Shown here: in pieces, positions 1-64,000 of the stretch | How positions within the stretch are numbered: position 1 is the stretch's first letter | Layout: every line of letters begins with the position of its first letter | Assembly (NCBI RefSeq): GCF_030913655.1 | Contig: NZ_CP133189.1 | Location: 1,488,001 to 1,552,000, forward strand | Direction: 5' to 3' | DNA from: Clostridium sp. MB40-C1 | GTDB taxonomy: Bacteria; Bacillota; Clostridia; Clostridiales; Clostridiaceae | Length of the DNA: 64,000 nt | The notes under the pieces: model-generated | The model's input: only the letters and a program-made list of their open reading frames with translations | What the model was told of the DNA's origin: nothing | Databases searched by the model: none | Made by a program: the position numbers and the translations under genes

Positions 1-330
1 GTGGCAGACATAAAAACTTTAGGAGCTGAGTTAGAAAAAATAGAGTTTGAAAAAGATTTTGATGGAGCTATAGCAGATGCTTTTATAATATTTAAACTTG
101 GAGATTATAGATACTATCACATTTTAGAAGTTCAATTAAGGCATGATTATGTCGATATAAATAGATATAAAAATGTAATAAATACAATTCTGAATGAAAC
201 TAATAACACACTTCCTAAACTCATTATAGTTCAAAATACCAATCACGATTACACTAAAGAGAATCGAACCGATATGGAAATAATACAGTTAGACACATCT
301 CTTAGCGATATAGCAAAAACAGTAATTTAA
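1..330 (+). CDS. C-terminal part of a possible nuclease-fold (replication-relaxation-like) protein
   Basis: The open frame runs from the window edge to a TAA at 328-330. A GTG occupies the first three bases, but with no upstream sequence the true start cannot be judged, so this is best treated as a 3' fragment. The 109 residues contain an Asp near residue 26 followed by a beta-strand-like stretch ending in E-x-Q (HILEVQLRHDY, about residues 41-51), which resembles the D...ExK/Q arrangement of PD-(D/E)XK folds seen at the C-terminus of replication-relaxation proteins of mobile elements. That family link is inference from pattern only. The SpoIIIAC-like genes downstream support a mobile-element setting. 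Confidence 0.4.
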   Translation: MADIKTLGAELEKIEFEKDFDGAIADAFIIFKLGDYRYYHILEVQLRHDYVDINRYKNVINTILNETNNTLPKLIIVQNTNHDYTKENRTDMEIIQLDTSLSDIAKTVI

Positions 331-772
331 AACTATTCTATAGAATATCTAATATGACAAACGTACACACCGAATAGTTAGAATACTCTAAATCTCCTAA
401 CAGCTTATTTTTGAACAAATCGGATAGGAAGGGAAAAGCGGCAGCGACCTTCCGTTACATATCACAAAAGTAAAAAAATTCATTACACAAAAGTTTTAGT
501 GATATGCTAATGCTTAGTATTTTAAGATTTGTTAAATGATAGTATAGCTTGCTTAGTTCTGTATATTTAATTGTAATTATTTGTAGTAGTTATTGTTAAA
601 TCTATGGCAAAAGTAAGGTGAAGTTTAGATACTTAGTCCAACTTTTTTACTATAGATTTATATAGTGGCTATTATAGACAATTATTCTTTAAATATATAG
701 GGGCTAATGTAAGTAGTTACTGCCCATTTAAAACAAATTATTAAAATAAATAAACTTTTAGGAGGATTTACT
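331..772. other. Non-coding gap with small inverted repeats
   Basis: No convincing coding frame is seen in this 442-base stretch. It holds a short hairpin around 427-454 (AGGAAGG ... CCTTCC, with a GC-rich loop) and an 8-base inverted repeat CATATCAC (458-465) / GTGATATG (499-506). The GC-rich patch at about 437-455 stands out from the AT-rich surroundings and may be a scrap of the mobile element whose last gene ends at 330. Confidence 0.5.
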
Positions 773-1060
773 ATGGAACAAATGTTAGTTATGTTAAAAC
801 ACTCTTTAAAGGAATTAGTGTTTTGTCTTGCTATGCTGCAAGTTGCAGGGTTACTGTTTTATATGCTAATTCCAAAATCAATTCTAAAAAGCTTTAGGAT
901 AATAGGCAGGTGTATTAAAATTATACTAATTCAAGCTAAAAACGCTTGTTTACACTTAATTACTAATTATAAAAACAAAAAACAACCTTCTTACGGTAAT
1001 AAGAAAGTTGTTGTTGATGGAAAAATTATTGATTTAAGTGAGTATCAAAAAGCTAAGTAA
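773..1060 (+). CDS. Small membrane-anchored protein of unknown function
   Basis: A 95-residue protein starting at ATG 773 behind a strong AGGAGG site (TTTTAGGAGGATTTACT). Residues about 13-33 form one hydrophobic segment (LKELVFCLAMLQVAGLLFYM). It is followed by a basic amphipathic region (about 35-70) and a short polar tail ending DLSEYQKAK. I do not recognise the family. It lies between the nuclease-like fragment and two SpoIIIAC-like genes, and a perfect stem-loop follows at 1074-1120, so it forms its own transcription unit. The setting suggests a gene carried by a conjugative or integrative element. Confidence 0.6.
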   Translation: MEQMLVMLKHSLKELVFCLAMLQVAGLLFYMLIPKSILKSFRIIGRCIKIILIQAKNACLHLITNYKNKKQPSYGNKKVVVDGKIIDLSEYQKAK

Positions 1061-1073
1061 TTTTTTTACACTC

Positions 1074-1120
1074 TAAGATAGATAAAAACAATTAAATATT
1101 TATTATTTTTATCTATCTTA
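1074..1120 (+). terminator. Stem-loop after the 773-1060 gene
   Basis: A 15-bp perfect stem (1074-1088 with 1106-1120, TAAGATAGATAAAAA and its complement) encloses a 17-base loop. It begins 13 bases after the stop codon. The stem is AT-rich and the run of T lies in its 3' arm, so it is probably a terminator in either direction. Confidence 0.55.
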
Positions 1121-1205
1121 TTCTTAATTATAACCTCTTAATATTATTTTATTCAAACAAAAATCATTTGTTTCATTAAATAAGTGTAAAATGGAGGATT
1201 AATAT

Positions 1206-1394
1206 ATGAATATAAGCATAATAATTAGCATGGCAGGAATAGGTGTAGGAGCAACAATAGCAGAGAAAGTGCTTAATGCTTTTGGTAAAGCAGATATGGC
1301 TAGCTTTTGTAACATAGCAGGATTGTGTGGATTAGGACTTACAGCTATAGGGATAGTTACTAAATTAATAAAAGCTTTGGCATTATTAGCATAG
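1206..1394 (+). CDS. SpoIIIAC/SpoIIIAD-like small membrane protein (first of a pair)
   Basis: A 62-residue, two-helix hydrophobic protein starting at ATG 1206 behind GGAGG. The pattern AGIGVGATIAEKVLNAFGKADMA (residues 10-32, shown in parts: AGIGVGATIAE, VLNAFGKADMA) matches the hairpin of B. subtilis SpoIIIAC (AGVGIVVAFLHTVLDQMGKKEYA). It has a first helix, a GK(K/A)(E/D) turn and a second helix. In sporulation SpoIIIAC is part of the SpoIIIA-SpoIIQ channel, but here there is no spoIIIA operon. Paralogues of this fold are also found in mobile elements of Firmicutes. The gene directly precedes a second paralogue with an 11-base gap. The fold call is fairly sure; the role is unknown. Confidence 0.65.
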   Translation: MNISIIISMAGIGVGATIAEKVLNAFGKADMASFCNIAGLCGLGLTAIGIVTKLIKALALLA

Positions 1395-1405
1395 AGGTGA
1401 ATTGA

Positions 1406-1615
1406 ATGTTAGGCATATGTTTAATCCAAATAGCTAAAGCTGGAGCAGTAACTTTAATAGTTTCAAAAGCACTACAATGTCTTGGGAAAAGAGATTATGC
1501 AGATATAATAAAATTTTCTGGAGTTTGTATAATGGGTGTACCAGTAATAAATCTTGTTAGATATTTTATAGAAAATCCACCTTGGTTTATTAAAGTTATT
1601 CAAAAGATATTTTAA
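1406..1615 (+). CDS. SpoIIIAC/SpoIIIAD-like small membrane protein (second of a pair)
   Basis: A 69-residue protein starting at ATG 1406 after GAGGTGAATTGA, 11 bases downstream of the previous paralogue, so the two are almost certainly co-transcribed. It repeats the same plan: hydrophobic helix about residues 9-22 (AKAGAVTLIVSKAL), the turn LGKRDYADI (27-35), a second hydrophobic segment (about 37-52), and then an amphipathic basic tail (WFIKVIQKIF). The paired arrangement recalls SpoIIIAC/SpoIIIAD, the adjacent transmembrane subunits of the SpoIIIA complex. Because it sits outside a spoIIIA operon, a role in a mobile element's transfer apparatus is more likely than one in sporulation. That is inference. 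Confidence 0.6.
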   Translation: MLGICLIQIAKAGAVTLIVSKALQCLGKRDYADIIKFSGVCIMGVPVINLVRYFIENPPWFIKVIQKIF

Positions 1616-1687
1616 AAACTGGCGGAGCAGAAGACCTATTTATATTGTTGTTATTAATTTATTTTTTAGTGTTTATATTTAAATAGA

Positions 1688-1720
1688 AAAATCTCTAGAT
1701 TATATTTATCTAGAGATTTT
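1688..1720. terminator. Bidirectional terminator between SpoIIIAC-like pair and XRE gene
   Basis: A 13-bp perfect stem (AAAATCTCTAGAT at 1688-1700 with its complement at 1708-1720) and a 7-base loop, with A/T runs on both sides. It separates the rightward SpoIIIAC-like pair from the leftward XRE gene that ends at 1719. Confidence 0.75.
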
Positions 1721-1997
1721 ATTTGTATTTTTCTATTACTTTTATTATATCTATTATTAAATTTTTATCCTTTTTATTTTTTAAGTTTAAATTAACTCTT
1801 TCTTTCGTTCTCCCTAAAAGATAATCTAAACTTACATTAAATATGTCGGCTAATTTAATTAAGTTTTGAATACTAGGTTCATTATCTTCTGATTCATATC
1901 CAGACACAGTTTGTCTAGAAACATTTAATAGTTTTCCTAGTTCTTCTTGAGTAAGCTGTTTTTCTTCTCTCAATTCTTTAAGTCTATCCCCCAACAT
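1719..1997 (-). CDS. XRE-family HTH regulator A
   Basis: A 92-residue protein whose start is placed at the ATG at 1995-1997 because GGAGGATTATTTT lies directly upstream; the frame stays open for 12 more codons but without a ribosome site. The helix-turn-helix spans about residues 3-57, with recognition-helix text LNVSRQTVSGYESEDNEPS and the usual tail IFNVSLDYLLGR. The C-terminal 30 residues are lysine-rich and show no known domain. It is a phage/ICE-type repressor (XRE/Cro fold). A second XRE gene lies upstream on the same strand, and a candidate operator sits at 2401-2419. Confidence 0.85.
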   Translation of the reverse strand: MLGDRLKELREEKQLTQEELGKLLNVSRQTVSGYESEDNEPSIQNLIKLADIFNVSLDYLLGRTKERVNLNLKNKKDKNLIIDIIKVIEKYK

Positions 1998-2071
1998 AAA
2001 ATAATCCTCCATAAACTTATTTTTATAAAACAAGTTTATAGCAGTTAAGAGATCAGAATGTTTAATTCCGG

Positions 2072-2308
2072 TTATTCTGTCTTTTTTAAATCAAAACGAC
2101 AGAAAATCTGTACATTTATAAAATATAAAAACACTGCAATTGGACAAATATTTAATTCCTCAGCTAATTTCTCCATAATGTCTACCGTAACTTTTATATT
2201 ATAAACAGCATAATTTTCTATTTTACTCAAATGAGATTGACTTATACCAAGTCTAAGTGCTAAATCTTTTTGTCTAATACCTTTTCTCTTACGAACAGCC
2301 TTTAACAT
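2072..2308 (-). CDS. XRE-family HTH regulator B
   Basis: A 78-residue protein starting at the ATG at 2306-2308, preceded by GTGAGGTGG at the right distance; a longer frame to 2335 lacks a ribosome site. The HTH occupies about residues 4-58 (RKGIRQKDLALRLGISQSHL, then SKIEN). The C-terminus contains a short hydrophobic patch (CPIAVFLYFINV). It is probably an element-borne transcriptional repressor that pairs with regulator A, 74 bases downstream on the same strand. The two may form an operon read from a promoter near 2340-2400. Confidence 0.8.
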   Translation of the reverse strand: MLKAVRKRKGIRQKDLALRLGISQSHLSKIENYAVYNIKVTVDIMEKLAEELNICPIAVFLYFINVQIFCRFDLKKTE

Positions 2309-2400
2309 TTGTACCACCTCACGTAAAATTCTCATTTATTTTAATTTTACGACAAAATTCAACAGTAATAAATAAGAAAAATGTGGTAAAAAAGCGAACG

Positions 2401-2419
2401 ATATTCCTACCAGGAATAT
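2401..2419. promoter_or_regulatory. Candidate operator for the XRE pair
   Basis: An inverted repeat ATATTCCT-ACC-AGGAATAT lies in the divergent region between XRE regulator B and a small rightward ORF. Its size and symmetry suit an HTH repressor dimer. No experiment or second copy supports it. Confidence 0.45.
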
Positions 2420-2489
2420 GATTAGAGTTATAATATAGTTGCAATATTAATGGCATATCTTTACTATATTAGGAATGTGAGGGGTATAA

Positions 2490-2600
2490 ATGAGAAAAAA
2501 CGAAATAATATTTTATAAACTGTTATTAAAATTAGTAAAAGAAAATAACAATAAAAACAAACACCCCAATTTAAGAACATCAGAAAATAATATTCATTAA
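2490..2600 (+). CDS. 36-residue basic peptide, divergent from XRE regulators
   Basis: A short frame starting at ATG 2490 behind a clear ribosome site (GTGAGGGGTATAA) and ending at TAA 2598-2600. The peptide has an amphipathic N-terminal half (IIFYKLLLKLVKEN) and a polar, Asn/Lys-rich C-terminal half. It is transcribed away from the XRE genes across the candidate operator. Its last codons overlap a loose inverted repeat (ACACCCC ... GGAGTGT, about 2561-2610) that could act as a terminator. No family is recognised; it may be a regulated peptide or a remnant. Confidence 0.35.
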   Translation: MRKNEIIFYKLLLKLVKENNNKNKHPNLRTSENNIH

Positions 2601-2691
2601 TGGAGTGTTTATTTTTAACTATCTAAATGATATAATACAAAATGTGAATTTATAATACACGACATATAATATATCTGGAGGAATCAATATT

Positions 2692-4050
2692 ATGAATATA
2701 ATAAAATACGATAAATTAAAAAACAATCCTAATTCAAACTCCTTCTTTATTTCTACATTCGGTTGTCAAATGAATGAGGAAGACTCTGAAAAAATATCAG
2801 GATTGTTGAAGGGATTAGGATGCAGCAGAACTTCTGTTCGTAAAGAAGCTGATATAATAATATTTAATACTTGCTGTGTAAGAGAAAATGCCGAGCAAAA
2901 AGTATTTGGTCACATAGGAGAATTAAAACACTTAAAAAAAGCAAACCCTAACTTAATAATTATAATTTGTGGTTGCATGACTCAGCAAAAAGGGATGCCA
3001 GAAAAAATCATAAAGAAATTTCCTTATGTGGATATAATAGTTGGAAGCTTTAATTCCTATAAACTTCCTGAATATATAGATAGAGTGAAAAAAGACGGTA
3101 AATCTATAATAGAAGTTTGGGATAAAGAAGATGGCATAATAGAAGGATTGCCTATTGATAGAAAAAGTGATATAAAAGCTTTTGTAACAATAATGTATGG
3201 ATGCAATAATTTCTGCTCTTACTGTATAGTTCCATATGTTAGAGGTAGGGAAAGAAGTAGAAAACCAGAGGATATAGTCAATGAAATTAAAGATTTAGTA
3301 TCAAAAGGTTATAAAGAAATCACGCTTCTTGGTCAAAATGTTAATTCTTATGGTAAAGGCCTTGAACCTGAAATAACTTTTCCAAATCTTTTAAGAATGG
3401 TAAATAAAATAGATGGTGTTGAAAGAATAAGATTTATGACATCTCATCCTAAAGATGTATCAGATGATTTAATAAAGGCCATAGCTGAATGTGATAAAGT
3501 ATGTGAACATGGACATTTTGCATTACAATCAGGTTCTACTAAAATTCTTACAGAGATGAACAGAAAATATACTAGAGAAAATTATTTGACTTTAGCTAAA
3601 AAACTTAGAGATAACATACCTGATGTAGCAATTACTACAGATATAATTATAGGTTTCCCTGGAGAAAGTGAAGAGGACTTTGAAGAAACCCTAAGTATAG
3701 TAAAAGAAGTAGAATTTGACTCTGTATTTACATTTATATATTCTATAAGAGAAGGTACACCAGCTGCAAAACTTCAAGCTCAAGTTCCTGATGATATTAA
3801 GCATAAAAGATTTAATAAATTGGTAGAAGCCATAAATGAAATAGTAGAAAGAAAAAATAAAGAATATGAAGGAAAAGTTGTTGAAGTTCTAGTAGAAGGA
3901 GCTAGCAAAAATGATGAAACTAGACTTACAGGTAGAACAAGAAACAATAGATTAGTTAATTTTAACGGAAGTCCTGAAAATATAGGAAAACTCGTTAATG
4001 TAAAGATAGTTAGAGCTCAGCCATTCTCATTAATTGGAGAAATAGTATAA
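2692..4050 (+). CDS. miaB: tRNA-2-methylthio-N6-dimethylallyladenosine synthase
   Basis: A radical-SAM methylthiotransferase of 452 residues that adds a methylthio group to i6A37 of tRNAs reading UNN codons. All expected features are present: an N-terminal MTTase domain with cluster cysteines C25, C61 and C95 ([21 protein letters not shown]); the radical SAM motif C171-x3-C175-x2-C178 in [13 protein letters not shown]; and a C-terminal TRAM-like region (about 385-450). The start ATG 2692 has GGAGG nine bases upstream. MiaA, which makes its substrate, is encoded downstream at 8970, separated by mutS and mutL. A perfect terminator palindrome follows at 4166. Confidence 0.97.
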
Positions 4051-4165
4051 CTAGATTTTTTATCAACATTGATTTTTAATTTATAAGAGAATTTCATTAT
4101 TAATTCAGTACTAATAATGAAGTATAAATCGGATAACTGATATTAATTTAAAATGTCAGAATAAT

Positions 4166-4189
4166 AAAAAGCTCTTATAAGAGCTTTTT
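4166..4189 (+). terminator. Intrinsic terminator after miaB
   Basis: A perfect 24-base palindrome (arms AAAAAGCTCTTA) ending in a T run lies between miaB and mutS, 29 bases before the mutS start codon. It implies that mutS has its own promoter or is reached by read-through. Confidence 0.85.
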
Positions 4190-4217
4190 ATATTATCTTT
4201 AAAAAGGAGGTATTTTT

Positions 4218-6962
4218 GTGGGGTTAACTCCAATGATGCAACAATATCTAGAAGTAAAAGATAGAAACAAAGACTGCATAATATTTTTTAGATTAGGTGA
4301 TTTTTATGAAATGTTTTTTGATGATGCAGAAATTGCAGCAAGGGAACTAGAACTTGTTTTAACAGGTAGAGATTGTGGTCTTGAAAAAAGGGCTCCTATG
4401 TGTGGAATACCTTATCACTCTGCTAATTCCTATATAACACGTCTTGTAAATAAAGGTTATAAGATAGCTATATGTGAACAGTTAGAAGATCCATCAAAGT
4501 GTAAAGGTCTTGTAAAAAGAGATGTTATTAAAATAATTACTCCTGGAACTTACTCTGACTCAAATTTTTTAGAAGAAACTAAGAATAATTATGTTATGAG
4601 TTTATTTATAGAGAATAATAAAGTGGCTATGAGTTTTGCAGATGTATCTACAGGAGACTTTCAATGTACTTTTTCAAATTATGATACTACAACTGTCTTA
4701 GATGAGATATCTAAATATACTCCAAAGGAAATTATTATACAAGACAATATAGACAATAAACTTCTCCAATCTATAAAAGAAAGATTTCAAGTTTCCTTTA
4801 CTTCTCGTCCTATAGATTATTTTAATGAGAATGCAGAAGAAAATTTAAAAAGACAATTCAAAAATTTCGATTCTATAAATTTTGATGTTGTTTTACTACA
4901 AAGTTGTAATGGTCTTTTAAATTATATACTAGATACTCAAAAAACTATTCTTACACATATTGATACTATTGAATATTACCATATAGTTGATTACTTAAGT
5001 ATAGATATTAATTCTCGTAAAAACTTAGAACTTACAGAAACTTTAAGAGATAAATCAAAAAAAGGTTCTCTTCTTTGGGTAATAGATAAGACTAATACGG
5101 CTATGGGAGGAAGACTCCTCAGAAAATGGGTAGAGCAACCTCTTATTCAAAAAAACTCAATAGATAAAAGATTAAATGCAGTACAAGAAATCATAGAAAA
5201 AAATTATTTATATGAAGAATTAAAAGAACAACTTATAGATATCTATGATATAGAAAGATTAGCTGGAAAAGTTTCTTCTAAAAGCGTAAATGCTAAAGAA
5301 CTTCTATCTTTAAAAAATTCTATAGGAAAAATTCCTAAAGTAAAAGATCTTTTAAAAGGATTTGATAGCTCTCTTTTAAAAGAAATATATAATAAGTTAG
5401 ATTGTCTTGAAGATATCTTTAGTCTTTTAGATAAATCTATTTCTTATGAACCTTCTTTATCAGTAAAAGAAGGAGGGATAATAAAAGATGGATATAATAA
5501 AGATGTAGATGAACTAAGAGAAGCAAAAGCCCATGGTAAAGAATGGATTGCCAATCTTGAAAATACAGAAAAAGAAGTTACAGGAATAAAATCTTTAAAA
5601 ATACGATATAATAAAGTATTTGGATATTATATTGAAGTTACAAAATCAAATTTAAACCTTGTACCTGATGGAAGGTATATAAGAAAGCAAACTCTAGCAA
5701 ATTGTGAACGATATATAACCCCTGAATTAAAAGAAGTTGAAGATAAGATATTAGGAGCACAAGATAAATTAATCAATCTTGAATATGATCTATTTGTAGA
5801 GATAAGAGAATCTATAGAAAAAGAAATAGACAGAATGAAATTTACTGCAAAACTTATTTCTGAAGTAGATTGCTTATGTTCCCTAGCTATTGTAGCTCTT
5901 GAAAATAATTACTGCAAACCAGAAATAAAAGAATTTGGTGAACTATATATTGAGGAGGGAAGACACCCTGTAGTTGAAAAAATGCTTCCAAGAGAAAGCT
6001 TCGTATCAAATAATACAACTATTAATAACGAAGATAATCAATTGATTTTGATTACAGGACCTAATATGGCAGGTAAGTCTACTTATATGAGACAAGTAGC
6101 TTTAATTAATATTTTAGCTCAAATAGGTAGCTTTGTACCTGCACAAAACGCTTCTATAGCTATATGCGATAAAATATTCACAAGAATAGGAGCTTCTGAT
6201 GATTTAGCTGGCGGTAAAAGTACATTTATGGTTGAAATGTGGGAAGTATCTAATATATTGAAAAATGCAACCAATAGAAGCCTTATATTATTAGATGAAG
6301 TAGGTAGAGGTACTAGTACTTATGACGGATTAAGCATTGCTTGGTCAGTAATAGAGTATATATGTAATAACCCTTCTTTAAAATGTAAAACATTATTTGC
6401 TACTCATTATCATGAGTTAACTTCTCTAGAAGATAAAATTTTAGGTGTTAAAAATTACTCAATAGCTGTCAAAAAACTTGAAGATGATATAGTATTCTTG
6501 CGAAAAATCGTAGAAGGCGGTGCAGATGAATCATATGGAATAGAAGTAGCAAAGCTTGCAGGTATACCTGAAGATGTAATAGATAGAGCAAGATCAATAC
6601 TTGAAAGTTTAGAAAATGGGAACTCAACATCTTCTAATATCGTGTGTACAAAGAACAGCTATAATACTAACATGATTACACCAAAAGAAGAATTAAATAT
6701 AAAAGAAACAGCCCTTTCCTCAATAGAAATAGAAAATGAAATTAAAGATATTAAAAACGAAGAAACACTTAAAATAAATTCTTTAGAAAAAAATAAAATA
6801 AAAGAAAAAAAATCTAATACCGCTATGCACCAAATAGGGTTTTCTGATATAGGAAAAGAAACCTTATTGAAAGAAATAGCCTCTATTGATATCTTAAAAA
6901 TGAATCCAATGGAAGGTTTTAATAAATTATATGATATAATAGAGAAAGCTAAGGCATTGTAA
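4218..6962 (+). CDS. mutS: DNA mismatch repair ATPase MutS
   Basis: A 914-residue protein that recognises base mismatches and small loops, starting with GTG at 4218 behind AAAGGAGG (N-terminus [14 protein letters not shown], typical of clostridia). The mismatch-contact motif FYEMFF lies near residue 30, the Walker [10 protein letters not shown] near 613-622, and the Walker B/D-loop [11 protein letters not shown] near 690. The segment from about 795 to 875 is a Lys/Glu/Asn-rich, poorly conserved linker before the short C-terminal oligomerisation helix. mutL begins 18 bases downstream, so the two repair partners are co-transcribed. Confidence 0.98.
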
Positions 6963-6980
6963 TTTGTAGAAGGTGATCTA

Positions 6981-8954
6981 ATGAAAAGAATTAGTATATT
7001 AAATGATGAAACTTCAAATAAAATTGCTGCAGGTGAAGTAGTAGAACGACCTGCTTCTGTTGTAAAAGAACTAATAGAGAACAGCATAGATGCAGAAGCT
7101 AAAAATATAACTATAGAAATTCATGAAGGTGGTAAAAATCAAATCAAAGTCATTGATGATGGTCATGGAATACATCCTGATGATATGGAAAAAGCTTTTT
7201 TACCTCATGGAACTAGCAAAATATCTTCCTTAGAGGACATATATAGCATAAACACCTTTGGTTTTAGAGGAGAAGCTCTCCCAAGTATAGGTGCAGTGTC
7301 TTCAATTAAATTAAAAAGTAGGTATATTGATAACAGCTTTGGTAAAGAAATATCTATAACTGGAAACAATTTAGACTATATAAAAGAAGTAGGGTGTAAT
7401 GTAGGAACATATGTTCAAGTGGACAACATATTTTTTAATGTACCTGCAAGACAAAAGTTTTTAAAGTCCACCCAGAGAGAATCTGCATTAATATCTAATA
7501 TAATAAATAGACTTGCTTTAGCTAATCATAATATATCTTTTAAATATTATAACAATGATAAAAAGTCATTAGTTACCTTTGCTTCTAAAGATGTTACTGA
7601 CACTATAAGAACAATATATGGAAAAGAAGTGTATAGAAACATTATTCATTTTGAAGAACACTTAGATATAGCTTCAGTATACGGATATGTAGGAAATGCT
7701 GAAATCAGTAGAGGAAGTAGAAATAATCAAACTACATTTGTAAATAAAAGATATATAAAAAGTGGATTGATTACTGCTGCAGTAGAAAATGCCTTTAAAT
7801 CTTTTCTTACGGTAAATAAATACCCATTTTTCGTTTTATTTTTAGACATATATCCTGAATTCATAGATGTAAATGTACATCCAACTAAATCAGAAATTAA
7901 ATTTGAAAATGAGAGAAGCATATATAAACTAGTGTTCGATACTGTTCATAAAGCAATCGCCAAAAGTGTACGTGATTCTTATAATATGTCCTTAGATAAA
8001 ATAGCTAATTCTAGTTTAAAAGATATAAACGAAGATAAAATCGATAATGATTCCAAAGAAGTTAATAATGGTATTAAATCAGATAAAATAGATATTGTGC
8101 AAATTCCTATAGATTTAAAAAGAGAGGAATTTAAAACTAGTATTTCACCTAAAAATTTATTAACTGATAATAAGATAAATCCGAATATGACAGTAAATAA
8201 TAAAGATTCCTTCAAAGCTAGCAGTACTGAAAGTCTTAATTACTGTGTAAATGATAAAACTACAGAAACCATAAATGATAATAATGAAAAATATAATGAA
8301 ATCACATATAATCAAGTAAAGGAACATAAGTTCGTCGTTACAGATAATAATACAAGTGAATGTAAAGAACCTAAGTTTCCTTCTCTAAAAATAATAGGTC
8401 AGTTTAACAACACTTACATCTTAGCAGAGGGAAATGATGAATTCTATATGATAGATCAACATGCTGCTCATGAAAAAGTATTATATGAAAAATATAAAAA
8501 ACAAATAGGTAACCAAGAAGTAATATCTCAAATTCTAATGGTACCAGTAGTTTTAGAGTTAAATCATGAGGAATTTTCATATTATGAAGAAAATCAGAAT
8601 TTATTTAAACAAACTGGATTTGATATAGAACTATTTGGAGATAACACGATAAATATAAGAGAAGCTCCTATGCTCCTTGGAAAAGTCGATGTAAAAAACT
8701 TCTTTTTAGAAATTTTAGATCATATTAAGAACATGGGTTCTGGTAAAGTAGAAGAAGTAAAATGGAGAACTATAGCTTCTCTAGCATGTAAAGCTGCTAT
8801 TAAAGCTAACCACACTCTTTCTAATGGCGAAATGATAACCCTTGTAGAAACCTTAAGATATCTAGAAGAACCTTTTAACTGTCCTCATGGAAGACCTACT
8901 ATTATAAGAATGACATTAAAAGACATTGAGAAAAAGTTTAAAAGAATACAGTAA
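6981..8954 (+). CDS. mutL: DNA mismatch repair protein MutL (nicking endonuclease type)
   Basis: A 657-residue GHKL ATPase that links MutS mismatch recognition to strand incision. N-terminal ATPase motifs are intact ([30 protein letters not shown]). Residues about 330-470 are a low-complexity linker rich in Asn, Asp and Lys. The C-terminal domain carries the endonuclease metal motif [12 protein letters not shown] (near 492-503), ACKAAIK and CPHGRP, so this is a nicking MutL as in organisms without MutH. The ribosome site AAGGTGAT precedes ATG 6981. It lies between mutS and miaA in one operon. Confidence 0.97.
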
Positions 8955-8969
8955 GAAAAGGAGAGGACT

Positions 8970-9917
8970 ATGAAAAAAGATTTATTTATACTCGCAGGTC
9001 CTACAGCTGTTGGGAAAACTGCCATATCTATAAATTTAGCTAAGAAACTACATGGAGAAATTATTTCAGCAGACTCTATGCAAATATATAAATTTATGGA
9101 TATAGGCTCCGCTAAAATTAAAGAGGATGAAAAAGAAGAAATACCTCACTATGTAATAGACTTTATCGATCCTTCAAAGGAGTTTAGTGTAGTAGAGTTT
9201 AAAAATGAAGCAACTAAATCTATAGAACTAATAGATTCCAAGAATAAACTACCAATGGTAGTAGGGGGTACTGGTTTTTATATTGATTCATTGATATTTA
9301 ATTATGACTTTGCTAATACTTACAGAGATGAAGATTATCGAGATTACTTAAAAAATTTAGCTCAAGAAAGAGGTAATGAATATGTACATTCTCTGTTAAA
9401 GAATATAGATTCAGAGTCTTACAATAGATTATATCCTAATGATTTAAAAAGAGTTATAAGAGCTTTAGAAGTATATAAAATCACAGGAAAGACTATAAGT
9501 GAATTTAATGCTATGCAAGACATATATGATATACCTTATAACGTATATTATTTCGTCCTTACTATGGACAGAGCTAAATTATATGAAAGAATTAATCATA
9601 GAGTAGACATAATGCTAGAAGAAGGTCTTATTGATGAAGTTAAAAAATTAAAAAATATGGGTTTAACTGAAGATATGCAATCTATGAAGGGTATAGGATA
9701 CAAAGAAATTCTATACTATCTTAATGGTAATTTATCTTTAGATGAAGCTGTAGAGATGATAAAAAAGGGTAGCAGAAATTATGCTAAACGCCAATTAACA
9801 TGGTTCAGAAAAGACAAAAGAGTTATTTGGATAGATAAGGATAATTATGAGGATGATTATCAAGTTACAGAAGCAATCATTAGTAAATTCAATGAGATGA
9901 AAAACCTTAAAATTTAA
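8970..9917 (+). CDS. miaA: tRNA dimethylallyltransferase
   Basis: A 315-residue enzyme that transfers a dimethylallyl group to A37 of tRNAs, making the i6A that MiaB then methylthiolates. It has the P-loop GPTAVGKT (residues 9-16), the [15 protein letters not shown] substrate motif (about 37-51), [10 protein letters not shown], and the C-terminal [10 protein letters not shown] signature. The start ATG 8970 follows AAAGGAGAGG and is 15 bases after mutL. The order mutS-mutL-miaA-hfq is conserved in many Firmicutes. Confidence 0.97.
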
Positions 9918-9973
9918 AGGATTTTATTCTTTTTTATAGAATATAGATATTATAAAAAATTGGAGGGATTGCT

Positions 9974-10210
9974 ATGAATAAATCACCAAATAATTTACAA
10001 GATTTATTTTTAAACAATGCTAGAAAAAACAAAACACCTGTTATAATATATTTAACTAATGGGTTCCAGTTAAAAGGTAATGTAAAAGGGTTTGATAATT
10101 TTACAGTAATACTTGATAATGATGGTAAACAAATGATGATATACAAACACGCTGTGTCTACAATAATTCCATCAAAACCTATTTTGTTCGTTCAAGATGA
10201 TAATAATTAA
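9974..10210 (+). CDS. hfq: RNA chaperone Hfq
   Basis: A 78-residue Sm-like hexameric RNA chaperone. The Sm1 region is [20 protein letters not shown] and the Sm2 motif is YKHAVSTI (residues about 57-64, the YKHA signature). The N-terminus [11 protein letters not shown] matches Gram-positive Hfq. The C-terminal tail is very short, as in Bacillus and Clostridium. GGAGGG precedes ATG 9974, 56 bases after miaA. A perfect hairpin terminator follows at once. Confidence 0.97.
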
Positions 10211-10236
10211 AATAGGCAATTAATTGCCTATTTTTT
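10211..10236 (+). terminator. Intrinsic terminator after hfq
   Basis: A perfect 22-base palindrome (arms AATAGGCAATT) followed by six T residues starts directly after the hfq stop codon. It ends the mutS-mutL-miaA-hfq unit. Confidence 0.92.
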
Positions 10237-10347
10237 CATGTTTAATATATTAATCTAAAAAATAATTAATCTCATCTTACATAAACATAAGTAAGGTTAA
10301 TTATCATGTAACAAAAGCTGAATTTTTAACAATTGGAGGTTACTATA

Positions 10348-11640
10348 ATGATTCAACAAATGAAAGAACAATTAGCTTCAAAATATGGCATTAGTCATAA
10401 TACAATAGAACTATATAATCAGACTATAGAGGATATTAAAGATAAGTTTGAAGCTTTAGATGAAATAAGAGAATTTAATCAATTGAAAGTCTTAAATGCT
10501 ATGCAAGAAGAGAGAATAAGTGAATGTCATTTCACTAATTCCAGCGGATACGGATATGGTGATATAGGAAGAGACTCTTTAGATAAGGTATATGCTAGGA
10601 TATTCAACTGTGAAGCTGCCCTTGTAAGGCCTCACTTCGTTAATGGAACCCATGCTTTAGGAGCCGCTTTATTTGGAAACTTAAGACCTGGCGATACTAT
10701 GATATCAGTATGTGGCAAACCTTATGATACACTTCATAGTGTTATTGGTATAGACGGAGATGAAAGAATAGGTTCTTTAAAAGAGTTTGGAGTACTATAC
10801 AAACAAGTTGAACTTAAAGAAAACGGAAAACCAGATTTACAAACCATAAAAAAAATAGTAGAAGAAGATTCAACAATAACTCTTGTTCACATACAAAGAT
10901 CTACAGGCTATGGATGGAGAAGAGCTCTATCTATAAATGATATAAAGGAAATAGTTGATTGTGTTAAATCTATAAGAAACAATATAATCTGTTTTGTAGA
11001 TAATTGTTACGGTGAATTTATTGATATTTTAGAACCAACAGAAATAGGAGTTGACTTAGTTGCAGGTTCCCTTATTAAAAATATAGGTGGAGGAATAGCA
11101 CCAACAGGTGGTTACATCGCTGGTACTAAAGAATGTGTAGAACAATCTTCTTACAGATTAACTGTTCCTGGAATAGGCGGAGAATGTGGCTCTACTTTCG
11201 GAGTTATGAGATCTATGTATCAAGGTTTGTTCTTTGCACCTCATGTATCTATAGAAGCATTAAAAGGCGCTATTTTCTGTGCTAGAATAATGGAACTAGC
11301 AGGTTTTGAAGTACTTCCTAGATTTGATGAGGATAGAAGTGATATAATTCAAGCTATAAAATTTAATGATAAAGAAAAATTAATTAAATTCTGCCAAGGT
11401 ATTCAGTTAGGTTCTCCTATAGATTCATTTGTATCTTGCGAACCATGGGATATGCCAGGATATACTGATCAAGTAATAATGGCAGCAGGTGCCTTTGTAC
11501 AAGGTTCCTCAATTGAATTATCTGCAGATGCACCAATAAGGGAACCATACATTGCTTACCTTCAAGGCGGTTTAACTTTTGATCATGCAAAAATAGGTGT
11601 GCTTATAGCTTTGGATAAAATATTAAACAGCAAGCAATAA
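10348..11640 (+). CDS. PLP-dependent methionine gamma-lyase-like protein (YnbB / aluminium resistance family)
   Basis: A 430-residue fold-type I PLP enzyme of the family annotated as aluminium resistance protein or methionine gamma-lyase family (B. subtilis YnbB). The start is ATG 10348 with TTGGAGG just upstream; an in-frame TTG at 10333 falls inside the ribosome site and is not used. Visible features include the cofactor-pocket text VRPHFVNGTHALGAALFGNL, an Asp/His pair in CFVDNCYGEF, and the probable Schiff-base lysine in AGSLIKNIGGGIAPTGGYI. True substrate is unknown for the family. It is a single-gene unit bounded by terminators. Confidence 0.88.
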   Translation: MIQQMKEQLASKYGISHNTIELYNQTIEDIKDKFEALDEIREFNQLKVLNAMQEERISECHFTNSSGYGYGDIGRDSLDKVYARIFNCEAALVRPHFVNGTHALGAALFGNLRPGDTMISVCGKPYDTLHSVIGIDGDERIGSLKEFGVLYKQVELKENGKPDLQTIKKIVEEDSTITLVHIQRSTGYGWRRALSINDIKEIVDCVKSIRNNIICFVDNCYGEFIDILEPTEIGVDLVAGSLIKNIGGGIAPTGGYIAGTKECVEQSSYRLTVPGIGGECGSTFGVMRSMYQGLFFAPHVSIEALKGAIFCARIMELAGFEVLPRFDEDRSDIIQAIKFNDKEKLIKFCQGIQLGSPIDSFVSCEPWDMPGYTDQVIMAAGAFVQGSSIELSADAPIREPYIAYLQGGLTFDHAKIGVLIALDKILNSKQ

Positions 11641-11642
11641 AT

Positions 11643-11686
11643 AAAAAACAGCTGTGAGAAGTAAAACTTCTCTCTAGCTGTTTTTT
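11643..11686. terminator. Bidirectional terminator between the PLP enzyme gene and lexA
   Basis: A long stem with arms AAAAAACAGCT ... AGCTGTTTTTT and an inner GAGAAGT/ACTTCTC stem lies between the convergent genes. T runs on both strands fit termination in both directions. Confidence 0.88.
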
Positions 11687-12293
11687 AGTACCTCCTAAAT
11701 AAACCTACAACCTTACCAATGATCTTGCAATCATTTACTATTATAGGTTCCATAGACTTGTTTTCTGGTTGAAGTCTAATGTGATCTTTTTCTTTAAAAA
11801 ATCTTTTTACTGTAGCTTCATTTTCAATTAACGCTACAACAATTTCTCCATTTTCTGCATAATTTGCTTTCTCTATTATTGCTAAATCTCCATCTAAAAT
11901 ACCAGCATCAATCATACTTTCTCCTGAAACATTTAGCATAAATAAATCCTTATTGCTCGGCATAAAATTTAATGCAATAGGAAAAGTATCTTCTATATTT
12001 TCTACAGCTAATATTGGTTCACCAGCAGTTACTTTCCCCACAATAGGAACGCTAAGCATTTCTTTTTTTATAGGAGGATCTTTTAAAATTTCTATAGTTC
12101 TAGGCTTAGTAGAGTCTCTTCTTATCATGCCTTTTTTCTCTAATTTTGAAAGATGCCCATGAACTGTAGACGTAGAACTCAATCCAACTCCTTTGCATAT
12201 CTCCCTTACAGAAGGTGGGTATCCTTTTTGGAGAATATGTTTTTTGATAAATTCGTAAACTTCCATTTGTTTCTCCGGCTTACTTTTGCCCAT
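11685..12293 (-). CDS. lexA: SOS transcriptional repressor LexA
   Basis: A 202-residue repressor. The winged HTH occupies about residues 1-65 ([20 protein letters not shown]), and the autocleavage peptide bond is A90-G91 in GKVTAGEP. The catalytic Ser126 (SGESMID) and Lys163 (TVKRFF) are present, so RecA-stimulated self-cleavage should work. The start at 12293 is preceded by AAGGGAGGTG. Its promoter overlaps a LexA-box-like sequence, indicating autoregulation. recA lies about 8 kb away with a matching box. Confidence 0.97.
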
Positions 12294-12320
12294 ATCTATG
12301 CACCTCCCTTTTTAATTTGA

Positions 12321-12349
12321 ATTATATCATATATTTCCAAAAATATCAA
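12321..12349 (-). promoter_or_regulatory. lexA sigma-A promoter
   Basis: On the minus strand TTGATA (12349-12344), a 17-base spacer and TATAAT (12326-12321) make a near-consensus vegetative promoter 28 bases upstream of the lexA start codon. The -35 element overlaps the LexA-box-like sequence at 12347-12360. Confidence 0.75.
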
Positions 12350-12360
12350 ACTAATGTTCT
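12347..12360. promoter_or_regulatory. LexA (SOS) box candidate, lexA / Cys-rich gene
   Basis: CAAACTAATGTTCT matches the Bacillus LexA-box consensus CGAACRNRYGTTYC at 11 of 14 positions by eye. It overlaps the lexA -35 element and lies just upstream of a perfect rightward promoter for the Cys-rich gene (TTGATT 12367-12372, 17 bases, TATAAT 12390-12395). LexA bound here could therefore affect both genes. Confidence 0.65.
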
Positions 12361-12366
12361 TAAAAT

Positions 12367-12395
12367 TTGATTATGTTCATTTATTCTGATATAAT
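12367..12395 (+). promoter_or_regulatory. Sigma-A promoter of the Cys-rich protein gene
   Basis: TTGATT, a 17-base spacer and TATAAT on the plus strand, 33 bases before the start codon at 12429. It lies back to back with the lexA promoter. Confidence 0.7.
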
Positions 12396-12428
12396 ACCTT
12401 TGGAATACTATTAAAGGAGATTTATAAT

Positions 12429-12821
12429 ATGTTAAAATACTGTATTTTGCAATTAAATAAACCCTGTACCAACTGTGGAGACTGTAATAAATGCGATTTA
12501 AATTCATCAAAAATCTGTAATAACTGTGGAAAATGTTTAAAAATGGAGGGATATGATTCCAAAGCTATCGGAATAGACGAAATCCTAGAAGAAAATTTAC
12601 CTGTAGAAGAAGATTCCACATCAGAAGAATGCAGTAGAGAAGAGTTAATCGAAAAATATGCTAAATATAATTCTAACCTAAAAAATAAAGATATAAAAAT
12701 AGAATACATAGACGATATAGATGGACTTAATGAAGTATTAGGAGAAAGTGAAGATGAAAAGAAATCTATGAAAGAAGTGTTCCCAGGTCTATTTGTATTT
12801 GATAATGATGAAGGGGAGTAA
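12429..12821 (+). CDS. Cys-rich N-terminal domain protein of unknown function
   Basis: A 130-residue acidic protein starting at ATG 12429 behind AAAGGAG. The first 36 residues hold eight cysteines: C5, then C13-C16-C19-C22 spaced every three residues, then C30-C33-C36, an arrangement that could bind zinc or an iron-sulfur cluster. The rest is acidic (Glu/Asp rich) with a possible helix at about 70-85 and a C-terminal EVFPGLFVFDNDEGE. I do not recognise a named family. It is the one rightward gene in a leftward neighbourhood, transcribed divergently from lexA across a LexA-box-like site. Confidence 0.8.
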   Translation: MLKYCILQLNKPCTNCGDCNKCDLNSSKICNNCGKCLKMEGYDSKAIGIDEILEENLPVEEDSTSEECSREELIEKYAKYNSNLKNKDIKIEYIDDIDGLNEVLGESEDEKKSMKEVFPGLFVFDNDEGE

Positions 12822-12846
12822 AGAGCATAAAAATGTTCTTCACTCC
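12812..12846. terminator. Convergent terminator, Cys-rich gene / recombinase
   Basis: An imperfect stem (GGGGAGTAAAGAGCA ... TGTTCTTCACTCCTC) lies across the 3' ends of the convergent genes. The loop is AAAA. There is no long T run, so strength is uncertain. Confidence 0.55.
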
Positions 12847-13826
12847 TCACTTAAAGGATTTAAACTTACAGCTTTTCTCAATGACTCATCATCAACATGA
12901 GTATAAATTTGAGTAGTGGAAACATTCTCGTGTCCTAAAATCTTCTGAAGACTTCTGATATCTACATTCCCATACTTATACATGAGAGTAGCTGCAGTAT
13001 GTCGTAATTTATGTGGAGTATATTTTTCTTTATCTAAACCTGCTTTTTCAAGATATTTTTTCACTAACAATTCGACACTTCTTTTGCTAATTCTTCTATG
13101 GTTTTTACTTATAAATAAAGCATCTTTATCTCCAATATGTATTTTATCATACTTCTTATTTCTAATAGGAATATACGCTTCTATAGACTTCAAGCAAGCT
13201 TTGTTAAGATAAACAGTTCTTTCTTTATTTCCTTTACCAATGATAGTTAAAGTATCCTCTTTAATTCTAGATATATCTATGCTACACAATTCAGAAAGTC
13301 TCAATCCACAATTTAAAAATAAAGTTATTATGCAATAATCTCTTTCTTTGGCTTGTCCATCTATAGAAGAAAGCAGCCTTTTACTTTCATCTAAGGTTAA
13401 GTAAACAGGATTTCTTTTATTTATTTTTGGAGATTCAAGTTCTGAAGCTGGATTTTCTTCAAGTATCTTAGCTTTTCCAAATAAATATTTAAAAAAAGAC
13501 TTAAGAGAGGCTACTTTTCTAGCTCTAGCATAATTTCCATTATTTCTATGATTTTCAGCAAAAGATATAAAAGCGTATAGATCAGATAATTTTATTTTTC
13601 TAATAAAAGCTTTATCAATATCATCAATAGGTATTTGGTCAAAATCCACGTTGGGTTCTGCATAACCTTTATAGAGCTTTAGAAATCTAAAGAACATAGT
13701 TAAATCCCATTTATATCCCTTTATTGTATTGGGGGATTTTCCTTTTATAGTACCTAAATAGTTTAAAAATTCATTTAAATATTCCGGCAAAGTGTTGTCG
13801 TATATTTCTCTTAATGTATAATTCAT
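12840..13826 (-). CDS. Tyrosine recombinase of the XerC/XerD type
   Basis: A complete 328-residue tyrosine recombinase. The SAM-like core-binding domain spans about residues 14-115, and the catalytic domain carries R176 (GLRLSEL), K198 (IGKGNKER), H272 and R275 (HKLRHTAATLM), H299 (LGHENVSTTQ) and the nucleophile Y308 (IYTH). Nothing is missing. The start at 13826 has AGGAGGGG upstream. A perfect 11-6-11 inverted repeat begins 24 bases upstream of the start codon and is its likely target. Xer proteins resolve chromosome dimers at dif. The canonical xerC/codV place between topA and codY is empty in this genome segment. An integrase from a lost element is the alternative, but no element genes adjoin it. 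Confidence 0.92.
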   Translation of the reverse strand: MNYTLREIYDNTLPEYLNEFLNYLGTIKGKSPNTIKGYKWDLTMFFRFLKLYKGYAEPNVDFDQIPIDDIDKAFIRKIKLSDLYAFISFAENHRNNGNYARARKVASLKSFFKYLFGKAKILEENPASELESPKINKRNPVYLTLDESKRLLSSIDGQAKERDYCIITLFLNCGLRLSELCSIDISRIKEDTLTIIGKGNKERTVYLNKACLKSIEAYIPIRNKKYDKIHIGDKDALFISKNHRRISKRSVELLVKKYLEKAGLDKEKYTPHKLRHTAATLMYKYGNVDIRSLQKILGHENVSTTQIYTHVDDESLRKAVSLNPLSEE

Positions 13827-13850
13827 AAACCCCTCCTATTTTTCCTATCC

Positions 13851-13880
13851 AACTTCGCTAAATTTACATTTAGCGAAGTT
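13851..13880. other. Symmetric dif-like / lox-like recombination site candidate
   Basis: A perfect inverted repeat: AACTTCGCTAAA, central TTTACA, then the exact complement TTTAGCGAAGTT. Without the outer base pair it is 11-6-11, the exact layout of bacterial dif (28 bp), and it begins ACTTC as Bacillus dif does. Both arms are identical, unlike XerC/XerD sites. The outer bases also match loxP (AACTTCG ... CGAAGTTAT with the same spacing). It lies just upstream of a tyrosine recombinase and at the point where gene orientation switches. A hairpin terminator is the alternative, but no T run follows and no gene ends here. Confidence 0.7.
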
Positions 13881-14590
13881 ATTTGTGTATTTTTTATGTT
13901 AATTATATACTATTTTTAGTTATATGTAAAATATACTCCCATCGTTACTAATATATATTTATTAAATAGCCACATATTCATTTAATTGTTATGTACTTAT
14001 TACTACTTATAATCAAATTGTATTTTATTTAATATACACAAAATACATTTTCTATAGCGGATATCCTTTAAAATTCCTTTACAAATCATATAAAAAACAA
14101 AAACCTTTGTTTATTTATAAAAAATATTTTTAATTTTAACTTAAACCTAGTTTTATACTTTTAAATTTTACTTTAATTTCACTTTTTATACAAATGGATT
14201 TATTGTTTTATTTACTTTTATGGATAAATATATAAATTATGTCAATTAATTTTCGTTTAATAAGCAATATCTGTGCACATAAATTATCTCCTTAAATTTA
14301 ATATTTGTTTGTATTCATTATTATTTTTAAATCATTATATAATGAATTTTATTGTGTTTTAGTATTTAATATTTATTTATATATTGTGTTATAAAACTTT
14401 TAATACTTATTAGTATTTATTCTTTGTTTATATCCAATATTATTGTATGTTTTGTACTTCCTAATATATATTATTCTTAGATTTATAATATCCAACAGCA
14501 ATAAAAATCATTCTAATTAATCAACCTACATAATTTTTATTTAATACAAAAGAGAGAACAAAAAGAGAGAGCAAAAATATAACAAATAAG
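13881..14590. other. 710-base AT-rich gene-free stretch
   Basis: No open frame with a ribosome site is seen on either strand. The sequence is extremely AT-rich, with many TATTTATT-like runs and no strong hairpin except the purB terminator at its right edge. It contains the upstream region of the recombinase gene only at its left end. Long non-coding AT-rich DNA next to a dif-like site fits a replication terminus region, which is inference. Confidence 0.6.
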
Positions 14591-14631
14591 AAAGAGATCA
14601 ATATGAGCTTGCAACTCATATTGATCTCTTT
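14591..14631 (-). terminator. Intrinsic terminator of purB
   Basis: A 17-bp perfect stem (14591-14607 with 14615-14631) and a 7-base loop CTTGCAA, located 20 bases beyond the purB stop codon on the minus strand and followed by a T-rich tract. Confidence 0.9.
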
Positions 14632-14651
14632 AAAAATAAATTTATAAATAA

Positions 14652-16085
14652 CTACACATCTATAGAAACATCTATATTCAATTCATCTTTATATTCTTCA
14701 ATAATTGGCTTTATATAATCGTTTATAAAATCATCTACTTGCCCTGGAGCTCTCCCTATAAATTTCTTAGGGTCAATAATAGACAATATCTCCTCTTTAC
14801 TCATAAGAAAAGTTTCATCATTAATTATTCTTTCAATCAAATCATTGCTAAGTCCCTCTTCTTTAACTCTCTTTCCCGCTTCCATAGATAAAGTTCTTAT
14901 TTTTTCGTGTAATTCTTGTCTATCCCCTCCCCTTTTTACAGCTTCCATTAATATATTTTCAGTAGCCATAAAAGGAAGTTCATTTTCTACATGAGCAGCT
15001 ATAACTTTTTCATATACTACCATATTATTAGATATATTTATATATAAATTTAAAACTCCGTCTAAAGCCAAAAATGCCTCAGACACTGCTAATCGTTTAT
15101 TTGCAGAATCATCTAACGTTCTTTCAAACCATTGAGTCCCAGCAGTAATTGCCGGATTAAGAGAATTAACTATTATATGTCTACTTAGTGCACTTATCCT
15201 TTCAGATCTCATAGGATTTCTTTTATAAGCCATAGCTGATGATCCTACTTGTTTCTTTTCAAAAGGTTCTTCCATCTCTTTCATGCTTTGGAGTAATCTT
15301 AAATCATTACTAAACTTATAAGCACTTTGCGCTATTTCAGAAAGAACATTCAAAACTATTGAATCAACTTTTCTAGGATAAGTTTGACCAGTAACAGCAT
15401 ATGTATTTGCAAAGCCCATTTTTCCAGCTACTAATTTATCTAATGTCTTAACTAATTCTTCATCGTTATCAAACAACTTCATGAAACTCGCTTGAGTTCC
15501 TGTAGTTCCTTTTACCCCTCTTAATTTTAAACTATCTATAACAAAATTGATTCTTTCTACATCTAAAAGAAGATCCTGAATCCACAGTGTAGCTCTTTTA
15601 CCAACCGTTGTAAGTTGCGCTGGTTGTAAATGAGTAAATCCTAAAGTAGGAAGTTCTTTATATTTTAAGGCAAATCTTGATAAATTGCTCACTACCGATA
15701 AAACCTTATTTCTTATTATAGTTAATGCTTCTTTCATTATTATTAAATCTGTATTATCCCCCACATAGCAACTCGTTGCACCTAAATGTATGATGCCTTT
15801 CGCTTTAGGACATTGAAGTCCATAAGCATAAACATGACTCATTACATCATGACGTATTTCCTTTTCTTTTCTTTCAGCATCTTCGTAATTTATACACTCT
15901 ATATTTTCTTTTAATTCACAAATCTGTTCTTCAGTTATATTTAAACCTAATTCTTTTTCGCTTTCCGCCAAAGCTACCCAAAGTTTTCTCCATGTTTTAA
16001 ATTTTTTTTCATCAGAAAAAAGGTATGACATCTCAATAGATGCATATCTGCTAGTTAAAGGTGTATTATAAACATTTCTTACCAT
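14652..16085 (-). CDS. purB: Adenylosuccinate lyase
   Basis: A 477-residue member of the fumarase/aspartase superfamily that cleaves SAICAR and adenylosuccinate, acting twice in purine synthesis. It has the N-terminal text NTPLTSRYASIEMSYLFSD, the TSCYVGDNTD region (about 105-114), THLQPAQLTTVGKR (about 155-168) and the signature loop GSSAMAYKRNPMRSE (about 281-295) with its catalytic Ser. It starts at 16085 behind GGAGG and is transcribed alone. It is far from any other pur gene in the window. Confidence 0.96.
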   Translation of the reverse strand: MVRNVYNTPLTSRYASIEMSYLFSDEKKFKTWRKLWVALAESEKELGLNITEEQICELKENIECINYEDAERKEKEIRHDVMSHVYAYGLQCPKAKGIIHLGATSCYVGDNTDLIIMKEALTIIRNKVLSVVSNLSRFALKYKELPTLGFTHLQPAQLTTVGKRATLWIQDLLLDVERINFVIDSLKLRGVKGTTGTQASFMKLFDNDEELVKTLDKLVAGKMGFANTYAVTGQTYPRKVDSIVLNVLSEIAQSAYKFSNDLRLLQSMKEMEEPFEKKQVGSSAMAYKRNPMRSERISALSRHIIVNSLNPAITAGTQWFERTLDDSANKRLAVSEAFLALDGVLNLYINISNNMVVYEKVIAAHVENELPFMATENILMEAVKRGGDRQELHEKIRTLSMEAGKRVKEEGLSNDLIERIINDETFLMSKEEILSIIDPKKFIGRAPGQVDDFINDYIKPIIEEYKDELNIDVSIDV

Positions 16086-16262
16086 ATATAAAAAACCTCC
16101 ATAAACATATAATTTAAAGTCATACTGCGTTTATAATTCATATTATAACATATATTATTTGTATTTGTAATATTTTTATTCGCCTTTATGTCTTTGTTCT
16201 ATTTTTTTAGGACAAGTAATATACTTTTACTAAGTAATATTTTAAATAATTAGGGGGTACAT

Positions 16263-16472
16263 ATGTATAAATTAAATTCAATAGACAAGATTTCTTTTGT
16301 ACTTATCATAATTGGTGCTATAAACTGGGGAGTTATAGGATTATTTGATAAAAATTTAGTAAACTTACTTTTTAGTTTCGCACCACTTATAGAACGATTA
16401 ATTTACATTTTAGTAGGACTAAGCGCCATAAATACCATTTTATTTATTAAAAAAAGCAAACATTCTAAGTAA
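16263..16472 (+). CDS. DUF378 family small membrane protein
   Basis: A 69-residue protein with two transmembrane helices (about residues 9-27 and 43-61). It contains the family text ILIIGAINWG-like (LIIIGAINWGVIGLFDKNLV) and a hydrophobic second helix ending in a basic tail. This is the DUF378/YuzA family; its function is unknown. GGGGG precedes ATG 16263. It is one of the few rightward genes right of 12.5 kb. A perfect terminator shared with ptsH follows. Confidence 0.88.
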   Translation: MYKLNSIDKISFVLIIIGAINWGVIGLFDKNLVNLLFSFAPLIERLIYILVGLSAINTILFIKKSKHSK

Positions 16473-16508
16473 AATAAATAAAAGGCTATAATAAGCCTTT
16501 TATTTATT
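16473..16508. terminator. Bidirectional terminator, DUF378 gene / ptsH
   Basis: A 15-bp perfect stem (16473-16487 with 16494-16508, AATAAATAAAAGGCT and complement) and a 6-base loop between convergent genes, with T tracts on both strands. It overlaps the ptsH stop codon. Confidence 0.9.
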
Positions 16509-16764
16509 CTTCTATAGATTCTATTAACTTAGCAATCTCTTCAGCAGCTAAAGTTTCATCATCACCTGAAGCTATGATAGTTACTGGAGAACCTTTAGTA
16601 ACTCCTAAAGAAAGAACTCCAATTAAACTCTTAATATTTGCTTTTTTATCTTTATATTCAAGATATATATCTGATTTAAAAGAAGATGCTTTCTTTACTA
16701 ACAAAGTAGCAGGTCTAGCATGTAATCCTGTTGAGCATTTTACTACAGCTTCCTTTTTAATCAT
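16504..16764 (-). CDS. ptsH: Phosphocarrier protein HPr
   Basis: An 86-residue HPr, the phosphoryl carrier between enzyme I and the sugar-specific EII proteins of the phosphotransferase system. The active His is in TGLHARPA (residues 12-19). The regulatory serine context IKSLIGVLSLGV matches the Ser46 region that HPr kinase modifies in Gram-positives, so a catabolite-control role is likely. GGGGTGAC precedes the start. It stands alone here without ptsI, as in some clostridia. Confidence 0.95.
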   Translation of the reverse strand: MIKKEAVVKCSTGLHARPATLLVKKASSFKSDIYLEYKDKKANIKSLIGVLSLGVTKGSPVTIIASGDDETLAAEEIAKLIESIEE

Positions 16765-16870
16765 TTTTTCGTCACCCCTTATCCTATTTTTACACTATGT
16801 ATTATAGTCACAAGACTATTATAACATTTTTTTTCAATTTCTCAACTTATAAATTACAAATTTGTATATA

Positions 16871-18064
16871 TTATTCGAATTTTAACAAGAATTTTTGAAT
16901 TCTGTCTAATCCTTTTTTAATATTTTCCATAGATGTGGCATAAGAAACCCTTACATAATCATCTAAGCCAAATGCACCACCCGGAATTACAGCTACACTC
17001 TCTTCTTCTAAAAGGACTCTAGAAAATTCTAAAGAATCATTTATAATAGTTTCTTTTATTGTTTTTCCATAAAAGTTCGAAACATCAATCATAATATAAA
17101 AAGCACCATCAGCCTTCAAACAAGAAACATTATTAATTTCATTTATTCTATTAATCATAAAATCTCTTCTTTTTTCAAATTCTTTAACCATCAAAGTCAT
17201 TGAAGATTGTTCTCCATTCAATGCCTCTAAAGCTGCATATTGAGCAATAGAATTAGGATTAGATGTTGTATGACTTTGAATACTAGCCATTAATTTTATA
17301 ACTTCCTTGCTGCTTGCAGCATAACCGATTCTCCAGCCTGTCATAGCATAAGACTTAGAAACACCATTAATTACAATAGTCCTGCTGTAAGCATCTTCAG
17401 ATAAACTAGCAATACTTATATGTTTATTGTCTCCATATATTAATTTTTCATATATCTCATCTGATATTATTATTAAATCGTGCCTTTTAGCAAATTCAGC
17501 AATCATTTTTAATTCATCAGCTGTATAAATACATCCAGTAGGATTGTTAGGACTATTTATAATTATAGCTTTTGTATTCGATGTAACAATTTCTTCAAGA
17601 ACATCTAAAGAATACTTATAATCATTATTTTTTTTATTATTAACAAAAACAGGTACTCCATCCGCTAATTTTATCAATTCTGGATAACTAACCCAATATG
17701 GAGTAGGAACTAAAACCTCATCCCCATTATTAAGTATAGATTGAAAAGCATTAGCTAAACACTGTTTAGCTCCTGTAGAAATAATTATTTGATCAGTAGA
17801 ATATTCTAATCCATTATCAGATTTAAATTTATTAACAATAGCTTCTTTCAGTTCATTTATACCTGATGCAGCAGTATATCTAGTCAATCCATTCTCTATA
17901 GCTTTTATAGCTGCTTTTTGTATATTATCAGGTGTATTAAAATCCGGCTCACCAGCCCCAAAACTAACAACATCAATACCTTTTTTAGACATTTCTTTAG
18001 CCTTTGCAGTAATTGCCAACGTTAAAGAAGGCGCTATTTGTTTTGCTTTACTTGATAAATTCAT
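16871..18064 (-). CDS. Aspartate/aromatic aminotransferase, class I
   Basis: A 397-residue PLP aminotransferase of the AspB/AspC type. The ATG at 18062-18064 is chosen as start because GGGGGAAG lies just upstream; a GTG six bases earlier is too close. Motifs: FGAGEPDFNTPDNI (about 35-48), NSPNNPTGCIY (about 170-180), DEIYEKLIYG, and the PLP-lysine region NGVSKSYAMTGWRIGY (lysine near 237). The C-terminus FALDDYVRVSYA-like text (FGLDDYVRVSYATS) holds the substrate Arg. Likely aspartate:2-oxoglutarate transamination, though side specificity cannot be read. Confidence 0.93.
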   Translation of the reverse strand: MNLSSKAKQIAPSLTLAITAKAKEMSKKGIDVVSFGAGEPDFNTPDNIQKAAIKAIENGLTRYTAASGINELKEAIVNKFKSDNGLEYSTDQIIISTGAKQCLANAFQSILNNGDEVLVPTPYWVSYPELIKLADGVPVFVNNKKNNDYKYSLDVLEEIVTSNTKAIIINSPNNPTGCIYTADELKMIAEFAKRHDLIIISDEIYEKLIYGDNKHISIASLSEDAYSRTIVINGVSKSYAMTGWRIGYAASSKEVIKLMASIQSHTTSNPNSIAQYAALEALNGEQSSMTLMVKEFEKRRDFMINRINEINNVSCLKADGAFYIMIDVSNFYGKTIKETIINDSLEFSRVLLEEESVAVIPGGAFGLDDYVRVSYATSMENIKKGLDRIQKFLLKFE

Positions 18065-18187
18065 AAACACTTCCCCCGTCTTATTAAGTTTATATAAAAA
18101 AATATATCATTTATTAACAAAGGTGTAAATCATAAATTAAATTTATTTTACCACATTTAAGGATTATATATTAATAAACTTATTAAT

Positions 18188-18233
18188 AAAAAAAGCAGAG
18201 TCTTTTAATTAAATAAGAGACTCTGCTTTTTTA
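18188..18233 (-). terminator. Intrinsic terminator of rny
   Basis: A strong hairpin (AAAAAAGCAGAGTCT ... AGACTCTGCTTTTTT, with AT-rich loop) lies just beyond the rny stop codon on the minus strand, with T runs on both sides. Confidence 0.9.
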
Positions 18234-18242
18234 TCTTTGAAT

Positions 18243-19787
18243 TTACTTTGCATATTCAATGGCCCTGATCTCACGTATTATATTAACTTTAATTTGACCA
18301 GGATACTCTAATTCTTTTTCTATTGTTTTAACTATATTTCTAGCCATTTCGATACACTCAGCATCATCAATTTGCTCTGGTTTAACCATAATCCTAACTT
18401 CTCTTCCTGCTTGTATAGCATATGATTTTTCTACACCCTCATAGGAATTCGCTATTTCTTCAAGTTTTTCCAATCTCTTAATATAAGCTTCTAAAGTTTC
18501 TCTTCTTGCCCCAGGTCTCGCTGCTGATATAGCATCCGCAGCTTGAACTAAAATTGCTTCTATTGAATCATATTCAACATCACCATGATGAGCTGCAATA
18601 GCATTAACTATTATAGGAGACTCATGATGTTTTTTCGCAATTTCAGCACCTATAAGTGCATGTGGTCCTTCAATTTCATGATCTACAGCTTTACCGATAT
18701 CATGCAGCAAACCTGCTCTTTTAGCTATTGTCGGATCTATTCCTAACTCTGAAGCCATAACACCTGCTAAATAAGAAACTTCTATAGAATGCTTCAAAAC
18801 ATTTTGACCATAACTTGTTCTATACTTTAACCTTCCTAAAAGTTTTATTAACTCTTGATGAAGACCATGTACACCTGTTTCAAATGTTACCTGTTCGCCT
18901 TCTTCTTTTATATCGTTTTCTACTTCCTTTTTAGCCTTCTCTACCATCTCTTCAATTCTTGCTGGATGAATTCTGCCGTCAATAATCAACTTTTCAAGAG
19001 CTATGCGAGCAACCTGTCTTCTTATAGGATCAAACCCAGATAAAATTACAGCTTCAGGAGTATCATCAATGATTAAATCTACCCCTGTTAGAGTTTCTAA
19101 CGTTCTTATGTTTCTTCCTTCTCTACCAATAATTCTACCCTTCATTTCATCATTCGGAAGAGCCACTACATGTACAGTACTCTCTGCCACATGATCTGCT
19201 GCACATCTTTGTATGGCACAAGAAATTACTTCTCTAGCCTTTTTGTCAGCTTCTTCTTTAGCTTTGTTTTCAATATCTTTGATCATCATAGCAGTTTCAT
19301 GTTTAATTTCTTTTCTAGTTTCTTCCAGTAAGATTTGACGAGCTTCATCGGAAGTCAAACCAGATAATCTTTCAAGTTCTTGTCGTTGTTTTTCGTAAAG
19401 CTCTTCTATACTCGCTTCTTTATTTTCTACTTCCTGCTGCTTTTTATTAAGTGCTTCTTCTTTTTTCTCAATTGCATCACTCTTTTTATCCAACAATTCT
19501 TCACGTTGAATATTTCTTCTTTCCAATCTCTGAAGTTCATTACGTCTTTCTCTTGACTCTTTTTCAAAATCATTCCTTAACCTATGAACTTCTTCCTTAG
19601 CTTCCAAAATAGCTTCTTTCTTTATAGATTCTGCATTTTTTTCAGCTTCTCCTACTATATCCTTTGCTTTAACCTCAGCTTCCGAAATCTTTGCTTGTGA
19701 TATATTTTTTCTAACGTATATTATTACAAACACAAATAAAATAACAACAGCCAAAAGCGCTAAGTACACAAAAAATTTATTACTCAA
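18243..19787 (-). CDS. rny: Ribonuclease Y
   Basis: A 514-residue membrane-anchored endoribonuclease that initiates mRNA decay in Firmicutes. The start is TTG at 19787, behind AAGGAGGTG. An N-terminal transmembrane helix (about 6-26) is followed by a long Glu/Lys coiled coil (about 30-195), a KH domain ([15 protein letters not shown], about 212-226), and an HD domain with HDIGKA (about 362-367). The downstream partner is the terminator at 18188; recA lies upstream on the same strand but behind its own terminator. Confidence 0.97.
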
Positions 19788-19832
19788 AACAACACCTCCT
19801 TACTATTCTATTTTGAATAACCCATAGTAAGC

Positions 19833-19844
19833 ATTAGCGAAGTT
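19833..19844. repeat. Half-site copy of the dif-like arm
   Basis: ATTAGCGAAGTT shares an exact 11-mer (TTAGCGAAGTT) with the right arm of the inverted repeat at 13851-13880. The other arm and centre are absent. It lies 46 bases upstream of the rny start codon. It may be chance or a lone recombinase contact site. Confidence 0.35.
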
Positions 19845-20023
19845 TAGAAAGGTGTTTTATATTTACTTAATATATAAATATTATTTTCACATGTTAAACC
19901 AGTATTTGTATTCATTTTATATTATTTTTAAATTTATGTCAAGTTTATGAAAAAACTGATGAAAATCCTTCTATCACATAAATTAATCTTGTTTGTTCTT
20001 ATATTATATCCATTTATACAAAT

Positions 20024-20068
20024 AAAAAGACACTTTTATTAAGTAAAATACCTAAAAAGTGTCCTTTT
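20024..20068 (-). terminator. Intrinsic terminator of recA
   Basis: AAAAAGACACTTTT (20024-20037) pairs with AAAAGTGTCCTTTT (20055-20068) with one mismatch, and lies just beyond the recA stop codon on the minus strand. Confidence 0.8.
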
Positions 20069-20076
20069 ATTACATA

Positions 20077-21135
20077 TTATTTTTTTGTTTTATTAGCCTC
20101 TTTTTCATTATCAGCTTTTTTTTCTACCTCATTAGTTATATTTCTTTTTGGTAAATCGTGTTTATCTCTAATTTGATTCTCCACTTCATATAAAACATTT
20201 GTATTTTCTTTTAAGAATTGTTTAGCATTTTCTCTACCTTGACCTAAACGAATATCTTTATAAGAAAACCACGAACCGCTTTTTTGAATTATTTCTTCAT
20301 CTACACCAACATCAAGAACATTTCCTTCATATGAAATACCAGTTCCATACATTATATCAAATTCAGCTTGTTTAAATGGAGAGGCTACCTTGTTTTTAAC
20401 AACCTTCACTCTTGTTCTATTACCTAAAAACTCGTCTCCTTGTTTAATAGTCTCTATTCTTCTAACATCTAATCTTACAGAAGAGTAGAATTTTAAAGCT
20501 CTACCACCAGGAGTTGTTTCAGGATTTCCAAACATAATTCCAACTTTTTCTCTTAATTGATTTATAAATATTGTTGAACATCTTGATTTGTTAATAGCTC
20601 CTGCTAATTTTCTTAATGCTTGAGACATCAACCTTGCTTGGAGTCCTACATGAGAATCTCCCATCTCTCCTTCTATTTCAGCTTTTGGAACCAAAGCTGC
20701 AACTGAGTCAATTATTATTATATCTACTGCACCAGACCTTACTAGAGCTTCACAAATTTCTAATGCTTGTTCTCCTGTATCTGGTTGAGAAACTACTAAG
20801 TTATCAATATCAACTCCTAATGCTTTTGCATAAATAGGATCTAGAGCATGTTCTGCATCTATAAAAGCAGCAGTTCCTCCTGATTTTTGAGTTTCTGCAA
20901 CAATATGTAGTGCAACTGTTGTCTTACCTGAAGATTCTGGACCAAAAACTTCGATTATTCTGCCTCTTGGTATTCCACCTATTCCTAATGCTATATCTAA
21001 AGATAAACTTCCTGTTGAGATAGACTCCACATTAAGTACACTGTCTTCTCCAAGTTTCATTACTGAACCTTTTCCAAATTGTTTTTCGATTTGATTCATA
21101 GCCGCTTGCAAAGCTTTTAATTTTTCACTATCCAT
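20077..21135 (-). CDS. recA: Recombinase A
   Basis: RecA strand-exchange protein and LexA co-protease, 352 residues from the chosen start. The start is placed at ATG 21133-21135 ([20 protein letters not shown]) because this aligns with other clostridial RecA N-termini and follows TTCGGGGATATAT. The frame is open 14 codons further up to 21177, but that extension runs into the LexA box and lies only a few bases past the predicted transcription start. Motifs: Walker [10 protein letters not shown], loop L1, loop L2, and a Lys/Glu-rich acidic-basic tail. A second in-frame ATG at 21159 next to AAGGAAAGG is a less likely start. Confidence 0.96.
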
Positions 21136-21170
21136 ATATATCCCCGAAGGGCTCACCATCCTTTCCTTAT

Positions 21171-21184
21171 CGAACATTCGTTCT
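21171..21184. promoter_or_regulatory. LexA (SOS) box of recA
   Basis: CGAACATTCGTTCT matches the Bacillus LexA-box consensus CGAACRNRYGTTYC at 12 of 14 positions by eye. It lies directly downstream of the recA -10 element, so bound LexA would block initiation. Confidence 0.82.
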
Positions 21185-21190
21185 ATCTTA

Positions 21191-21219
21191 ATTATATAAT
21201 ATTTTATATGTTAGGTCAA
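21191..21219 (-). promoter_or_regulatory. recA sigma-A promoter
   Basis: On the minus strand TTGACC (21219-21214), a 17-base spacer and TATAAT (21196-21191). Transcription should start near 21184, inside the LexA box. Confidence 0.78.
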
Positions 21220-21299
21220 CATTATAATAGTATAAAAGTCCCTATTAGTTGGCAATATAGGAACTTATTAGTAATTATATCCATTTTAAAATAATTTAA

Positions 21300-21842
21300 T
21301 CAGTTTTCAGTACTAAGGGCACTTTTGTTTTTTATAAAATAGTCAAGTCCAGATATAATAGTTATTACAGTACATATCCCTAGTGATATATATGTTATAT
21401 ATACTATAAAAACAGGACTATAAATAAGTTTAATTAAAGCAACTATAATAGCTGTCATTTGAGAAACTGTTTTTATTTTTCCCCACCAGCTAGCTGCTAT
21501 AACAACCCCTTCTGCAGCTGCAACCGCTCTTAGTCCAGTTACAGCAAATTCTCTTGCTATTATTATCATAGCTACCCATGTAGGTACAACCCCATGTTCC
21601 ACCAAAGAAACAAGAGCAGAAGTAACTAAAAGTTTATCTGCTAGTGGATCCATGAACTTACCAAATTTCGTTACTTGATTTCTACTTCTTGCAATGTATC
21701 CATCTAATTTATCTGTGAAGGATGCAGCTGCAAAAATCACAATAGCTATAATAGTACCTAAAGTAGTATTTAAAGAAATAAATACTAAAAATCCAGGTAT
21801 TAGTATAATTCTTAATATTGTTAATTTATTTGCAAGATTCAT
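21300..21842 (-). CDS. pgsA: CDP-diacylglycerol--glycerol-3-phosphate 3-phosphatidyltransferase
   Basis: A 180-residue integral membrane enzyme that makes phosphatidylglycerol phosphate. The start is ATG 21840-21842, nine bases after GGAGT; three upstream codons have no suitable ribosome site. The CDP-alcohol phosphotransferase motif is complete: [20 protein letters not shown] then KFMDPLADK (D-x2-DG-x2-AR-x8-G-x3-D-x3-D). Several transmembrane helices follow. Its 5' end overlaps rimO by 17 bases, so it is translationally coupled to it; the pgsA-recA neighbourhood is common in Firmicutes. Confidence 0.95.
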
Positions 21843-23166
21843 CGCATACAACTCCTATTAAATCATATTCTAAAGCTTCTTTTATTGAAACTTCTATAAA
21901 ATCACCTATATTTAATATTTTATCACACTTAAAGAAAATTGCACCATCTATTTCTGGAGACATTTCATGGCTTCTTCCAATCCAGTACTCTTCATTTCTT
22001 CCTTCTACTAACACTTTATATCTTTTACCTATCTTTTGACTATTATTCTCTTTAGAAATTCCCTGTTGCATAAGCATTAGTTCTTCTTCTCTTTTTTCTT
22101 TAATACAAGCTTCTACTTGATTTTCCATTTTAGCTGCTGGTGTATTTTCTTCCTGAGAATATTTAAACACTCCAAGTTTATCAAATTTTATTTCAGATAT
22201 AAATTCTTTTAATTCCTGAAATTCAGAATCAGTTTCTCCTGGAAAGCCTACAATTATTGAAGTACGTAAAGATAAATCCTTTATCTTAGTTTTTAATTTT
22301 AAAATATTACTGATTATTTCCTCTTTAGTTCCTTTTCTATTCATTCTTTTAAGTACTGAATTGCTAACATGTTGTATAGGAATATCTAAATAATTACATA
22401 CTTTTTTATTAGTAGCTATTTCCTCTATTAATTCATCTGTAATTTCTTCTGGATAGCAGTATAATACCCTTATCCATTCCAAGTCATTTATTTTAGATAT
22501 TTCCCTTATCAATTCCGGAAGCTTATGCTCATTATATAAATCAATTCCATATCGAGTAGTGTCTTGGGCAACTAATATTAATTCTTTAACTCCGCCTTTC
22601 ACTAATTCTTTTGCTTCTGTAAGTATACTTTCCATTCTTCTACTTCTGTATTTACCTCTTATTTTAGGAATAACACAATATGTACAAAAATTACTACATC
22701 CCTCTCCTATTCTTAGGTAAGCACTATGTGAAGGAGTAGTAAGTATTCTTTTACCTTCATTAATTATAGTATCACTATAATTACAATTACATACTCTATC
22801 TATAGTATTTTTATCTAAAAAAGTTTCTATATAATCCCCTAATTTTTCATAGTCATTTACTCCTAACATAATATCAATTTCAGGTATAAGATTATGTAGT
22901 TCATCAGAATATCTTTGTGTAAGACATCCTGTTGCAATTAAAAGTTTGCATTTTTCATCCTTATATTCAGACATTTCTAATATGGTATTTATAGATTCTT
23001 CCTTTGAACTTTCAATAAACCCACATGTATTCACAATAATTATGTCTGCATCTTTTGGATTATTTACTATTTTGTATTTATCACATAAGCTTCCTAATAT
23101 TAATTCAGAATCAATCCTATTTTTGTCACATCCTAAACTAACAAGTCCTATACTATATTTGGTCAC
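21826..23166 (-). CDS. rimO: Ribosomal protein S12 methylthiotransferase
   Basis: A 446-residue radical-SAM methylthiotransferase paralogous to the MiaB at 2692; RimO modifies an aspartate of ribosomal protein S12. The start is GTG at 23166 behind AAGGAGG. It shows the MTTase cysteines ([23 protein letters not shown]), the radical SAM C-x3-C-x2-C ([14 protein letters not shown]) and a TRAM domain at the C-terminus. [11 protein letters not shown] and [10 protein letters not shown] are RimO-like rather than MiaB-like. It ends inside pgsA. Confidence 0.94.
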
Positions 23167-23256
23167 TTGATTTCCTCCTTAAGGTTAATTATTTAATATA
23201 TCATAAAACATATTGTAAATCTTACAATAAATTTTAACAAGTAATTTTGTGGATTT

Positions 23257-25530
23257 TTAGTTTTCTTTTTCTTCTACACTACTATCTATCAATATTTGTC
23301 GTGGTTTACTACCATTTCTACCTGAGATTACTCCCTTCTCCTCCATTTGTTCTATAATTCTAGCTGCTCTATTATATCCTATTCTAAGCTTTCTTTGCAA
23401 AAATGATGCAGAAGCTTGTCCTGATTCGATAACTACTTTTACAGCTTCATCAAATAGTTCATCATAATCTGAGTTCTTTTTTTCAAAATTTGTATTTATC
23501 TCTTCTAATATTTCTTCTTCATACACTACATCACTTTCATGATTTTTAATAGAATTGACTACCTTCTCTACCTCTTCTTCTGATATAAAAGCGCCTTGTA
23601 TTCTTACAGGCTTAGATTCTCCTACCGGATAAAATAACATATCTCCTCTACCTAATAACTTTTCAGCTCCAGATGAATCTAATATTGTTCTTGAATCAAT
23701 TTGACTTGAAACAGCAAAAGATATCCTAGATGGAATGTTAGCTTTTATTACTCCAGTTATTACATCTACTGACGGTCTTTGAGTTGCAATTACCAAGTGC
23801 ATGCCTGCAGCTCTAGCCATTTGTGCTAATCTTGCTATATACTCCTCCACTTCTCCAGGAGATACCATCATAAGATCAGCCAGCTCATCTATAATAATTA
23901 CTATCCACGGAAGCTTATCTTCTACTTTTCCCTTACTAAACAAATCATTATACCCTTCTATATTTCTAACATTATTCTCTGCAAACAGGTTGTATCTTCT
24001 AGTCATTTCATTTACAGCCCAGTTAAGCGCTCCAGCAGCTTTTTTAGGATTAGTAACTACAGGTATTAATAAATGGGGTATTTCATTATATACAATCAAT
24101 TCTACTACCTTAGGATCTACTAAAAGTAATTTCACATCATCTGGAGAATACTTATAAAGCAAACTAATAATAAGTGTATTTATACAAACACTTTTACCTG
24201 ATCCTGTTGCTCCTGCTATAAGTAAGTGAGGCATCTTAGATAAGTCTGCAACAACACAGTTTCCTCCTATGCCTTTTCCTAATGCAAAAGCTAAATTTTT
24301 ATCAAAATTTCTAAAAGCAGGATCTTCTAACACTTCTCTTAAGTAAACAGGTGAGACGTTTGTATTAGGTACTTCTATTCCAACAGCACTTTTGCCTGGA
24401 ATAGGTGCTTCTATTCTAATAGTTGAAGCTGCTAAACTTAAAGCTATATCATCAGATAAATGAGTTATTTTACTAACCTTTACTCCTGGACTCGGTTGTA
24501 GTTCAAATCTAGTTACGGATGGTCCTCTAGTAACTTGTATAACCTTAGCATCTACTCCAAAGCTAGCTAAAGTTTCTTCAAGTTTAGAAGCAATACCTAT
24601 AAGCTCTCTCTTATTATTTTTGTTATTAACTTCAACTGGATTATAATTTAGTAATTCTTCAGATGGATATATATATTCTGTTTTATGCTTATCAGAAGTT
24701 CGTATCATCTTCTCATTTAGTTCCTCATTAATTTGTTCAGCAGAAACTTCTTCTTCTATAACATTTCTATTACTTATATTATCTATAATTTTAGGCTCCT
24801 GATCATTACAATCTCCAGCTTTCATAAAATCTATAATTTTAAGCTTATTATTTATATTTTTTATAAAAGATTGTTCATCTGAATCCGTTTCTTTTATATC
24901 AATAGATTCTTTTTCTTTAAGATCTACTAATGTTTTATCTTTCTCTCTTAGTCTTTTACTGTTTTTATTTCTGATTTTAAAGTTCTTTAATATATCATTT
25001 AAGGTTATTTGAGATATTAATATAAAAGCTATACTATAAATACCTATAAAAATTATATAAGAACCCATACTGCCAAATAACTTGTAAAGAGGTATATCTA
25101 TCAAAAATCCTATAACTCCTGCATGTATGTAATCCTGTTCCATATATAATTTTTTTAAAATCTCTAAAACTTTTCCCTCTTCATAATATTTATCAATACT
25201 CATCATTTGAACAAAAAGAAGAGAGTTAATTATACATAATATAATTCCATAAAATCTTCTATTAAAATTCAACTTACCATTGTTAGTTATAAAGCTTACC
25301 CCTAAAATTATTAGTATAATTGGCGCGACATATGCTCCTACTCCCATAAGATAAATAAATATTTTTTTTACAGTTTGTCCTACTAATCCTGCAGAATTTG
25401 TTGCAAAAACACTTAAAAGCATTAGTATTCCACAGGTTATGAGAATTATCCCTTTAATATCATTGTGATATCTAGACTTTTCTTGATTTGTACTTTTCTT
25501 CTTTTTATCATTTACTTTTCTGGCCATCAT
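23257..25530 (-). CDS. ftsK: DNA translocase FtsK/SpoIIIE
   Basis: A 757-residue septal DNA pump. Four transmembrane helices lie in about residues 27-180, followed by a charged linker (about 190-290). The motor has Walker A GATGSGKS (about 425-432) and Walker B IIIDELADLMMV. The C-terminal gamma winged helix (about 690-745, SFLQRKLRIGYNRAARIIEQ) reads polar DNA motifs and, in E. coli, activates XerD at dif. It is therefore the natural partner for the recombinase and dif-like site 10 kb away. The first two codons are both ATG; the second gives better spacing to GAGGTG. Confidence 0.95.
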   Translation of the reverse strand: MMARKVNDKKKKSTNQEKSRYHNDIKGIILITCGILMLLSVFATNSAGLVGQTVKKIFIYLMGVGAYVAPIILIILGVSFITNNGKLNFNRRFYGIILCIINSLLFVQMMSIDKYYEEGKVLEILKKLYMEQDYIHAGVIGFLIDIPLYKLFGSMGSYIIFIGIYSIAFILISQITLNDILKNFKIRNKNSKRLREKDKTLVDLKEKESIDIKETDSDEQSFIKNINNKLKIIDFMKAGDCNDQEPKIIDNISNRNVIEEEVSAEQINEELNEKMIRTSDKHKTEYIYPSEELLNYNPVEVNNKNNKRELIGIASKLEETLASFGVDAKVIQVTRGPSVTRFELQPSPGVKVSKITHLSDDIALSLAASTIRIEAPIPGKSAVGIEVPNTNVSPVYLREVLEDPAFRNFDKNLAFALGKGIGGNCVVADLSKMPHLLIAGATGSGKSVCINTLIISLLYKYSPDDVKLLLVDPKVVELIVYNEIPHLLIPVVTNPKKAAGALNWAVNEMTRRYNLFAENNVRNIEGYNDLFSKGKVEDKLPWIVIIIDELADLMMVSPGEVEEYIARLAQMARAAGMHLVIATQRPSVDVITGVIKANIPSRISFAVSSQIDSRTILDSSGAEKLLGRGDMLFYPVGESKPVRIQGAFISEEEVEKVVNSIKNHESDVVYEEEILEEINTNFEKKNSDYDELFDEAVKVVIESGQASASFLQRKLRIGYNRAARIIEQMEEKGVISGRNGSKPRQILIDSSVEEKEN

Positions 25531-25586
25531 ATCACCTCTATCATTAGTTCTACATTTTCAATAAATAATCCTTTTTATATTATCAT

Positions 25587-25628
25587 AAAGAAAACTAGCC
25601 AAGAATAAAATATTGGCTAGTTTTCTTT
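25587..25628 (-). terminator. Hairpin at the tepA 3' end
   Basis: A perfect 16-bp stem (25587-25602 with 25613-25628) and 10-base loop overlap the tepA stop codon. It should end most tepA transcripts before ftsK. Confidence 0.85.
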
Positions 25629-26309
25629 TTTATTATCCTGAATCATTTTCTCTAATTTGTTTATAGAATCACTAAGCCCTCCTACCTCATCTATAAGTCC
25701 ATATTCTACTGCTTGATTGCCTATTAATATTGTTCCCATGTCATTTAACAATTCATCTGTTTGAAGCATTAACCTTCTTAAAGTACCTTTGGTTATCTTT
25801 GAAGTCTCTGTTATAAATTCAATTATTCTCTCTTGCATCTTATTAAAATACTCAAAGGTCTGAGGCACTCCTAATACCAACCCATTCATTCTTATAGGAT
25901 GAATGATCATAGTAGCACTAGGAGATATAAATGAATAATCTGCACATGTAGCAAGTGGCACCCCAATTGAATGCCCTCCTCCAATAACTAAAGATACTGT
26001 AGGCTTACTCAAACTTCTTATCATCTCTGATATGGCAAGACCTGCCTCTACATCTCCTCCTACTGTATTTAAGATTATTAAAACACCTTCTACACTATCA
26101 TTCATTTCAATAGATACTAATTGAGGAATTAAATGCTCATATTTAGTAGCTTTTGTTTGAGGTGGAGATACTGAATGACCTTCTATTTGACCTATTATTG
26201 GTAACACACTAATTTTTTCAGTAGAATTTGGAACATTAGGTACTCCTAATTCTTTTATTATATCCGATTTTATATTCTGCTCTTCATTGTCTATCATTTT
26301 TTCACTCAC
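25617..26309 (-). CDS. tepA: ClpP-like serine protease, TepA/YmfB type
   Basis: A 230-residue member of the ClpP/crotonase fold called translocation-enhancing protein TepA in Bacillus. The GTG at 26307-26309 is chosen as start since GGAGG lies seven bases upstream, whereas the GTG two codons earlier is too close. The catalytic serine is in [12 protein letters not shown] (about residue 100), with [12 protein letters not shown] carrying the His. [19 protein letters not shown] segment closes the fold. It differs from true ClpP by the long N-terminus. Its position between dapG and ftsK matches the Bacillus dapG-ymfA-tepA-ftsK order. Confidence 0.88.
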
Positions 26310-26364
26310 TGCCACTCCTCCTATCTAAACTTATTCTTTACTTAATGAGGAATGACTATTCATG

Positions 26365-27573
26365 TTATTTATTTTCTAAGTTAAATTCTTTATGAAGTGC
26401 ATTTATAGCTTCTTGTGTATGCTTAGACTCTACTAGACACCATATTGTTGTATGGGAATCTGCCGTCTGAAAGACTTCAATATTCTCTTTTGTTAAAGCT
26501 TTTAAAATTCTGGCCATAACTCCTGGTATTCCACACATTCCAGAGCCTATAATAGCTATCTTACTACAATTATCAATATAAGAATATTTTAAATTTAGCT
26601 TTTTCATTATAGAATCAACCTTTGATAAATCACTCTGACTTATTGTAAATATCTTCTGATTCGTAAACACATTTATTAAATCTATACTTATAAAATTTTC
26701 TGCAAGATCAGGTAATACACTATGATAATTATCATTGCCACGATTTTTTGATAACTCTACTTTAATTTGAACCCTATTATTCATATGAGTTATTCCAGTC
26801 ACAGGCTTGTTACTATCTAAGTCACCTACATTATCAATAATCGTCCCTACACACTCACTCATTGTATTCTTTATAACTAAAGGTATATTAGCTTTCATAG
26901 CAATTTCTACAGCTCTAGGATGAATTACTTTAGCTCCTTGATATGCAAATTGAAAAACCTCATTATAACTTATTTCTTTTATAAGCGCTGCATTTTCAAC
27001 TATTCTAGGATCTGCTGTCATAATTCCATCAACATCTGTATATATATGAATTTCTTCTGCTTTTAAAGCTACTCCTAATATAGCTGCACTAACATCACTT
27101 CCACCTCTCCCAAGTGTAGTTAAAAATCCATCTTCACTCATTCCTTGAAATCCTGTAACAACTGGAATTTTATTTTCCTTTAATAACTTCATTAAGTTTT
27201 CTGTATTAACATTTTTTAATTGTGCATTGCCAAAATCATTGTCAGTTATAATTCCAGCCTGTCCGCCTGTAAAAGGTACTGCATCTATATTATGAGAATA
27301 TAATTCGTCACATAAAACTACAGAACTTATTATCTCCCCACATCCCATTAAAAGGTCTACACCTTGTTTATTATCATTGTTTTTATATTCTTCTGTTAAA
27401 AGCATTAAAAGAGAGTCTGTAGCATATGGTTGTCCTATTCTCCCCATAGCTGACACAACTACAACTGGTGAATAACCAGCTTCTTTAGCTTTAGCTATTT
27501 TTTCAACTACAGCTAACCTTCGTTCATGAGTCGAAACAGATGTTCCACCAAATTTTTGTACTAGAATTTTCAT
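26365..27573 (-). CDS. dapG: Aspartate kinase (DapG type)
   Basis: A 402-residue aspartokinase, the first step of lysine/threonine/diaminopimelate synthesis. The start is ATG 27571-27573 after TTGGAGG. The N-terminal kinase motif KFGGTSV (residues 6-12), GRGGSDVSA (about 155-163) and two C-terminal ACT domains (about 265-400) are visible. In Bacillus, DapG is the diaminopimelate-sensitive isozyme expressed with dipicolinate synthase; here no dpa genes adjoin. It is two codons beyond ymxH in the same direction. Confidence 0.94.
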   Translation of the reverse strand: MKILVQKFGGTSVSTHERRLAVVEKIAKAKEAGYSPVVVVSAMGRIGQPYATDSLLMLLTEEYKNNDNKQGVDLLMGCGEIISSVVLCDELYSHNIDAVPFTGGQAGIITDNDFGNAQLKNVNTENLMKLLKENKIPVVTGFQGMSEDGFLTTLGRGGSDVSAAILGVALKAEEIHIYTDVDGIMTADPRIVENAALIKEISYNEVFQFAYQGAKVIHPRAVEIAMKANIPLVIKNTMSECVGTIIDNVGDLDSNKPVTGITHMNNRVQIKVELSKNRGNDNYHSVLPDLAENFISIDLINVFTNQKIFTISQSDLSKVDSIMKKLNLKYSYIDNCSKIAIIGSGMCGIPGVMARILKALTKENIEVFQTADSHTTIWCLVESKHTQEAINALHKEFNLENK

Positions 27574-27592
27574 GTTATTCCTCCAAGTCACT

Positions 27593-27877
27593 TTATTTAT
27601 TAACTCTTTTTAATTCTGATTCTTCAACATCTACTATTATAGTTCTTGCACCAATTTTATTTACATATTCCCAAGGTATTTCTAAGATTTCAGAATTAGA
27701 AAAAAAGTTAAAATGGGATTTACCGTTGTTTATTATTAAAAATTTCATTTCTCCATTTTCATCGATTATTATATCATTATTTGAAAGATAATTATATCTC
27801 TCTCCATTATTTATATTAATTATTTCATAATTTTCAATCTCACTATAAAACTTACTATTATTAAATTCCAAGTACAT
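27593..27877 (-). CDS. ymxH: YlmC/YmxH family PRC-barrel protein
   Basis: A 94-residue protein with the YlmC/YmxH text: an N-terminal strand pair, GERYNYLSNNDIIIDENGEM, then EILEIPWEYVNKIGARTIIVD (shown here in two parts: EILEIPWEYVNK, IGARTIIVD). These small PRC-barrel proteins are expressed in sporulation in Bacillus, but no activity is known. The start at 27877 follows GAGGAGG closely. A TTG two codons later is an alternative with better spacing. Its ribosome site lies partly in a hairpin (27883-27927). It lies between an M16 peptidase and dapG, as in Bacillus ymxG-ymxH. Confidence 0.85.
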   Translation of the reverse strand: MYLEFNNSKFYSEIENYEIININNGERYNYLSNNDIIIDENGEMKFLIINNGKSHFNFFSNSEILEIPWEYVNKIGARTIIVDVEESELKRVNK

Positions 27878-27882
27878 TTCCT

Positions 27883-27927
27883 CCTCTACTATATATTTAT
27901 GATATATAGTATGATATATAGTAGAGG
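27883..27927 (-). promoter_or_regulatory. Hairpin masking the ymxH ribosome binding site
   Basis: A perfect 14-bp stem (CCTCTACTATATAT at 27883-27896 with its complement at 27914-27927), loop 17 bases. On the minus strand the distal arm ends AGAGG, joining AGGAAATG, so half of the Shine-Dalgarno sequence is paired. It may throttle translation or end the M16 transcript. Confidence 0.6.
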
Positions 27928-27934
27928 TATATTA

Positions 27935-29233
27935 CTATATATTTATACTTTTATAATTTTCAAATGCTACTTTATCTTTTTCTAATAGATTTAGTATTAA
28001 CTCCTCATCAAAATTTTGACCTACAAAAGCTGAGTTTTGTATTCCAAGCTTAAAGGTACTATCCATCACTCTTCGTAAATCTTCTTTATTTATAGAATCA
28101 ATCTTATTCATTATATCTTCTGGTGTAATAATTTTATTTAAAAACAATGCTATTCTTCCGTTTCTAAACATTCTACTACTAGTACTTTCTAATCCTAAAA
28201 TAAAATTGCCTTTTATCTGTTCTTTTAGCTTTAGTAATTTATCATCAGTAATTTCTGTTTTAGAAAAATTAATTAATTCTTCTTTTATGTAATTTATTGC
28301 ATCAACAGCATATACAGGATTTAGACTAGTATATATAGTAGTCATTCCACAATTAATATAAGGAGACAAATATGAATATATAGAATAACACATACCTAAA
28401 TCTTCCCTTATTTTTTGGAATAGTCTTGATGATGCTCCTCCACCTAAAATAGTGTTTAATATCATCATAGGATAAATATCATCATTTCCTGTTTCTATAC
28501 CATTTAATCCTAAACCTATATGAAGTTGTTCTATTTTTTTATTTTGAAATAAATTGTAATTTAAAATTTGTGGTAATGAATAATTTGTGATTTTTTTATT
28601 ATTACTATTCCATTCTCCAAAAAAATTTTCTATTATTTTATGTATATTATCTTCATCAAAATTACCACATATGGATATTACAGAATTTTCCGGTATATAA
28701 TATGATTTTACATACTCTAAAAGCATTTCTCTCGTAAAAGAACTTACAGTTTGCTCATTCCCAAGGATAGGTAGCGCAACTGAATCTTTACCAAAAGCAG
28801 CATACGAGTGTAAATCTATTAGAACATCTTCTGGATCATCTTTGCTCATATTTATTTCTTCTATTACTACCTTTTTCTCTTTTTCAATATCTTCTACAGA
28901 AAATTTACTATTAAACAACATATCGGATAACAACTCTAATCCAAGTTCTAAATGAGAGTTTAATACTTTTATATAAAAACAAGTGGCTTCCTTTCCTGTA
29001 AAGGCATTTATCTGTCCTCCTAAATTTTCAACAACCTCAACTATTTCTTTAGCATTTCTACTTTCCGTACCTTTGAAAAACATATGTTCTATAAAATGTG
29101 AAATACCATTATTTTTATAATTTTCATTTCTTGAACCATTTTCAATCCAAATACCTACAGTCGCAGAACTTACATAATTTATTTTTTCAATTATAATTCT
29201 TAAACCATTCTCTAATTTAAATAACTTATACAT
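27935..29233 (-). CDS. M16 family zinc peptidase (YmxG/MlpA type)
   Basis: A 432-residue insulinase-family metallopeptidase. The start is ATG 29231-29233 (MYKLFKLENGLRIIIEK) with AGGAGGG; a longer frame to 29278 is unlikely. The inverted zinc motif HFIEH (HxxEH, about residues 48-52) and the downstream Glu in EKKVVIEEINMSKDDPEDV are intact, so it should be active. M16 enzymes of this clade are encoded next to pnp in Bacillus and Clostridium. It lacks a signal peptide and is probably cytoplasmic. Confidence 0.92.
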   Translation of the reverse strand: MYKLFKLENGLRIIIEKINYVSSATVGIWIENGSRNENYKNNGISHFIEHMFFKGTESRNAKEIVEVVENLGGQINAFTGKEATCFYIKVLNSHLELGLELLSDMLFNSKFSVEDIEKEKKVVIEEINMSKDDPEDVLIDLHSYAAFGKDSVALPILGNEQTVSSFTREMLLEYVKSYYIPENSVISICGNFDEDNIHKIIENFFGEWNSNNKKITNYSLPQILNYNLFQNKKIEQLHIGLGLNGIETGNDDIYPMMILNTILGGGASSRLFQKIREDLGMCYSIYSYLSPYINCGMTTIYTSLNPVYAVDAINYIKEELINFSKTEITDDKLLKLKEQIKGNFILGLESTSSRMFRNGRIALFLNKIITPEDIMNKIDSINKEDLRRVMDSTFKLGIQNSAFVGQNFDEELILNLLEKDKVAFENYKSINI

Positions 29234-29270
29234 ACACCCTCCTGTTATATAAGCTAAAATTATAAAATAA

Positions 29271-29290
29271 AAAGGCATTTTAATGCCCTT
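29271..29290 (-). terminator. Short hairpin at the pnp 3' end
   Basis: AAAGGCATT and AATGCCCTT form a short stem just beyond the pnp stop codon on the minus strand. Weak alone, but placed as a terminator for pnp. Confidence 0.5.
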
Positions 29291-29312
29291 CTACTTATCG
29301 TTTAATCATATT

Positions 29313-31427
29313 TTAGTTATTTTGCTCTTCTGTATCTTTTGTTGAGTCTTGAATAGCATCTTTTCTTGAAAGGTTTATTCTACCCATTTGATCTATATCA
29401 GTAACTTTAACTAATATTTCATCTCCAACGGATACAACATCTTCAACTTTATTTACACGTTTAACATCTAGTTTAGATATATGAACTAATCCTTCTTTAC
29501 CAGGTAATATTTCTACAAAAGCTCCGAAGTTTGATACTTTAGTAACTCTACCTAAGTAAACTTCTCCAGCAACAACTTCTTTTGCATAGCTTTCAATTAA
29601 CTCTAAAGCTCTTTTGCCTGATGGATAATCTTCTGCTGTTACAAAAACAGAACCGTCATCTTTGATATCTATCTTAACACCAGTTTCATCAATAATCTTA
29701 TTGATAGTTTTACCACCACCACCGATTACATCCTTTATCTTGTCAGGGTTAATTCTTATTGTAAATACTTTTGGAGCATAAGCAGATACTTCTTTTCTCG
29801 GTTCTGGTATACAGTCATTAATAACATCTAGTATTTGAAGTCTTGCTTCTCTAGCGTCATTTATAGCATTTCTTATACATTCTTCAGATAAACCAGCTAT
29901 TTTTGTATCAACTTGTATAGCTGTAATACCTTCTTTTGTTCCTGCTACTTTAAAATCCATATCTCCAAAGAAATCTTCAAGTCCTTGTATATCTGTAAGT
30001 ATTACTTCATCCTTAAGGTCTTGGCTTGTAACTAATCCCATAGCAATACCTGCTGCTGGTCTTATAATTGGAACACCTGCATCAAGTAAAGCAAGAGTAC
30101 TTGCGCAAACACTAGCTTGAGAAGTTGAACCATTGGAACTTAAAACCTCTGAAACTAATCTTATAGCATATGGGAACTTATCCTCACTAGGGATTAAAGG
30201 TTCTAATGCTTTTTCTGCTAATGCACCATGTCCTATCTCCCTTCTGTTTGGACCTCTTAATGGCTTAACTTCGCCAACACTGTAAGATGGGAAATTATAG
30301 TGATGCATATATCTCTTAGATGTTTCTTCTCCAATACCATCTAATATTTGCACTTCACTAATAGCACCTAAAGTTGCTACTGTCATAACTTGAGTTAGAC
30401 CTCTTGTGAATACTCCACTTCCATGAGTTCTAGGCAATATACCAACTTCAGATGATAAAGGTCTTACTTTCTTGAAACCTCTTCCATCTGGTCTTCTTTC
30501 TTCATTTAAAATCATATTTCTTACTACATATTTTTGAGTAGTATACACTACTTCATTTATATCTGCAGCATTATCTGGGTATTTTTCTGCAAACTCTTCG
30601 TTTATCTTCTCTTTCACTTTATCTATAGCTGCGTTTCTTTCATCTTTATCTGTAATATACATGGCTTCCTTTATCATATCAAAAGCAAATTCTTTAACCT
30701 CTTTTTCGATATTTTCATCTACCTTGTATAATTCAGCCTCAGCTTTTGTTTTGCCATACTGCTTCATAACCTCTTCTTGGAATTTAGCTATTTTTTTACA
30801 TTCTTCAAATCCAAACATTATAGCATCACACATTACATCTTCAGGAATTTCAGATCCACCTGCTTCTATCATCATAACTCTTTCTTGAGTTGCGCAAACA
30901 GTTAAATCAAGAGTGCTTTCTTCTCTTTGTTTTGATGTAGGATTTATTACAAACTCTCCATTTAATAATCCAACAGATACAGTACCTACTGGAGTTGTAA
31001 ATGGTATGCTAGATAAACATAAAGCTAAAGATGCTCCATTCATTGCTAAAATATTTGGTAAGTTGTCTTGCTCAACAGATAGAACTGTACATACTATTTG
31101 AACATCATTTCTATATCCTTTAGGGAATAAAGGTCTAAGTGGTCTATCTATAGCTCTAGCATTCAAAACAGATTTATCAGAAGGTTTACCTTCCCTTTTT
31201 ATAAAACCTCCTGGTATCTTTCCTACAGAATATAATCTTTCTTGATATTCTATACTTAATGGGAAAAAGTCTATACCTTCCCTTGGACTATCTGAAGCAT
31301 TTGCATTAACAAGTACTACAGTATCTCCATAGCTTATTTTTAAAGCACAATCTGAAAGCATACCTAACTTTCCAAATTCTCCTCTTAATTTTCTTCCAGC
31401 TATAATTGTTTCAAAAACATGATTCAT
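29313..31427 (-). CDS. pnp: Polyribonucleotide nucleotidyltransferase
   Basis: A 704-residue PNPase, a phosphorolytic 3'-5' exoribonuclease. Two RNase PH domains (about 1-225 and 305-545) flank a helical domain. They are followed by KH ([20 protein letters not shown], about 555-575) and S1 ([20 protein letters not shown], about 620-640) RNA-binding domains. GGAGG precedes ATG 31427. Immediately upstream is rpsO, the classic rpsO-pnp pair. Confidence 0.98.
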
Positions 31428-31509
31428 TTAATAACCTCCCTTCACACATATACATAATATACATAAATATATTATTGCCTAATAAATTTAACATATTAAT
31501 GTTTTCTAA

Positions 31510-31543
31510 AATAATAGAGCGGTACTAGCCCGCTCTAAATTAT
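31510..31543 (-). terminator. Hairpin between rpsO and pnp
   Basis: AATAATAGAGCGG pairs with CCGCTCTAAATTATT around a 7-base loop, directly after rpsO. It is probably a partial terminator or processing site that sets the pnp level. Confidence 0.7.
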
Positions 31544-31803
31544 TTTCTTAATCCTAATTTTTTAATTAATTCACGATATCTTTCGATTTCTGTATCTTTT
31601 AAGTAGTTTAAAAGACCTCTTCTTTTACCAACCATCATTAAAAGACCTCTTCTTGAATGATGATCTTTCTTATGTTCTTTTAAATGCTGATTCAAGTGAT
31701 TTATTCTTTCAGTTAATAAAGCAACTTGAACTTCTGGAGAACCTGTATCTCCTTCGTGAACTGCATATTCATTGATAATTTCTTGTTTCTTAGCCTTATC
31801 CAT
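31540..31803 (-). CDS. rpsO: 30S ribosomal protein S15
   Basis: An 87-residue S15, which nucleates assembly of the 16S central domain. The start is ATG 31801-31803 ([20 protein letters not shown]) because GGAGGTG stands just upstream. The family text [32 protein letters not shown] and the C-terminal [12 protein letters not shown] are complete. It precedes pnp, and its mRNA leader is long enough to be the usual S15 autoregulation site. Confidence 0.98.
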
Positions 31804-31885
31804 TCTCAACACCTCCGTTGTATTATCCCCTTTATCCCATGAATGCCGCTGGCCGTTCAGTATTCATAGCATAAGGTTCGCACCT
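31804..31885 (-). promoter_or_regulatory. Candidate S15 (rpsO) mRNA leader
   Basis: The minus-strand 5' region between ribF and rpsO contains ATGAATACTG ... CGGCATTCAT, a stem that could form around AACGGCCAG, followed by GGGATAAAGGGGATAAT before the ribosome site. S15 proteins bind their own leaders in many bacteria, so autoregulation is plausible. I cannot confirm the fold. Confidence 0.4.
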
Positions 31886-31889
31886 CCAA

Positions 31890-32834
31890 TTATAACAAAT
31901 AAGTTACAAAATGTAAAATATTTTTTTGATCTTTTGCATAATTTTTATCTTTTTTTATTTGAGCTGAAAGTTCTTCTAAAGAATTAAATCTTTTTTCATC
32001 TCTTATTCGTTTTAAAAAAAACACTTTTATATCTTGGCCATATATCTCTTTGTTAAATTCTAGCATATGGGTTTCTATACTTAATTTTTTATTTTTTACA
32101 GTAGGATTATATCCTACATTAGTTATACCTTTATAGGGTATGCCATTGTATTCTACAACAGTGTAATACACCCCACCCCTTGGCAGAACAAATTTTTTAT
32201 CATAATCTAAATTAACAGTAGGAAAATTCATTTTTCTTCCTACTTGGTTTCCTCTTATAACTTTTCCTTCTAACATAAAAGCTCTTGTTAAATACCTATT
32301 TGCTTTTTCAATATCCCCTTCTGAAATGAGATGTCTTATACTAGAACTACTTATTATTTCATCATTTTCCTTTACAGGATCAATAACATAAACTTCAAAT
32401 CCTAGTCTATCTCCCAACTCACGAAGTAAATCTACATCTCCCAAATTTTTATATCCAAATCTATTATTAAATCCTACAACTACCCCCTGCACATTGTAAC
32501 AATTAATTAATTTTTCAACGTACTCCTCAGGGGTTATTTTCATAAACTCTTCATCAAAATTAGCATAATTAACGATATCTATACCAATGTCCTTTAAAAG
32601 TTTTGATTTAATTTCGTTATTTATTATTAATTTAGGAGCTATCTCCTCATTGATAATAGTTAGCGGATGATTTTTGAATGTAAAAACCATACTTTTGCAT
32701 TTGTTTTTTTTCGCCAGATTAATAGTTTTATTTATCAAACTCATATGACCTAAATGAAGTCCATCAAAACTTCCTAATGCTAGATACGTTTTTTCCTTCA
32801 AACGCAAACTAAAATTATCTTCGTATATAATCAT
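31890..32834 (-). CDS. ribF: Bifunctional riboflavin kinase / FAD synthetase
   Basis: A 314-residue two-domain enzyme making FMN and then FAD. The N-terminal nucleotidyl transferase domain has LALGSFDGLHLGHMSLI (about 18-34) and ends with ISSSSIRHLISEGD (about 160-173). The C-terminal riboflavin kinase domain has GNQVGRKMNFPTVNL (about 194-208) and ETHMLEFNKEIYG. It starts 12 bases after truB, matching the conserved truB-ribF pair. Confidence 0.96.
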   Translation of the reverse strand: MIIYEDNFSLRLKEKTYLALGSFDGLHLGHMSLINKTINLAKKNKCKSMVFTFKNHPLTIINEEIAPKLIINNEIKSKLLKDIGIDIVNYANFDEEFMKITPEEYVEKLINCYNVQGVVVGFNNRFGYKNLGDVDLLRELGDRLGFEVYVIDPVKENDEIISSSSIRHLISEGDIEKANRYLTRAFMLEGKVIRGNQVGRKMNFPTVNLDYDKKFVLPRGGVYYTVVEYNGIPYKGITNVGYNPTVKNKKLSIETHMLEFNKEIYGQDIKVFFLKRIRDEKRFNSLEELSAQIKKDKNYAKDQKNILHFVTYLL

Positions 32835-32845
32835 ATCCCCAACCT

Positions 32846-33718
32846 CTATATCAGTAGTTTTTCCATTTTAAGTCCATAATCACTTCTTTTTCCTAAACCT
32901 AAAAACTCTTCATTTTCGCTATAAATCCTATATAATGAATTTTTCTCTATACCAGCTAATAAAGATTTATCTTTTACTTGAACACCATTAATTAATAGTC
33001 TCTTACACTTATCATCGACTTTAATTTTACTATAGTTTATCAAAGCTTCCTCTATAGGGATTAAACTTTGCGAAAAATTTGATTCACTCAGTTCTTCTAA
33101 TAATATAGAATTACCCTTTGTAAAACTGCCACTTTGTACTCTTTCTAATTCCCACATAGAAGCCCCACATCCAAGTTTTTCACCTATATCATAACACAGG
33201 CTTCTTATATATGTACCTTTTGAACATTTAACTTCAAACTCCACATAGGGTAATTTAATTTTCAAAATATCTATATAATAAATAGTAATATTTCTAGCTT
33301 GTCTTTCTATCTCTATACCTTTACGTGCAAGTTCATAAAGCTTCTTACCTTGTACCTTTATAGCAGAATACATAGGCGGTACTTGAGGTATTTCACCAAT
33401 AAAAGAATTAATTATGCTCTTTATGTCATTTTCTGAAACATTTACTTCATTAATTTCTAGTGTTTTACCTTCTTTATCATAAGTATCTGTTAGAACTCCA
33501 AGCTTCATTTTAGCTTTGTAGACTTTATTACCTTTCATTATGTAATCAACTATTTTCGTTCCCTTGCCTATACAAATAGGAAGCACACCGCATGCTAAAG
33601 GATCTAACGTGCCTGTGTGACCTACTTTCTTAGTTTTAGCAATTTTTCTTACTGCCCTTACAACATCAAAAGATGTTATACCTATAGGTTTATAAATATT
33701 TATTACTCCGTCCATCAT
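32846..33718 (-). CDS. truB: tRNA pseudouridine(55) synthase
   Basis: A 290-residue TruB that isomerises U55 in the T-loop of tRNAs. The catalytic Asp is in [16 protein letters not shown] (about 33-48), followed by the [17 protein letters not shown] motif and a small C-terminal PUA-like end. The start overlaps the stop of nrnA (ATGA overlap; two successive ATG codons are possible), so it is translationally coupled. Confidence 0.96.
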
Positions 33719-34674
33719 ACCAACTCTTTTTCTATATCTTTAATTAATATATCCTTGATTTCTTCAACACTATTATTAACTGAAAATCCAGCAGCTCTTA
33801 CATGACCGCCACCGCCAAATTTTTCAGCTATTTTTCTTACATCTACTATATTTTTAGATCTTAAACTTACCTTTACTCCATCTTCCGTTTCTTTTAACAA
33901 AATTGTTACTTCAACAGTATTAATTCTTCCACCTATAGACACAATATCAGAAGTATCACCTTTATTCATATTATATTCTTCTAACACGTCTTGTGTAAGT
34001 TCCATAATACAAATTTTATCATTTAAGGCTAAATACATTCCTTCTATAACTTTGCCCTGTAATTTTAATCTAGGATATTTCATATTCTCAAAAATATTTC
34101 TATGTATTTGAGAAAAGTCTATTCCCGTATCAATTAAATCACCTGCTATTTTATGCGTTCTATAAGTTGTATTAGAATGCCTAAAAGATCCTGTATCTGT
34201 AAGAAGAGATGTGTATAAACAAACTGCAATATCTTTATCTATCTCTATACTCATTAAATTAAAAAGTTCGTATATAATTTCACCTACTGCAGCTGCCTTT
34301 ACATCAACATAGTTTACATCTCCATATAAATCATTAGACAAATGGTGATCTATATTTATTAAGGTATATTTTCTATTTTCTATATCTATATTAGAATTTA
34401 TTCTTTCTACATTGCCACAATCAAGCACTATAACAGTGTCTGTATCATCAATAACAAAATCAATATTTTTCTTTACTTCATGACAAAATGGTAAATACTC
34501 AAAGGTTTCGGGTAGTAATTCTTTAGACATAATATAGGCTTCTTTATTTAATTTGAGAAGTCCTTGATACAATGCAAGTAAGCTTCCCAATGAATCTCCA
34601 TCTGGAGATGTATGGCATGTAATGCCTATTTTTCTGCTTTTTTCAATGGATTTAACTAAATTATTTAATTCCAT
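33715..34674 (-). CDS. nrnA: DHH-family oligoribonuclease / pAp phosphatase (NrnA)
   Basis: A 319-residue DHH-DHHA1 phosphoesterase that degrades nanoRNA and pAp. It shows [16 protein letters not shown] (about 20-35), VLDCGNVER, the DHH motif NIDHHLSND (about 107-115), and the C-terminal [11 protein letters not shown] (about 288-298). It overlaps rbfA by one base and truB by four, in the middle of the translation operon, as is usual in clostridia. Confidence 0.94.
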
Positions 34675-35030
34675 TATTTATGTTTATCTTTCAAATCATA
34701 AAGAAGCTTATTAATATGCATTCCCTGTTCTATACTATCATCTAATTCTAATATTAATTCAGGAATATACCTTAATTTTACCCTATGACCTATTTCTCTT
34801 CGCATATATCCAGCTGCACTTTTTAAAGCCTCAAAACTTTCATTCTTAGATTCTTCATTGTTACCAAAAACACTAACAAATATTTTAGCATACCTTAAGT
34901 CATTAGTTACCTCTACTTTAGTAACACTAACCATAGCTGTAAGTCTTGGATCATTTATTTCATAACTAATTAAATTACTTATTTCTTTTCTAATTTCTTC
35001 ATTGATTCTACCCAATCTATACTTAGCCAT
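34674..35030 (-). CDS. rbfA: Ribosome-binding factor A
   Basis: A 118-residue KH-type 30S maturation factor. It has the text RINEEIRKEISNLISYEINDPRL (shown in part: EIRKEISNLISYEINDPRL) and YAKIFVSVFG. AGGAGCGATTTT precedes ATG 35030. It follows infB by 14 bases; the ylxP gene found here in Bacillus is absent. Confidence 0.95.
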   Translation of the reverse strand: MAKYRLGRINEEIRKEISNLISYEINDPRLTAMVSVTKVEVTNDLRYAKIFVSVFGNNEESKNESFEALKSAAGYMRREIGHRVKLRYIPELILELDDSIEQGMHINKLLYDLKDKHK

Positions 35031-35044
35031 AAAATCGCTCCTTT

Positions 35045-37144
35045 TTATAGATGTTTAGGCTTTATTTCTTCCATAGTGTATGCTTCTATTAGGTCGCCTT
35101 CTTTTATATCATTAAATTTTTCAACCATTATTCCACATTCATAGCCTGAAGCTACTTCTTTAGCATCATCTTTAAATCTCTTTAAAGATGCAAGCTTTGA
35201 TTCAAACACTACTATACCATCTCTAATTATTCTAACATCACTATTTCTAGTGATTTTTCCATTTAATACATAAGCACCAGCTATAGTACCAACACTTGAA
35301 ATCTTATATGTTGCTCTTACTTCGGCAGTACCTAAAACCACTTCTTTATATTCTGGTTCAAGCATACCAATCATAGCAGATTTAACATCCTCTATAGCAT
35401 CATATATAATTCTATATGTTCTAATATTAACCCCTTCTTTTTCTGCAAGAGCCGATGCATTATTAGAAGGTCTTACATTAAATCCTATAATTACTGCATT
35501 TGAAGCTGCTGCTAATGTTACATCTGTTTCACTTATAGCGCCAACTGCTCCATGAATTACTCTTACTTTTACATCTTCAGTAGATAGCTTTTCTAAAGAT
35601 TGCTTAACTGCTTCAGCTGAACCTTGAACATCAGCTCTAACTATAACACTTAATTCTTTAACTTTACCTTCTCTAATTTGACTATATAAATCCTCTAAAG
35701 ATACTCTATTAGTAGATAAATTTTGTTCTTTTAATTTATCTTTTCTTTTTTGAGCCATATTTCTAGCTGTTTTTTCATCTTTAACTACATTAAATCTATC
35801 TCCTGCATCCGGTACTTCTGATAATCCAAGTACCTCTACCGGAATTGATGGACCTGCTGATTTTATTTTCTTACCTTTGTCATCAAACATAGCTCTTATT
35901 CTACCATAAGTAGAACCAACTATTATAGAATCTCCTGTATTTAATGTACCATTTTGAACTAATAATGTTGCTACAGGTCCTCTACCTTTATCAAGTTTAG
36001 CTTCTATAACAGTTCCTTTAGCTCTTCTAGTAGGATCAGCTTTTAATTCTTCCATTTCAGAAGTTAAAATAACCATTTCAAGTAAAGTATCTAATCCTTC
36101 TTTAGTATGAGCTGAAACTGGAACACATATTACATCTCCACCCCAATCTTCTGGTATAAGATTGTATTCAGTTAACTCTTGCTTTACTCTCTCTATGTTT
36201 GCTCCTTCTTTATCTATTTTATTAATTGCTACTATTATAGGAACTTCAGCAGCTTTACAGTGATTTATAGCTTCAGCTGTTTGAGGCATTATACCATCAT
36301 CAGCTGCTACAACTAATATAACAACATCAGTTATTTGTGCTCCTCTTGATCTCATTGTTGTAAATGCTTCGTGTCCAGGAGTATCTAGAAATGTTACTTT
36401 TTCTCCATTTACATTTACAGTATAAGCACCTATATGCTGAGTTATTCCACCTGCTTCTGTTTCTGTAACCTTTGCTTTTCTTATAGCATCAAGAATTGAT
36501 GTTTTACCGTGATCAACGTGACCCATAACAGTAACAACTGGTGGTCTCTTTTCATTTCCTACTTCTTCTTCTTCTTCTTCTTCTTGCTCTAAAATCCCAG
36601 AAGTATCTTCTTTTCTCACAACCATAGCATTAAATTTTTCACCTAATTTTTCCGCTGTGTTAAAATCTAATTCTTGGTTAATTGCAGCCATTACTCCCAT
36701 AAACATTAATTCCTTAATCACTTCATTTATAGGCTTATCTAATTTATCTGAAAAATCTTTTACTGTAATTGTATCTTCTATCTCTATTATTATTTCTTCT
36801 ATTTCTTCTATATCTTTCACTTCTTTCCCTTGAACACTATCTTCATTAGTTAAATCTTCATTTTTAGCATTCTTCTTATTTTTTTTCTTTTTGGAATTTA
36901 CAGATTCATCCAATTCTTCTTCATACTCATCTACTATACTTTTACCTGAACCCTTTTCCTTATTTCCTACCGCTAGATCTTTATTTTCTTCAAAGATTTC
37001 TTTTATAAGTTCAGCATCCTCTTCCTCTAATACACTCATGTGATTTTTAACTTTAATACTGAATTCACTTAATAGTATATCTATTAACTCCCTGCTTGAT
37101 ATATTTAGTTCTTTTGACAATTCATAAACTCTTATTTTAGCCAA
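35045..37144 (-). CDS. infB: Translation initiation factor IF-2
   Basis: A 699-residue GTPase that delivers initiator tRNA. The start is TTG at 37142-37144 ([14 protein letters not shown]) because GGGGGTGAA precedes it. Order: IF2 N-domain (about 1-50), a short acidic/lysine linker with a Glu run near 190, then the G domain ([11 protein letters not shown] near 205, [12 protein letters not shown]), then domains II-IV. The linker is much shorter than in enterobacteria, as usual for low-GC Gram-positives. Confidence 0.97.
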
Positions 37145-37235
37145 AAAATTCACCCCCAATAAGTATTTGGTATCTGCAAAACACTGCAGCTTAGCCAGGC
37201 TATAGCTAATTAATATATCTTAGTAAAAAAATATA

Positions 37236-37502
37236 TTATTTTTCATTAATTTCTTCTCTTAATCTATTATAAATTTCTTCAGTTATTCTTATCCCTAAAC
37301 TTTTTTCAAGTCGTTTCGTTTTAAAAGCGGATTGTAGACAATTACTGTCTTTGCATATATACGCCCCTCTTCCAGGCTTTTTACCTGTTAAATCTACAGA
37401 TACTTCATCTTCCTTACTTTTAACAACTCTAATTAGATCTTTCTTTGGTTTCATTTCTGAACATCCTGTACACATTCTTTGGGGTATCTTTCTTACCTTC
37501 AT
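37236..37502 (-). CDS. ylxR: YlxR family RNA-binding protein
   Basis: An 88-residue basic protein starting at ATG 37500-37502 (MKVRKIPQRMCTGC). Family text is RMCTGCSEMKPKKDLIRVV and KKPGRGAYICKDSNCLQSA (the GRGAY motif with paired cysteines). It lies between nusA and infB, the standard place. The ylxQ gene that usually follows is missing; only 91 bases separate ylxR from the IF-2 start. Confidence 0.93.
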   Translation of the reverse strand: MKVRKIPQRMCTGCSEMKPKKDLIRVVKSKEDEVSVDLTGKKPGRGAYICKDSNCLQSAFKTKRLEKSLGIRITEEIYNRLREEINEK

Positions 37503-37532
37503 ACATAAACTACCACCTTTCAAAAGAATTTC

Positions 37533-38579
37533 TTATTCAGAAACTTGAGATTGGCTTTTTATATCAATCTTCCATCCAGTTAATTTTGCCGCAAGTCTAA
37601 CGTTCTGACCTTCTTTACCTATAGCTAGAGATAATTGGCTATCTTCAACAACTATCTTAGCAGATTTGTTTTCTTCATCTAATTCTACATCTACAACTTT
37701 GGCAGGACTTAGTGCATTTGCTATGTATTTTTCAGGTAGTTTATCCCATTTTATTATGTCTATTTTTTCATTTCTTAGTTCATCAACAATATTTTGAACT
37801 CTCATGCCCTTTGGCCCTACACAAGCACCTGTAGCATCTACATCTTCATCGTGAGAGTATACTGAAATTTTTGTTCTAGATCCTGCTTCCCTAGCAATAC
37901 TCTTTATTTCCACAATACCATTGTATATTTCTGGCACTTCTAATTCAAATAATCTTTTTACTAAACCAGGATGAGTTCTTGAAACTACAATTTGAGGTCC
38001 CTTTGTAGTATTTTTAACTTCTACAATGTATAATTTTAATTTACTATTAAAATTATATTCTTCCCCAGGCATTTGTTCATTAGGACCTATTACTGCTTCA
38101 ATTTTACCTAAATCAACAAATACATTTCCCTTGTCTTTTCTTATAACTATTCCTGTGATTATATCATACTCTTTAGCTACAAACTCATCATAAATAACTT
38201 TTCGCTCAGCTTCCTTTATTCTTTGGATAACTACTTGCTTAGCTGTTTGTGCAGCAATTCTTCCAAATTTTCTAGGAGTTACTTCAATATCTACAACATC
38301 TTCAATATCATATATAGGATTTATTTCTCTAGCATCCTCTAAGGACATTTCATTTACACTTGATACTTCTTCTACAACCTTCTTAGATGTGTATACATGA
38401 ATTTCTCCATTATCTCTGTCTATAGTAACTTTAACATTTTGAAGATTGCCACCTACTTTTGCATAATTTTTCTTATAAGCAGAAACTAATGCATCTTCAA
38501 CAGTATCAAACAATAAGTCTTCACTTACTCCTTTTTCTTTAACAATTTCTCTCAAAGCTTCAATAAATTCTGCATTCAT
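37533..38579 (-). CDS. nusA: Transcription termination/antitermination factor NusA
   Basis: A 348-residue NusA with an N-terminal RNA-polymerase-binding domain (about 1-130), an S1 domain (GIVIRKDKGNVFVDLG, about 148-163), KH1 (GACVGPKGMRVQNIVDEL, about 250-267) and KH2 (AIGKEGQNVRLAAKLTGW, about 318-335). It lacks the C-terminal acidic repeats of E. coli NusA, as in other Firmicutes. GAGGAGG precedes ATG 38579; rimP lies 13 bases upstream. Confidence 0.97.
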   Translation of the reverse strand: MNAEFIEALREIVKEKGVSEDLLFDTVEDALVSAYKKNYAKVGGNLQNVKVTIDRDNGEIHVYTSKKVVEEVSSVNEMSLEDAREINPIYDIEDVVDIEVTPRKFGRIAAQTAKQVVIQRIKEAERKVIYDEFVAKEYDIITGIVIRKDKGNVFVDLGKIEAVIGPNEQMPGEEYNFNSKLKLYIVEVKNTTKGPQIVVSRTHPGLVKRLFELEVPEIYNGIVEIKSIAREAGSRTKISVYSHDEDVDATGACVGPKGMRVQNIVDELRNEKIDIIKWDKLPEKYIANALSPAKVVDVELDEENKSAKIVVEDSQLSLAIGKEGQNVRLAAKLTGWKIDIKSQSQVSE

Positions 38580-38592
38580 TTTAAATTCCTCC

Positions 38593-39054
38593 TCAAAACT
38601 CCCCTTTTAAAATTATCCTTTTAATTCGATCTCTAGGTACAGAAATTAATTTTCCTTCAGCCTCTATTTGAACAATTTCATTATCAAAGCTTACTAAATT
38701 TCCTTCATATTTCTTGTTTCCATCAAATAATTTTGATAGTTTAATCATAATGATATTATTTATATATCTATTTAAATGTTTATCAGTATACAATATTCTT
38801 TCAATACCTGGAGAAGATACTTCTAAATAATATCCATCTGCAATAGGATCTTCTTCATCAAGCATATCACTTAATCTTCTACTTACTTTCTCACAATCTT
38901 CTAGAGATATTCCTTCTTTTTTATCTATATATACTCTAAGATAGTTTTCTCCTTGTTCTTTAACATATTCTATATGATATAACTCATAGCCTAATTGTTC
39001 AACGATAGGTGTTACAAGCTCGTTTAGTTTATCTAATAAAACATTTTTATCCAT
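38593..39054 (-). CDS. rimP: Ribosome maturation factor RimP
   Basis: A 153-residue RimP needed for 30S assembly. Family text YELYHIEYVKEQGENYLRVYI (given in parts: YELYHIEYVKEQ, NYLRVYI), LEDCEKVSRRLSDMLDEEDP and YYLEVSSPGIER is complete, with an SH3-like C-terminus. AAGGAGG precedes ATG 39054. It heads the rimP-nusA-ylxR-infB-rbfA-nrnA-truB-ribF operon, separated from polC by two terminators. Confidence 0.95.
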   Translation of the reverse strand: MDKNVLLDKLNELVTPIVEQLGYELYHIEYVKEQGENYLRVYIDKKEGISLEDCEKVSRRLSDMLDEEDPIADGYYLEVSSPGIERILYTDKHLNRYINNIIMIKLSKLFDGNKKYEGNLVSFDNEIVQIEAEGKLISVPRDRIKRIILKGEF

Positions 39055-39121
39055 AGTTCTAGCCTCCTTACTTCATAATCTTATTCTTTACAATTTCTTT
39101 TTAAATAAACAGATATTAATT

Positions 39122-39150
39122 TAAAAACGCAACAAACTGTTGCGTTTTTA
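39122..39150 (-). terminator. Second terminator after polC
   Basis: AAAAACGCAACA and TGTTGCGTTTTT form a near-perfect stem with a 4-5 base loop. The T run fits termination on either strand. Confidence 0.88.
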
Positions 39151-39157
39151 CAAATAT

Positions 39158-39183
39158 AAAGAGTGGGCTTTAACCCACTCTTT
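39158..39183 (-). terminator. First terminator after polC
   Basis: A perfect palindrome with arms AAAGAGTGGG and CCCACTCTTT and loop CTTTAA. With the hairpin at 39122 it forms a tandem terminator isolating polC from the rimP operon. Confidence 0.88.
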
Positions 39184-39285
39184 AGTTCAAATTTATCTGC
39201 AAAATATTCTATTTCATTTTAACATACTAACAGCTGCATTTCAAGTAATATACAAAACATTTTATTTCACCTATACTGACGTGTT

Positions 39286-42200
39286 TCAAAATAAAGATAA
39301 TTGATTTGTCTCAGGTAATCCACCAAGGCATCCATGTTGATCTAAAGCTTCTATTACAGTTTTAGATACTTTAGCTCTTACTCTTAAGTCTTCTTTAGAT
39401 ATAAATTCCCCTTCTTCTCTAACATTTGCAATATTTTTGGCAGCATTTGCAGCAACTCCAGCAAGAGAACTTAATGGGGGTCTTATAGAATCCCCTTCTA
39501 TTAAAAATTTTGTTGGATGGGATTTATATAAATCGATATTTAAGAATTTTATACCCCTTTTATACATCTCATAGCATAATTCTAATATAGTTAGCAATCC
39601 TTTATCCTTTTGTGTCGCATTATTACCTTGAGAATTTATTTCATCCATCTTTCTTTTAACAGCACCTTCTCCTTGAACAATTAATTGAGCATCAAAATCA
39701 TCTATACCTCTTACAGTAAAATATGTTGCATAATAAGCTTGAGGATAATAAACTTTGTAGTAAGCTATTCTAACTGCCATCATTACATAAGCAACTGCAT
39801 GCCCTTTAGGAAACATATATTTTATTCTCTTGCAAGACTCTATATACCAATCAGGTACTTTATGATTTTTCATAAGAGATTCATGCTCTTCACTAAGTCC
39901 TTTCCCTTTTCTTACTTTCTCCATTATGGTAAAAGCATCTTTAGGAGGAAGACTCTTATGAATCAAATAAACCATTATATCATCTCTAGTAGATATACAG
40001 TCTTTTAAGGTAGTATATCCTTCTCCTATAAAATATTGAGCATTATTAAGCCACACATCAGTACCATGAGACAGTCCAGATATTCTAACCAAATCTGAAA
40101 ATGTCTTTGGCTGAGTATCTACAAGCATTTGTCTTACAAACTTAGTTCCAAACTCAGGAAGTCCATAACTTCCTACAGGACATTCTAATTCTTCTTCTGT
40201 AACTCCTAAAGCTTCAGGAGAAGTAAATAAACTTAATACTTTTTCATCGCTCAAAGGTACTTTTTGTGGATCAACACCTGTAGTATCTTTAAGCATTCTA
40301 AGCACAGTCGGATCATCATGACCTAGAATATCTAATTTAAGAAGTCTACCACTAATAGAATGATAATCAAAATGAGTAGTTATTATATCAGAGTTAGGAT
40401 CATCTGCTGGATGTTGAATAGGACAAAAATTAAATATTTCATTATCACTTGGAACAACCATAATTCCACCTGGATGTTGTCCTGATGTTCTTTTAACTCC
40501 TGTACACCCTTGAGTTAGCCTTTCTACTTCTGCCATAGGAACTATCCGTTCTTTTTCGTCTAAATACTTTTTAACAAATCCATAAGCTGTCTTATCAGCT
40601 ATTGTTCCTATAGTCCCAGCTTTAAATGTGTGACCTTTTCCAAAAAGAACTTCAGTATATTTATGTATATCACCCTGATTATCTCCTGAAAAGTTAAGAT
40701 CTATATCAGGTTCTTTATCTCCATTAAATCCCAGGAAAGTTTCAAAAGGTATATCATGACCATCTCTTATATATTCCTCTCCACATTTTGGACAATTTTT
40801 AGGAGGTAAATCCACGCCTGAAGCTACTGATCCGTCTGTGAAAAATTCACTGTTCTTACATTTAGGACATACATAGTGAGGAGGCAATCCATTAACCTCT
40901 GTTATATTACACATAGTTGCAACTAAAGATGACCCAACAGATCCTCTTGATCCTACTAAATATCCATCAGATACTGATTTTGCTACAAGTTTTTGTGCTA
41001 TTAAATATAGCACTGCATATCCATTATTGATTATAGAATTTAATTCTTTATCAATTCTTTCTTTAACTATTTCAGGAAGCGTATCTCCATATATTGAATG
41101 AGCTTTGCTCATAGTCATATTTCTTATATCATCATCAGCACCTTCTATTTTAGGCGGAAATGTTTCATCTGGTATAGGCTTTATATATTCTATTTTTTCT
41201 GCAATTTTTTGAGTATTATATATAACAACTTCTTTAGCTATATCATCTCCTAAATAATCAAATTCTTTTAACATCTCATTAGTAGTTCTAAAATATAAAG
41301 GCGCTTGATTGCTAGCATCAGAAAACCCCTGTCCTGTCATTAAAATCTCTCTAAAAACAGCATCCTTAGGTTCTAGAAAATGAACATCTCCTGTAGCTAC
41401 AACAGGTAATTTATTTCTTCTACCTAAATCATATATCTTCTTATTTATTTCTTTTAATTGCTCTTCATCTTTTACTTTACCATTTCTTATCATGAATTCA
41501 TTATTGCCTATAGGTTGTATCTCAAGGTAATCATAGAATTTAATCATATTATCTAAATCTTCATCACTTTTACCTTCTAAAACAGCTTTATATATTTCCC
41601 CAGCTTCACAAGCAGAACCTATTATCAATCCTTCTTTATACTTCTGTATTAAACTTTTAGGCATCCTTGGTTTTCTAAAAAAATAATCTAAGTTTGATGA
41701 GGATATAAGTTTATATAAATTTTTTAAGCCTACTTGATTTTTTGCAAATATTATCAAATGATATGTATTCAATTTCTTTATATCTTGATTTCCTAAAAAC
41801 TCCTTATTTAACTCTTCTAAGGTATTTATACTTTTCTCTTTTAATAACTCAAAGCACTTCAACAATATCTCTGCAGTAGCACCTGCATCGTCAACTGCTC
41901 TATGATGATTTTCAAGAGAAATTCCTAAATGTTTAGCCACAATATTTAATTTGTATTTTTTCAGTTCAGGAAAAAGAAATTTAGATAAAAGAACCGTGTC
42001 CATAACTGTATAATTAAAACCTATATTTAAATCTTTGCAATTCTTCCTTATAAAAGAAGCATCGAAGTTTGCATTATGAGCTACAAGTACACTATCCCCT
42101 ATAAATTCAATAAACTCCGGTAAAATCTTCTCTATAGTTTCAGCACCTGCTACCATATCGTCTGTTATTCCAGTTAACTCAGTTATCTTATAAGGAATTT

Positions 42201-43629
42201 TAATTTGTGGATTTACAAAAACACTAAAATTGTCTATAATATTGCCTTTCTTTATTTTCACAGCTCCAATTTCTATTATTTTATCATTTACACTGGAAAA
42301 TCCAGTTGTTTCAAGGTCAAAGACCACATAAGTATCTTCTAATTGTTGATTTTTAATATTTTCAGCTATAGGCACTCCATCATTAACCAAATAAGCTTCT
42401 ACACCATATAAAACTTTAATATTATGCTTTTTAGCAGCATCCATAGCTTCAGGAAATGCCTGAACAACTCCATGGTCAGTTATTGCAACAGCAGGATGCC
42501 CCCATTTGGCAGCCCTTGCTACTATTGAACTTGTAGAAGACATTCCATCCATAGCACTCATCTGAGTATGTACATGAAGCTCTACTCTCTTCTCTTCTGA
42601 AGTATCCATCTTATCAATTTTAGAAGTTTTTACAATATCTCTAGCCATTATAACCACTTCTCTAGCAAAAGCATCGTGTACAGCTTCTCCTCTAACTTTA
42701 CAGTATAATCCCTCTTTAAGTTGCTCTACTACTTCCTCTGTTTCGTTAGGTTTTGGAAAACATTTAACAGTAATAGAACTTGTGTAATCTGTAATATAAA
42801 CAGAAAGTATCTTTCTTCCTGACTTTGTTTCTATAATCTTTACTTTAAATACATCTCCACATATATTAACAACACCTGATGTTTCGTTTATAGAAGCAAT
42901 ATCTGTAATTTCTCCACTAACATCCCTTCCCATAATAGCATTTGGATTTTTAGGCGCTCTTTTATATGAGTTTTCTCTATTACCTCCAAAACTGGACTTG
43001 TTATTAGTATTCTTTGTATTTTTCTTATTATCTACACCATGAGAAGGATCTTGAGAAATAGCTGTTTCTTTTAAAGCTTTTTCTATTAATGATTTTTCCT
43101 CTATATCTTTATTATTAAAGTAATTTTTTTCTTCCAATTTATTATTATAATTTAAGCTAACAGTACATTTAACTCCAAACATATTATTAAATATATTTTG
43201 CATATGTTTTTCAATATTTTTGCTTTTAAGAAGCCTGCACATAAATTTATTTCCTGTTTCTATTTGTAAAGAATTATTATTTACTATTTTATTAGAACTA
43301 CTCAATAATTGTCTACAAACAGGTACTTTTAAAGCAATATTTTCAATTATATCTACCCAATATTCTTCTATAATCTCTTGCAATGTTTTATTGTATATAG
43401 TTTTATAGCAAACTATATCTATATTATTAAAATTATATATCTTTTTTAATATAAGATGTTTTATTTCATTCCTAGTATTGTCACTTATCTCATCAGAGGA
43501 TCTTAAAATAACTTTTAGCTTATCACTTTTAGCAAAATATTGAACTTTTAAAATTTGTATATCTTTTTCCAAAATATCTTTTTTTTCATCTATTTCAGTC
43601 TTTAATATACTAACCAAATTAGTACTCAT
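39286..43629 (-). CDS. polC: DNA polymerase III alpha subunit, PolC type
   Basis: The 1447-residue Gram-positive replicative polymerase. Order: N-terminal domains (1-240), OB fold ([20 protein letters not shown] region, about 240-330), PHP domain ([15 protein letters not shown], about 348-362) interrupted by the DEDD proofreading exonuclease ([13 protein letters not shown], about 435), then the polymerase with the catalytic DIDLNFSGD (about 988-996) and a C-terminal zinc motif region (CPKCKN ... CPKCGEEY near 935-970). All are intact. It starts behind GGAGG, downstream of ispG. Confidence 0.98.
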
Positions 43630-43688
43630 TAAGCAACCTCCTAGTGCATTACAATAAATACATAAATAATGTAGGCTAAAATTCTAGC

Positions 43689-44738
43689 CTACATCTTGTC
43701 TATTTCTTCCATCAACTCATCAATTATTTTATCTTCTTTTACTTTTTTTATAATCTGGCCTTTTTTAAAAATTAACCCTTCCCCCATTCCACCAGCGATA
43801 CCTATATCAGCTTCTTTAGCTTCCCCTGGTCCATTTACAACACACCCCATTATAGCAACTTTTAGGTTTTTACTGCAATCAGATAATCTTTCCTCTGCTT
43901 CCTCAGCTAATCTTATTAAATTAATTCTAGTTCTTCCGCAAGTAGGACAAGATATAAATTCTATTCCATCTTTTATATAACCTAAAGATTTTAATATTTG
44001 TTTGCCTACCTTAATTTCTTCTAATGGATCTCCCGTAAGAGAAACTCTTATAGTATCTCCTATACCTTCCGCCAATAATGTACCAATACCTATACTTGAT
44101 TTTATAGTTCCGTTCCAAGCAGTCCCAGCTTCAGTAACTCCTATATGAAGAGGATAATCTACTTTAGAAGATATTATTCTGTAGCTTTCTATCATCTGTA
44201 ATACATTTGAAGATTTTAAAGAAATAACTATATCAAGAAAATTAACATTTTCAAGAATCTTTACATGCTTTAAAGCACTTTCTACTAATGCCTCTGGAGA
44301 AACTTTCCCATACTTATCTAATATATTTTTTTCTAAAGAACCTGAATTAACTCCTATTCGAATTGGTATTCCTCTTTCCTTAGCAGCATTAGCTACCATT
44401 TTTACCCTTTCTATACTTCCTATATTACCTGGATTAATCCTCAAAGCAGCGACTCCATTTTTTATTGACTCTAAAGCTAATCTATAATCAAAATGAATGT
44501 CTGCAACCACAGGTATATTTACTAAACTAGTAATTTCCTTTAGAGCTTCTGCTGCCTCCATATCAGGCACTGCACATCTTGTTATATCACATCCTGCTTC
44601 TTCAAATTGCTTAATTTGCTCTACAGTAGCTTTTATATCTCTAGTATCTGTATTATTCATTGATTGAACACTTATTTTTGAATCTCCACCAATATATACA
44701 TTTCCCACTTTAACTTTTCTTGTTTTTCTTCTTTCCAT
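43689..44738 (-). CDS. ispG: 4-hydroxy-3-methylbut-2-en-1-yl diphosphate synthase
   Basis: A 349-residue iron-sulfur enzyme of the MEP isoprenoid pathway (GcpE). It has the N-terminal VGNVYIGGDSKISVQSMNNTD (part: GGDSKISVQSMNNT), RINPGNIGS (about 98-106), and C-terminal cluster ligands in ISCPTCGRTRINL and VMGCVVNGPGEA-like text (IMGCVVNGPGEAKEADIG). The enzyme two steps earlier in the pathway region, dxr, lies two genes upstream. AGGTGAG precedes the start. Confidence 0.96.
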   Translation of the reverse strand: MERRKTRKVKVGNVYIGGDSKISVQSMNNTDTRDIKATVEQIKQFEEAGCDITRCAVPDMEAAEALKEITSLVNIPVVADIHFDYRLALESIKNGVAALRINPGNIGSIERVKMVANAAKERGIPIRIGVNSGSLEKNILDKYGKVSPEALVESALKHVKILENVNFLDIVISLKSSNVLQMIESYRIISSKVDYPLHIGVTEAGTAWNGTIKSSIGIGTLLAEGIGDTIRVSLTGDPLEEIKVGKQILKSLGYIKDGIEFISCPTCGRTRINLIRLAEEAEERLSDCSKNLKVAIMGCVVNGPGEAKEADIGIAGGMGEGLIFKKGQIIKKVKEDKIIDELMEEIDKM

Positions 44739-44759
44739 GGATTTCTCACCTGAACATTT

Positions 44760-45764
44760 CTAAAATTTTATAGGGTACATAACATCTTTAATTGTTACTA
44801 ATACCATCAATAGCAACAGAAGCGCAAATCCTACAGTATTAATAATTCCTATTTTATCTTTATCTACCTGCTTTCTTGTTATAATTTGATACAATGAAAC
44901 AAAAATCCAAAAACCATCTAATGCAGGAAAAGGTAACAAATTGAAAATTCCTAATTGGACACTAATAAAAGCAGAAAAAGCCACTAAATTAAGTAATCCA
45001 GCTTTAGATATTTGCCAAGTTACTCTTAAAATTGTAACAGGTCCACCTATATCATCCTTTGAAGCTTTTCCTTTGAAAATCATCCCTAAAGATAATACCG
45101 TTTGTTTTATTGTGGAAGTAGTTTGTTTAAATCCTTGTTTAAGAGATTGAAGAGCACCTGGACTTTCTACAGTAGTTGCATAAATTCCTACTAAATTTTT
45201 TTCTGCAGTTATTAAAAATGTTTTTTCCTCTTCGCCTCTTAATATCCTCATATTTAGTTGAGAACCTTTTGCTATGGCAACCTCTGTTTTAAAATCTTCC
45301 CATGTAGAAATATTATGTTTATTTACTTCTAAAATTTTATCTCCAGGTTTTATACCAGCTTCCATAGCAGGACTATTAGGAATTATTTTGCTAACTATTG
45401 GAACTGAGTATCCTGTAAAACCAGTGACTATGGCAAATAATATTATAGCTAGAATAAAGTTCATTATTGGCCCAGCAGCTACTATACTCAGTCTTTGTGA
45501 AGGAGATTTATTAGAAAAAGCTCTTTCATCAGTTGAATCCCCTTCTTCTCCAAGCATTCTAACGTACCCTCCAATGGGCACTGCTCTAAAAGCATATAAA
45601 GTCTCTTTACCTTGTATACCAAATAGTTTCGGACCCATACCTATAGAAAACTCTTCAACTTTTACTCCATTTAATTTTGCAAAAGTAAAGTGACCCAATT
45701 CATGAATTATTACTAAAATACTAAAGGCTATTACAACAATCAGTATATTAAATATTATATGCAA
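44760..45764 (-). CDS. rseP: Site-2 membrane zinc protease RseP/RasP
   Basis: A 334-residue integral membrane protease. The start is TTG at 45764 behind AAAGGAGGG. Helix 1 carries HELGH (residues about 22-26). It has the GMGPKLFG segment, one PDZ domain (about 110-190), and the second active-site part NLLPFPALDGFW (about 272-283). In Bacillus RasP trims anti-sigma factors and signal peptides. It lies between dxr and ispG. Confidence 0.95.
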   Translation of the reverse strand: MHIIFNILIVVIAFSILVIIHELGHFTFAKLNGVKVEEFSIGMGPKLFGIQGKETLYAFRAVPIGGYVRMLGEEGDSTDERAFSNKSPSQRLSIVAAGPIMNFILAIILFAIVTGFTGYSVPIVSKIIPNSPAMEAGIKPGDKILEVNKHNISTWEDFKTEVAIAKGSQLNMRILRGEEEKTFLITAEKNLVGIYATTVESPGALQSLKQGFKQTTSTIKQTVLSLGMIFKGKASKDDIGGPVTILRVTWQISKAGLLNLVAFSAFISVQLGIFNLLPFPALDGFWIFVSLYQIITRKQVDKDKIGIINTVGFALLLLLMVLVTIKDVMYPIKF

Positions 45765-45778
45765 AAGTTTCCCTCCTT

Positions 45779-46936
45779 TTAAAAATTATATTTATCTTGA
45801 ATAAATCTTCTAACCATTTTTTCGTAATTTAATATCATTTCTAAATCTATATTTCCCTTATTCTCAAAATTATTCATTGAATCCTCTATTATCTTAATTA
45901 TATCTAAATACTTTATTTTCTTTTGTAAAAATAATTGTACTGCTTCTTCATTAGCAGCATTAAATATAGTTGGCATAATTCCACCTTCTATACCTGCATC
46001 ATAAGCTAACTTTAATCCTCTGAAATTATTAATATCTGGCTTATGAAAAGTTAACTTTCCTATCTCATAAAAATTAAGTTTACTTATCAAAGAATTTTCA
46101 CGATTAGGGTAATTAAGAGCATACTGTATTGGAAGAACCATATCTGCACTAGATATTTGGGCAATTATACTACCATCTTTATATTCTACCATTGAATGAA
46201 TTACGCTTTCTGGATGAACTACAACCTCAATATTATTATAGTCTACTCCAAATAGCCAACGTGCCTCTATTACTTCCAATCCTTTGTTTACAAGGGTAGA
46301 TGAATCAATAGAAATTTTTTTACCCATATTCCAATTTGGATGTTTAATTGCTTCTTCAGGACTAATATTAACTAGTTCTTCTGTAGTTTTTCCTCTAAAA
46401 GGTCCTCCTGAAGCAGTTAAAATTATCTTATCTATTGAATTTATATTATTTCCTTGAAGAGATTGAAATATAGCACTATGTTCTGAATCAACTGGAAGAA
46501 TCCTCACATTATATTTTTCCGCTTCCTTCATTACAATTTCTCCACCAGTAACTAAAGTCTCCTTATTAGCAAGAGCAATATCTTTACCAGCTCTAATAGC
46601 ATTTAGTGTAGGCACAAGACCTATCATTCCTACTATAGATGTTACTACAATATCTACTTCTGATAATATAGATATTGATGTTAATCCCTTAACTCCTTCA
46701 AATATTTCAATATTTATATTTTCACTTTTACAATAGTCACGTACCTTTTCACATACATATTTGTCGACAACAGCAACACATTTAGGTTTAAATTCTTTTA
46801 TTATACTTATGGTTCCTTCGTAATTTTTATTTGCAGAAAAAGCAACAAGCTTAAATCTTTCTTTTTGATTTCTAATAACTTGTAACGTCTGTGTCCCTAC
46901 AGAACCAGTAGCACCAAGTATGCTAATATTTTTCAT
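45779..46936 (-). CDS. dxr: 1-deoxy-D-xylulose-5-phosphate reductoisomerase
   Basis: A 385-residue NADPH enzyme, the second step of the MEP pathway. It has the nucleotide motif ILGATGSVGTQTLQV (5-19), NKETLVTGG (about 121-129), PVDSEHSAIFQ (about 147-157), and HPNWNMGKKISIDSSTLVNK (about 198-217). It overlaps the upstream permease gene by 14 bases. Confidence 0.97.
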   Translation of the reverse strand: MKNISILGATGSVGTQTLQVIRNQKERFKLVAFSANKNYEGTISIIKEFKPKCVAVVDKYVCEKVRDYCKSENINIEIFEGVKGLTSISILSEVDIVVTSIVGMIGLVPTLNAIRAGKDIALANKETLVTGGEIVMKEAEKYNVRILPVDSEHSAIFQSLQGNNINSIDKIILTASGGPFRGKTTEELVNISPEEAIKHPNWNMGKKISIDSSTLVNKGLEVIEARWLFGVDYNNIEVVVHPESVIHSMVEYKDGSIIAQISSADMVLPIQYALNYPNRENSLISKLNFYEIGKLTFHKPDINNFRGLKLAYDAGIEGGIMPTIFNAANEEAVQLFLQKKIKYLDIIKIIEDSMNNFENKGNIDLEMILNYEKMVRRFIQDKYNF

Positions 46937-47954
46937 TTAATCCACTCCTATTCCTCCAACTCTTCCTATTACTAGAAAATACAATCTCTTTAGTAGTAAT
47001 AACGTAAATTGGTGCCATAAATAATCCTATAAACCCAAAGGTTTTGATCCCAATATACATGGTTAAAATTATAATCAAAGGATGAACATCTAATTTTTTA
47101 CTTACTAGCTTAGTTTCTAATACTTGTCTTGTAACTTGAAGTAAAATATAAAGAATAGTTAATCCTATAGCTGCTATAGTATTTTTTATAATAAAATTAT
47201 ATAATATCAAAGGAATAAATATGAGTACAGTCCCAATATAAGGTATTATATCTAATATACCACATAATATAGATAGAAAAATAGCATTGGGTATATTTAA
47301 TATTATAAAACCAACTAAAGTCTGTAATGTAGTTAATAAAACTAAAATCAGCTCTATTTTTAGTATTTTATTTATCTCACTTAGCTTTTTTCTAATAATA
47401 TAGAAATTATTACCTGGGAATAATTTCGAAACATCATTAATTAATGTAGATTTATCTACTAAAATAAAATATACAGCTATATTACTAATAAAATAAGCAA
47501 ATAATCCCTCTGTAGTATATATAGCACCTTTTCTTATATAACTGTTGTCTGGAATTATTGAGTAAATTCCTTTTATCTCTGTATTAATTTTAAAGAAATC
47601 ATAGCCAAAAAAATCATTTAAATTATGAATAATTTCATTTAAATTATTTGCTATTTGAGAATAGTTTTCCAATATCAACGCATAAATTTTATTGTAAACA
47701 ATCTTGCCTGTATAAAATGTAATAAAAAAAATCATCAAGTTTACCAATAGTATGCTTAATACTGCATTTACATTCTTATTAAAAATTTCTATTCTGCAAA
47801 ACAAATCATATATAGGTTTACATATAAATGTAATAAATATAATTATAAAAAAAGGCTTAAAATAATTTTTTATTATAAAAGTTAAAATTATAAAAATAAT
47901 CAGTATTACAATACATGAAATAGCCTTATTATATGTACTTTTAGAATATTGCAC
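46923..47954 (-). CDS. AI-2E/PerM family transporter-like membrane protein
   Basis: A 343-residue protein with about eight hydrophobic segments, starting at GTG 47954. The family-like C-terminal part reads GILDIIPYIGTVLIFIPLIL and GFIGLFMAPIYVITTKEI. This AI-2E exporter/PerM family includes YtvI and UPF0118 proteins. The substrate is unknown. It is wedged between cdsA and dxr, overlapping dxr, which is not the Bacillus order. Its own role in envelope lipid metabolism is only a guess from location. Confidence 0.78.
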   Translation of the reverse strand: MQYSKSTYNKAISCIVILIIFIILTFIIKNYFKPFFIIIFITFICKPIYDLFCRIEIFNKNVNAVLSILLVNLMIFFITFYTGKIVYNKIYALILENYSQIANNLNEIIHNLNDFFGYDFFKINTEIKGIYSIIPDNSYIRKGAIYTTEGLFAYFISNIAVYFILVDKSTLINDVSKLFPGNNFYIIRKKLSEINKILKIELILVLLTTLQTLVGFIILNIPNAIFLSILCGILDIIPYIGTVLIFIPLILYNFIIKNTIAAIGLTILYILLQVTRQVLETKLVSKKLDVHPLIIILTMYIGIKTFGFIGLFMAPIYVITTKEIVFSSNRKSWRNRSGLNEKY

Positions 47955-47958
47955 TCTT

Positions 47959-48762
47959 TTACATCCCCAAAATTATTATTATGTAATAATATACTACAGC
48001 AGATGCAAAAAGTATGCTATCAAATCTATCTAATATTCCCCCATGTCCCGGAATAATATTACCAAAATCTTTAACTCCTGTATATCTTTTTATAGAAGAA
48101 GCTACTAAATCACCAAATTGTCCAAAAATACCACACATAATACCTATTAAATAAAAATTATATAAAGGTATACTAACGCCCCTGCTTATAATAAATGTAC
48201 CATATAAGCCACAACTAATAGTACTTCCTAACAAACCGCCTATTGACCCTTCTATAGTTTTTTTAGGACTTACTCTTGGGCATAACTTATTTTTTCCAAA
48301 ATATTTCCCTACATAATAAGCGGAAGTATCACATAACCATGAAGAAATAAATATCAGCCAAACCAAATAGTTTCCAAAATGTTTTTTATTAACTTGAACA
48401 ATGAAACTAAGCAGAACTGCAACATAAAGGAACCCCAATATAGTAATAGCTACATCAATAAAACTATATTTTTCACTAATTATTGGTATACACAACATTA
48501 TAATCATAGCTATCATAAGTATTGAAAAAATGCTTTTATAGTTTGTAGGATCCTTCCCTATAAAAAACACATAATACACAATACAAAGCAGATAACAAAC
48601 ACCACTAATAGGCTTAAGATCCTTACTTTGTACAATTTTAAAAAATTCATACATACCCATAAGCGAAAGAAACATAACAACATATTTTAAATATATACCA
48701 CCAGCAAATAGTACTATTATTAAGGGAGACAAAAGTACTGCTCCTAAGTATCTTTTATTCAT
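47959..48762 (-). CDS. cdsA: Phosphatidate cytidylyltransferase
   Basis: A 267-residue membrane enzyme making CDP-diacylglycerol, the substrate of PgsA at 21300. The start is ATG 48760-48762 (MNKRYLGAVLLSPLII) after GAGGTG, so the longer frame overlapping uppS is rejected. The family signature near the C-terminus (SSIKRYTGVKDFGNIIPGHG, then GILDRFDS) is complete. Several transmembrane helices are seen. It sits between uppS and the AI-2E-like gene. Confidence 0.95.
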   Translation of the reverse strand: MNKRYLGAVLLSPLIIVLFAGGIYLKYVVMFLSLMGMYEFFKIVQSKDLKPISGVCYLLCIVYYVFFIGKDPTNYKSIFSILMIAMIIMLCIPIISEKYSFIDVAITILGFLYVAVLLSFIVQVNKKHFGNYLVWLIFISSWLCDTSAYYVGKYFGKNKLCPRVSPKKTIEGSIGGLLGSTISCGLYGTFIISRGVSIPLYNFYLIGIMCGIFGQFGDLVASSIKRYTGVKDFGNIIPGHGGILDRFDSILFASAVVYYYIIIILGM

Positions 48763-48772
48763 AATTTCACCT

Positions 48773-49531
48773 CTACTTAATTCCACCATAACGTCTATCT
48801 CTATTTTGATAATCATAAATGGCTTTTTGTAAATCTTGTTTTTTAAAATCAGGCCACTTTACATTAGTATACCAAAATTCAGAGTATGCACATTGCCATA
48901 ATAAAAAGTTACTTAATCTTTGTTCCCCAGCTGTTCTTATAATTATATCTGGATCTGGCATGTTGGCCGTATATAAATGCTGATTTATAATACTTTCTTC
49001 GATATCCTCAACATCCAATTTTCCTTCTTTAATTTTTTGTGCAATTTCTTTTATGGAATATATTATTTCGTTCCTTCCACCATAATTTAAAGCTAAATTC
49101 AAAACAAGGCCACTATTATTTTTTGTTAATTCGAAAGCATTATTTAACTCTAATTGGCATATCTTTGGGAGCTTAGATGTATCTCCAATATTATTAACTA
49201 CTACGTTCTCCTTATTTAGTTCACTTACTTCTTTCTTTAAGTATTCTACTAAAAGACTCATTAATGTATTAACTTCTTCTGCAGGTCTTTTCCAGTTTTC
49301 TGTTGAAAATGCATAAAGTGTTAAATACTTTACTCCGATTCCGCTACATTCCTTAACTATATCTCTTATAGTTTCTACTCCAGCCTTATGTCCAAAAGTT
49401 CTTGGTAATTTTTTTTCTTTAGCCCATCTACCATTACCATCCATTATTATAGCAATATGTTTTGGTATATTATTAAAATCCAACTCTACAGTTTCTTTCA
49501 CATTTTTTCTAAAGCTAAAAAAGCTTCCCAT
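48773..49531 (-). CDS. uppS: Undecaprenyl diphosphate synthase
   Basis: A 252-residue cis-prenyltransferase making the lipid carrier for cell-wall precursors. Motifs: [14 protein letters not shown] (about 26-39) with the catalytic Asp, [12 protein letters not shown] (about 72-83), and [19 protein letters not shown] (about 196-214). GGAGTAATTATC precedes ATG 49531. cdsA starts 10 bases downstream. Confidence 0.97.
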
Positions 49532-49580
49532 GATAATTACTCCATTCTAACTCATTTTATTCTTAAAACATATCCTATTC

Positions 49581-49626
49581 TTAAAGCTTTAAATACCTGC
49601 GATTACGCAGGTATTTAAAGCTTTAA
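49581..49626 (-). terminator. Long perfect hairpin between frr and uppS
   Basis: A 21-bp perfect stem (49581-49601 with 49606-49626) capped by an ATTA loop, directly beyond the frr stop. The stem has a GC core (ACCTGCG) and AT-rich base. It probably terminates or processes the pyrH-frr transcript before uppS. Confidence 0.8.
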
Positions 49627-49633
49627 TATATAA

Positions 49634-50194
49634 TTATATTTCCATAACTTCTTTTTCTTTATGTTCAACAACTTGATCTACATTTTTTATATATTTGTCA
49701 GTAATTTTTTGTATTTTTTCTTCTGTATCAATTGCCATATCTTCTGCTATTTCATTGTCTTTCTTTAGATTTTTAACTTTATCGTTAGCATCTCTTCTTA
49801 CAGATCTAATAGCTACTTTAGCTTCTTCTCCAGTTTTTTTAACTTTTTTTACTATTTCTTTTCTTGTTTCTTCAGTAAGTTCTGGAATAAGGAGTCTAAT
49901 CGCCGAACCATCATTTGAAGGATTTAATCCTAAATCTGATTGTAAAATAGCCTTTTCTATATTTTTAATAGAATTCTTATCCCAAGGCTGTATAAGTAAA
50001 ACTCTTGGTTCTGGTGATGAAACATTTGCTAATTGGTTGATAGGGGTTTCAGTCCCATAGTAATCAACACTTACCCTGTCAAGCATAGATGGATTAGCCT
50101 TACCTGCTTTCATAGATGCAAGTTCTTTTTTTAATGCTGCAACAGTTTTCTCCATTTTTCCTTCTGAACTTTTTAAAATTTCTTTTACCATCAT
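49634..50194 (-). CDS. frr: Ribosome recycling factor
   Basis: A 186-residue RRF that splits post-termination ribosomes with EF-G. Text: KMEKTVAALKKELASMKAGKANP, VDYYGTETPINQLA and RLLIPELTEETRKEIVKKVK. GGAGG lies ten bases before ATG 50194; the next codon is also ATG. It follows pyrH by 18 bases. Confidence 0.97.
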   Translation of the reverse strand: MMVKEILKSSEGKMEKTVAALKKELASMKAGKANPSMLDRVSVDYYGTETPINQLANVSSPEPRVLLIQPWDKNSIKNIEKAILQSDLGLNPSNDGSAIRLLIPELTEETRKEIVKKVKKTGEEAKVAIRSVRRDANDKVKNLKKDNEIAEDMAIDTEEKIQKITDKYIKNVDQVVEHKEKEVMEI

Positions 50195-50212
50195 AATAAT
50201 GCTACCTCCATT

Positions 50213-50923
50213 TTATCTTGATACTATTGTACCTATTTCTTCACCCATAACTACTTTTTTAATATTGTTAGGGGTATCAAGTCCAAATACAATAATTGGA
50301 ATATTATTGTCCATACATAGTGATGTTGCTGTAGAATCCATAACCTGTAGACCCTTTTCTAAGACTTCTATGTATGTAAGGTTATGGAATTTTTTTGCAT
50401 CTTCGTATTTATTAGGATCTTTATCATATACTCCATCTACTTTTTTCGCAAGCAATATAGCATCTGCTTCAATTTCTGCAGCTCTTAATGCAGCTGTAGT
50501 GTCAGTTGAAAAATATGGATTACCTGTTCCTGCTGCGAAGATGACAACTCTTTTCTTTTCAAGATGTCTCATTGCACGTCTTCTTATAAATGGTTCAGCA
50601 ACTTCTCTCATTTCAATAGCTGTTTGCACTCTAGTATTTACTCCCACTTGCTCTAAAGAGTCTTGAAGAGCTAGTGCATTTATACATGTAGCCATCATGC
50701 CCATATAATCGGCTGTAGTTCTATCCATATCAGAACCATTTCTTCCTCGCCATATATTGCCACCACCAACAACAGCTCCTACTTCGATACCCATATCTAC
50801 TATTTCTTTAATTTCTTCAGCAATTCTTTTTGTTACATCAAAATCTATACCAAACCCTTTTTCTCCACTTAATGCTTCTCCTGATAATTTTAACATTATC
50901 CTTTTATATTTAGATGAATTCAT
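50213..50923 (-). CDS. pyrH: UMP kinase
   Basis: A 236-residue hexameric bacterial UMP kinase. Motifs: [20 protein letters not shown] (about 8-27), [12 protein letters not shown] (about 48-59), and [20 protein letters not shown] (about 131-150). AGGAGG-like GGAGGTATAATAATACT precedes ATG 50923. Order tsf-pyrH-frr is standard. Confidence 0.97.
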
Positions 50924-51126
50924 AGTATTATTATACCTCCAAAATAACCAAAATTACACTTGTTTTTATTATTTTATTCCATATCTAACGCCACTAATAC
51001 TCCAATCCTCTGTATAGATTAAAAATAAGTGACGATACAACCTCTGTATAATGTCTTTTAATCTTCAGATAAAGTTTTAAGCTCCATCTGAAGTCAAGAA
51101 TCCTATTTATGTATAGCCCTTTAAAA

Positions 51127-51151
51127 AAAGAGAACACAGAGTGTTCTCTTT
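51127..51151 (-). terminator. Intrinsic terminator of rpsB-tsf
   Basis: A perfect 11-bp stem (AAAGAGAACAC / GTGTTCTCTTT) with an AGA loop and flanking T tract, just beyond the tsf stop codon. pyrH therefore has its own promoter in 50924-51120. Confidence 0.92.
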
Positions 51152-51166
51152 ATTAACTTTTATTCA

Positions 51167-52087
51167 CTATTTTTTTTGCATTTGTTTTTGTACTTCTTCA
51201 GCAAAGTTTTCTTCTTTTCTTTCTATTCCTTCTCCCTTTTCAAATCTAACAAATTTAGAAATTGTTATTGGAGAACCTACTTCTTTTGATTTTTCAGCTA
51301 ATAATTTAGTTATAGTATAATCACCGTTTTTAACCCAAACTTGATCAACTAAACAAACTTCTTTTAAGTATTTCTTAACTCTACCTTCAACCATTTTTTC
51401 AACTATCTTTTCTGGTTTTCCTTCATTTAAAGCTTGAACTCTGTAGATTTCTCTTTCTTTATTAAGAGCTTCTTCATCAACACTTGTTTCATCTAAGAAT
51501 AATGGGTTAATAGCTGCTACTTGCATAGCTAAGTCTTTAGCAAGTGGTGCTAAAACTTCATTGTTTTCTTTTTCACAGTTTAAAGCAACTAACACACCAA
51601 TTTTTCCACCAGCGTGAATATAGCTATTTACAGTACCGCTTTCAACTGTAACCTTTTCAAATCTTCTTATGTTCATGTTTTCGCCAATTTTAGCAATCAA
51701 CTCAGTTAAAGTTTCTTTAACTGTTTTTTCTTCTTCCATATATTTAGAGTTTAATAATGCTTCAACATCTGCAACATTACTGTTTGCTATTTGTTTCGCA
51801 ACATTGTTTGAAAACTCTACAAAGTTTTCATTAACTGCAACAAAATCTGTTTCACAGTTAACTTCTAATACAACTCCAACTTTAGCATCTTCGCTTATAT
51901 AAGTTGCAACTATACCTTCTGCAGCGATTCTTCCTGCTTTTTTAGCTGCGGATGCTAATCCTTTTTCTCTTAATAATTCTATCGCCTTTTCCATATCACC
52001 GTTTGCTTCAGTTAAAGTTTTTTTACAGTCCATCATTCCTGCGCCTGTTTTTTCTCTTAAATCTTTAACCATTTTTGCAGATATCAT
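51167..52087 (-). CDS. tsf: Elongation factor Ts
   Basis: A 306-residue nucleotide-exchange factor for EF-Tu. The N-terminal UBA-like part reads [19 protein letters not shown] and the TDFVA motif is in [12 protein letters not shown] (about 78-89). AGGAGG precedes ATG 52087. It follows rpsB by 41 bases. Confidence 0.97.
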
Positions 52088-52128
52088 ATCTATTTCCTCC
52101 TATCAAGTTGTAAATCAAGTTATTAAAT

Positions 52129-52830
52129 TTATTCAGCTAATTGTTCCCCTTGATTTCCCTCTATTATAGCATCAGCTATTTTAGCAGTTAATAATCTAAC
52201 AGCTCTTATAGCATCATCATTTCCTGGTATTACAAAATCAACTTCATCTGGATCACAGTTTGTATCAACTATTGCTACAACTGGTATTCCTAAAACTTTA
52301 GCTTCTGATACAGCATTTTTTTCTTTTCTTGGGTCTACTACAAACATAGCTCCTATTTTACTAGCATCCATGTTTTTAATTCCACCAAGGTTCTTTTCTA
52401 ATTTTTCTTTTTCATTTCTTAACTTTATAACTTCTTTTTTTGGAAGAACTTCAAATGTTCCATCTTGTTCCATTGTTTCTAATTCTTCTAATCTTCCTAT
52501 TCTTTTCTTTATTGTGTTAAAGTTTGTAAGCATTCCACCTAACCATCTATTATTAACAAAGTGCATGCCTGATCTTATACTTTCTTCTTGTATAGCTTCT
52601 TGAGCTTGCTTTTTAGTACCTACAAATATAACTTCTTTTCCTTCTGTAACAACTTCTTTAATGAAATCATAAGCTTCTTCAACTTTTTTCACAGTCTTTT
52701 GTAGGTCTATAATATAGATACCATTTCTTTCTGTAAATATGTATGGAGCCATTTTAGGATTCCATCTTCTTGTTTGATGTCCAAAGTGAACACCTGCTTC
52801 TAATAATTGTTTCATTGATATTACTGACAT
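52129..52830 (-). CDS. rpsB: 30S ribosomal protein S2
   Basis: A 233-residue S2. Text: [19 protein letters not shown] (about 9-27), [11 protein letters not shown], and the C-terminal [26 protein letters not shown] precedes ATG 52830. A long untranslated leader (to about 52930) upstream could carry an S2 autoregulatory fold. Confidence 0.98.
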
Positions 52831-52849
52831 AAAAAATTACCTCCTATTG

Positions 52850-52930
52850 GTTTTTACCTCCATTGCCCCGTTACTATTAATAACCCTCTTTATCACTAAA
52901 GAAGGCACCAACTTCCAAACAGACAATGTG
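52850..52930 (-). promoter_or_regulatory. rpsB leader region, possible S2 regulatory RNA
   Basis: The minus-strand stretch upstream of rpsB contains GTTGGTGCCTTC, TTTAGTGATAAAGAGGGTT and AACGGGGCAATGGAGG, unusually GC-rich for this genome. Ribosomal protein S2 leaders are known in several phyla. No fold was confirmed. Confidence 0.35.
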
Positions 52931-53021
52931 TGTTTTTCTTCCTTATGTAGTATATCATATCAATTGTACCCATTCAACAAAAATAATAAAAAACATTGAA
53001 GAATTTTTGCATTAAATAAAA

Positions 53022-53050
53022 AAAAACGAGAAAAGCCCCTCGTTTTTTTA
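53022..53050 (-). terminator. Intrinsic terminator of codY
   Basis: AAAAAAAACGAG and CTCGTTTTTTT form a stem around GAAAAGCCC-type loop, overlapping the end of codY, with T runs on both strands. Confidence 0.85.
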
Positions 53051-53827
53051 TTTAATCTTTTTTAATTCATCTAATAATTTTTCATTAAGAATTTTTATGT
53101 GAGTACCCTTCATACCTAATGATCTTGATTCTATTACTCCAGCACTTTCAAACTTTCTTAAAGCATTTACTATTACAGATCTAGTAATTCCAACTTTATC
53201 TGCTATTTTTGAAGCAACCAATAGTCCTTCATTTCCATCTAACTCATTAAAAACATGTTCTACTGCTTCAAGTTCAGAATAAGACAATGTACCTATAGCT
53301 AACTGAACTACAGCTTTTTTCCTCGCTTCTTCTTCCATCTCATCATTTTTAGATCTTAGAATTTCAAGTCCTACAATAGTAGCACTATATTCACCTAATA
53401 CTAAATCTTCTTCAGTAAAATCTTCTTCAAATCTTGTCAAAAATAAAGTACCTAATCTTTCTCTATTACCAACTATAGGCACAATAGTAGAAAGTTTTCC
53501 TTGCATTTCAGCTGGTTTACTTTCATCAAAAGATGATTTACCTTGGCTCTCTACATTAGCTAAAGTTTCATGAATGTTTAATAACTTTTCATTAAAGCTT
53601 TCTGGAAATTTCTTTTCATTTAATACTTTTTCTTTTACGCTTTCACATTCCACACCATTAAAAAATCTATATCCTAATATTTTAGATTTTCTACTTATTA
53701 TATAAACATTACATTCTAAAACTTCACTAAGAGTTGCACAAATATCATCAAACACAACTGGTTCAGCACCTGATTTTTGTAATAACTTATTCAATCTTCT
53801 TATTTTATTTAATAATTCTGAAGCCAT
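53048..53827 (-). CDS. codY: GTP-sensing pleiotropic repressor CodY
   Basis: A 259-residue global regulator responding to branched-chain amino acids and GTP. It has an N-terminal GAF domain (about 1-155) and a C-terminal winged HTH ([21 protein letters not shown], about 204-224; [16 protein letters not shown] at the end). In Bacillus codY follows trmFO-codV-clpQ-clpY; here it lies directly after topA and before rpsB. Confidence 0.97.
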
Positions 53828-54016
53828 ATGTTTCTCTCCTTTTTAAAATTCACTGCAAAATATTATAAATGATTAGAATTTTTATTTTTTTTAAAATATT
53901 TAGAATTATCCCAAACACTCTAATAATATTAACATAGTGCTTTTCATATTTCAACTCTATTTTTATTAATTTCGACAAAAAAGTTAAAATTTTAACACAT
54001 TTATAATTAAATTTAC

Positions 54017-56107
54017 TTAATCATTCGCCTCTTTACTTTCGTCAACTCTATGTTTACATTCTCCATTTGAACACTCAAAATAGTTACCTTTTGTCTTACT
54101 ATACTTTTTAACCATATAACTTCCACATTCTGAACACTTCATATTAACTGGTTCAAACCAGCTAACGAAATTACACTCTGGATAATTGCTACACCCATAA
54201 AACTTTTTACCTTTTCTACTTTTTCTTAATAATACCTTACCACCACACAATGGACAAGGTACGTCTAATTCTTCAACTAAGGGTTTTGTATTCTTACATT
54301 CTGGGTATCCTGGACAAGCTAAGAAATCTCCAAATCTTCCATGTTTTATAACCATATTTCTACCACATTTTTCACACTTTACATCAGTAACTTCATCTTC
54401 TATAGTAATCTTTGCAATCTCTTTTTCTGCAATTTCTATAGATTTTTCTAGTGGTCTAAAAAATTCTCCTACTACATTTGTCCAATTTTCTTTTCCCTCT
54501 TCTATGCTGTCTAATTTATTCTCCATACCAGCAGTAAATTCTACATCTACAATTTGTTTGAAAAATTCACTTACGATATTGTCTACTATTATACCTAATT
54601 CTGTTGGAATTAAATTTTTCTTTTCTCTCTTTACATATTTTCTATCAAGAAGAGTAGAAATTATAGGTGCATAAGTACTAGGTCGACCTATGCCATTTTC
54701 CTCTAATGTTTTTACTAGTGAAGCTTCTGAAAACCTTGATGGTGGTTGAGTAAAATGTTGTATACCTTCTATTTTTGTTTTTGATAGTTCTTCCTCTTTA
54801 TTTAATTCTGGAAGTTGTATAGAAGTATCATCATTTTCTTCACTATAGTTATAGAGTTTCATAAAACCATCAAACATAATACTTGATCCACTTGCCTTTA
54901 AAGCATAATTTCCATTTTTTATAGTAACAGCTATTGTATTCATGATGCACTCTGCCATTTGACTTGCTATAAATCTCTTCCAAATTAATTCATATACTTT
55001 GTATTGCTCTTTAGTCAAACTCTCTTTTATTTTTTCAGGAGTAAACTCTACATAGGTAGGTCTAATAGCTTCATGGGCATCCTGTATATTTTTTTTGCCT
55101 TTAAAATTTCTTATTTCCTTTGGTATATAGTTTTCTCCAAAATCACTAATAATATAATCTCTAGCATTACTTTGTGCTTCTTTAGACACTCTAACCGAGT
55201 CTGTTCTCATATAAGTTATTAATCCTACAGTACCTACACTTTTAACATCAATTCCTTCATACAATTGTTGAGCTATAGACATAGATTTTTTTGTAGAATA
55301 ATTTAATTTTTTATATGAATCTTGTTGAAAAGTACTAGTAGTAAATGGTGGTAAAGGAGTTCGTTTTTTATTAGATTTTTTAATTTCCTTTACAATGTAT
55401 TTATTTTCACCTAATTCAGAAATAATCTTATTACTTTCATCTTCATTATTAATTTCAATTTTTTTATTATTTTTCGAAACTAATTTTACAGTAAAAGCTT
55501 TTTTGCTACCTTTTTTTAATTGAACTTCTATAGTCCAATATTCTTTTGGAGTAAATTTTTCAATTTCTTCTTCCCTATTACAAATCATATTTAATGCAAC
55601 AGATTGAACTCTACCAGCACTTAATCCCCACTTTACTTTTCTCCAAAGAATAGGGCTTATTTTATATCCAACTAGTCTATCTAATACTCTTCTTGCTTGC
55701 TGCGCATTTACTAAATTAATCTTTATTTCTCTTGGTTCCTTAATAGCAGCTTTTATGGCATTTTTGGTTATTTCATTAAATTCTATTCTGCATTTTTTAT
55801 TTTTATCTATTTTTAAAGCTTCAGCTAAATGCCAAGAAATAGCCTCACCCTCTCTATCAGGGTCGGTTGCAAGGAAAACCTTGTCACTTTTTTTTGCTTC
55901 TTTTCTAAGTTCAGTTAGTAAATCTCCTTTTCCTCTAATAGTTATATATTTAGGAGCATAATTATTTTCTATATCAACCCCCAATTGACTTTTAGGTAAA
56001 TCTCTAACATGACCCATAGATGCTTTTACCACATAACTACTTCCTAAATATTTCCCTATTGTCTTTGCTTTAGCTGGAGATTCAACTATAACTAGCTTCT
56101 GACCCAT
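54017..56107 (-). CDS. topA: DNA topoisomerase I
   Basis: A 696-residue type IA topoisomerase relaxing negative supercoils. It has a Toprim domain (KLVIVESPAKAKTIGKYLG, about 4-22; ATDPDREGEAISWH), the active Tyr in GLITYMRTDSVRVS (about 297-310), and three C-terminal zinc ribbons (CEKCGRNMV..., CPLCGGKVL..., CSECGSYMV..., about 575-690). GGAGGGGATAAT precedes ATG 56107. Confidence 0.97.
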   Translation of the reverse strand: MGQKLVIVESPAKAKTIGKYLGSSYVVKASMGHVRDLPKSQLGVDIENNYAPKYITIRGKGDLLTELRKEAKKSDKVFLATDPDREGEAISWHLAEALKIDKNKKCRIEFNEITKNAIKAAIKEPREIKINLVNAQQARRVLDRLVGYKISPILWRKVKWGLSAGRVQSVALNMICNREEEIEKFTPKEYWTIEVQLKKGSKKAFTVKLVSKNNKKIEINNEDESNKIISELGENKYIVKEIKKSNKKRTPLPPFTTSTFQQDSYKKLNYSTKKSMSIAQQLYEGIDVKSVGTVGLITYMRTDSVRVSKEAQSNARDYIISDFGENYIPKEIRNFKGKKNIQDAHEAIRPTYVEFTPEKIKESLTKEQYKVYELIWKRFIASQMAECIMNTIAVTIKNGNYALKASGSSIMFDGFMKLYNYSEENDDTSIQLPELNKEEELSKTKIEGIQHFTQPPSRFSEASLVKTLEENGIGRPSTYAPIISTLLDRKYVKREKKNLIPTELGIIVDNIVSEFFKQIVDVEFTAGMENKLDSIEEGKENWTNVVGEFFRPLEKSIEIAEKEIAKITIEDEVTDVKCEKCGRNMVIKHGRFGDFLACPGYPECKNTKPLVEELDVPCPLCGGKVLLRKSRKGKKFYGCSNYPECNFVSWFEPVNMKCSECGSYMVKKYSKTKGNYFECSNGECKHRVDESKEAND

Positions 56108-56369
56108 ATTATCCCCTCCATTAATTTATCTATTATTTATATAAAATTCCATAAATCATAATTACTTTAAGTATTAAACTAGTTAATATGTACAAACTTG
56201 TTCATTAATTTTGCTGCAATTCAAATAATACCGCACATAATTATAATATGTCAATCTTTGTTAGTATTAATTTTCATTTAATAATAGAACTTTCTCCCTA
56301 AATTCATATTATTTTTATTTAATGTTCACAAAAAAATTTAATAAAATTAATATTTTACTTGTAAATACT

Positions 56370-57452
56370 TTATATAACCTTATTATTCCTTACATAGTAA
56401 TTACTACTTAAAGAAATTATGTCATCGTTTAATTGTAACTTTAGTAAAGTTTCATAAAGTTTATTTATTCCAACTTTTGTTGATTTTAATATATCATCAA
56501 AATGTACTGGTTCATTACCTATATATTTATATACCTCTCTTTCTATTCCACTCATTATAACTTTGTTTATATTTTCTTTTTTATGATTTTCTATATTTAA
56601 AATATCATATATATCATCAATCTCAGTAAAAACATAAGCACCATCTCTAATTAATTTATTTGTTCCAATACTTTGAGGAGAAAAAACATTTCCAGGAACC
56701 ACCATAACATCTTTGCCTTGTTCCAAAGCAGCTCCTGCAGTTATTAAAGATCCACTTTTCTTTCCACCCTCAACAACAATTATAAGATTACTAAGACCAC
56801 TTATTATCCTATTTCTTATAGGGAAGTTGTAATAATAAGGCTTAGTCCCTGGAGCAAATTGTGACATAATACATCCATTTTCTAAAATTTTATTGTAAAG
56901 TTTTGAATTTTCTTTTGGATAAATCACATCTAATCCAGATCCTAGTACAGCACATGTATATGAATTTTCATTTATACATTTTAAATGAGATACAGAATCT
57001 ATTCCTCTAGCCATGCCACTAACTATATTGATGTTGTTATCACATAAACTTTTGCTTATAAGATTAGTCACATTTACTCCATAACTAGTGCAACTCCTTG
57101 ATCCCACAATTGCTACATTATACCCTTTATTTAGTTTTTCTATGTTCCCTTTATAAAACAACATATATGGAGAATCTTCATATACTTTAAGGGATTTTGG
57201 ATATAAATCATCAGTAATAACTACTGTTTTTATTAAATTATTTTTAATTTTTTCTTTTATTAAATTAATCTTATTTGTATCCCATGCTTTTCTTAAAACA
57301 CTTATAATTTTATTATTTAATAACTCACTTTCTTCATTATTATATATACTTTTATACCAAAGTTCTTCTACATTTTTAAATTCATCTATTAACCTTCTTT
57401 TTATACAATAATTTAAATGACTCATATTAAACCAAATCTCATAATCATTCAT
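56370..57452 (-). CDS. dprA: DNA processing protein DprA/Smf
   Basis: A 360-residue Rossmann-fold protein that loads RecA on incoming single-stranded DNA. The start is ATG 57450-57452 (MNDYEIWFNMSHL) because AAGGAGAATAATA stands upstream; a longer frame overlapping comM is less likely. Key text: VAIVGSRSCTSYG (about 117-129), GMARGIDSVSH (about 144-154), GSGLDVIYPKEN, and a C-terminal winged-helix. It is downstream of comM, its frequent partner. Confidence 0.94.
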   Translation of the reverse strand: MNDYEIWFNMSHLNYCIKRRLIDEFKNVEELWYKSIYNNEESELLNNKIISVLRKAWDTNKINLIKEKIKNNLIKTVVITDDLYPKSLKVYEDSPYMLFYKGNIEKLNKGYNVAIVGSRSCTSYGVNVTNLISKSLCDNNINIVSGMARGIDSVSHLKCINENSYTCAVLGSGLDVIYPKENSKLYNKILENGCIMSQFAPGTKPYYYNFPIRNRIISGLSNLIIVVEGGKKSGSLITAGAALEQGKDVMVVPGNVFSPQSIGTNKLIRDGAYVFTEIDDIYDILNIENHKKENINKVIMSGIEREVYKYIGNEPVHFDDILKSTKVGINKLYETLLKLQLNDDIISLSSNYYVRNNKVI

Positions 57453-57465
57453 ATTATTATTCTCC

Positions 57466-58989
57466 TTAAATAATTTTTTCATCTATATATTTTCTATACT
57501 GCAATGCCTCAAAAACATCAATCTCTGATATAAATTCTTTTTCATTTAAATCAGCTATACTTCTTGAAACTTTTAAAATCCTACTATAGCTTCTTGTGCT
57601 TAAATTATATTTTTCAAAAATTTTTTTAATCATATTTCTTGCTTTCGAATTAAGGCTGCAGTATTTTTTTATAAGTTTTTCATTCATCTGCGCATTACAA
57701 TAAATTCCCTGCCCTTTAAATCTTTCTTTTTGTATTTCTCTGGCTTTTTCAACTCTAAATCTAATATTATAGGAAGTTTCTCTTTTTTTATGTTTTTCAT
57801 TAATTTCCTTGTAAGATAAAGAATTAACTGGCGAGAAGATATCTATTCTGTCTAGCATAGGTCCTGACATTTTATTGATATACCTTTTCCTATCATATTC
57901 AGTACATGTACATTCTCTTTCCTTACTTCCATAAAATCCACAGCTACATGGATTCATAGCCCCCACTAACATAAAATTTGCTGGATAGTCAATACTACCG
58001 CTACTTCTGCAAATTTTTATAACTCTGTCTTCTAAAGGCTGTCTTAATACTTCTAAAACACTTTTTTTGTATTCTAATATCTCATCTAAAAACAAGACTC
58101 CATTATGGGCTAAAGATATTTCACCTGGCATTAAATTGATACCTCCTCCTACTAAAGATACTTTAGTAGAAGTATGATGTGGATTTCTAAATGGTCTCTC
58201 TTTTATTAATCCCTTTGATTCTGCTAAATTGCCTGAAATGCTATAAATCTTTGTTACTTCTAGAGCTTCTTCGTAATTCAACTTAGGTAAAATAGTTGGA
58301 ATTCTTTTAGCGATCATACTTTTACCACAGCCTGGAGGACCATATAAAAGTATATTGTGCCCTCCACAAGCTGCTACTTCCACTGCTCTTTTACAACTTT
58401 CTTGTCCGATAATATCCTCAAAATCTATTGCATATTCTTTTATATTATTTTTTTCTAATGGTTCGTAAGGCATCATGTCTCTATATTTTATAAAATTAGT
58501 AACTTCATTTATATTATTCATTGGATATATATTTGCCTTCTTTATAGCCGCACATTCTTCTGCATTCTCCATAGGTACAACAAATTTATTTACCCCTTGA
58601 TTTATTCCTTCAATTACAATAGGAAGTGCCCCTTTTATTCTTTTCAATTCTCCAAATAAAGATAATTCCCCCATAAATATAAAATCTTCAGTATCTCCTG
58701 CATATACTTGACCAGTTGCAATTAAAATTCCTAAAGCTATAGGTAAATCAAATAAGGATCCTTCTTTCTTCAAATCAGCTGGTGCAAGATTAACTGTTAT
58801 TCTTTTTGCTGGAAATTCAAATCCAGAATTAGTTATTGCCGCTCTTACTCTTTCCTTAGATTCTCTTACAGACATATCTCCTAAACCTACAATATTAAAC
58901 ACAGGAAGTCCTAATGAAATGTCTACTTCTACGTTAACAATAGTTCCATTAATACCTGTAAATGTAGCTGAATATATTTTTACTGCCAT
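57466..58989 (-). CDS. comM: YifB/ComM family Mg-chelatase-like ATPase
   Basis: A 507-residue AAA+ protein; in competent bacteria ComM is a branch-migration helicase. The Lon-like N-terminal domain (about 1-180) is followed by the ATPase with Walker A GPPGCGKSM (about 216-224), LVGGGINLMPGEISLAHNGV, Walker B LFLDEI, and a C-terminal Mg-chelatase helical domain (RSYSRILKVSRSIADLNEKE). dprA begins 13 bases downstream. Confidence 0.94.
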   Translation of the reverse strand: MAVKIYSATFTGINGTIVNVEVDISLGLPVFNIVGLGDMSVRESKERVRAAITNSGFEFPAKRITVNLAPADLKKEGSLFDLPIALGILIATGQVYAGDTEDFIFMGELSLFGELKRIKGALPIVIEGINQGVNKFVVPMENAEECAAIKKANIYPMNNINEVTNFIKYRDMMPYEPLEKNNIKEYAIDFEDIIGQESCKRAVEVAACGGHNILLYGPPGCGKSMIAKRIPTILPKLNYEEALEVTKIYSISGNLAESKGLIKERPFRNPHHTSTKVSLVGGGINLMPGEISLAHNGVLFLDEILEYKKSVLEVLRQPLEDRVIKICRSSGSIDYPANFMLVGAMNPCSCGFYGSKERECTCTEYDRKRYINKMSGPMLDRIDIFSPVNSLSYKEINEKHKKRETSYNIRFRVEKAREIQKERFKGQGIYCNAQMNEKLIKKYCSLNSKARNMIKKIFEKYNLSTRSYSRILKVSRSIADLNEKEFISEIDVFEALQYRKYIDEKII

Positions 58990-59280
58990 ATTATCACCTC
59001 ATGGAAAATTATTACCAACTACAGAATTTATATAATGATTTTTAAAGTTTTATAATAATTTTTCTTATTTTAATATTAAAATTCATGTATTTGATATTTT
59101 ATTTTTAGTTTGTTTGCAGTTTTTTACAATTTATCAAAAAACATTTATTAATTATTTCATATAATAAAAATGCATACACATCATTAACTTATTTGACATG
59201 TATGCATCCAATGCTAAAAATATCTTATTTTAAACTTTCTTCATCTTTAGTTTATCTTTGTTTAATAATCTTGCTATAAA

Positions 59281-59457
59281 CTATAGTTTTTTATTGTCTT
59301 TTCTTATAAAACTATTATACTCATTAAGTAATATGTCTAATCTTTGACTTAGTTTTACAAGTTCAGGATCAATAAGCTCAGACTTTTCGCTTACAAGCTG
59401 ATTCATTAAACTTCTAACTTCTTCTATTTTTTTTAGTAGCAGTTCTTCTTTTGACAT
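59281..59457 (-). CDS. Spo0E-like aspartyl-phosphate phosphatase
   Basis: A 58-residue protein starting at ATG 59455-59457 behind AAAGGAGGG, too short for usual ORF cut-offs. It contains the Spo0E signature SQRLDILLNEY (residues 37-47), preceded by a coiled first helix (LLLKKIEEVRSLMNQLV). Spo0E proteins dephosphorylate Spo0A-phosphate and restrain sporulation. Its stop is at 59281-59283, and it stands alone between comM and a decay zone. Confidence 0.9.
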   Translation of the reverse strand: MSKEELLLKKIEEVRSLMNQLVSEKSELIDPELVKLSQRLDILLNEYNSFIRKDNKKL

Positions 59458-59521
59458 AATATCCCTCCTTTCTTTTTCTACTATATAAAATAGGAAGGAT
59501 ATACTATAGATAATTTAAAAT

Positions 59522-59566
59522 AAAAAAGCACTTGAAACACATTTAAATATGTTTGAAGTGCTTTTT
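59522..59566 (+). terminator. Hairpin upstream of the Spo0E-like gene
   Basis: AAAAAAGCACTT ... AAGTGCTTTTT with an inner AAACA/TGTTT stem and two mismatches; T runs occur on both strands. It points to an earlier gene on one side whose coding part is no longer visible. Confidence 0.65.
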
Positions 59567-59635
59567 AGATTTTTTAAGTTTTAGTATATTAATTTATAAT
59601 CTGCACATACTATTTTCATAGAGAGGTGATTAGCA

Positions 59636-59683
59636 ATGGATACAGATTTTAAAAACTATTATTTAAGGTTAGTCCGAAAATAA
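59636..59683 (+). pseudogene. Truncated 5' end of a gene (15 codons left)
   Basis: ATG 59636 has a gene-quality ribosome site (GAGAGGTGATTAGCA), and the frame reads MDTDFKNYYLRLVRK before a stop. It ends where a repeated 37-base block begins (59680), suggesting that the rest was cut off by an insertion or deletion. Confidence 0.4.
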
Positions 59684-59875
59684 TTTTAAAGTCTCCATAC
59701 GTTCACTAATCTTGTTGCCAGGAAGTAGTATTACTTCCTGGTTTTCATCTTTATATGTTAGTAACTTGATTTTTTCGACTATTTGTCTTAAGTGTCTGTT
59801 ATATAAATTTTCGAAGCAGTTACCAGTGAAACTTGTATGTAAATATGCAGTTTGTAAATTATGCAATTTTCTCAT
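59669..59875 (-). pseudogene. Fragment of an unidentified protein (possible transposase C-terminus)
   Basis: A 68-codon minus frame with protein-like composition (HLRQIVEKIKLLTYKDENQ, then VILLPGNKISERMETLKLF). There is no ribosome site at its ATG. The C-terminal part NKISERMETLKLF has a second, diverged copy coded at 61758-61794 (NKISEYMGTLKLY), so the two are remnants of the same gene family. A transposon origin fits the nearby terminal repeats but is inference. Confidence 0.4.
59680..59716. repeat. 37-base repeat, copy 1
   Basis: Shares 33 of 37 bases by eye with 61758-61794 (ATAATTTTAAAGT ... TTCACT.ATCTTGTT), same orientation. Both copies begin and end abruptly. Confidence 0.7.
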
Positions 59876-60049
59876 TTATAAAAGATTCCTTTATTTCCTT
59901 TAAAAACTTATTGTATTTTATATATAATACTTATATAATAAATTTCAAGGAAAGCTATTTTAATAAATTTGAAATATAAATAACTTAAGCTAATAATCTG
60001 AAATATTTGTAAAGCTCTTATTTTGAACCTACATCATTTATAAGGGAGT

Positions 60050-60240
60050 TCAATATTTAAATGTGGATTAGTCTTATAAGACCAACCATAAGTGGCAAAG
60101 ACAACAAAACATTTGTGAGAACACCCACCTATCGAGAGATAGGTGTCAAAATCAGAGTAGCGGTATTTTGGATTTACAATATTGAATATATATCATGCAT
60201 ATTATTAAGAGAGGTAATTATCCTCTCTTTTTTTATTTAT
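60050..60240 (+). ncRNA. Candidate structured non-coding RNA with intrinsic terminator
   Basis: A closing stem TTCAATATT (60050-60058) / AATATTGAA (60178-60186) encloses about 120 bases with several further helices. Among them is CACCTATC-GAGA-GATAGGTG (60125-60144 region), an 8-bp helix with a GNRA-type loop, and CCA-TAAG-TGG near 60096. A strong terminator AGAGAGG ... CCTCTCT plus seven T follows (60209-60236). The long rod of about 140-190 bases resembles 6S RNA in size and layout, but I cannot assign a family. The overlapping open frame at 60061 has no ribosome site. Confidence 0.55.
60209..60236 (+). terminator. Terminator of the structured RNA
   Basis: AAGAGAGG-TAATTAT-CCTCTCTT followed by a T run on the plus strand; no protein gene ends here on that strand. 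Confidence 0.88.
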
Positions 60241-60299
60241 CTTATATGTATTCTGAATATTAAATATGAGATAACCTATCAATGAATATCATATAATAA

Positions 60300-60356
60300 C
60301 AAAAGCACCCTATAGAGTAGTCTTTCTTAATTTTTACCCCTAGAGTGCTTTTTATA
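60300..60356 (-). terminator. Terminator of the DUF3892 gene
   Basis: AAAAGCACCCTATAG and CTAGAGTGCTTTTT pair imperfectly around an AT-rich loop, just beyond the stop codon at 60381 on the minus strand. Confidence 0.7.
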
Positions 60357-60380
60357 GAATACCTAATTTATATATTGTTA

Positions 60381-60611
60381 TCAAAACATTGGCATATTAT
60401 CTAAATTATCATTTTCATTGTCATTAGGATTACTTCTTAAAAATTCTTTTCCATTTTTACTTTTCCCTACATTTACTCCCTCAATAGCATGACTTTTAGC
60501 CATAATTATGGCATCCTCAAGAGAATGTACTTCTCCATTTTCTAACATTATATCTGTAATATCTCCCTCAGTATTCTTTTTAACTTTTATTATTTTATGA
60601 TTATTATTCAT
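60381..60611 (-). CDS. DUF3892 domain protein
   Basis: A 76-residue protein that matches DUF3892: KIIKVKKNTEGDITDIMLENG, then the helix SLEDAIIMAKSHAIEGVNVG and KSKNGKEFLRSNPN. Function is unknown; members are small, often found singly. GGAGGG precedes ATG 60611. It lies in a region of decayed genes but looks intact. Confidence 0.85.
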   Translation of the reverse strand: MNNNHKIIKVKKNTEGDITDIMLENGEVHSLEDAIIMAKSHAIEGVNVGKSKNGKEFLRSNPNDNENDNLDNMPMF

Positions 60612-60910
60612 AATTAATCCCTCCTATTATTACTATTAGTATTTAATTTGTTTTTTTAAATATTCATGCTTTTAACATTTATTTTAAGCTATACTCATAT
60701 ATGTTTGCTTTGAAATATTGCTAAATTTTTATTTCCTTATAAAAATTGTTTTATATAAAAAATTAGTGATATTTCAAAGTGAACTAGATGTCTGATTAAG
60801 CTCAAAATTTTAGCATGGTAGTTTACATTTAAATTTTACTTTACATAATTAAAACTATGTCACCATTATTTATGGTTTTAACTGCTGTTACTCTATTTTT
60901 ACATAGTATT
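60612..60910. other. Gap between DUF3892 and the pseudogene
   Basis: No coding frame is visible. It contains, at 60821-60860, one copy of a near-repeat also found at 62039-62078. Confidence 0.5.
60821..60860. repeat. 40-base near-repeat, copy 1
   Basis: GTTTACATTTAAATTTTACT and following TTACATAATTAAAACTATGT closely match 62039-62078 with few mismatches. Both lie in non-coding AT-rich DNA in the decay zone. Confidence 0.55.
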
Positions 60911-61113
60911 TTACAATTCCAAGATTATATTTAATATTTCTTCTTCTGTATTTAAAATATCCATTTTCACATCTTCATTCGTAATGTTTTTACTAATAGT
61001 TATTATTTCACTATCAAGGGTTTCTCATTTTTAATATTATCAGCCGCCTAAGCGCTTCCTATTGGTAGTATTAAAGCAATACAAGTTAATAATAAAGATT
61101 TTTTCTTTTTCAT
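60911..61113 (-). pseudogene. Small secreted protein, inactivated
   Basis: ATG 61111-61113 follows GGGGGTAG and opens a classic signal peptide (MKKKKSLLLTCIALILPIGS, then A). The next codon at the cleavage site is TAG (61050-61048), followed by AADNIKNEK. A one-base shift in GAGAAACCC then moves the frame to TLDSEIITISKNITNEDVKM and on to a stop at 60911. Two disabling changes mark it as a pseudogene. The mature part is too short to assign. Confidence 0.75.
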
Positions 61114-61125
61114 TATTTCTACCCC

Positions 61126-61179
61126 CATATGCTATAATATTCTTTATGAATTAAAGATTAAAGAATATTATAGCATATG
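61126..61179. repeat. 21-bp perfect inverted repeat
   Basis: Arms 61126-61146 and 61159-61179 are exact complements (starting CATATGCTATAATATTC), loop 12 bases. It lies between thpR and the signal-peptide pseudogene, adjoining the latter's ribosome site. It may be a terminator lacking a T run, an operator, or a small transposon relic. Confidence 0.75.
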
Positions 61180-61216
61180 TTAATGTAAGTATATATCATT
61201 TGATTTTCAAAAGATT

Positions 61217-61738
61217 TTATACTATTATTTCTCTTAAAACCTCATAAATTAATTGATTATTTATTTTCTTACTTTCCATAAGAGCTATTGAACGTATTGG
61301 AGCTTGCATAGGCTCAACAATTAATTCCTTTGTTGAGTCAACTCTCACTATTTGCCTACCAATTGTAATATGTGGTTTGTATTTTCTATTATCGATACTA
61401 AATCCATTTTTAATCAATAAATTTCTTAATTGTTCCTGCAATTTCATAAGTTCCTTATTTTCTTCAATTCCACACCAAATAATTTCTTTATTTCCCCTTT
61501 TAAAAGAACCAATATTAGAAACATCAAGTTCTTTTGGTAGATTTTTAAGTTTCTGTAAAACATTAATTAATAATCTTAGTTGTTTTTCATCAACCTGACC
61601 AATAAACTCTAAAGTTAAATGAAAATTATTAGTATTTGTAAATGTTCCTTTAATTGAATGTTTGGAAACTATATCTCTACACTCTGAAAATTTTTCTTTT
61701 ATTTTTTCATCAAATGTAACTGCATAAAACACTCTCAT
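61217..61738 (-). CDS. thpR: RNA 2',3'-cyclic phosphodiesterase (ThpR/LigT)
   Basis: A 173-residue 2H phosphoesterase. Both catalytic HxT motifs are present: NFHLTLEFIG (about 38-47) and KPHITIGRQ (about 133-141). The N-terminus MRVFYAVTFDEKIKEKF is typical. AGGTGAT precedes ATG 61738. The family hydrolyses 2',3'-cyclic phosphates of RNA; the cellular role is unclear. It stands alone. Confidence 0.92.
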   Translation of the reverse strand: MRVFYAVTFDEKIKEKFSECRDIVSKHSIKGTFTNTNNFHLTLEFIGQVDEKQLRLLINVLQKLKNLPKELDVSNIGSFKRGNKEIIWCGIEENKELMKLQEQLRNLLIKNGFSIDNRKYKPHITIGRQIVRVDSTKELIVEPMQAPIRSIALMESKKINNQLIYEVLREIIV

Positions 61739-61757
61739 TTTTTATCACCTATATTAT

Positions 61758-61794
61758 ATAATTTTAAAGTCCCCATATATTCACTGATCTTGTT
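61758..61794. repeat. 37-base repeat, copy 2
   Basis: Diverged copy of 59680-59716. On the minus strand it encodes NKISEYMGTLKLY. It ends exactly where the 98-base terminal-repeat element begins. Confidence 0.7.
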
Positions 61795-61892
61795 GGGGCT
61801 GTTGCATTAAAAAATTTACATACAATATACTGTTTTGAAAGTTTAAATTTAATACAATATATCGCAGAATTTATTATTAGTGCGACAGCCCC
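61795..61892. mobile_element. 98-bp MITE-like element with GGGGCTGT terminal repeats
   Basis: Left end GGGGCTGTTGCATTAAAAAA and right end, read inward, GGGGCTGTCGCACTAATAAT share an inverted terminal repeat of 12 bases with one mismatch, followed by weaker similarity. No coding capacity. Such ends are typical of DDE insertion sequences, so it is an internal-deletion derivative (MITE). No clear target duplication is seen. Confidence 0.75.
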
Positions 61893-62038
61893 TTTAATTA
61901 TGTTTATTTTATCCTATATTTCCCTCATCAATACTTACGAGAATGGTTCGGATAATACATCCATTGATAAGTTATTCTAATCTTTTGATTAATACATTTC
62001 TTTTAAACACACTTCTTCTAAACTTAAGAATTACACAA

Positions 62039-62078
62039 AGTTTACATTTAAATTTTAATTTACATAATTATAATTATG
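62039..62078. repeat. 40-base near-repeat, copy 2
   Basis: Matches 60821-60860 (GTTTACATTTAAATTTTA shared exactly), same orientation. Confidence 0.55.
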
Positions 62079-62282
62079 TACTCTTTACTATTTTAACCCA
62101 AATTTTCTTTATTATATATTTTATTCGATTAAATTCATATATTATCTATATCCCCATCTATTCGCCAACATACTTTTATTAAAATTACGAAATATATAAA
62201 GTACTCTCTAAAAAAGGAATTTATAATCAAATTTAAATAATATAAAATAAAAATCTACTAAAATTAAATATTTAAATTAAAA

Positions 62283-62316
62283 TAAAAGTCGCACTAATTT
62301 TAAAGTGCGGCTTTTA
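62283..62316. terminator. Orphan terminator-like hairpin
   Basis: TAAAAGTCGCACT (62283-62295) pairs with AGTGCGGCTTTTA (62304-62316) with one wobble. No gene ends next to it. It shares the 10-mer TCGCACTAAT with the MITE terminal repeat, so it may be another element end. Confidence 0.6.
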
Positions 62317-62562
62317 TTTTATAACACTTTTCATTGATATTACACATTAACCTAGAATAAAAATGTGTAATTGCCTGTATTTTTAAAAAATATAAACATT
62401 TTTTATTAATGGGGTATACATATAAGAAAATAAGTATTAAAATAAAAATTAACAGTATATACAATTTTTATAACATCCTATTTTTAATAACTCTTGATTT
62501 TTAATATTTATTTAAAACTTTCTTTTGTATACTAATTATCATTGGGGGGAGGGGAAGTTTTA

Positions 62563-62616
62563 TTGAATTTGAGTATTTATTATACTCTTTTTTCAATAAA
62601 CATGGTTTATGAATAA
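62563..62616 (+). other. Possible 17-codon leader frame overlapping the guaD start
   Basis: TTG 62563 is preceded by the strong purine tract GGGGGGAGGGG (62544-62554) and the frame ends at 62614-62616, overlapping the guaD ATG at 62609, which lacks its own ribosome site. Translational coupling is possible; the leader's reality is uncertain. Confidence 0.35.
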
Positions 62617-63073
62617 ATTTATGAAAGTAGCTATCGAAGAGGCTTTCTGTGGGATTAGGAATACCGATGGGGGACCATTTGGGGCAGTTATTGTTAAAGA
62701 TGGACAAATTATAACAAAAGCTCATAATGAAGTCATAAAAACAAATGATCCTACCGCTCATGCTGAAATAGTTGCAATAAGACGTGCATCAGCTATTTTA
62801 GGTAGATTTGATTTAAGCGATTGTGAAATTTATTCTTCTTGTGAGCCATGTCCTATGTGTTTTGCTGCAATTCATTGGGCAAAAATGAAAAAATTATACT
62901 ATGGATGTACAAAAGAAGATGCTGCAAGAATAGGCTTTGATGATCAATACATTTATGATGTTATTAATGGCACAGCAAAAACAACTCAAGTTCATAAAGC
63001 ACAAATTGATAGGAATTTAAGTTTAAAACCTTTTGAAGAGTGGAAACTAAAAATAAATAGAATTCAGTATTAA
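62609..63073 (+). CDS. guaD: Guanine deaminase (CDA-fold)
   Basis: A 154-residue zinc deaminase closely resembling B. subtilis GuaD, which converts guanine to xanthine. Zinc and catalytic motifs: NDPTAHAEIVAIRRAS (HAE, about 51-53) and SCEPCPMCFAAIHWA (PCxxC, about 82-87). GGPFGAVIVKDG (21-32), GFDDQYIYDVI and the C-terminal EEWK are also GuaD-like. The start ATG 62609 has no clear ribosome site. tRNA adenosine deaminase TadA is the alternative, but the C-terminal text argues for GuaD. Confidence 0.9.
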   Translation: MNKFMKVAIEEAFCGIRNTDGGPFGAVIVKDGQIITKAHNEVIKTNDPTAHAEIVAIRRASAILGRFDLSDCEIYSSCEPCPMCFAAIHWAKMKKLYYGCTKEDAARIGFDDQYIYDVINGTAKTTQVHKAQIDRNLSLKPFEEWKLKINRIQY

Positions 63074-63236
63074 AATAAAGCTCTTGGCTTCAAATGGAGT
63101 TTTAAACCGCACCTAAAATTTAAGCTGAGAACCAAAATTTCAATTAATACTTATGCCTTCATAATAAAATAAACACTATCAAAATTATTTTATTTCAATA
63201 ATTTGATAATGTTTATTTTATATTTAACATAAAAAT

Positions 63237-63836
63237 TTATAGATAATAAATTTGATCTCCTAAAAGCTTTGCTTCTTCCATATCATGTGTTACCATTATA
63301 ACAGTTCTTTTATCTTCTTTCCAAATTTTCAAAAACTCTTCTATTATATTTTTCTTAAGCTCACCATCAAGTCCCTTAAATGGTTCATCCATAAGCAGTA
63401 ATTCGCTTTTATATGCAAAAGCTCTTGCAACAGCAACTCTCCTTTTCATTCCCCCACTAAGTTTAGCTGGTAATTTATCCTTATGTCCGTTTAACTTCAC
63501 TATATCTAAATATTTATGTATAAGATTATCCATTTCTTTTTTATCCGTATATGATTTTAAAGTAAAAGCTATATTTTCATAAGCTGTAAGCCATGGTATA
63601 AGTCTATCTTCCTGAAAAATATAGGATATGCTATCATTGTTCACAATCACTTCTCCCAAATCTACTTCTTCAATTCCGCTTATAATGTTTAATAATGTTG
63701 TTTTACCACATCCAGATGGTCCTAATATAACTGAAATTTTATTTTTCACAAAACCTAAATTTAAATTTTGAAAAACCTTTTGTCCCTGAAAACTCTTACA
63801 TACATTTATTAATTCTATTTCATAATTATTATTCAT
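63237..63836 (-). CDS. ABC transporter ATP-binding protein (SsuB/TauB/NrtD type)
   Basis: A 199-residue ATPase from ATG 63834-63836 (MNNNYEIELINVCKSF), chosen since GGAG lies nine bases upstream. Walker A GPSGCGKTTLL (about 36-46), Q-loop YIFQEDRLIPWLTAYENI, signature LSGGMKRRVAVARAF and Walker B LLLMDEPFKGLD are complete. The EDRLIPW text is typical of nitrate/sulfonate/taurine or thiamine-precursor importers. A permease gene lies just upstream. Confidence 0.9.
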   Translation of the reverse strand: MNNNYEIELINVCKSFQGQKVFQNLNLGFVKNKISVILGPSGCGKTTLLNIISGIEEVDLGEVIVNNDSISYIFQEDRLIPWLTAYENIAFTLKSYTDKKEMDNLIHKYLDIVKLNGHKDKLPAKLSGGMKRRVAVARAFAYKSELLLMDEPFKGLDGELKKNIIEEFLKIWKEDKRTVIMVTHDMEEAKLLGDQIYYL

Positions 63837-63886
63837 AATCATTTTCTCCGCATAACACATTTATATCTTATGGATTTTTTAATATA

Positions 63887-64000
63887 TTATTTTTCAACCT
63901 TGTTGTTTATATAGTATTTAAATATAATTTCAAAAATAAAGCTTAATAAAACAACTATAATAGTCCATGCAAAAAGCTCTTCTGTTTCTAATATAGATTT
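63887..64000 (-). CDS. C-terminal end of an ABC transporter permease (partial)
   Basis: The last 37 codons of a minus-strand gene run off the window edge. The translation includes ETEELFAWTIIVVLLSFIFE, a final transmembrane helix of the SsuC/TauC type, then KYYINNKVEK and a stop at 63887-63889. It lies 50 bases upstream of the ATPase gene, forming one operon; a substrate-binding protein is expected beyond the window. Confidence 0.72.
   Translation of the reverse strand, partial: KSILETEELFAWTIIVVLLSFIFEIIFKYYINNKVEK

Follow-up and report, generated by a model that had tools for sequence, protein, structure and literature searches.

Several dif/Xer systems that operate with a single recombinase have been described. 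XerL/dif of Legionella and Coxiella combines one recombinase with a site of uninterrupted dyad symmetry, the arms of which measure 10 and 12 bp (PMC9765430). The clostridial system proposed here is similar in its single recombinase, its dyad symmetry, its location at the terminus and its use by an integrating element, but in L. pneumophila the xerL gene and the site are more than 400 kb apart, whereas the clostridial site and gene are usually adjacent (PMC9765430). The XerL/dif arms were described as unlike any known Xer motif (PMC9765430); the clostridial system, hosted by the class Clostridia, is set beside XerL by the described features. In XerS/difSL of streptococci and lactococci, thus also within the Bacillota, a single recombinase is likewise encoded beside its site, but the 31 bp of difSL comprise unequal arms around a centre of 11 bp, unlike the clostridial site (PMC5357621). 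XerH/difH of Helicobacter and Campylobacter also relies on one recombinase with a site near the gene (PMC5357621), although difH has only partial dyad symmetry, as is stated for the other single-recombinase sites (PMC9765430). Archaeal XerA/dif shares the single recombinase, the 11-6-11 geometry and arms with very few or no mismatches (PMC2958812, PMC5357621). Finally, XerCD/dif of B. subtilis and E. coli is likewise 28 bp long, organized as 11-6-11 and located at the terminus, but its unequal arms serve two proteins, whereas the clostridial arms are identical (PMC3025954). Near-perfect arm symmetry thus has precedents in XerL/dif (PMC9765430) and archaeal XerA/dif (PMC2958812), and since the XerL site is reported as perfectly symmetric too (PMC9765430), symmetry is not new in itself. 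What is new is the host class, the separate recombinase clade, a site that is both adjacent to its gene and symmetric, the presence of XerD alongside the system and the range of sites with covarying arms.

So far, the resolution of chromosome dimers in Clostridia has been interpreted through the XerCD model. A survey of 2011 predicted a dif in 97 of 100 Firmicutes, the failures being C. beijerinckii NCIMB 8052, C. perfringens 13 and a Lactobacillus (PMC3025954); in another strain of C. beijerinckii, HUN142, we recovered the symmetric site once. Some symmetric sites may be listed as ordinary dif in the tables of that survey (PMC3025954). A description of the symmetric-site system was not found in the open-licence literature searched.

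The site and the adjacent recombinase

The window analysed here, i.e. the whole stretch of 64,000 nucleotides of Clostridium sp. MB40-C1, contains the following features.

13851..13880, no strand: palindromic dif-like recombination site with arms AACTTCGCTAAAT / ATTTAGCGAAGTT and centre TTAC; 28-bp core at 13852-13879
12840..13826, minus strand: tyrosine recombinase of 328 aa, of a distinct clostridial Xer lineage; intact ORF with catalytic residues R176, K198, H272, R275, H299 and Y308
13902..13930, minus strand: consensus-only promoter candidate for the recombinase, TTTACA-17-TATAAT, pattern match 11/12

Direct reading located the 28-mer ACTTCGCTAAATTTACATTTAGCGAAGT at positions 13852-13879 and confirmed the symmetric arms in 11-6-11 geometry that a preliminary description had reported. 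One more A-T pair extends the 28-mer to a palindrome of 30 bp (13851-13880) with 13-bp arms and a 4-bp centre, which is equivalent to 11-6-11. Allowing up to 3 mismatches, the palindrome occurs at a single place in the window (0.00 expected, based on 100 shuffles) and at a single place in the complete genome of 3.89 Mb, for which a reversed-pattern control yielded 0. The site is located upstream of the gene, as had been described, but the gap between the site end and the start codon is 25 bp and not the 24 bases given earlier, which had been counted from position 13851. Two traits of single-recombinase dif/Xer systems are thus found at this locus, namely a single-copy inverted-repeat site (28-31 bp) at the terminus and linkage between the site and the recombinase gene. 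The canonical XerCD composition of one XerC arm and one XerD arm is absent, as both arms are identical. The window arm matches the B. subtilis XerC arm at 8 and the XerD arm at 7 of 12 positions, and we could rule out that the arms represent duplicated XerC arms: over 36 arms the mean match was 6.56 (XerC arm) versus 6.47 (XerD arm) of 12, and over 32 arms 6.66 versus 6.53, so the clostridial arms are no closer to the one than to the other.

The recombinase is complete, as was claimed before, and its six catalytic residues are invariant in all seven aligned sequences. Its scores remain below the curated cut-offs of the established families: 221.4 bits for XerC (TIGR02224, cut-off 335.15, passed by two reference XerC proteins with 359 and 364 bits), 208.1 bits for XerD (TIGR02225, cut-off 329.6, the true XerD of the genome scoring 346.1), and 158 bits for XerS (NF003462, cut-off 267). 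The score for the archaeal XerA family was a near miss (NF040815, 210.5 bits against a cut-off of 220), and the match to XerH (5jjv, E 3.9e-15) was weaker than those to XerA and XerD. In a tree of 29 proteins, in which few other branches were well supported and several rows were long, the window protein fell within a clade of 20 (support 100/99) that is separate from the four XerC and XerD references and from the genome's own XerD. The closest named relative among the matches listed, which may omit the window's own record, was found in Clostridium brassicae (98% identity). The genome contains nine PF00589 matches, among them a XerD above the curated cut-off. A count of Xer homologues, which had been proposed as a check, therefore did not yield a one-Xer genome.

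Several variants of the gene were encountered. The genome of the window also carries a degraded recombinase paralogue with several stop codons (G000:C1:931758-932561, L022). C. aestuarii possesses a second, 62% identical recombinase (G001:C12:363521-364483, L019) at a distance of about 28 kb from the other one. This second gene has a different palindrome of its own, ACGTCGCGAAATATAGATTTCGCGACGT, and so does a homologue on an R. albus plasmid. The idea that the C. aestuarii paralogues lie within a prophage was rejected, as the ORFs around two of them look, by eye, like ordinary chromosome. In some clades (L049 and L051, at 3328-3993; L056, L062, L069) the recombinase is preceded by an extra gene, which had no Pfam match in L049, or else its N-terminus carries a fused stretch that resembles this gene, as in C. 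cibarium, where the fusion yields a recombinase of 456 aa. In these loci the site has moved or is degenerate.

Conservation, arm covariation and core asymmetry

Gene and site were recovered in all eight genomes of the genus, at one place each and with a spacing of 25-26 bp, in line with the expectation of one copy per chromosome that is always beside the recombinase; in G002, where the assembly truncates the gene, the match within a single open frame stops at residue 272. Within a set of 32 further genomes the site was found, within 3 mismatches, in 31 (reversed-pattern control: 1/32). It occurred at a single place in 24 of these, while seven carried further copies that are asymmetric, eight in all, and in the sole miss, G047, the arms have changed.

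To extend the comparison we used the best 80 of 229 relatives found as named loci, and scored palindromes of at least 9/11 pairs with an AAA-N6-TTT core, located at most 560 bp upstream. Such a palindrome was present in 67 of the 80, whereas the same criterion applied downstream of the genes gave 7 matches in 303,466 bases. In three more named loci (L056, L062, L106) a palindrome is located 0.9-3.4 kb upstream, and the remaining 10 showed no convincing upstream palindrome (seven none, three chance-like matches only). In a class-wide sample of 87 loci, one of which was dropped for short flank, 49 of 86 loci had at least 10/11 pairs within 400 bp, versus 0/86 for gene interiors and 1.6/86 for shuffles. 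The core was present in 47 of these 49 and the other two were unrelated palindromes, so that a core palindrome of at least 10 pairs within 400 bp was absent from 39 of the 86. The recombinase itself is wide-spread: at E 1e-70 a relative was identified in 186 of the 293 sampled Clostridia genomes and in 106 of 180 genera, according to the table as a single match in all but four of the 186, while 107 genomes had none at this threshold. The C. carboxidivorans group seems to have lost the clean site; in three of four loci only a degenerate form (ACTTCGC...GCGAAGT) occurs, 748 bp upstream, and a search for a relocated site produced no consistent candidate.

Six faecal records labelled 'Bacteriophage sp.' were fetched as well. 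Four of them (MT839262, MT837697, MT837041, MT837240) look, by eye, like chromosome fragments of gut Clostridia, with queA, tgt and yajC-like genes in three of the four records with listed ORFs, and because of this resemblance they were treated as bacterial loci.

The sequence of the arms varies between clades (e.g. ACTTCGCTAAAT, ATTTCGCTAAAT, ATTTCGGGAAAT, ATTGCGCGAAAT, ATGTCGTGAAAT, ATTATACAAAAT), and the opposite arm changes along. Among 78 distinct sites with 36 left arms, a list derived automatically from 129 loci, every arm position forms a Watson-Crick pair in 71-78 of the sites, with up to four pair types. These pair counts are partly circular, since the sites were collected for symmetry, and the fair test of the palindrome is the enrichment over the downstream, gene-interior and shuffle controls given above. 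The inner 4 bp of the core are variable. Of the 78 cores none is palindromic, against 8.2 expected, and only 8 have a complementary outer pair, against 25.3 expected. However, related sites share cores, and over the 32 distinct cores the asymmetry is marginal: palindromes number 0 where 3.4 are expected (P 0.03), and a complementary outer pair occurs in 6 (P 0.07); a smaller hand-picked list of 53 sites, for which the outer pair gave P 0.017 over distinct cores, is superseded by the list of 78. A core that is never palindromic is what a directional crossover site requires, whereas a hairpin or an operator has no need for it.

Position at the terminus and relation to XerD

Three further features of the window relate to its position on the chromosome, the last two being context outside the symmetric-site system.

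11661..13880, no strand: position of the replication terminus, given by the strand switch and by the point at which cumulative GC skew peaks in the window (11661), at most 2.2 kb from the site
60840..60863, no strand: XerD-type dif-like palindrome, 3 mismatches to TTTACATAATNNNNATTATGTAAA
62059..62082, no strand: XerD-type dif-like palindrome, 2 mismatches

The GC skew changes from positive to negative between 11.7 and 13.9 kb of the window, and the main coding strand switches there too. Judged from 24 stretches sampled outside the window, the skew of the same chromosome has a positive sign that sets in at about 3.17 Mb and continues past the start of the record up to 1.49 Mb, and a negative sign between 1.60 and 2.98 Mb, with one weak stretch on each side (+0.04 and -0.05); the site is located at 1.5019 Mb, and the maximum of the cumulative skew in the window is 2.2 kb away. 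In C. bovifaecis (G002), Clostridium sp. OS1-26 (G040) and C. manihotivorum (G041) the site also lies within a few kb of the switch from plus to minus, although several sampled stretches of the latter two showed the contrary sign. The anticipated position at the skew switch is thereby borne out in four complete chromosomes. Locally, the sign of the skew changes at the gene in 54 of the 70 loci with enough flank; no switch was seen within 4 kb in the other 16, nine of which (L038-L046) belong to C. magnum, C. tyrobutyricum, C. ljungdahlii and others.

A XerD above the cut-off is encoded in seven of the eight genus genomes, the exception being G005, which retains the recombinase and the symmetric site. 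The XerC cut-off was passed in none of the eight; considering that this strict test was passed by only 2 of 14 control genomes, the absence of XerC is weak evidence. A separate canonical dif with XerC and XerD genes had been put forward as an observation that would speak against a one-recombinase system, and half of it applies: a XerD and XerD-type palindromes near the terminus are present, but a XerC above the cut-off is not found in the eight genomes. With the longer XerD-type pattern and at most 3 mismatches, 17 places were found in the window's genome versus 5 in the control, and some of the places must therefore be due to chance. Four of them, with 0, 2, 3 and 3 mismatches, lie 47-64 kb from the symmetric site.

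The four comprise the two palindromes listed above and those at 1437897 and 1441084 (L122) of the chromosome. By eye, they are arranged in mirrored orientation on two sides of the terminus, and each is followed by an A-rich stretch that ends with GTAAACT. An extended motif of fixed spacing common to all four was rejected, as a script run over 291,003 bases found it at only the two palindromes in the window, the spacing being off by a base at the others.

Thirteen of the 80 named loci also have XerD-type palindromes (ACATAA-N6-TTATGT) no more than 3 kb from the recombinase. In nine loci (L078, L079, L082, L085, L090, L094, L096, L100, L107) the palindrome directly follows the recombinase gene, which is thus sandwiched between two kinds of dif-like site. 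Given the proximity of XerD-type sites to the recombinase and the terminus, another Xer reaction at the terminus is possible. XerD has been assigned a further role there, the unloading of SMC (PMC12322038), and the XerD-type palindromes could be XerD sites for SMC unloading or a second dif.

Interpretation and the elements found at the site

Several mobile elements were recovered at the site. In a record of Pusillibacter faecalis a microvirus-like prophage, recognised through PHROGs matches of its capsid, replication and pilot proteins, is situated between two 28-bp sites that are 5.3 kb apart; the intact one, with 10/11 pairs, lies just upstream of the recombinase and the other is degenerate (7/11). 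Filamentous-phage-like elements occupy the site beside the recombinase in two IMG/VR contigs: that of L257 encodes a Zot-family ATPase and a Rep_trans protein (Pfam), and that of L269, with a G2P-type Rep, is located between a degenerate site at 114 (8/11) and a perfect site at 5945. L420 is a weaker third case. Inspection of the gene lists revealed no second recombinase among the listed genes of the integrated elements. The elements resemble those that exploit host Xer systems, and their presence argues for recombination at the site in nature.

Taken together, the palindrome probably serves Clostridia as the dif site at which a single recombinase resolves chromosome dimers. The single place, the adjacency to the gene and the position at the skew switch are as was predicted for a one-recombinase dif-like system, and lend support to the earlier reading. 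From the equal, covarying arms we infer that one protein would bind both arms and recombine them without a second Xer. A dimer of the recombinase encoded beside the site would occupy the two identical arms. On a dimeric chromosome, two sites occupied in this way would come together in a homotetramer, and strands exchanged one after the other across the central 6 bp (T-NNNN-A) would resolve the chromosome into monomers. Because the arms are equal, direction would have to come solely from the non-palindromic core. Location at the terminus would ensure that the last-segregated DNA carries the site to the septum. In this scheme the recombinase is presumed to bind the site and catalyse the exchange, FtsK or SpoIIIE to control it, and the cell to use it for resolving dimers.

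An alternative is that dimers are resolved at the XerD-type sites by XerD, paired with itself or with a partner not recognised as such, and that the symmetric site and its recombinase serve, for example, in decatenation, backup resolution or the control of elements. The prevalence of XerD within the genus and the XerD-type palindromes beside or near the recombinase are in favor of such a division of labor. Yet the best XerD-type sites in the genome of the window are several and lie well off the skew switch, unlike a dif, and they stand out only in part from the control; XerC is lacking above a cut-off that two reference XerC proteins do pass, and the symmetric system is kept in G005, where no XerD exceeds the threshold. 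Moreover, the published function in SMC unloading provides XerD with another task at the terminus (PMC12322038). We consider this alternative unlikely. That recombinase and site constitute a domesticated integration module of a mobile element, whose present role is limited to offering phages and cassettes a place to attach, is very improbable. Phages and cassette-like segments indeed bear such sites and homologues of the recombinase occur on plasmids, but the broad distribution of the relatives, nearly always as one match per genome, and the position at the terminus are at odds with this notion, as is the lack of a second recombinase among the listed genes of the integrated elements, which is usual for exploiters of host Xer.

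The palindrome might also be read as an autoregulatory operator, as an RNA hairpin within the leader of the recombinase transcript or as a transcription terminator. The computed hairpin is strong (-17.6 kcal/mol, z -5.9), a terminator-like match was scanned on the plus strand, and the promoter-like match just upstream (13902..13930) would make the site part of the 5' leader of this transcript; this region, however, contains fewer promoter-like matches than its shuffles, so that the match is no evidence of function. The hairpin, though real on paper, does not account for the fixed length and asymmetry of the core or for prophages that are flanked by two such sites, and no Rfam family was matched. 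In addition, the distance between site and gene varies from 11 to 477 bp, and in L062 and L106 the site persists with other ORFs in between. A terminator only, which the preliminary description had named as a counter-reading, is very unlikely because the arms covary, the core is never palindromic and phages sit at the site; the three readings together are hardly credible.

Beyond the single-recombinase dif itself, a wider scenario may be drawn, which we regard as tentative and somewhat doubtful in its entirety. A third Xer lineage would resolve dimers alone, at a self-symmetric dif, in much of the class Clostridia; the ancestral XerC/XerD site would have been split, with XerD retained at separate palindromes near the terminus for a different task, which may be the unloading of SMC; and filamentous phages, microviruses, tailed phages (with sites beside the terminase genes) and cassettes of small secreted proteins, all clostridial, would independently have acquired the symmetric site in order to dock there. 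If true, a wide-spread one-protein system with identical arms would change the 'XerC' annotation in many genomes and provide a minimal recombination module for anaerobes. It would also account for the places at which certain filamentous phages and microviruses of Clostridia are found, and the way in which an asymmetric core sets direction by itself could be studied on sites with equal arms.

Copies of the site were also observed outside the recombinase locus. In clostridial tailed prophages and phages a dif-like site is located between or beside the genes for the small and large terminase (L373, L376, L377, L378, L381 and, from IMG/VR, L259, L271, L273, L277, L278, L383, L396, L406, L415 and L416), where the terminase was confirmed by profile in L271 and L278 only and otherwise by similarity or by eye; L396 represents the same prophage as L376. 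Five of the eight extra copies in the set of 32 genomes are of this terminase-associated kind. C. cibarium (G018, L136-L142) contains ten dif-like places within 3 mismatches. As judged by eye, several of these combine a constant arm ATTTAGCGAAAT with a degenerate other arm, are found beside genes for small secreted proteins and look like dif modules or cassettes.
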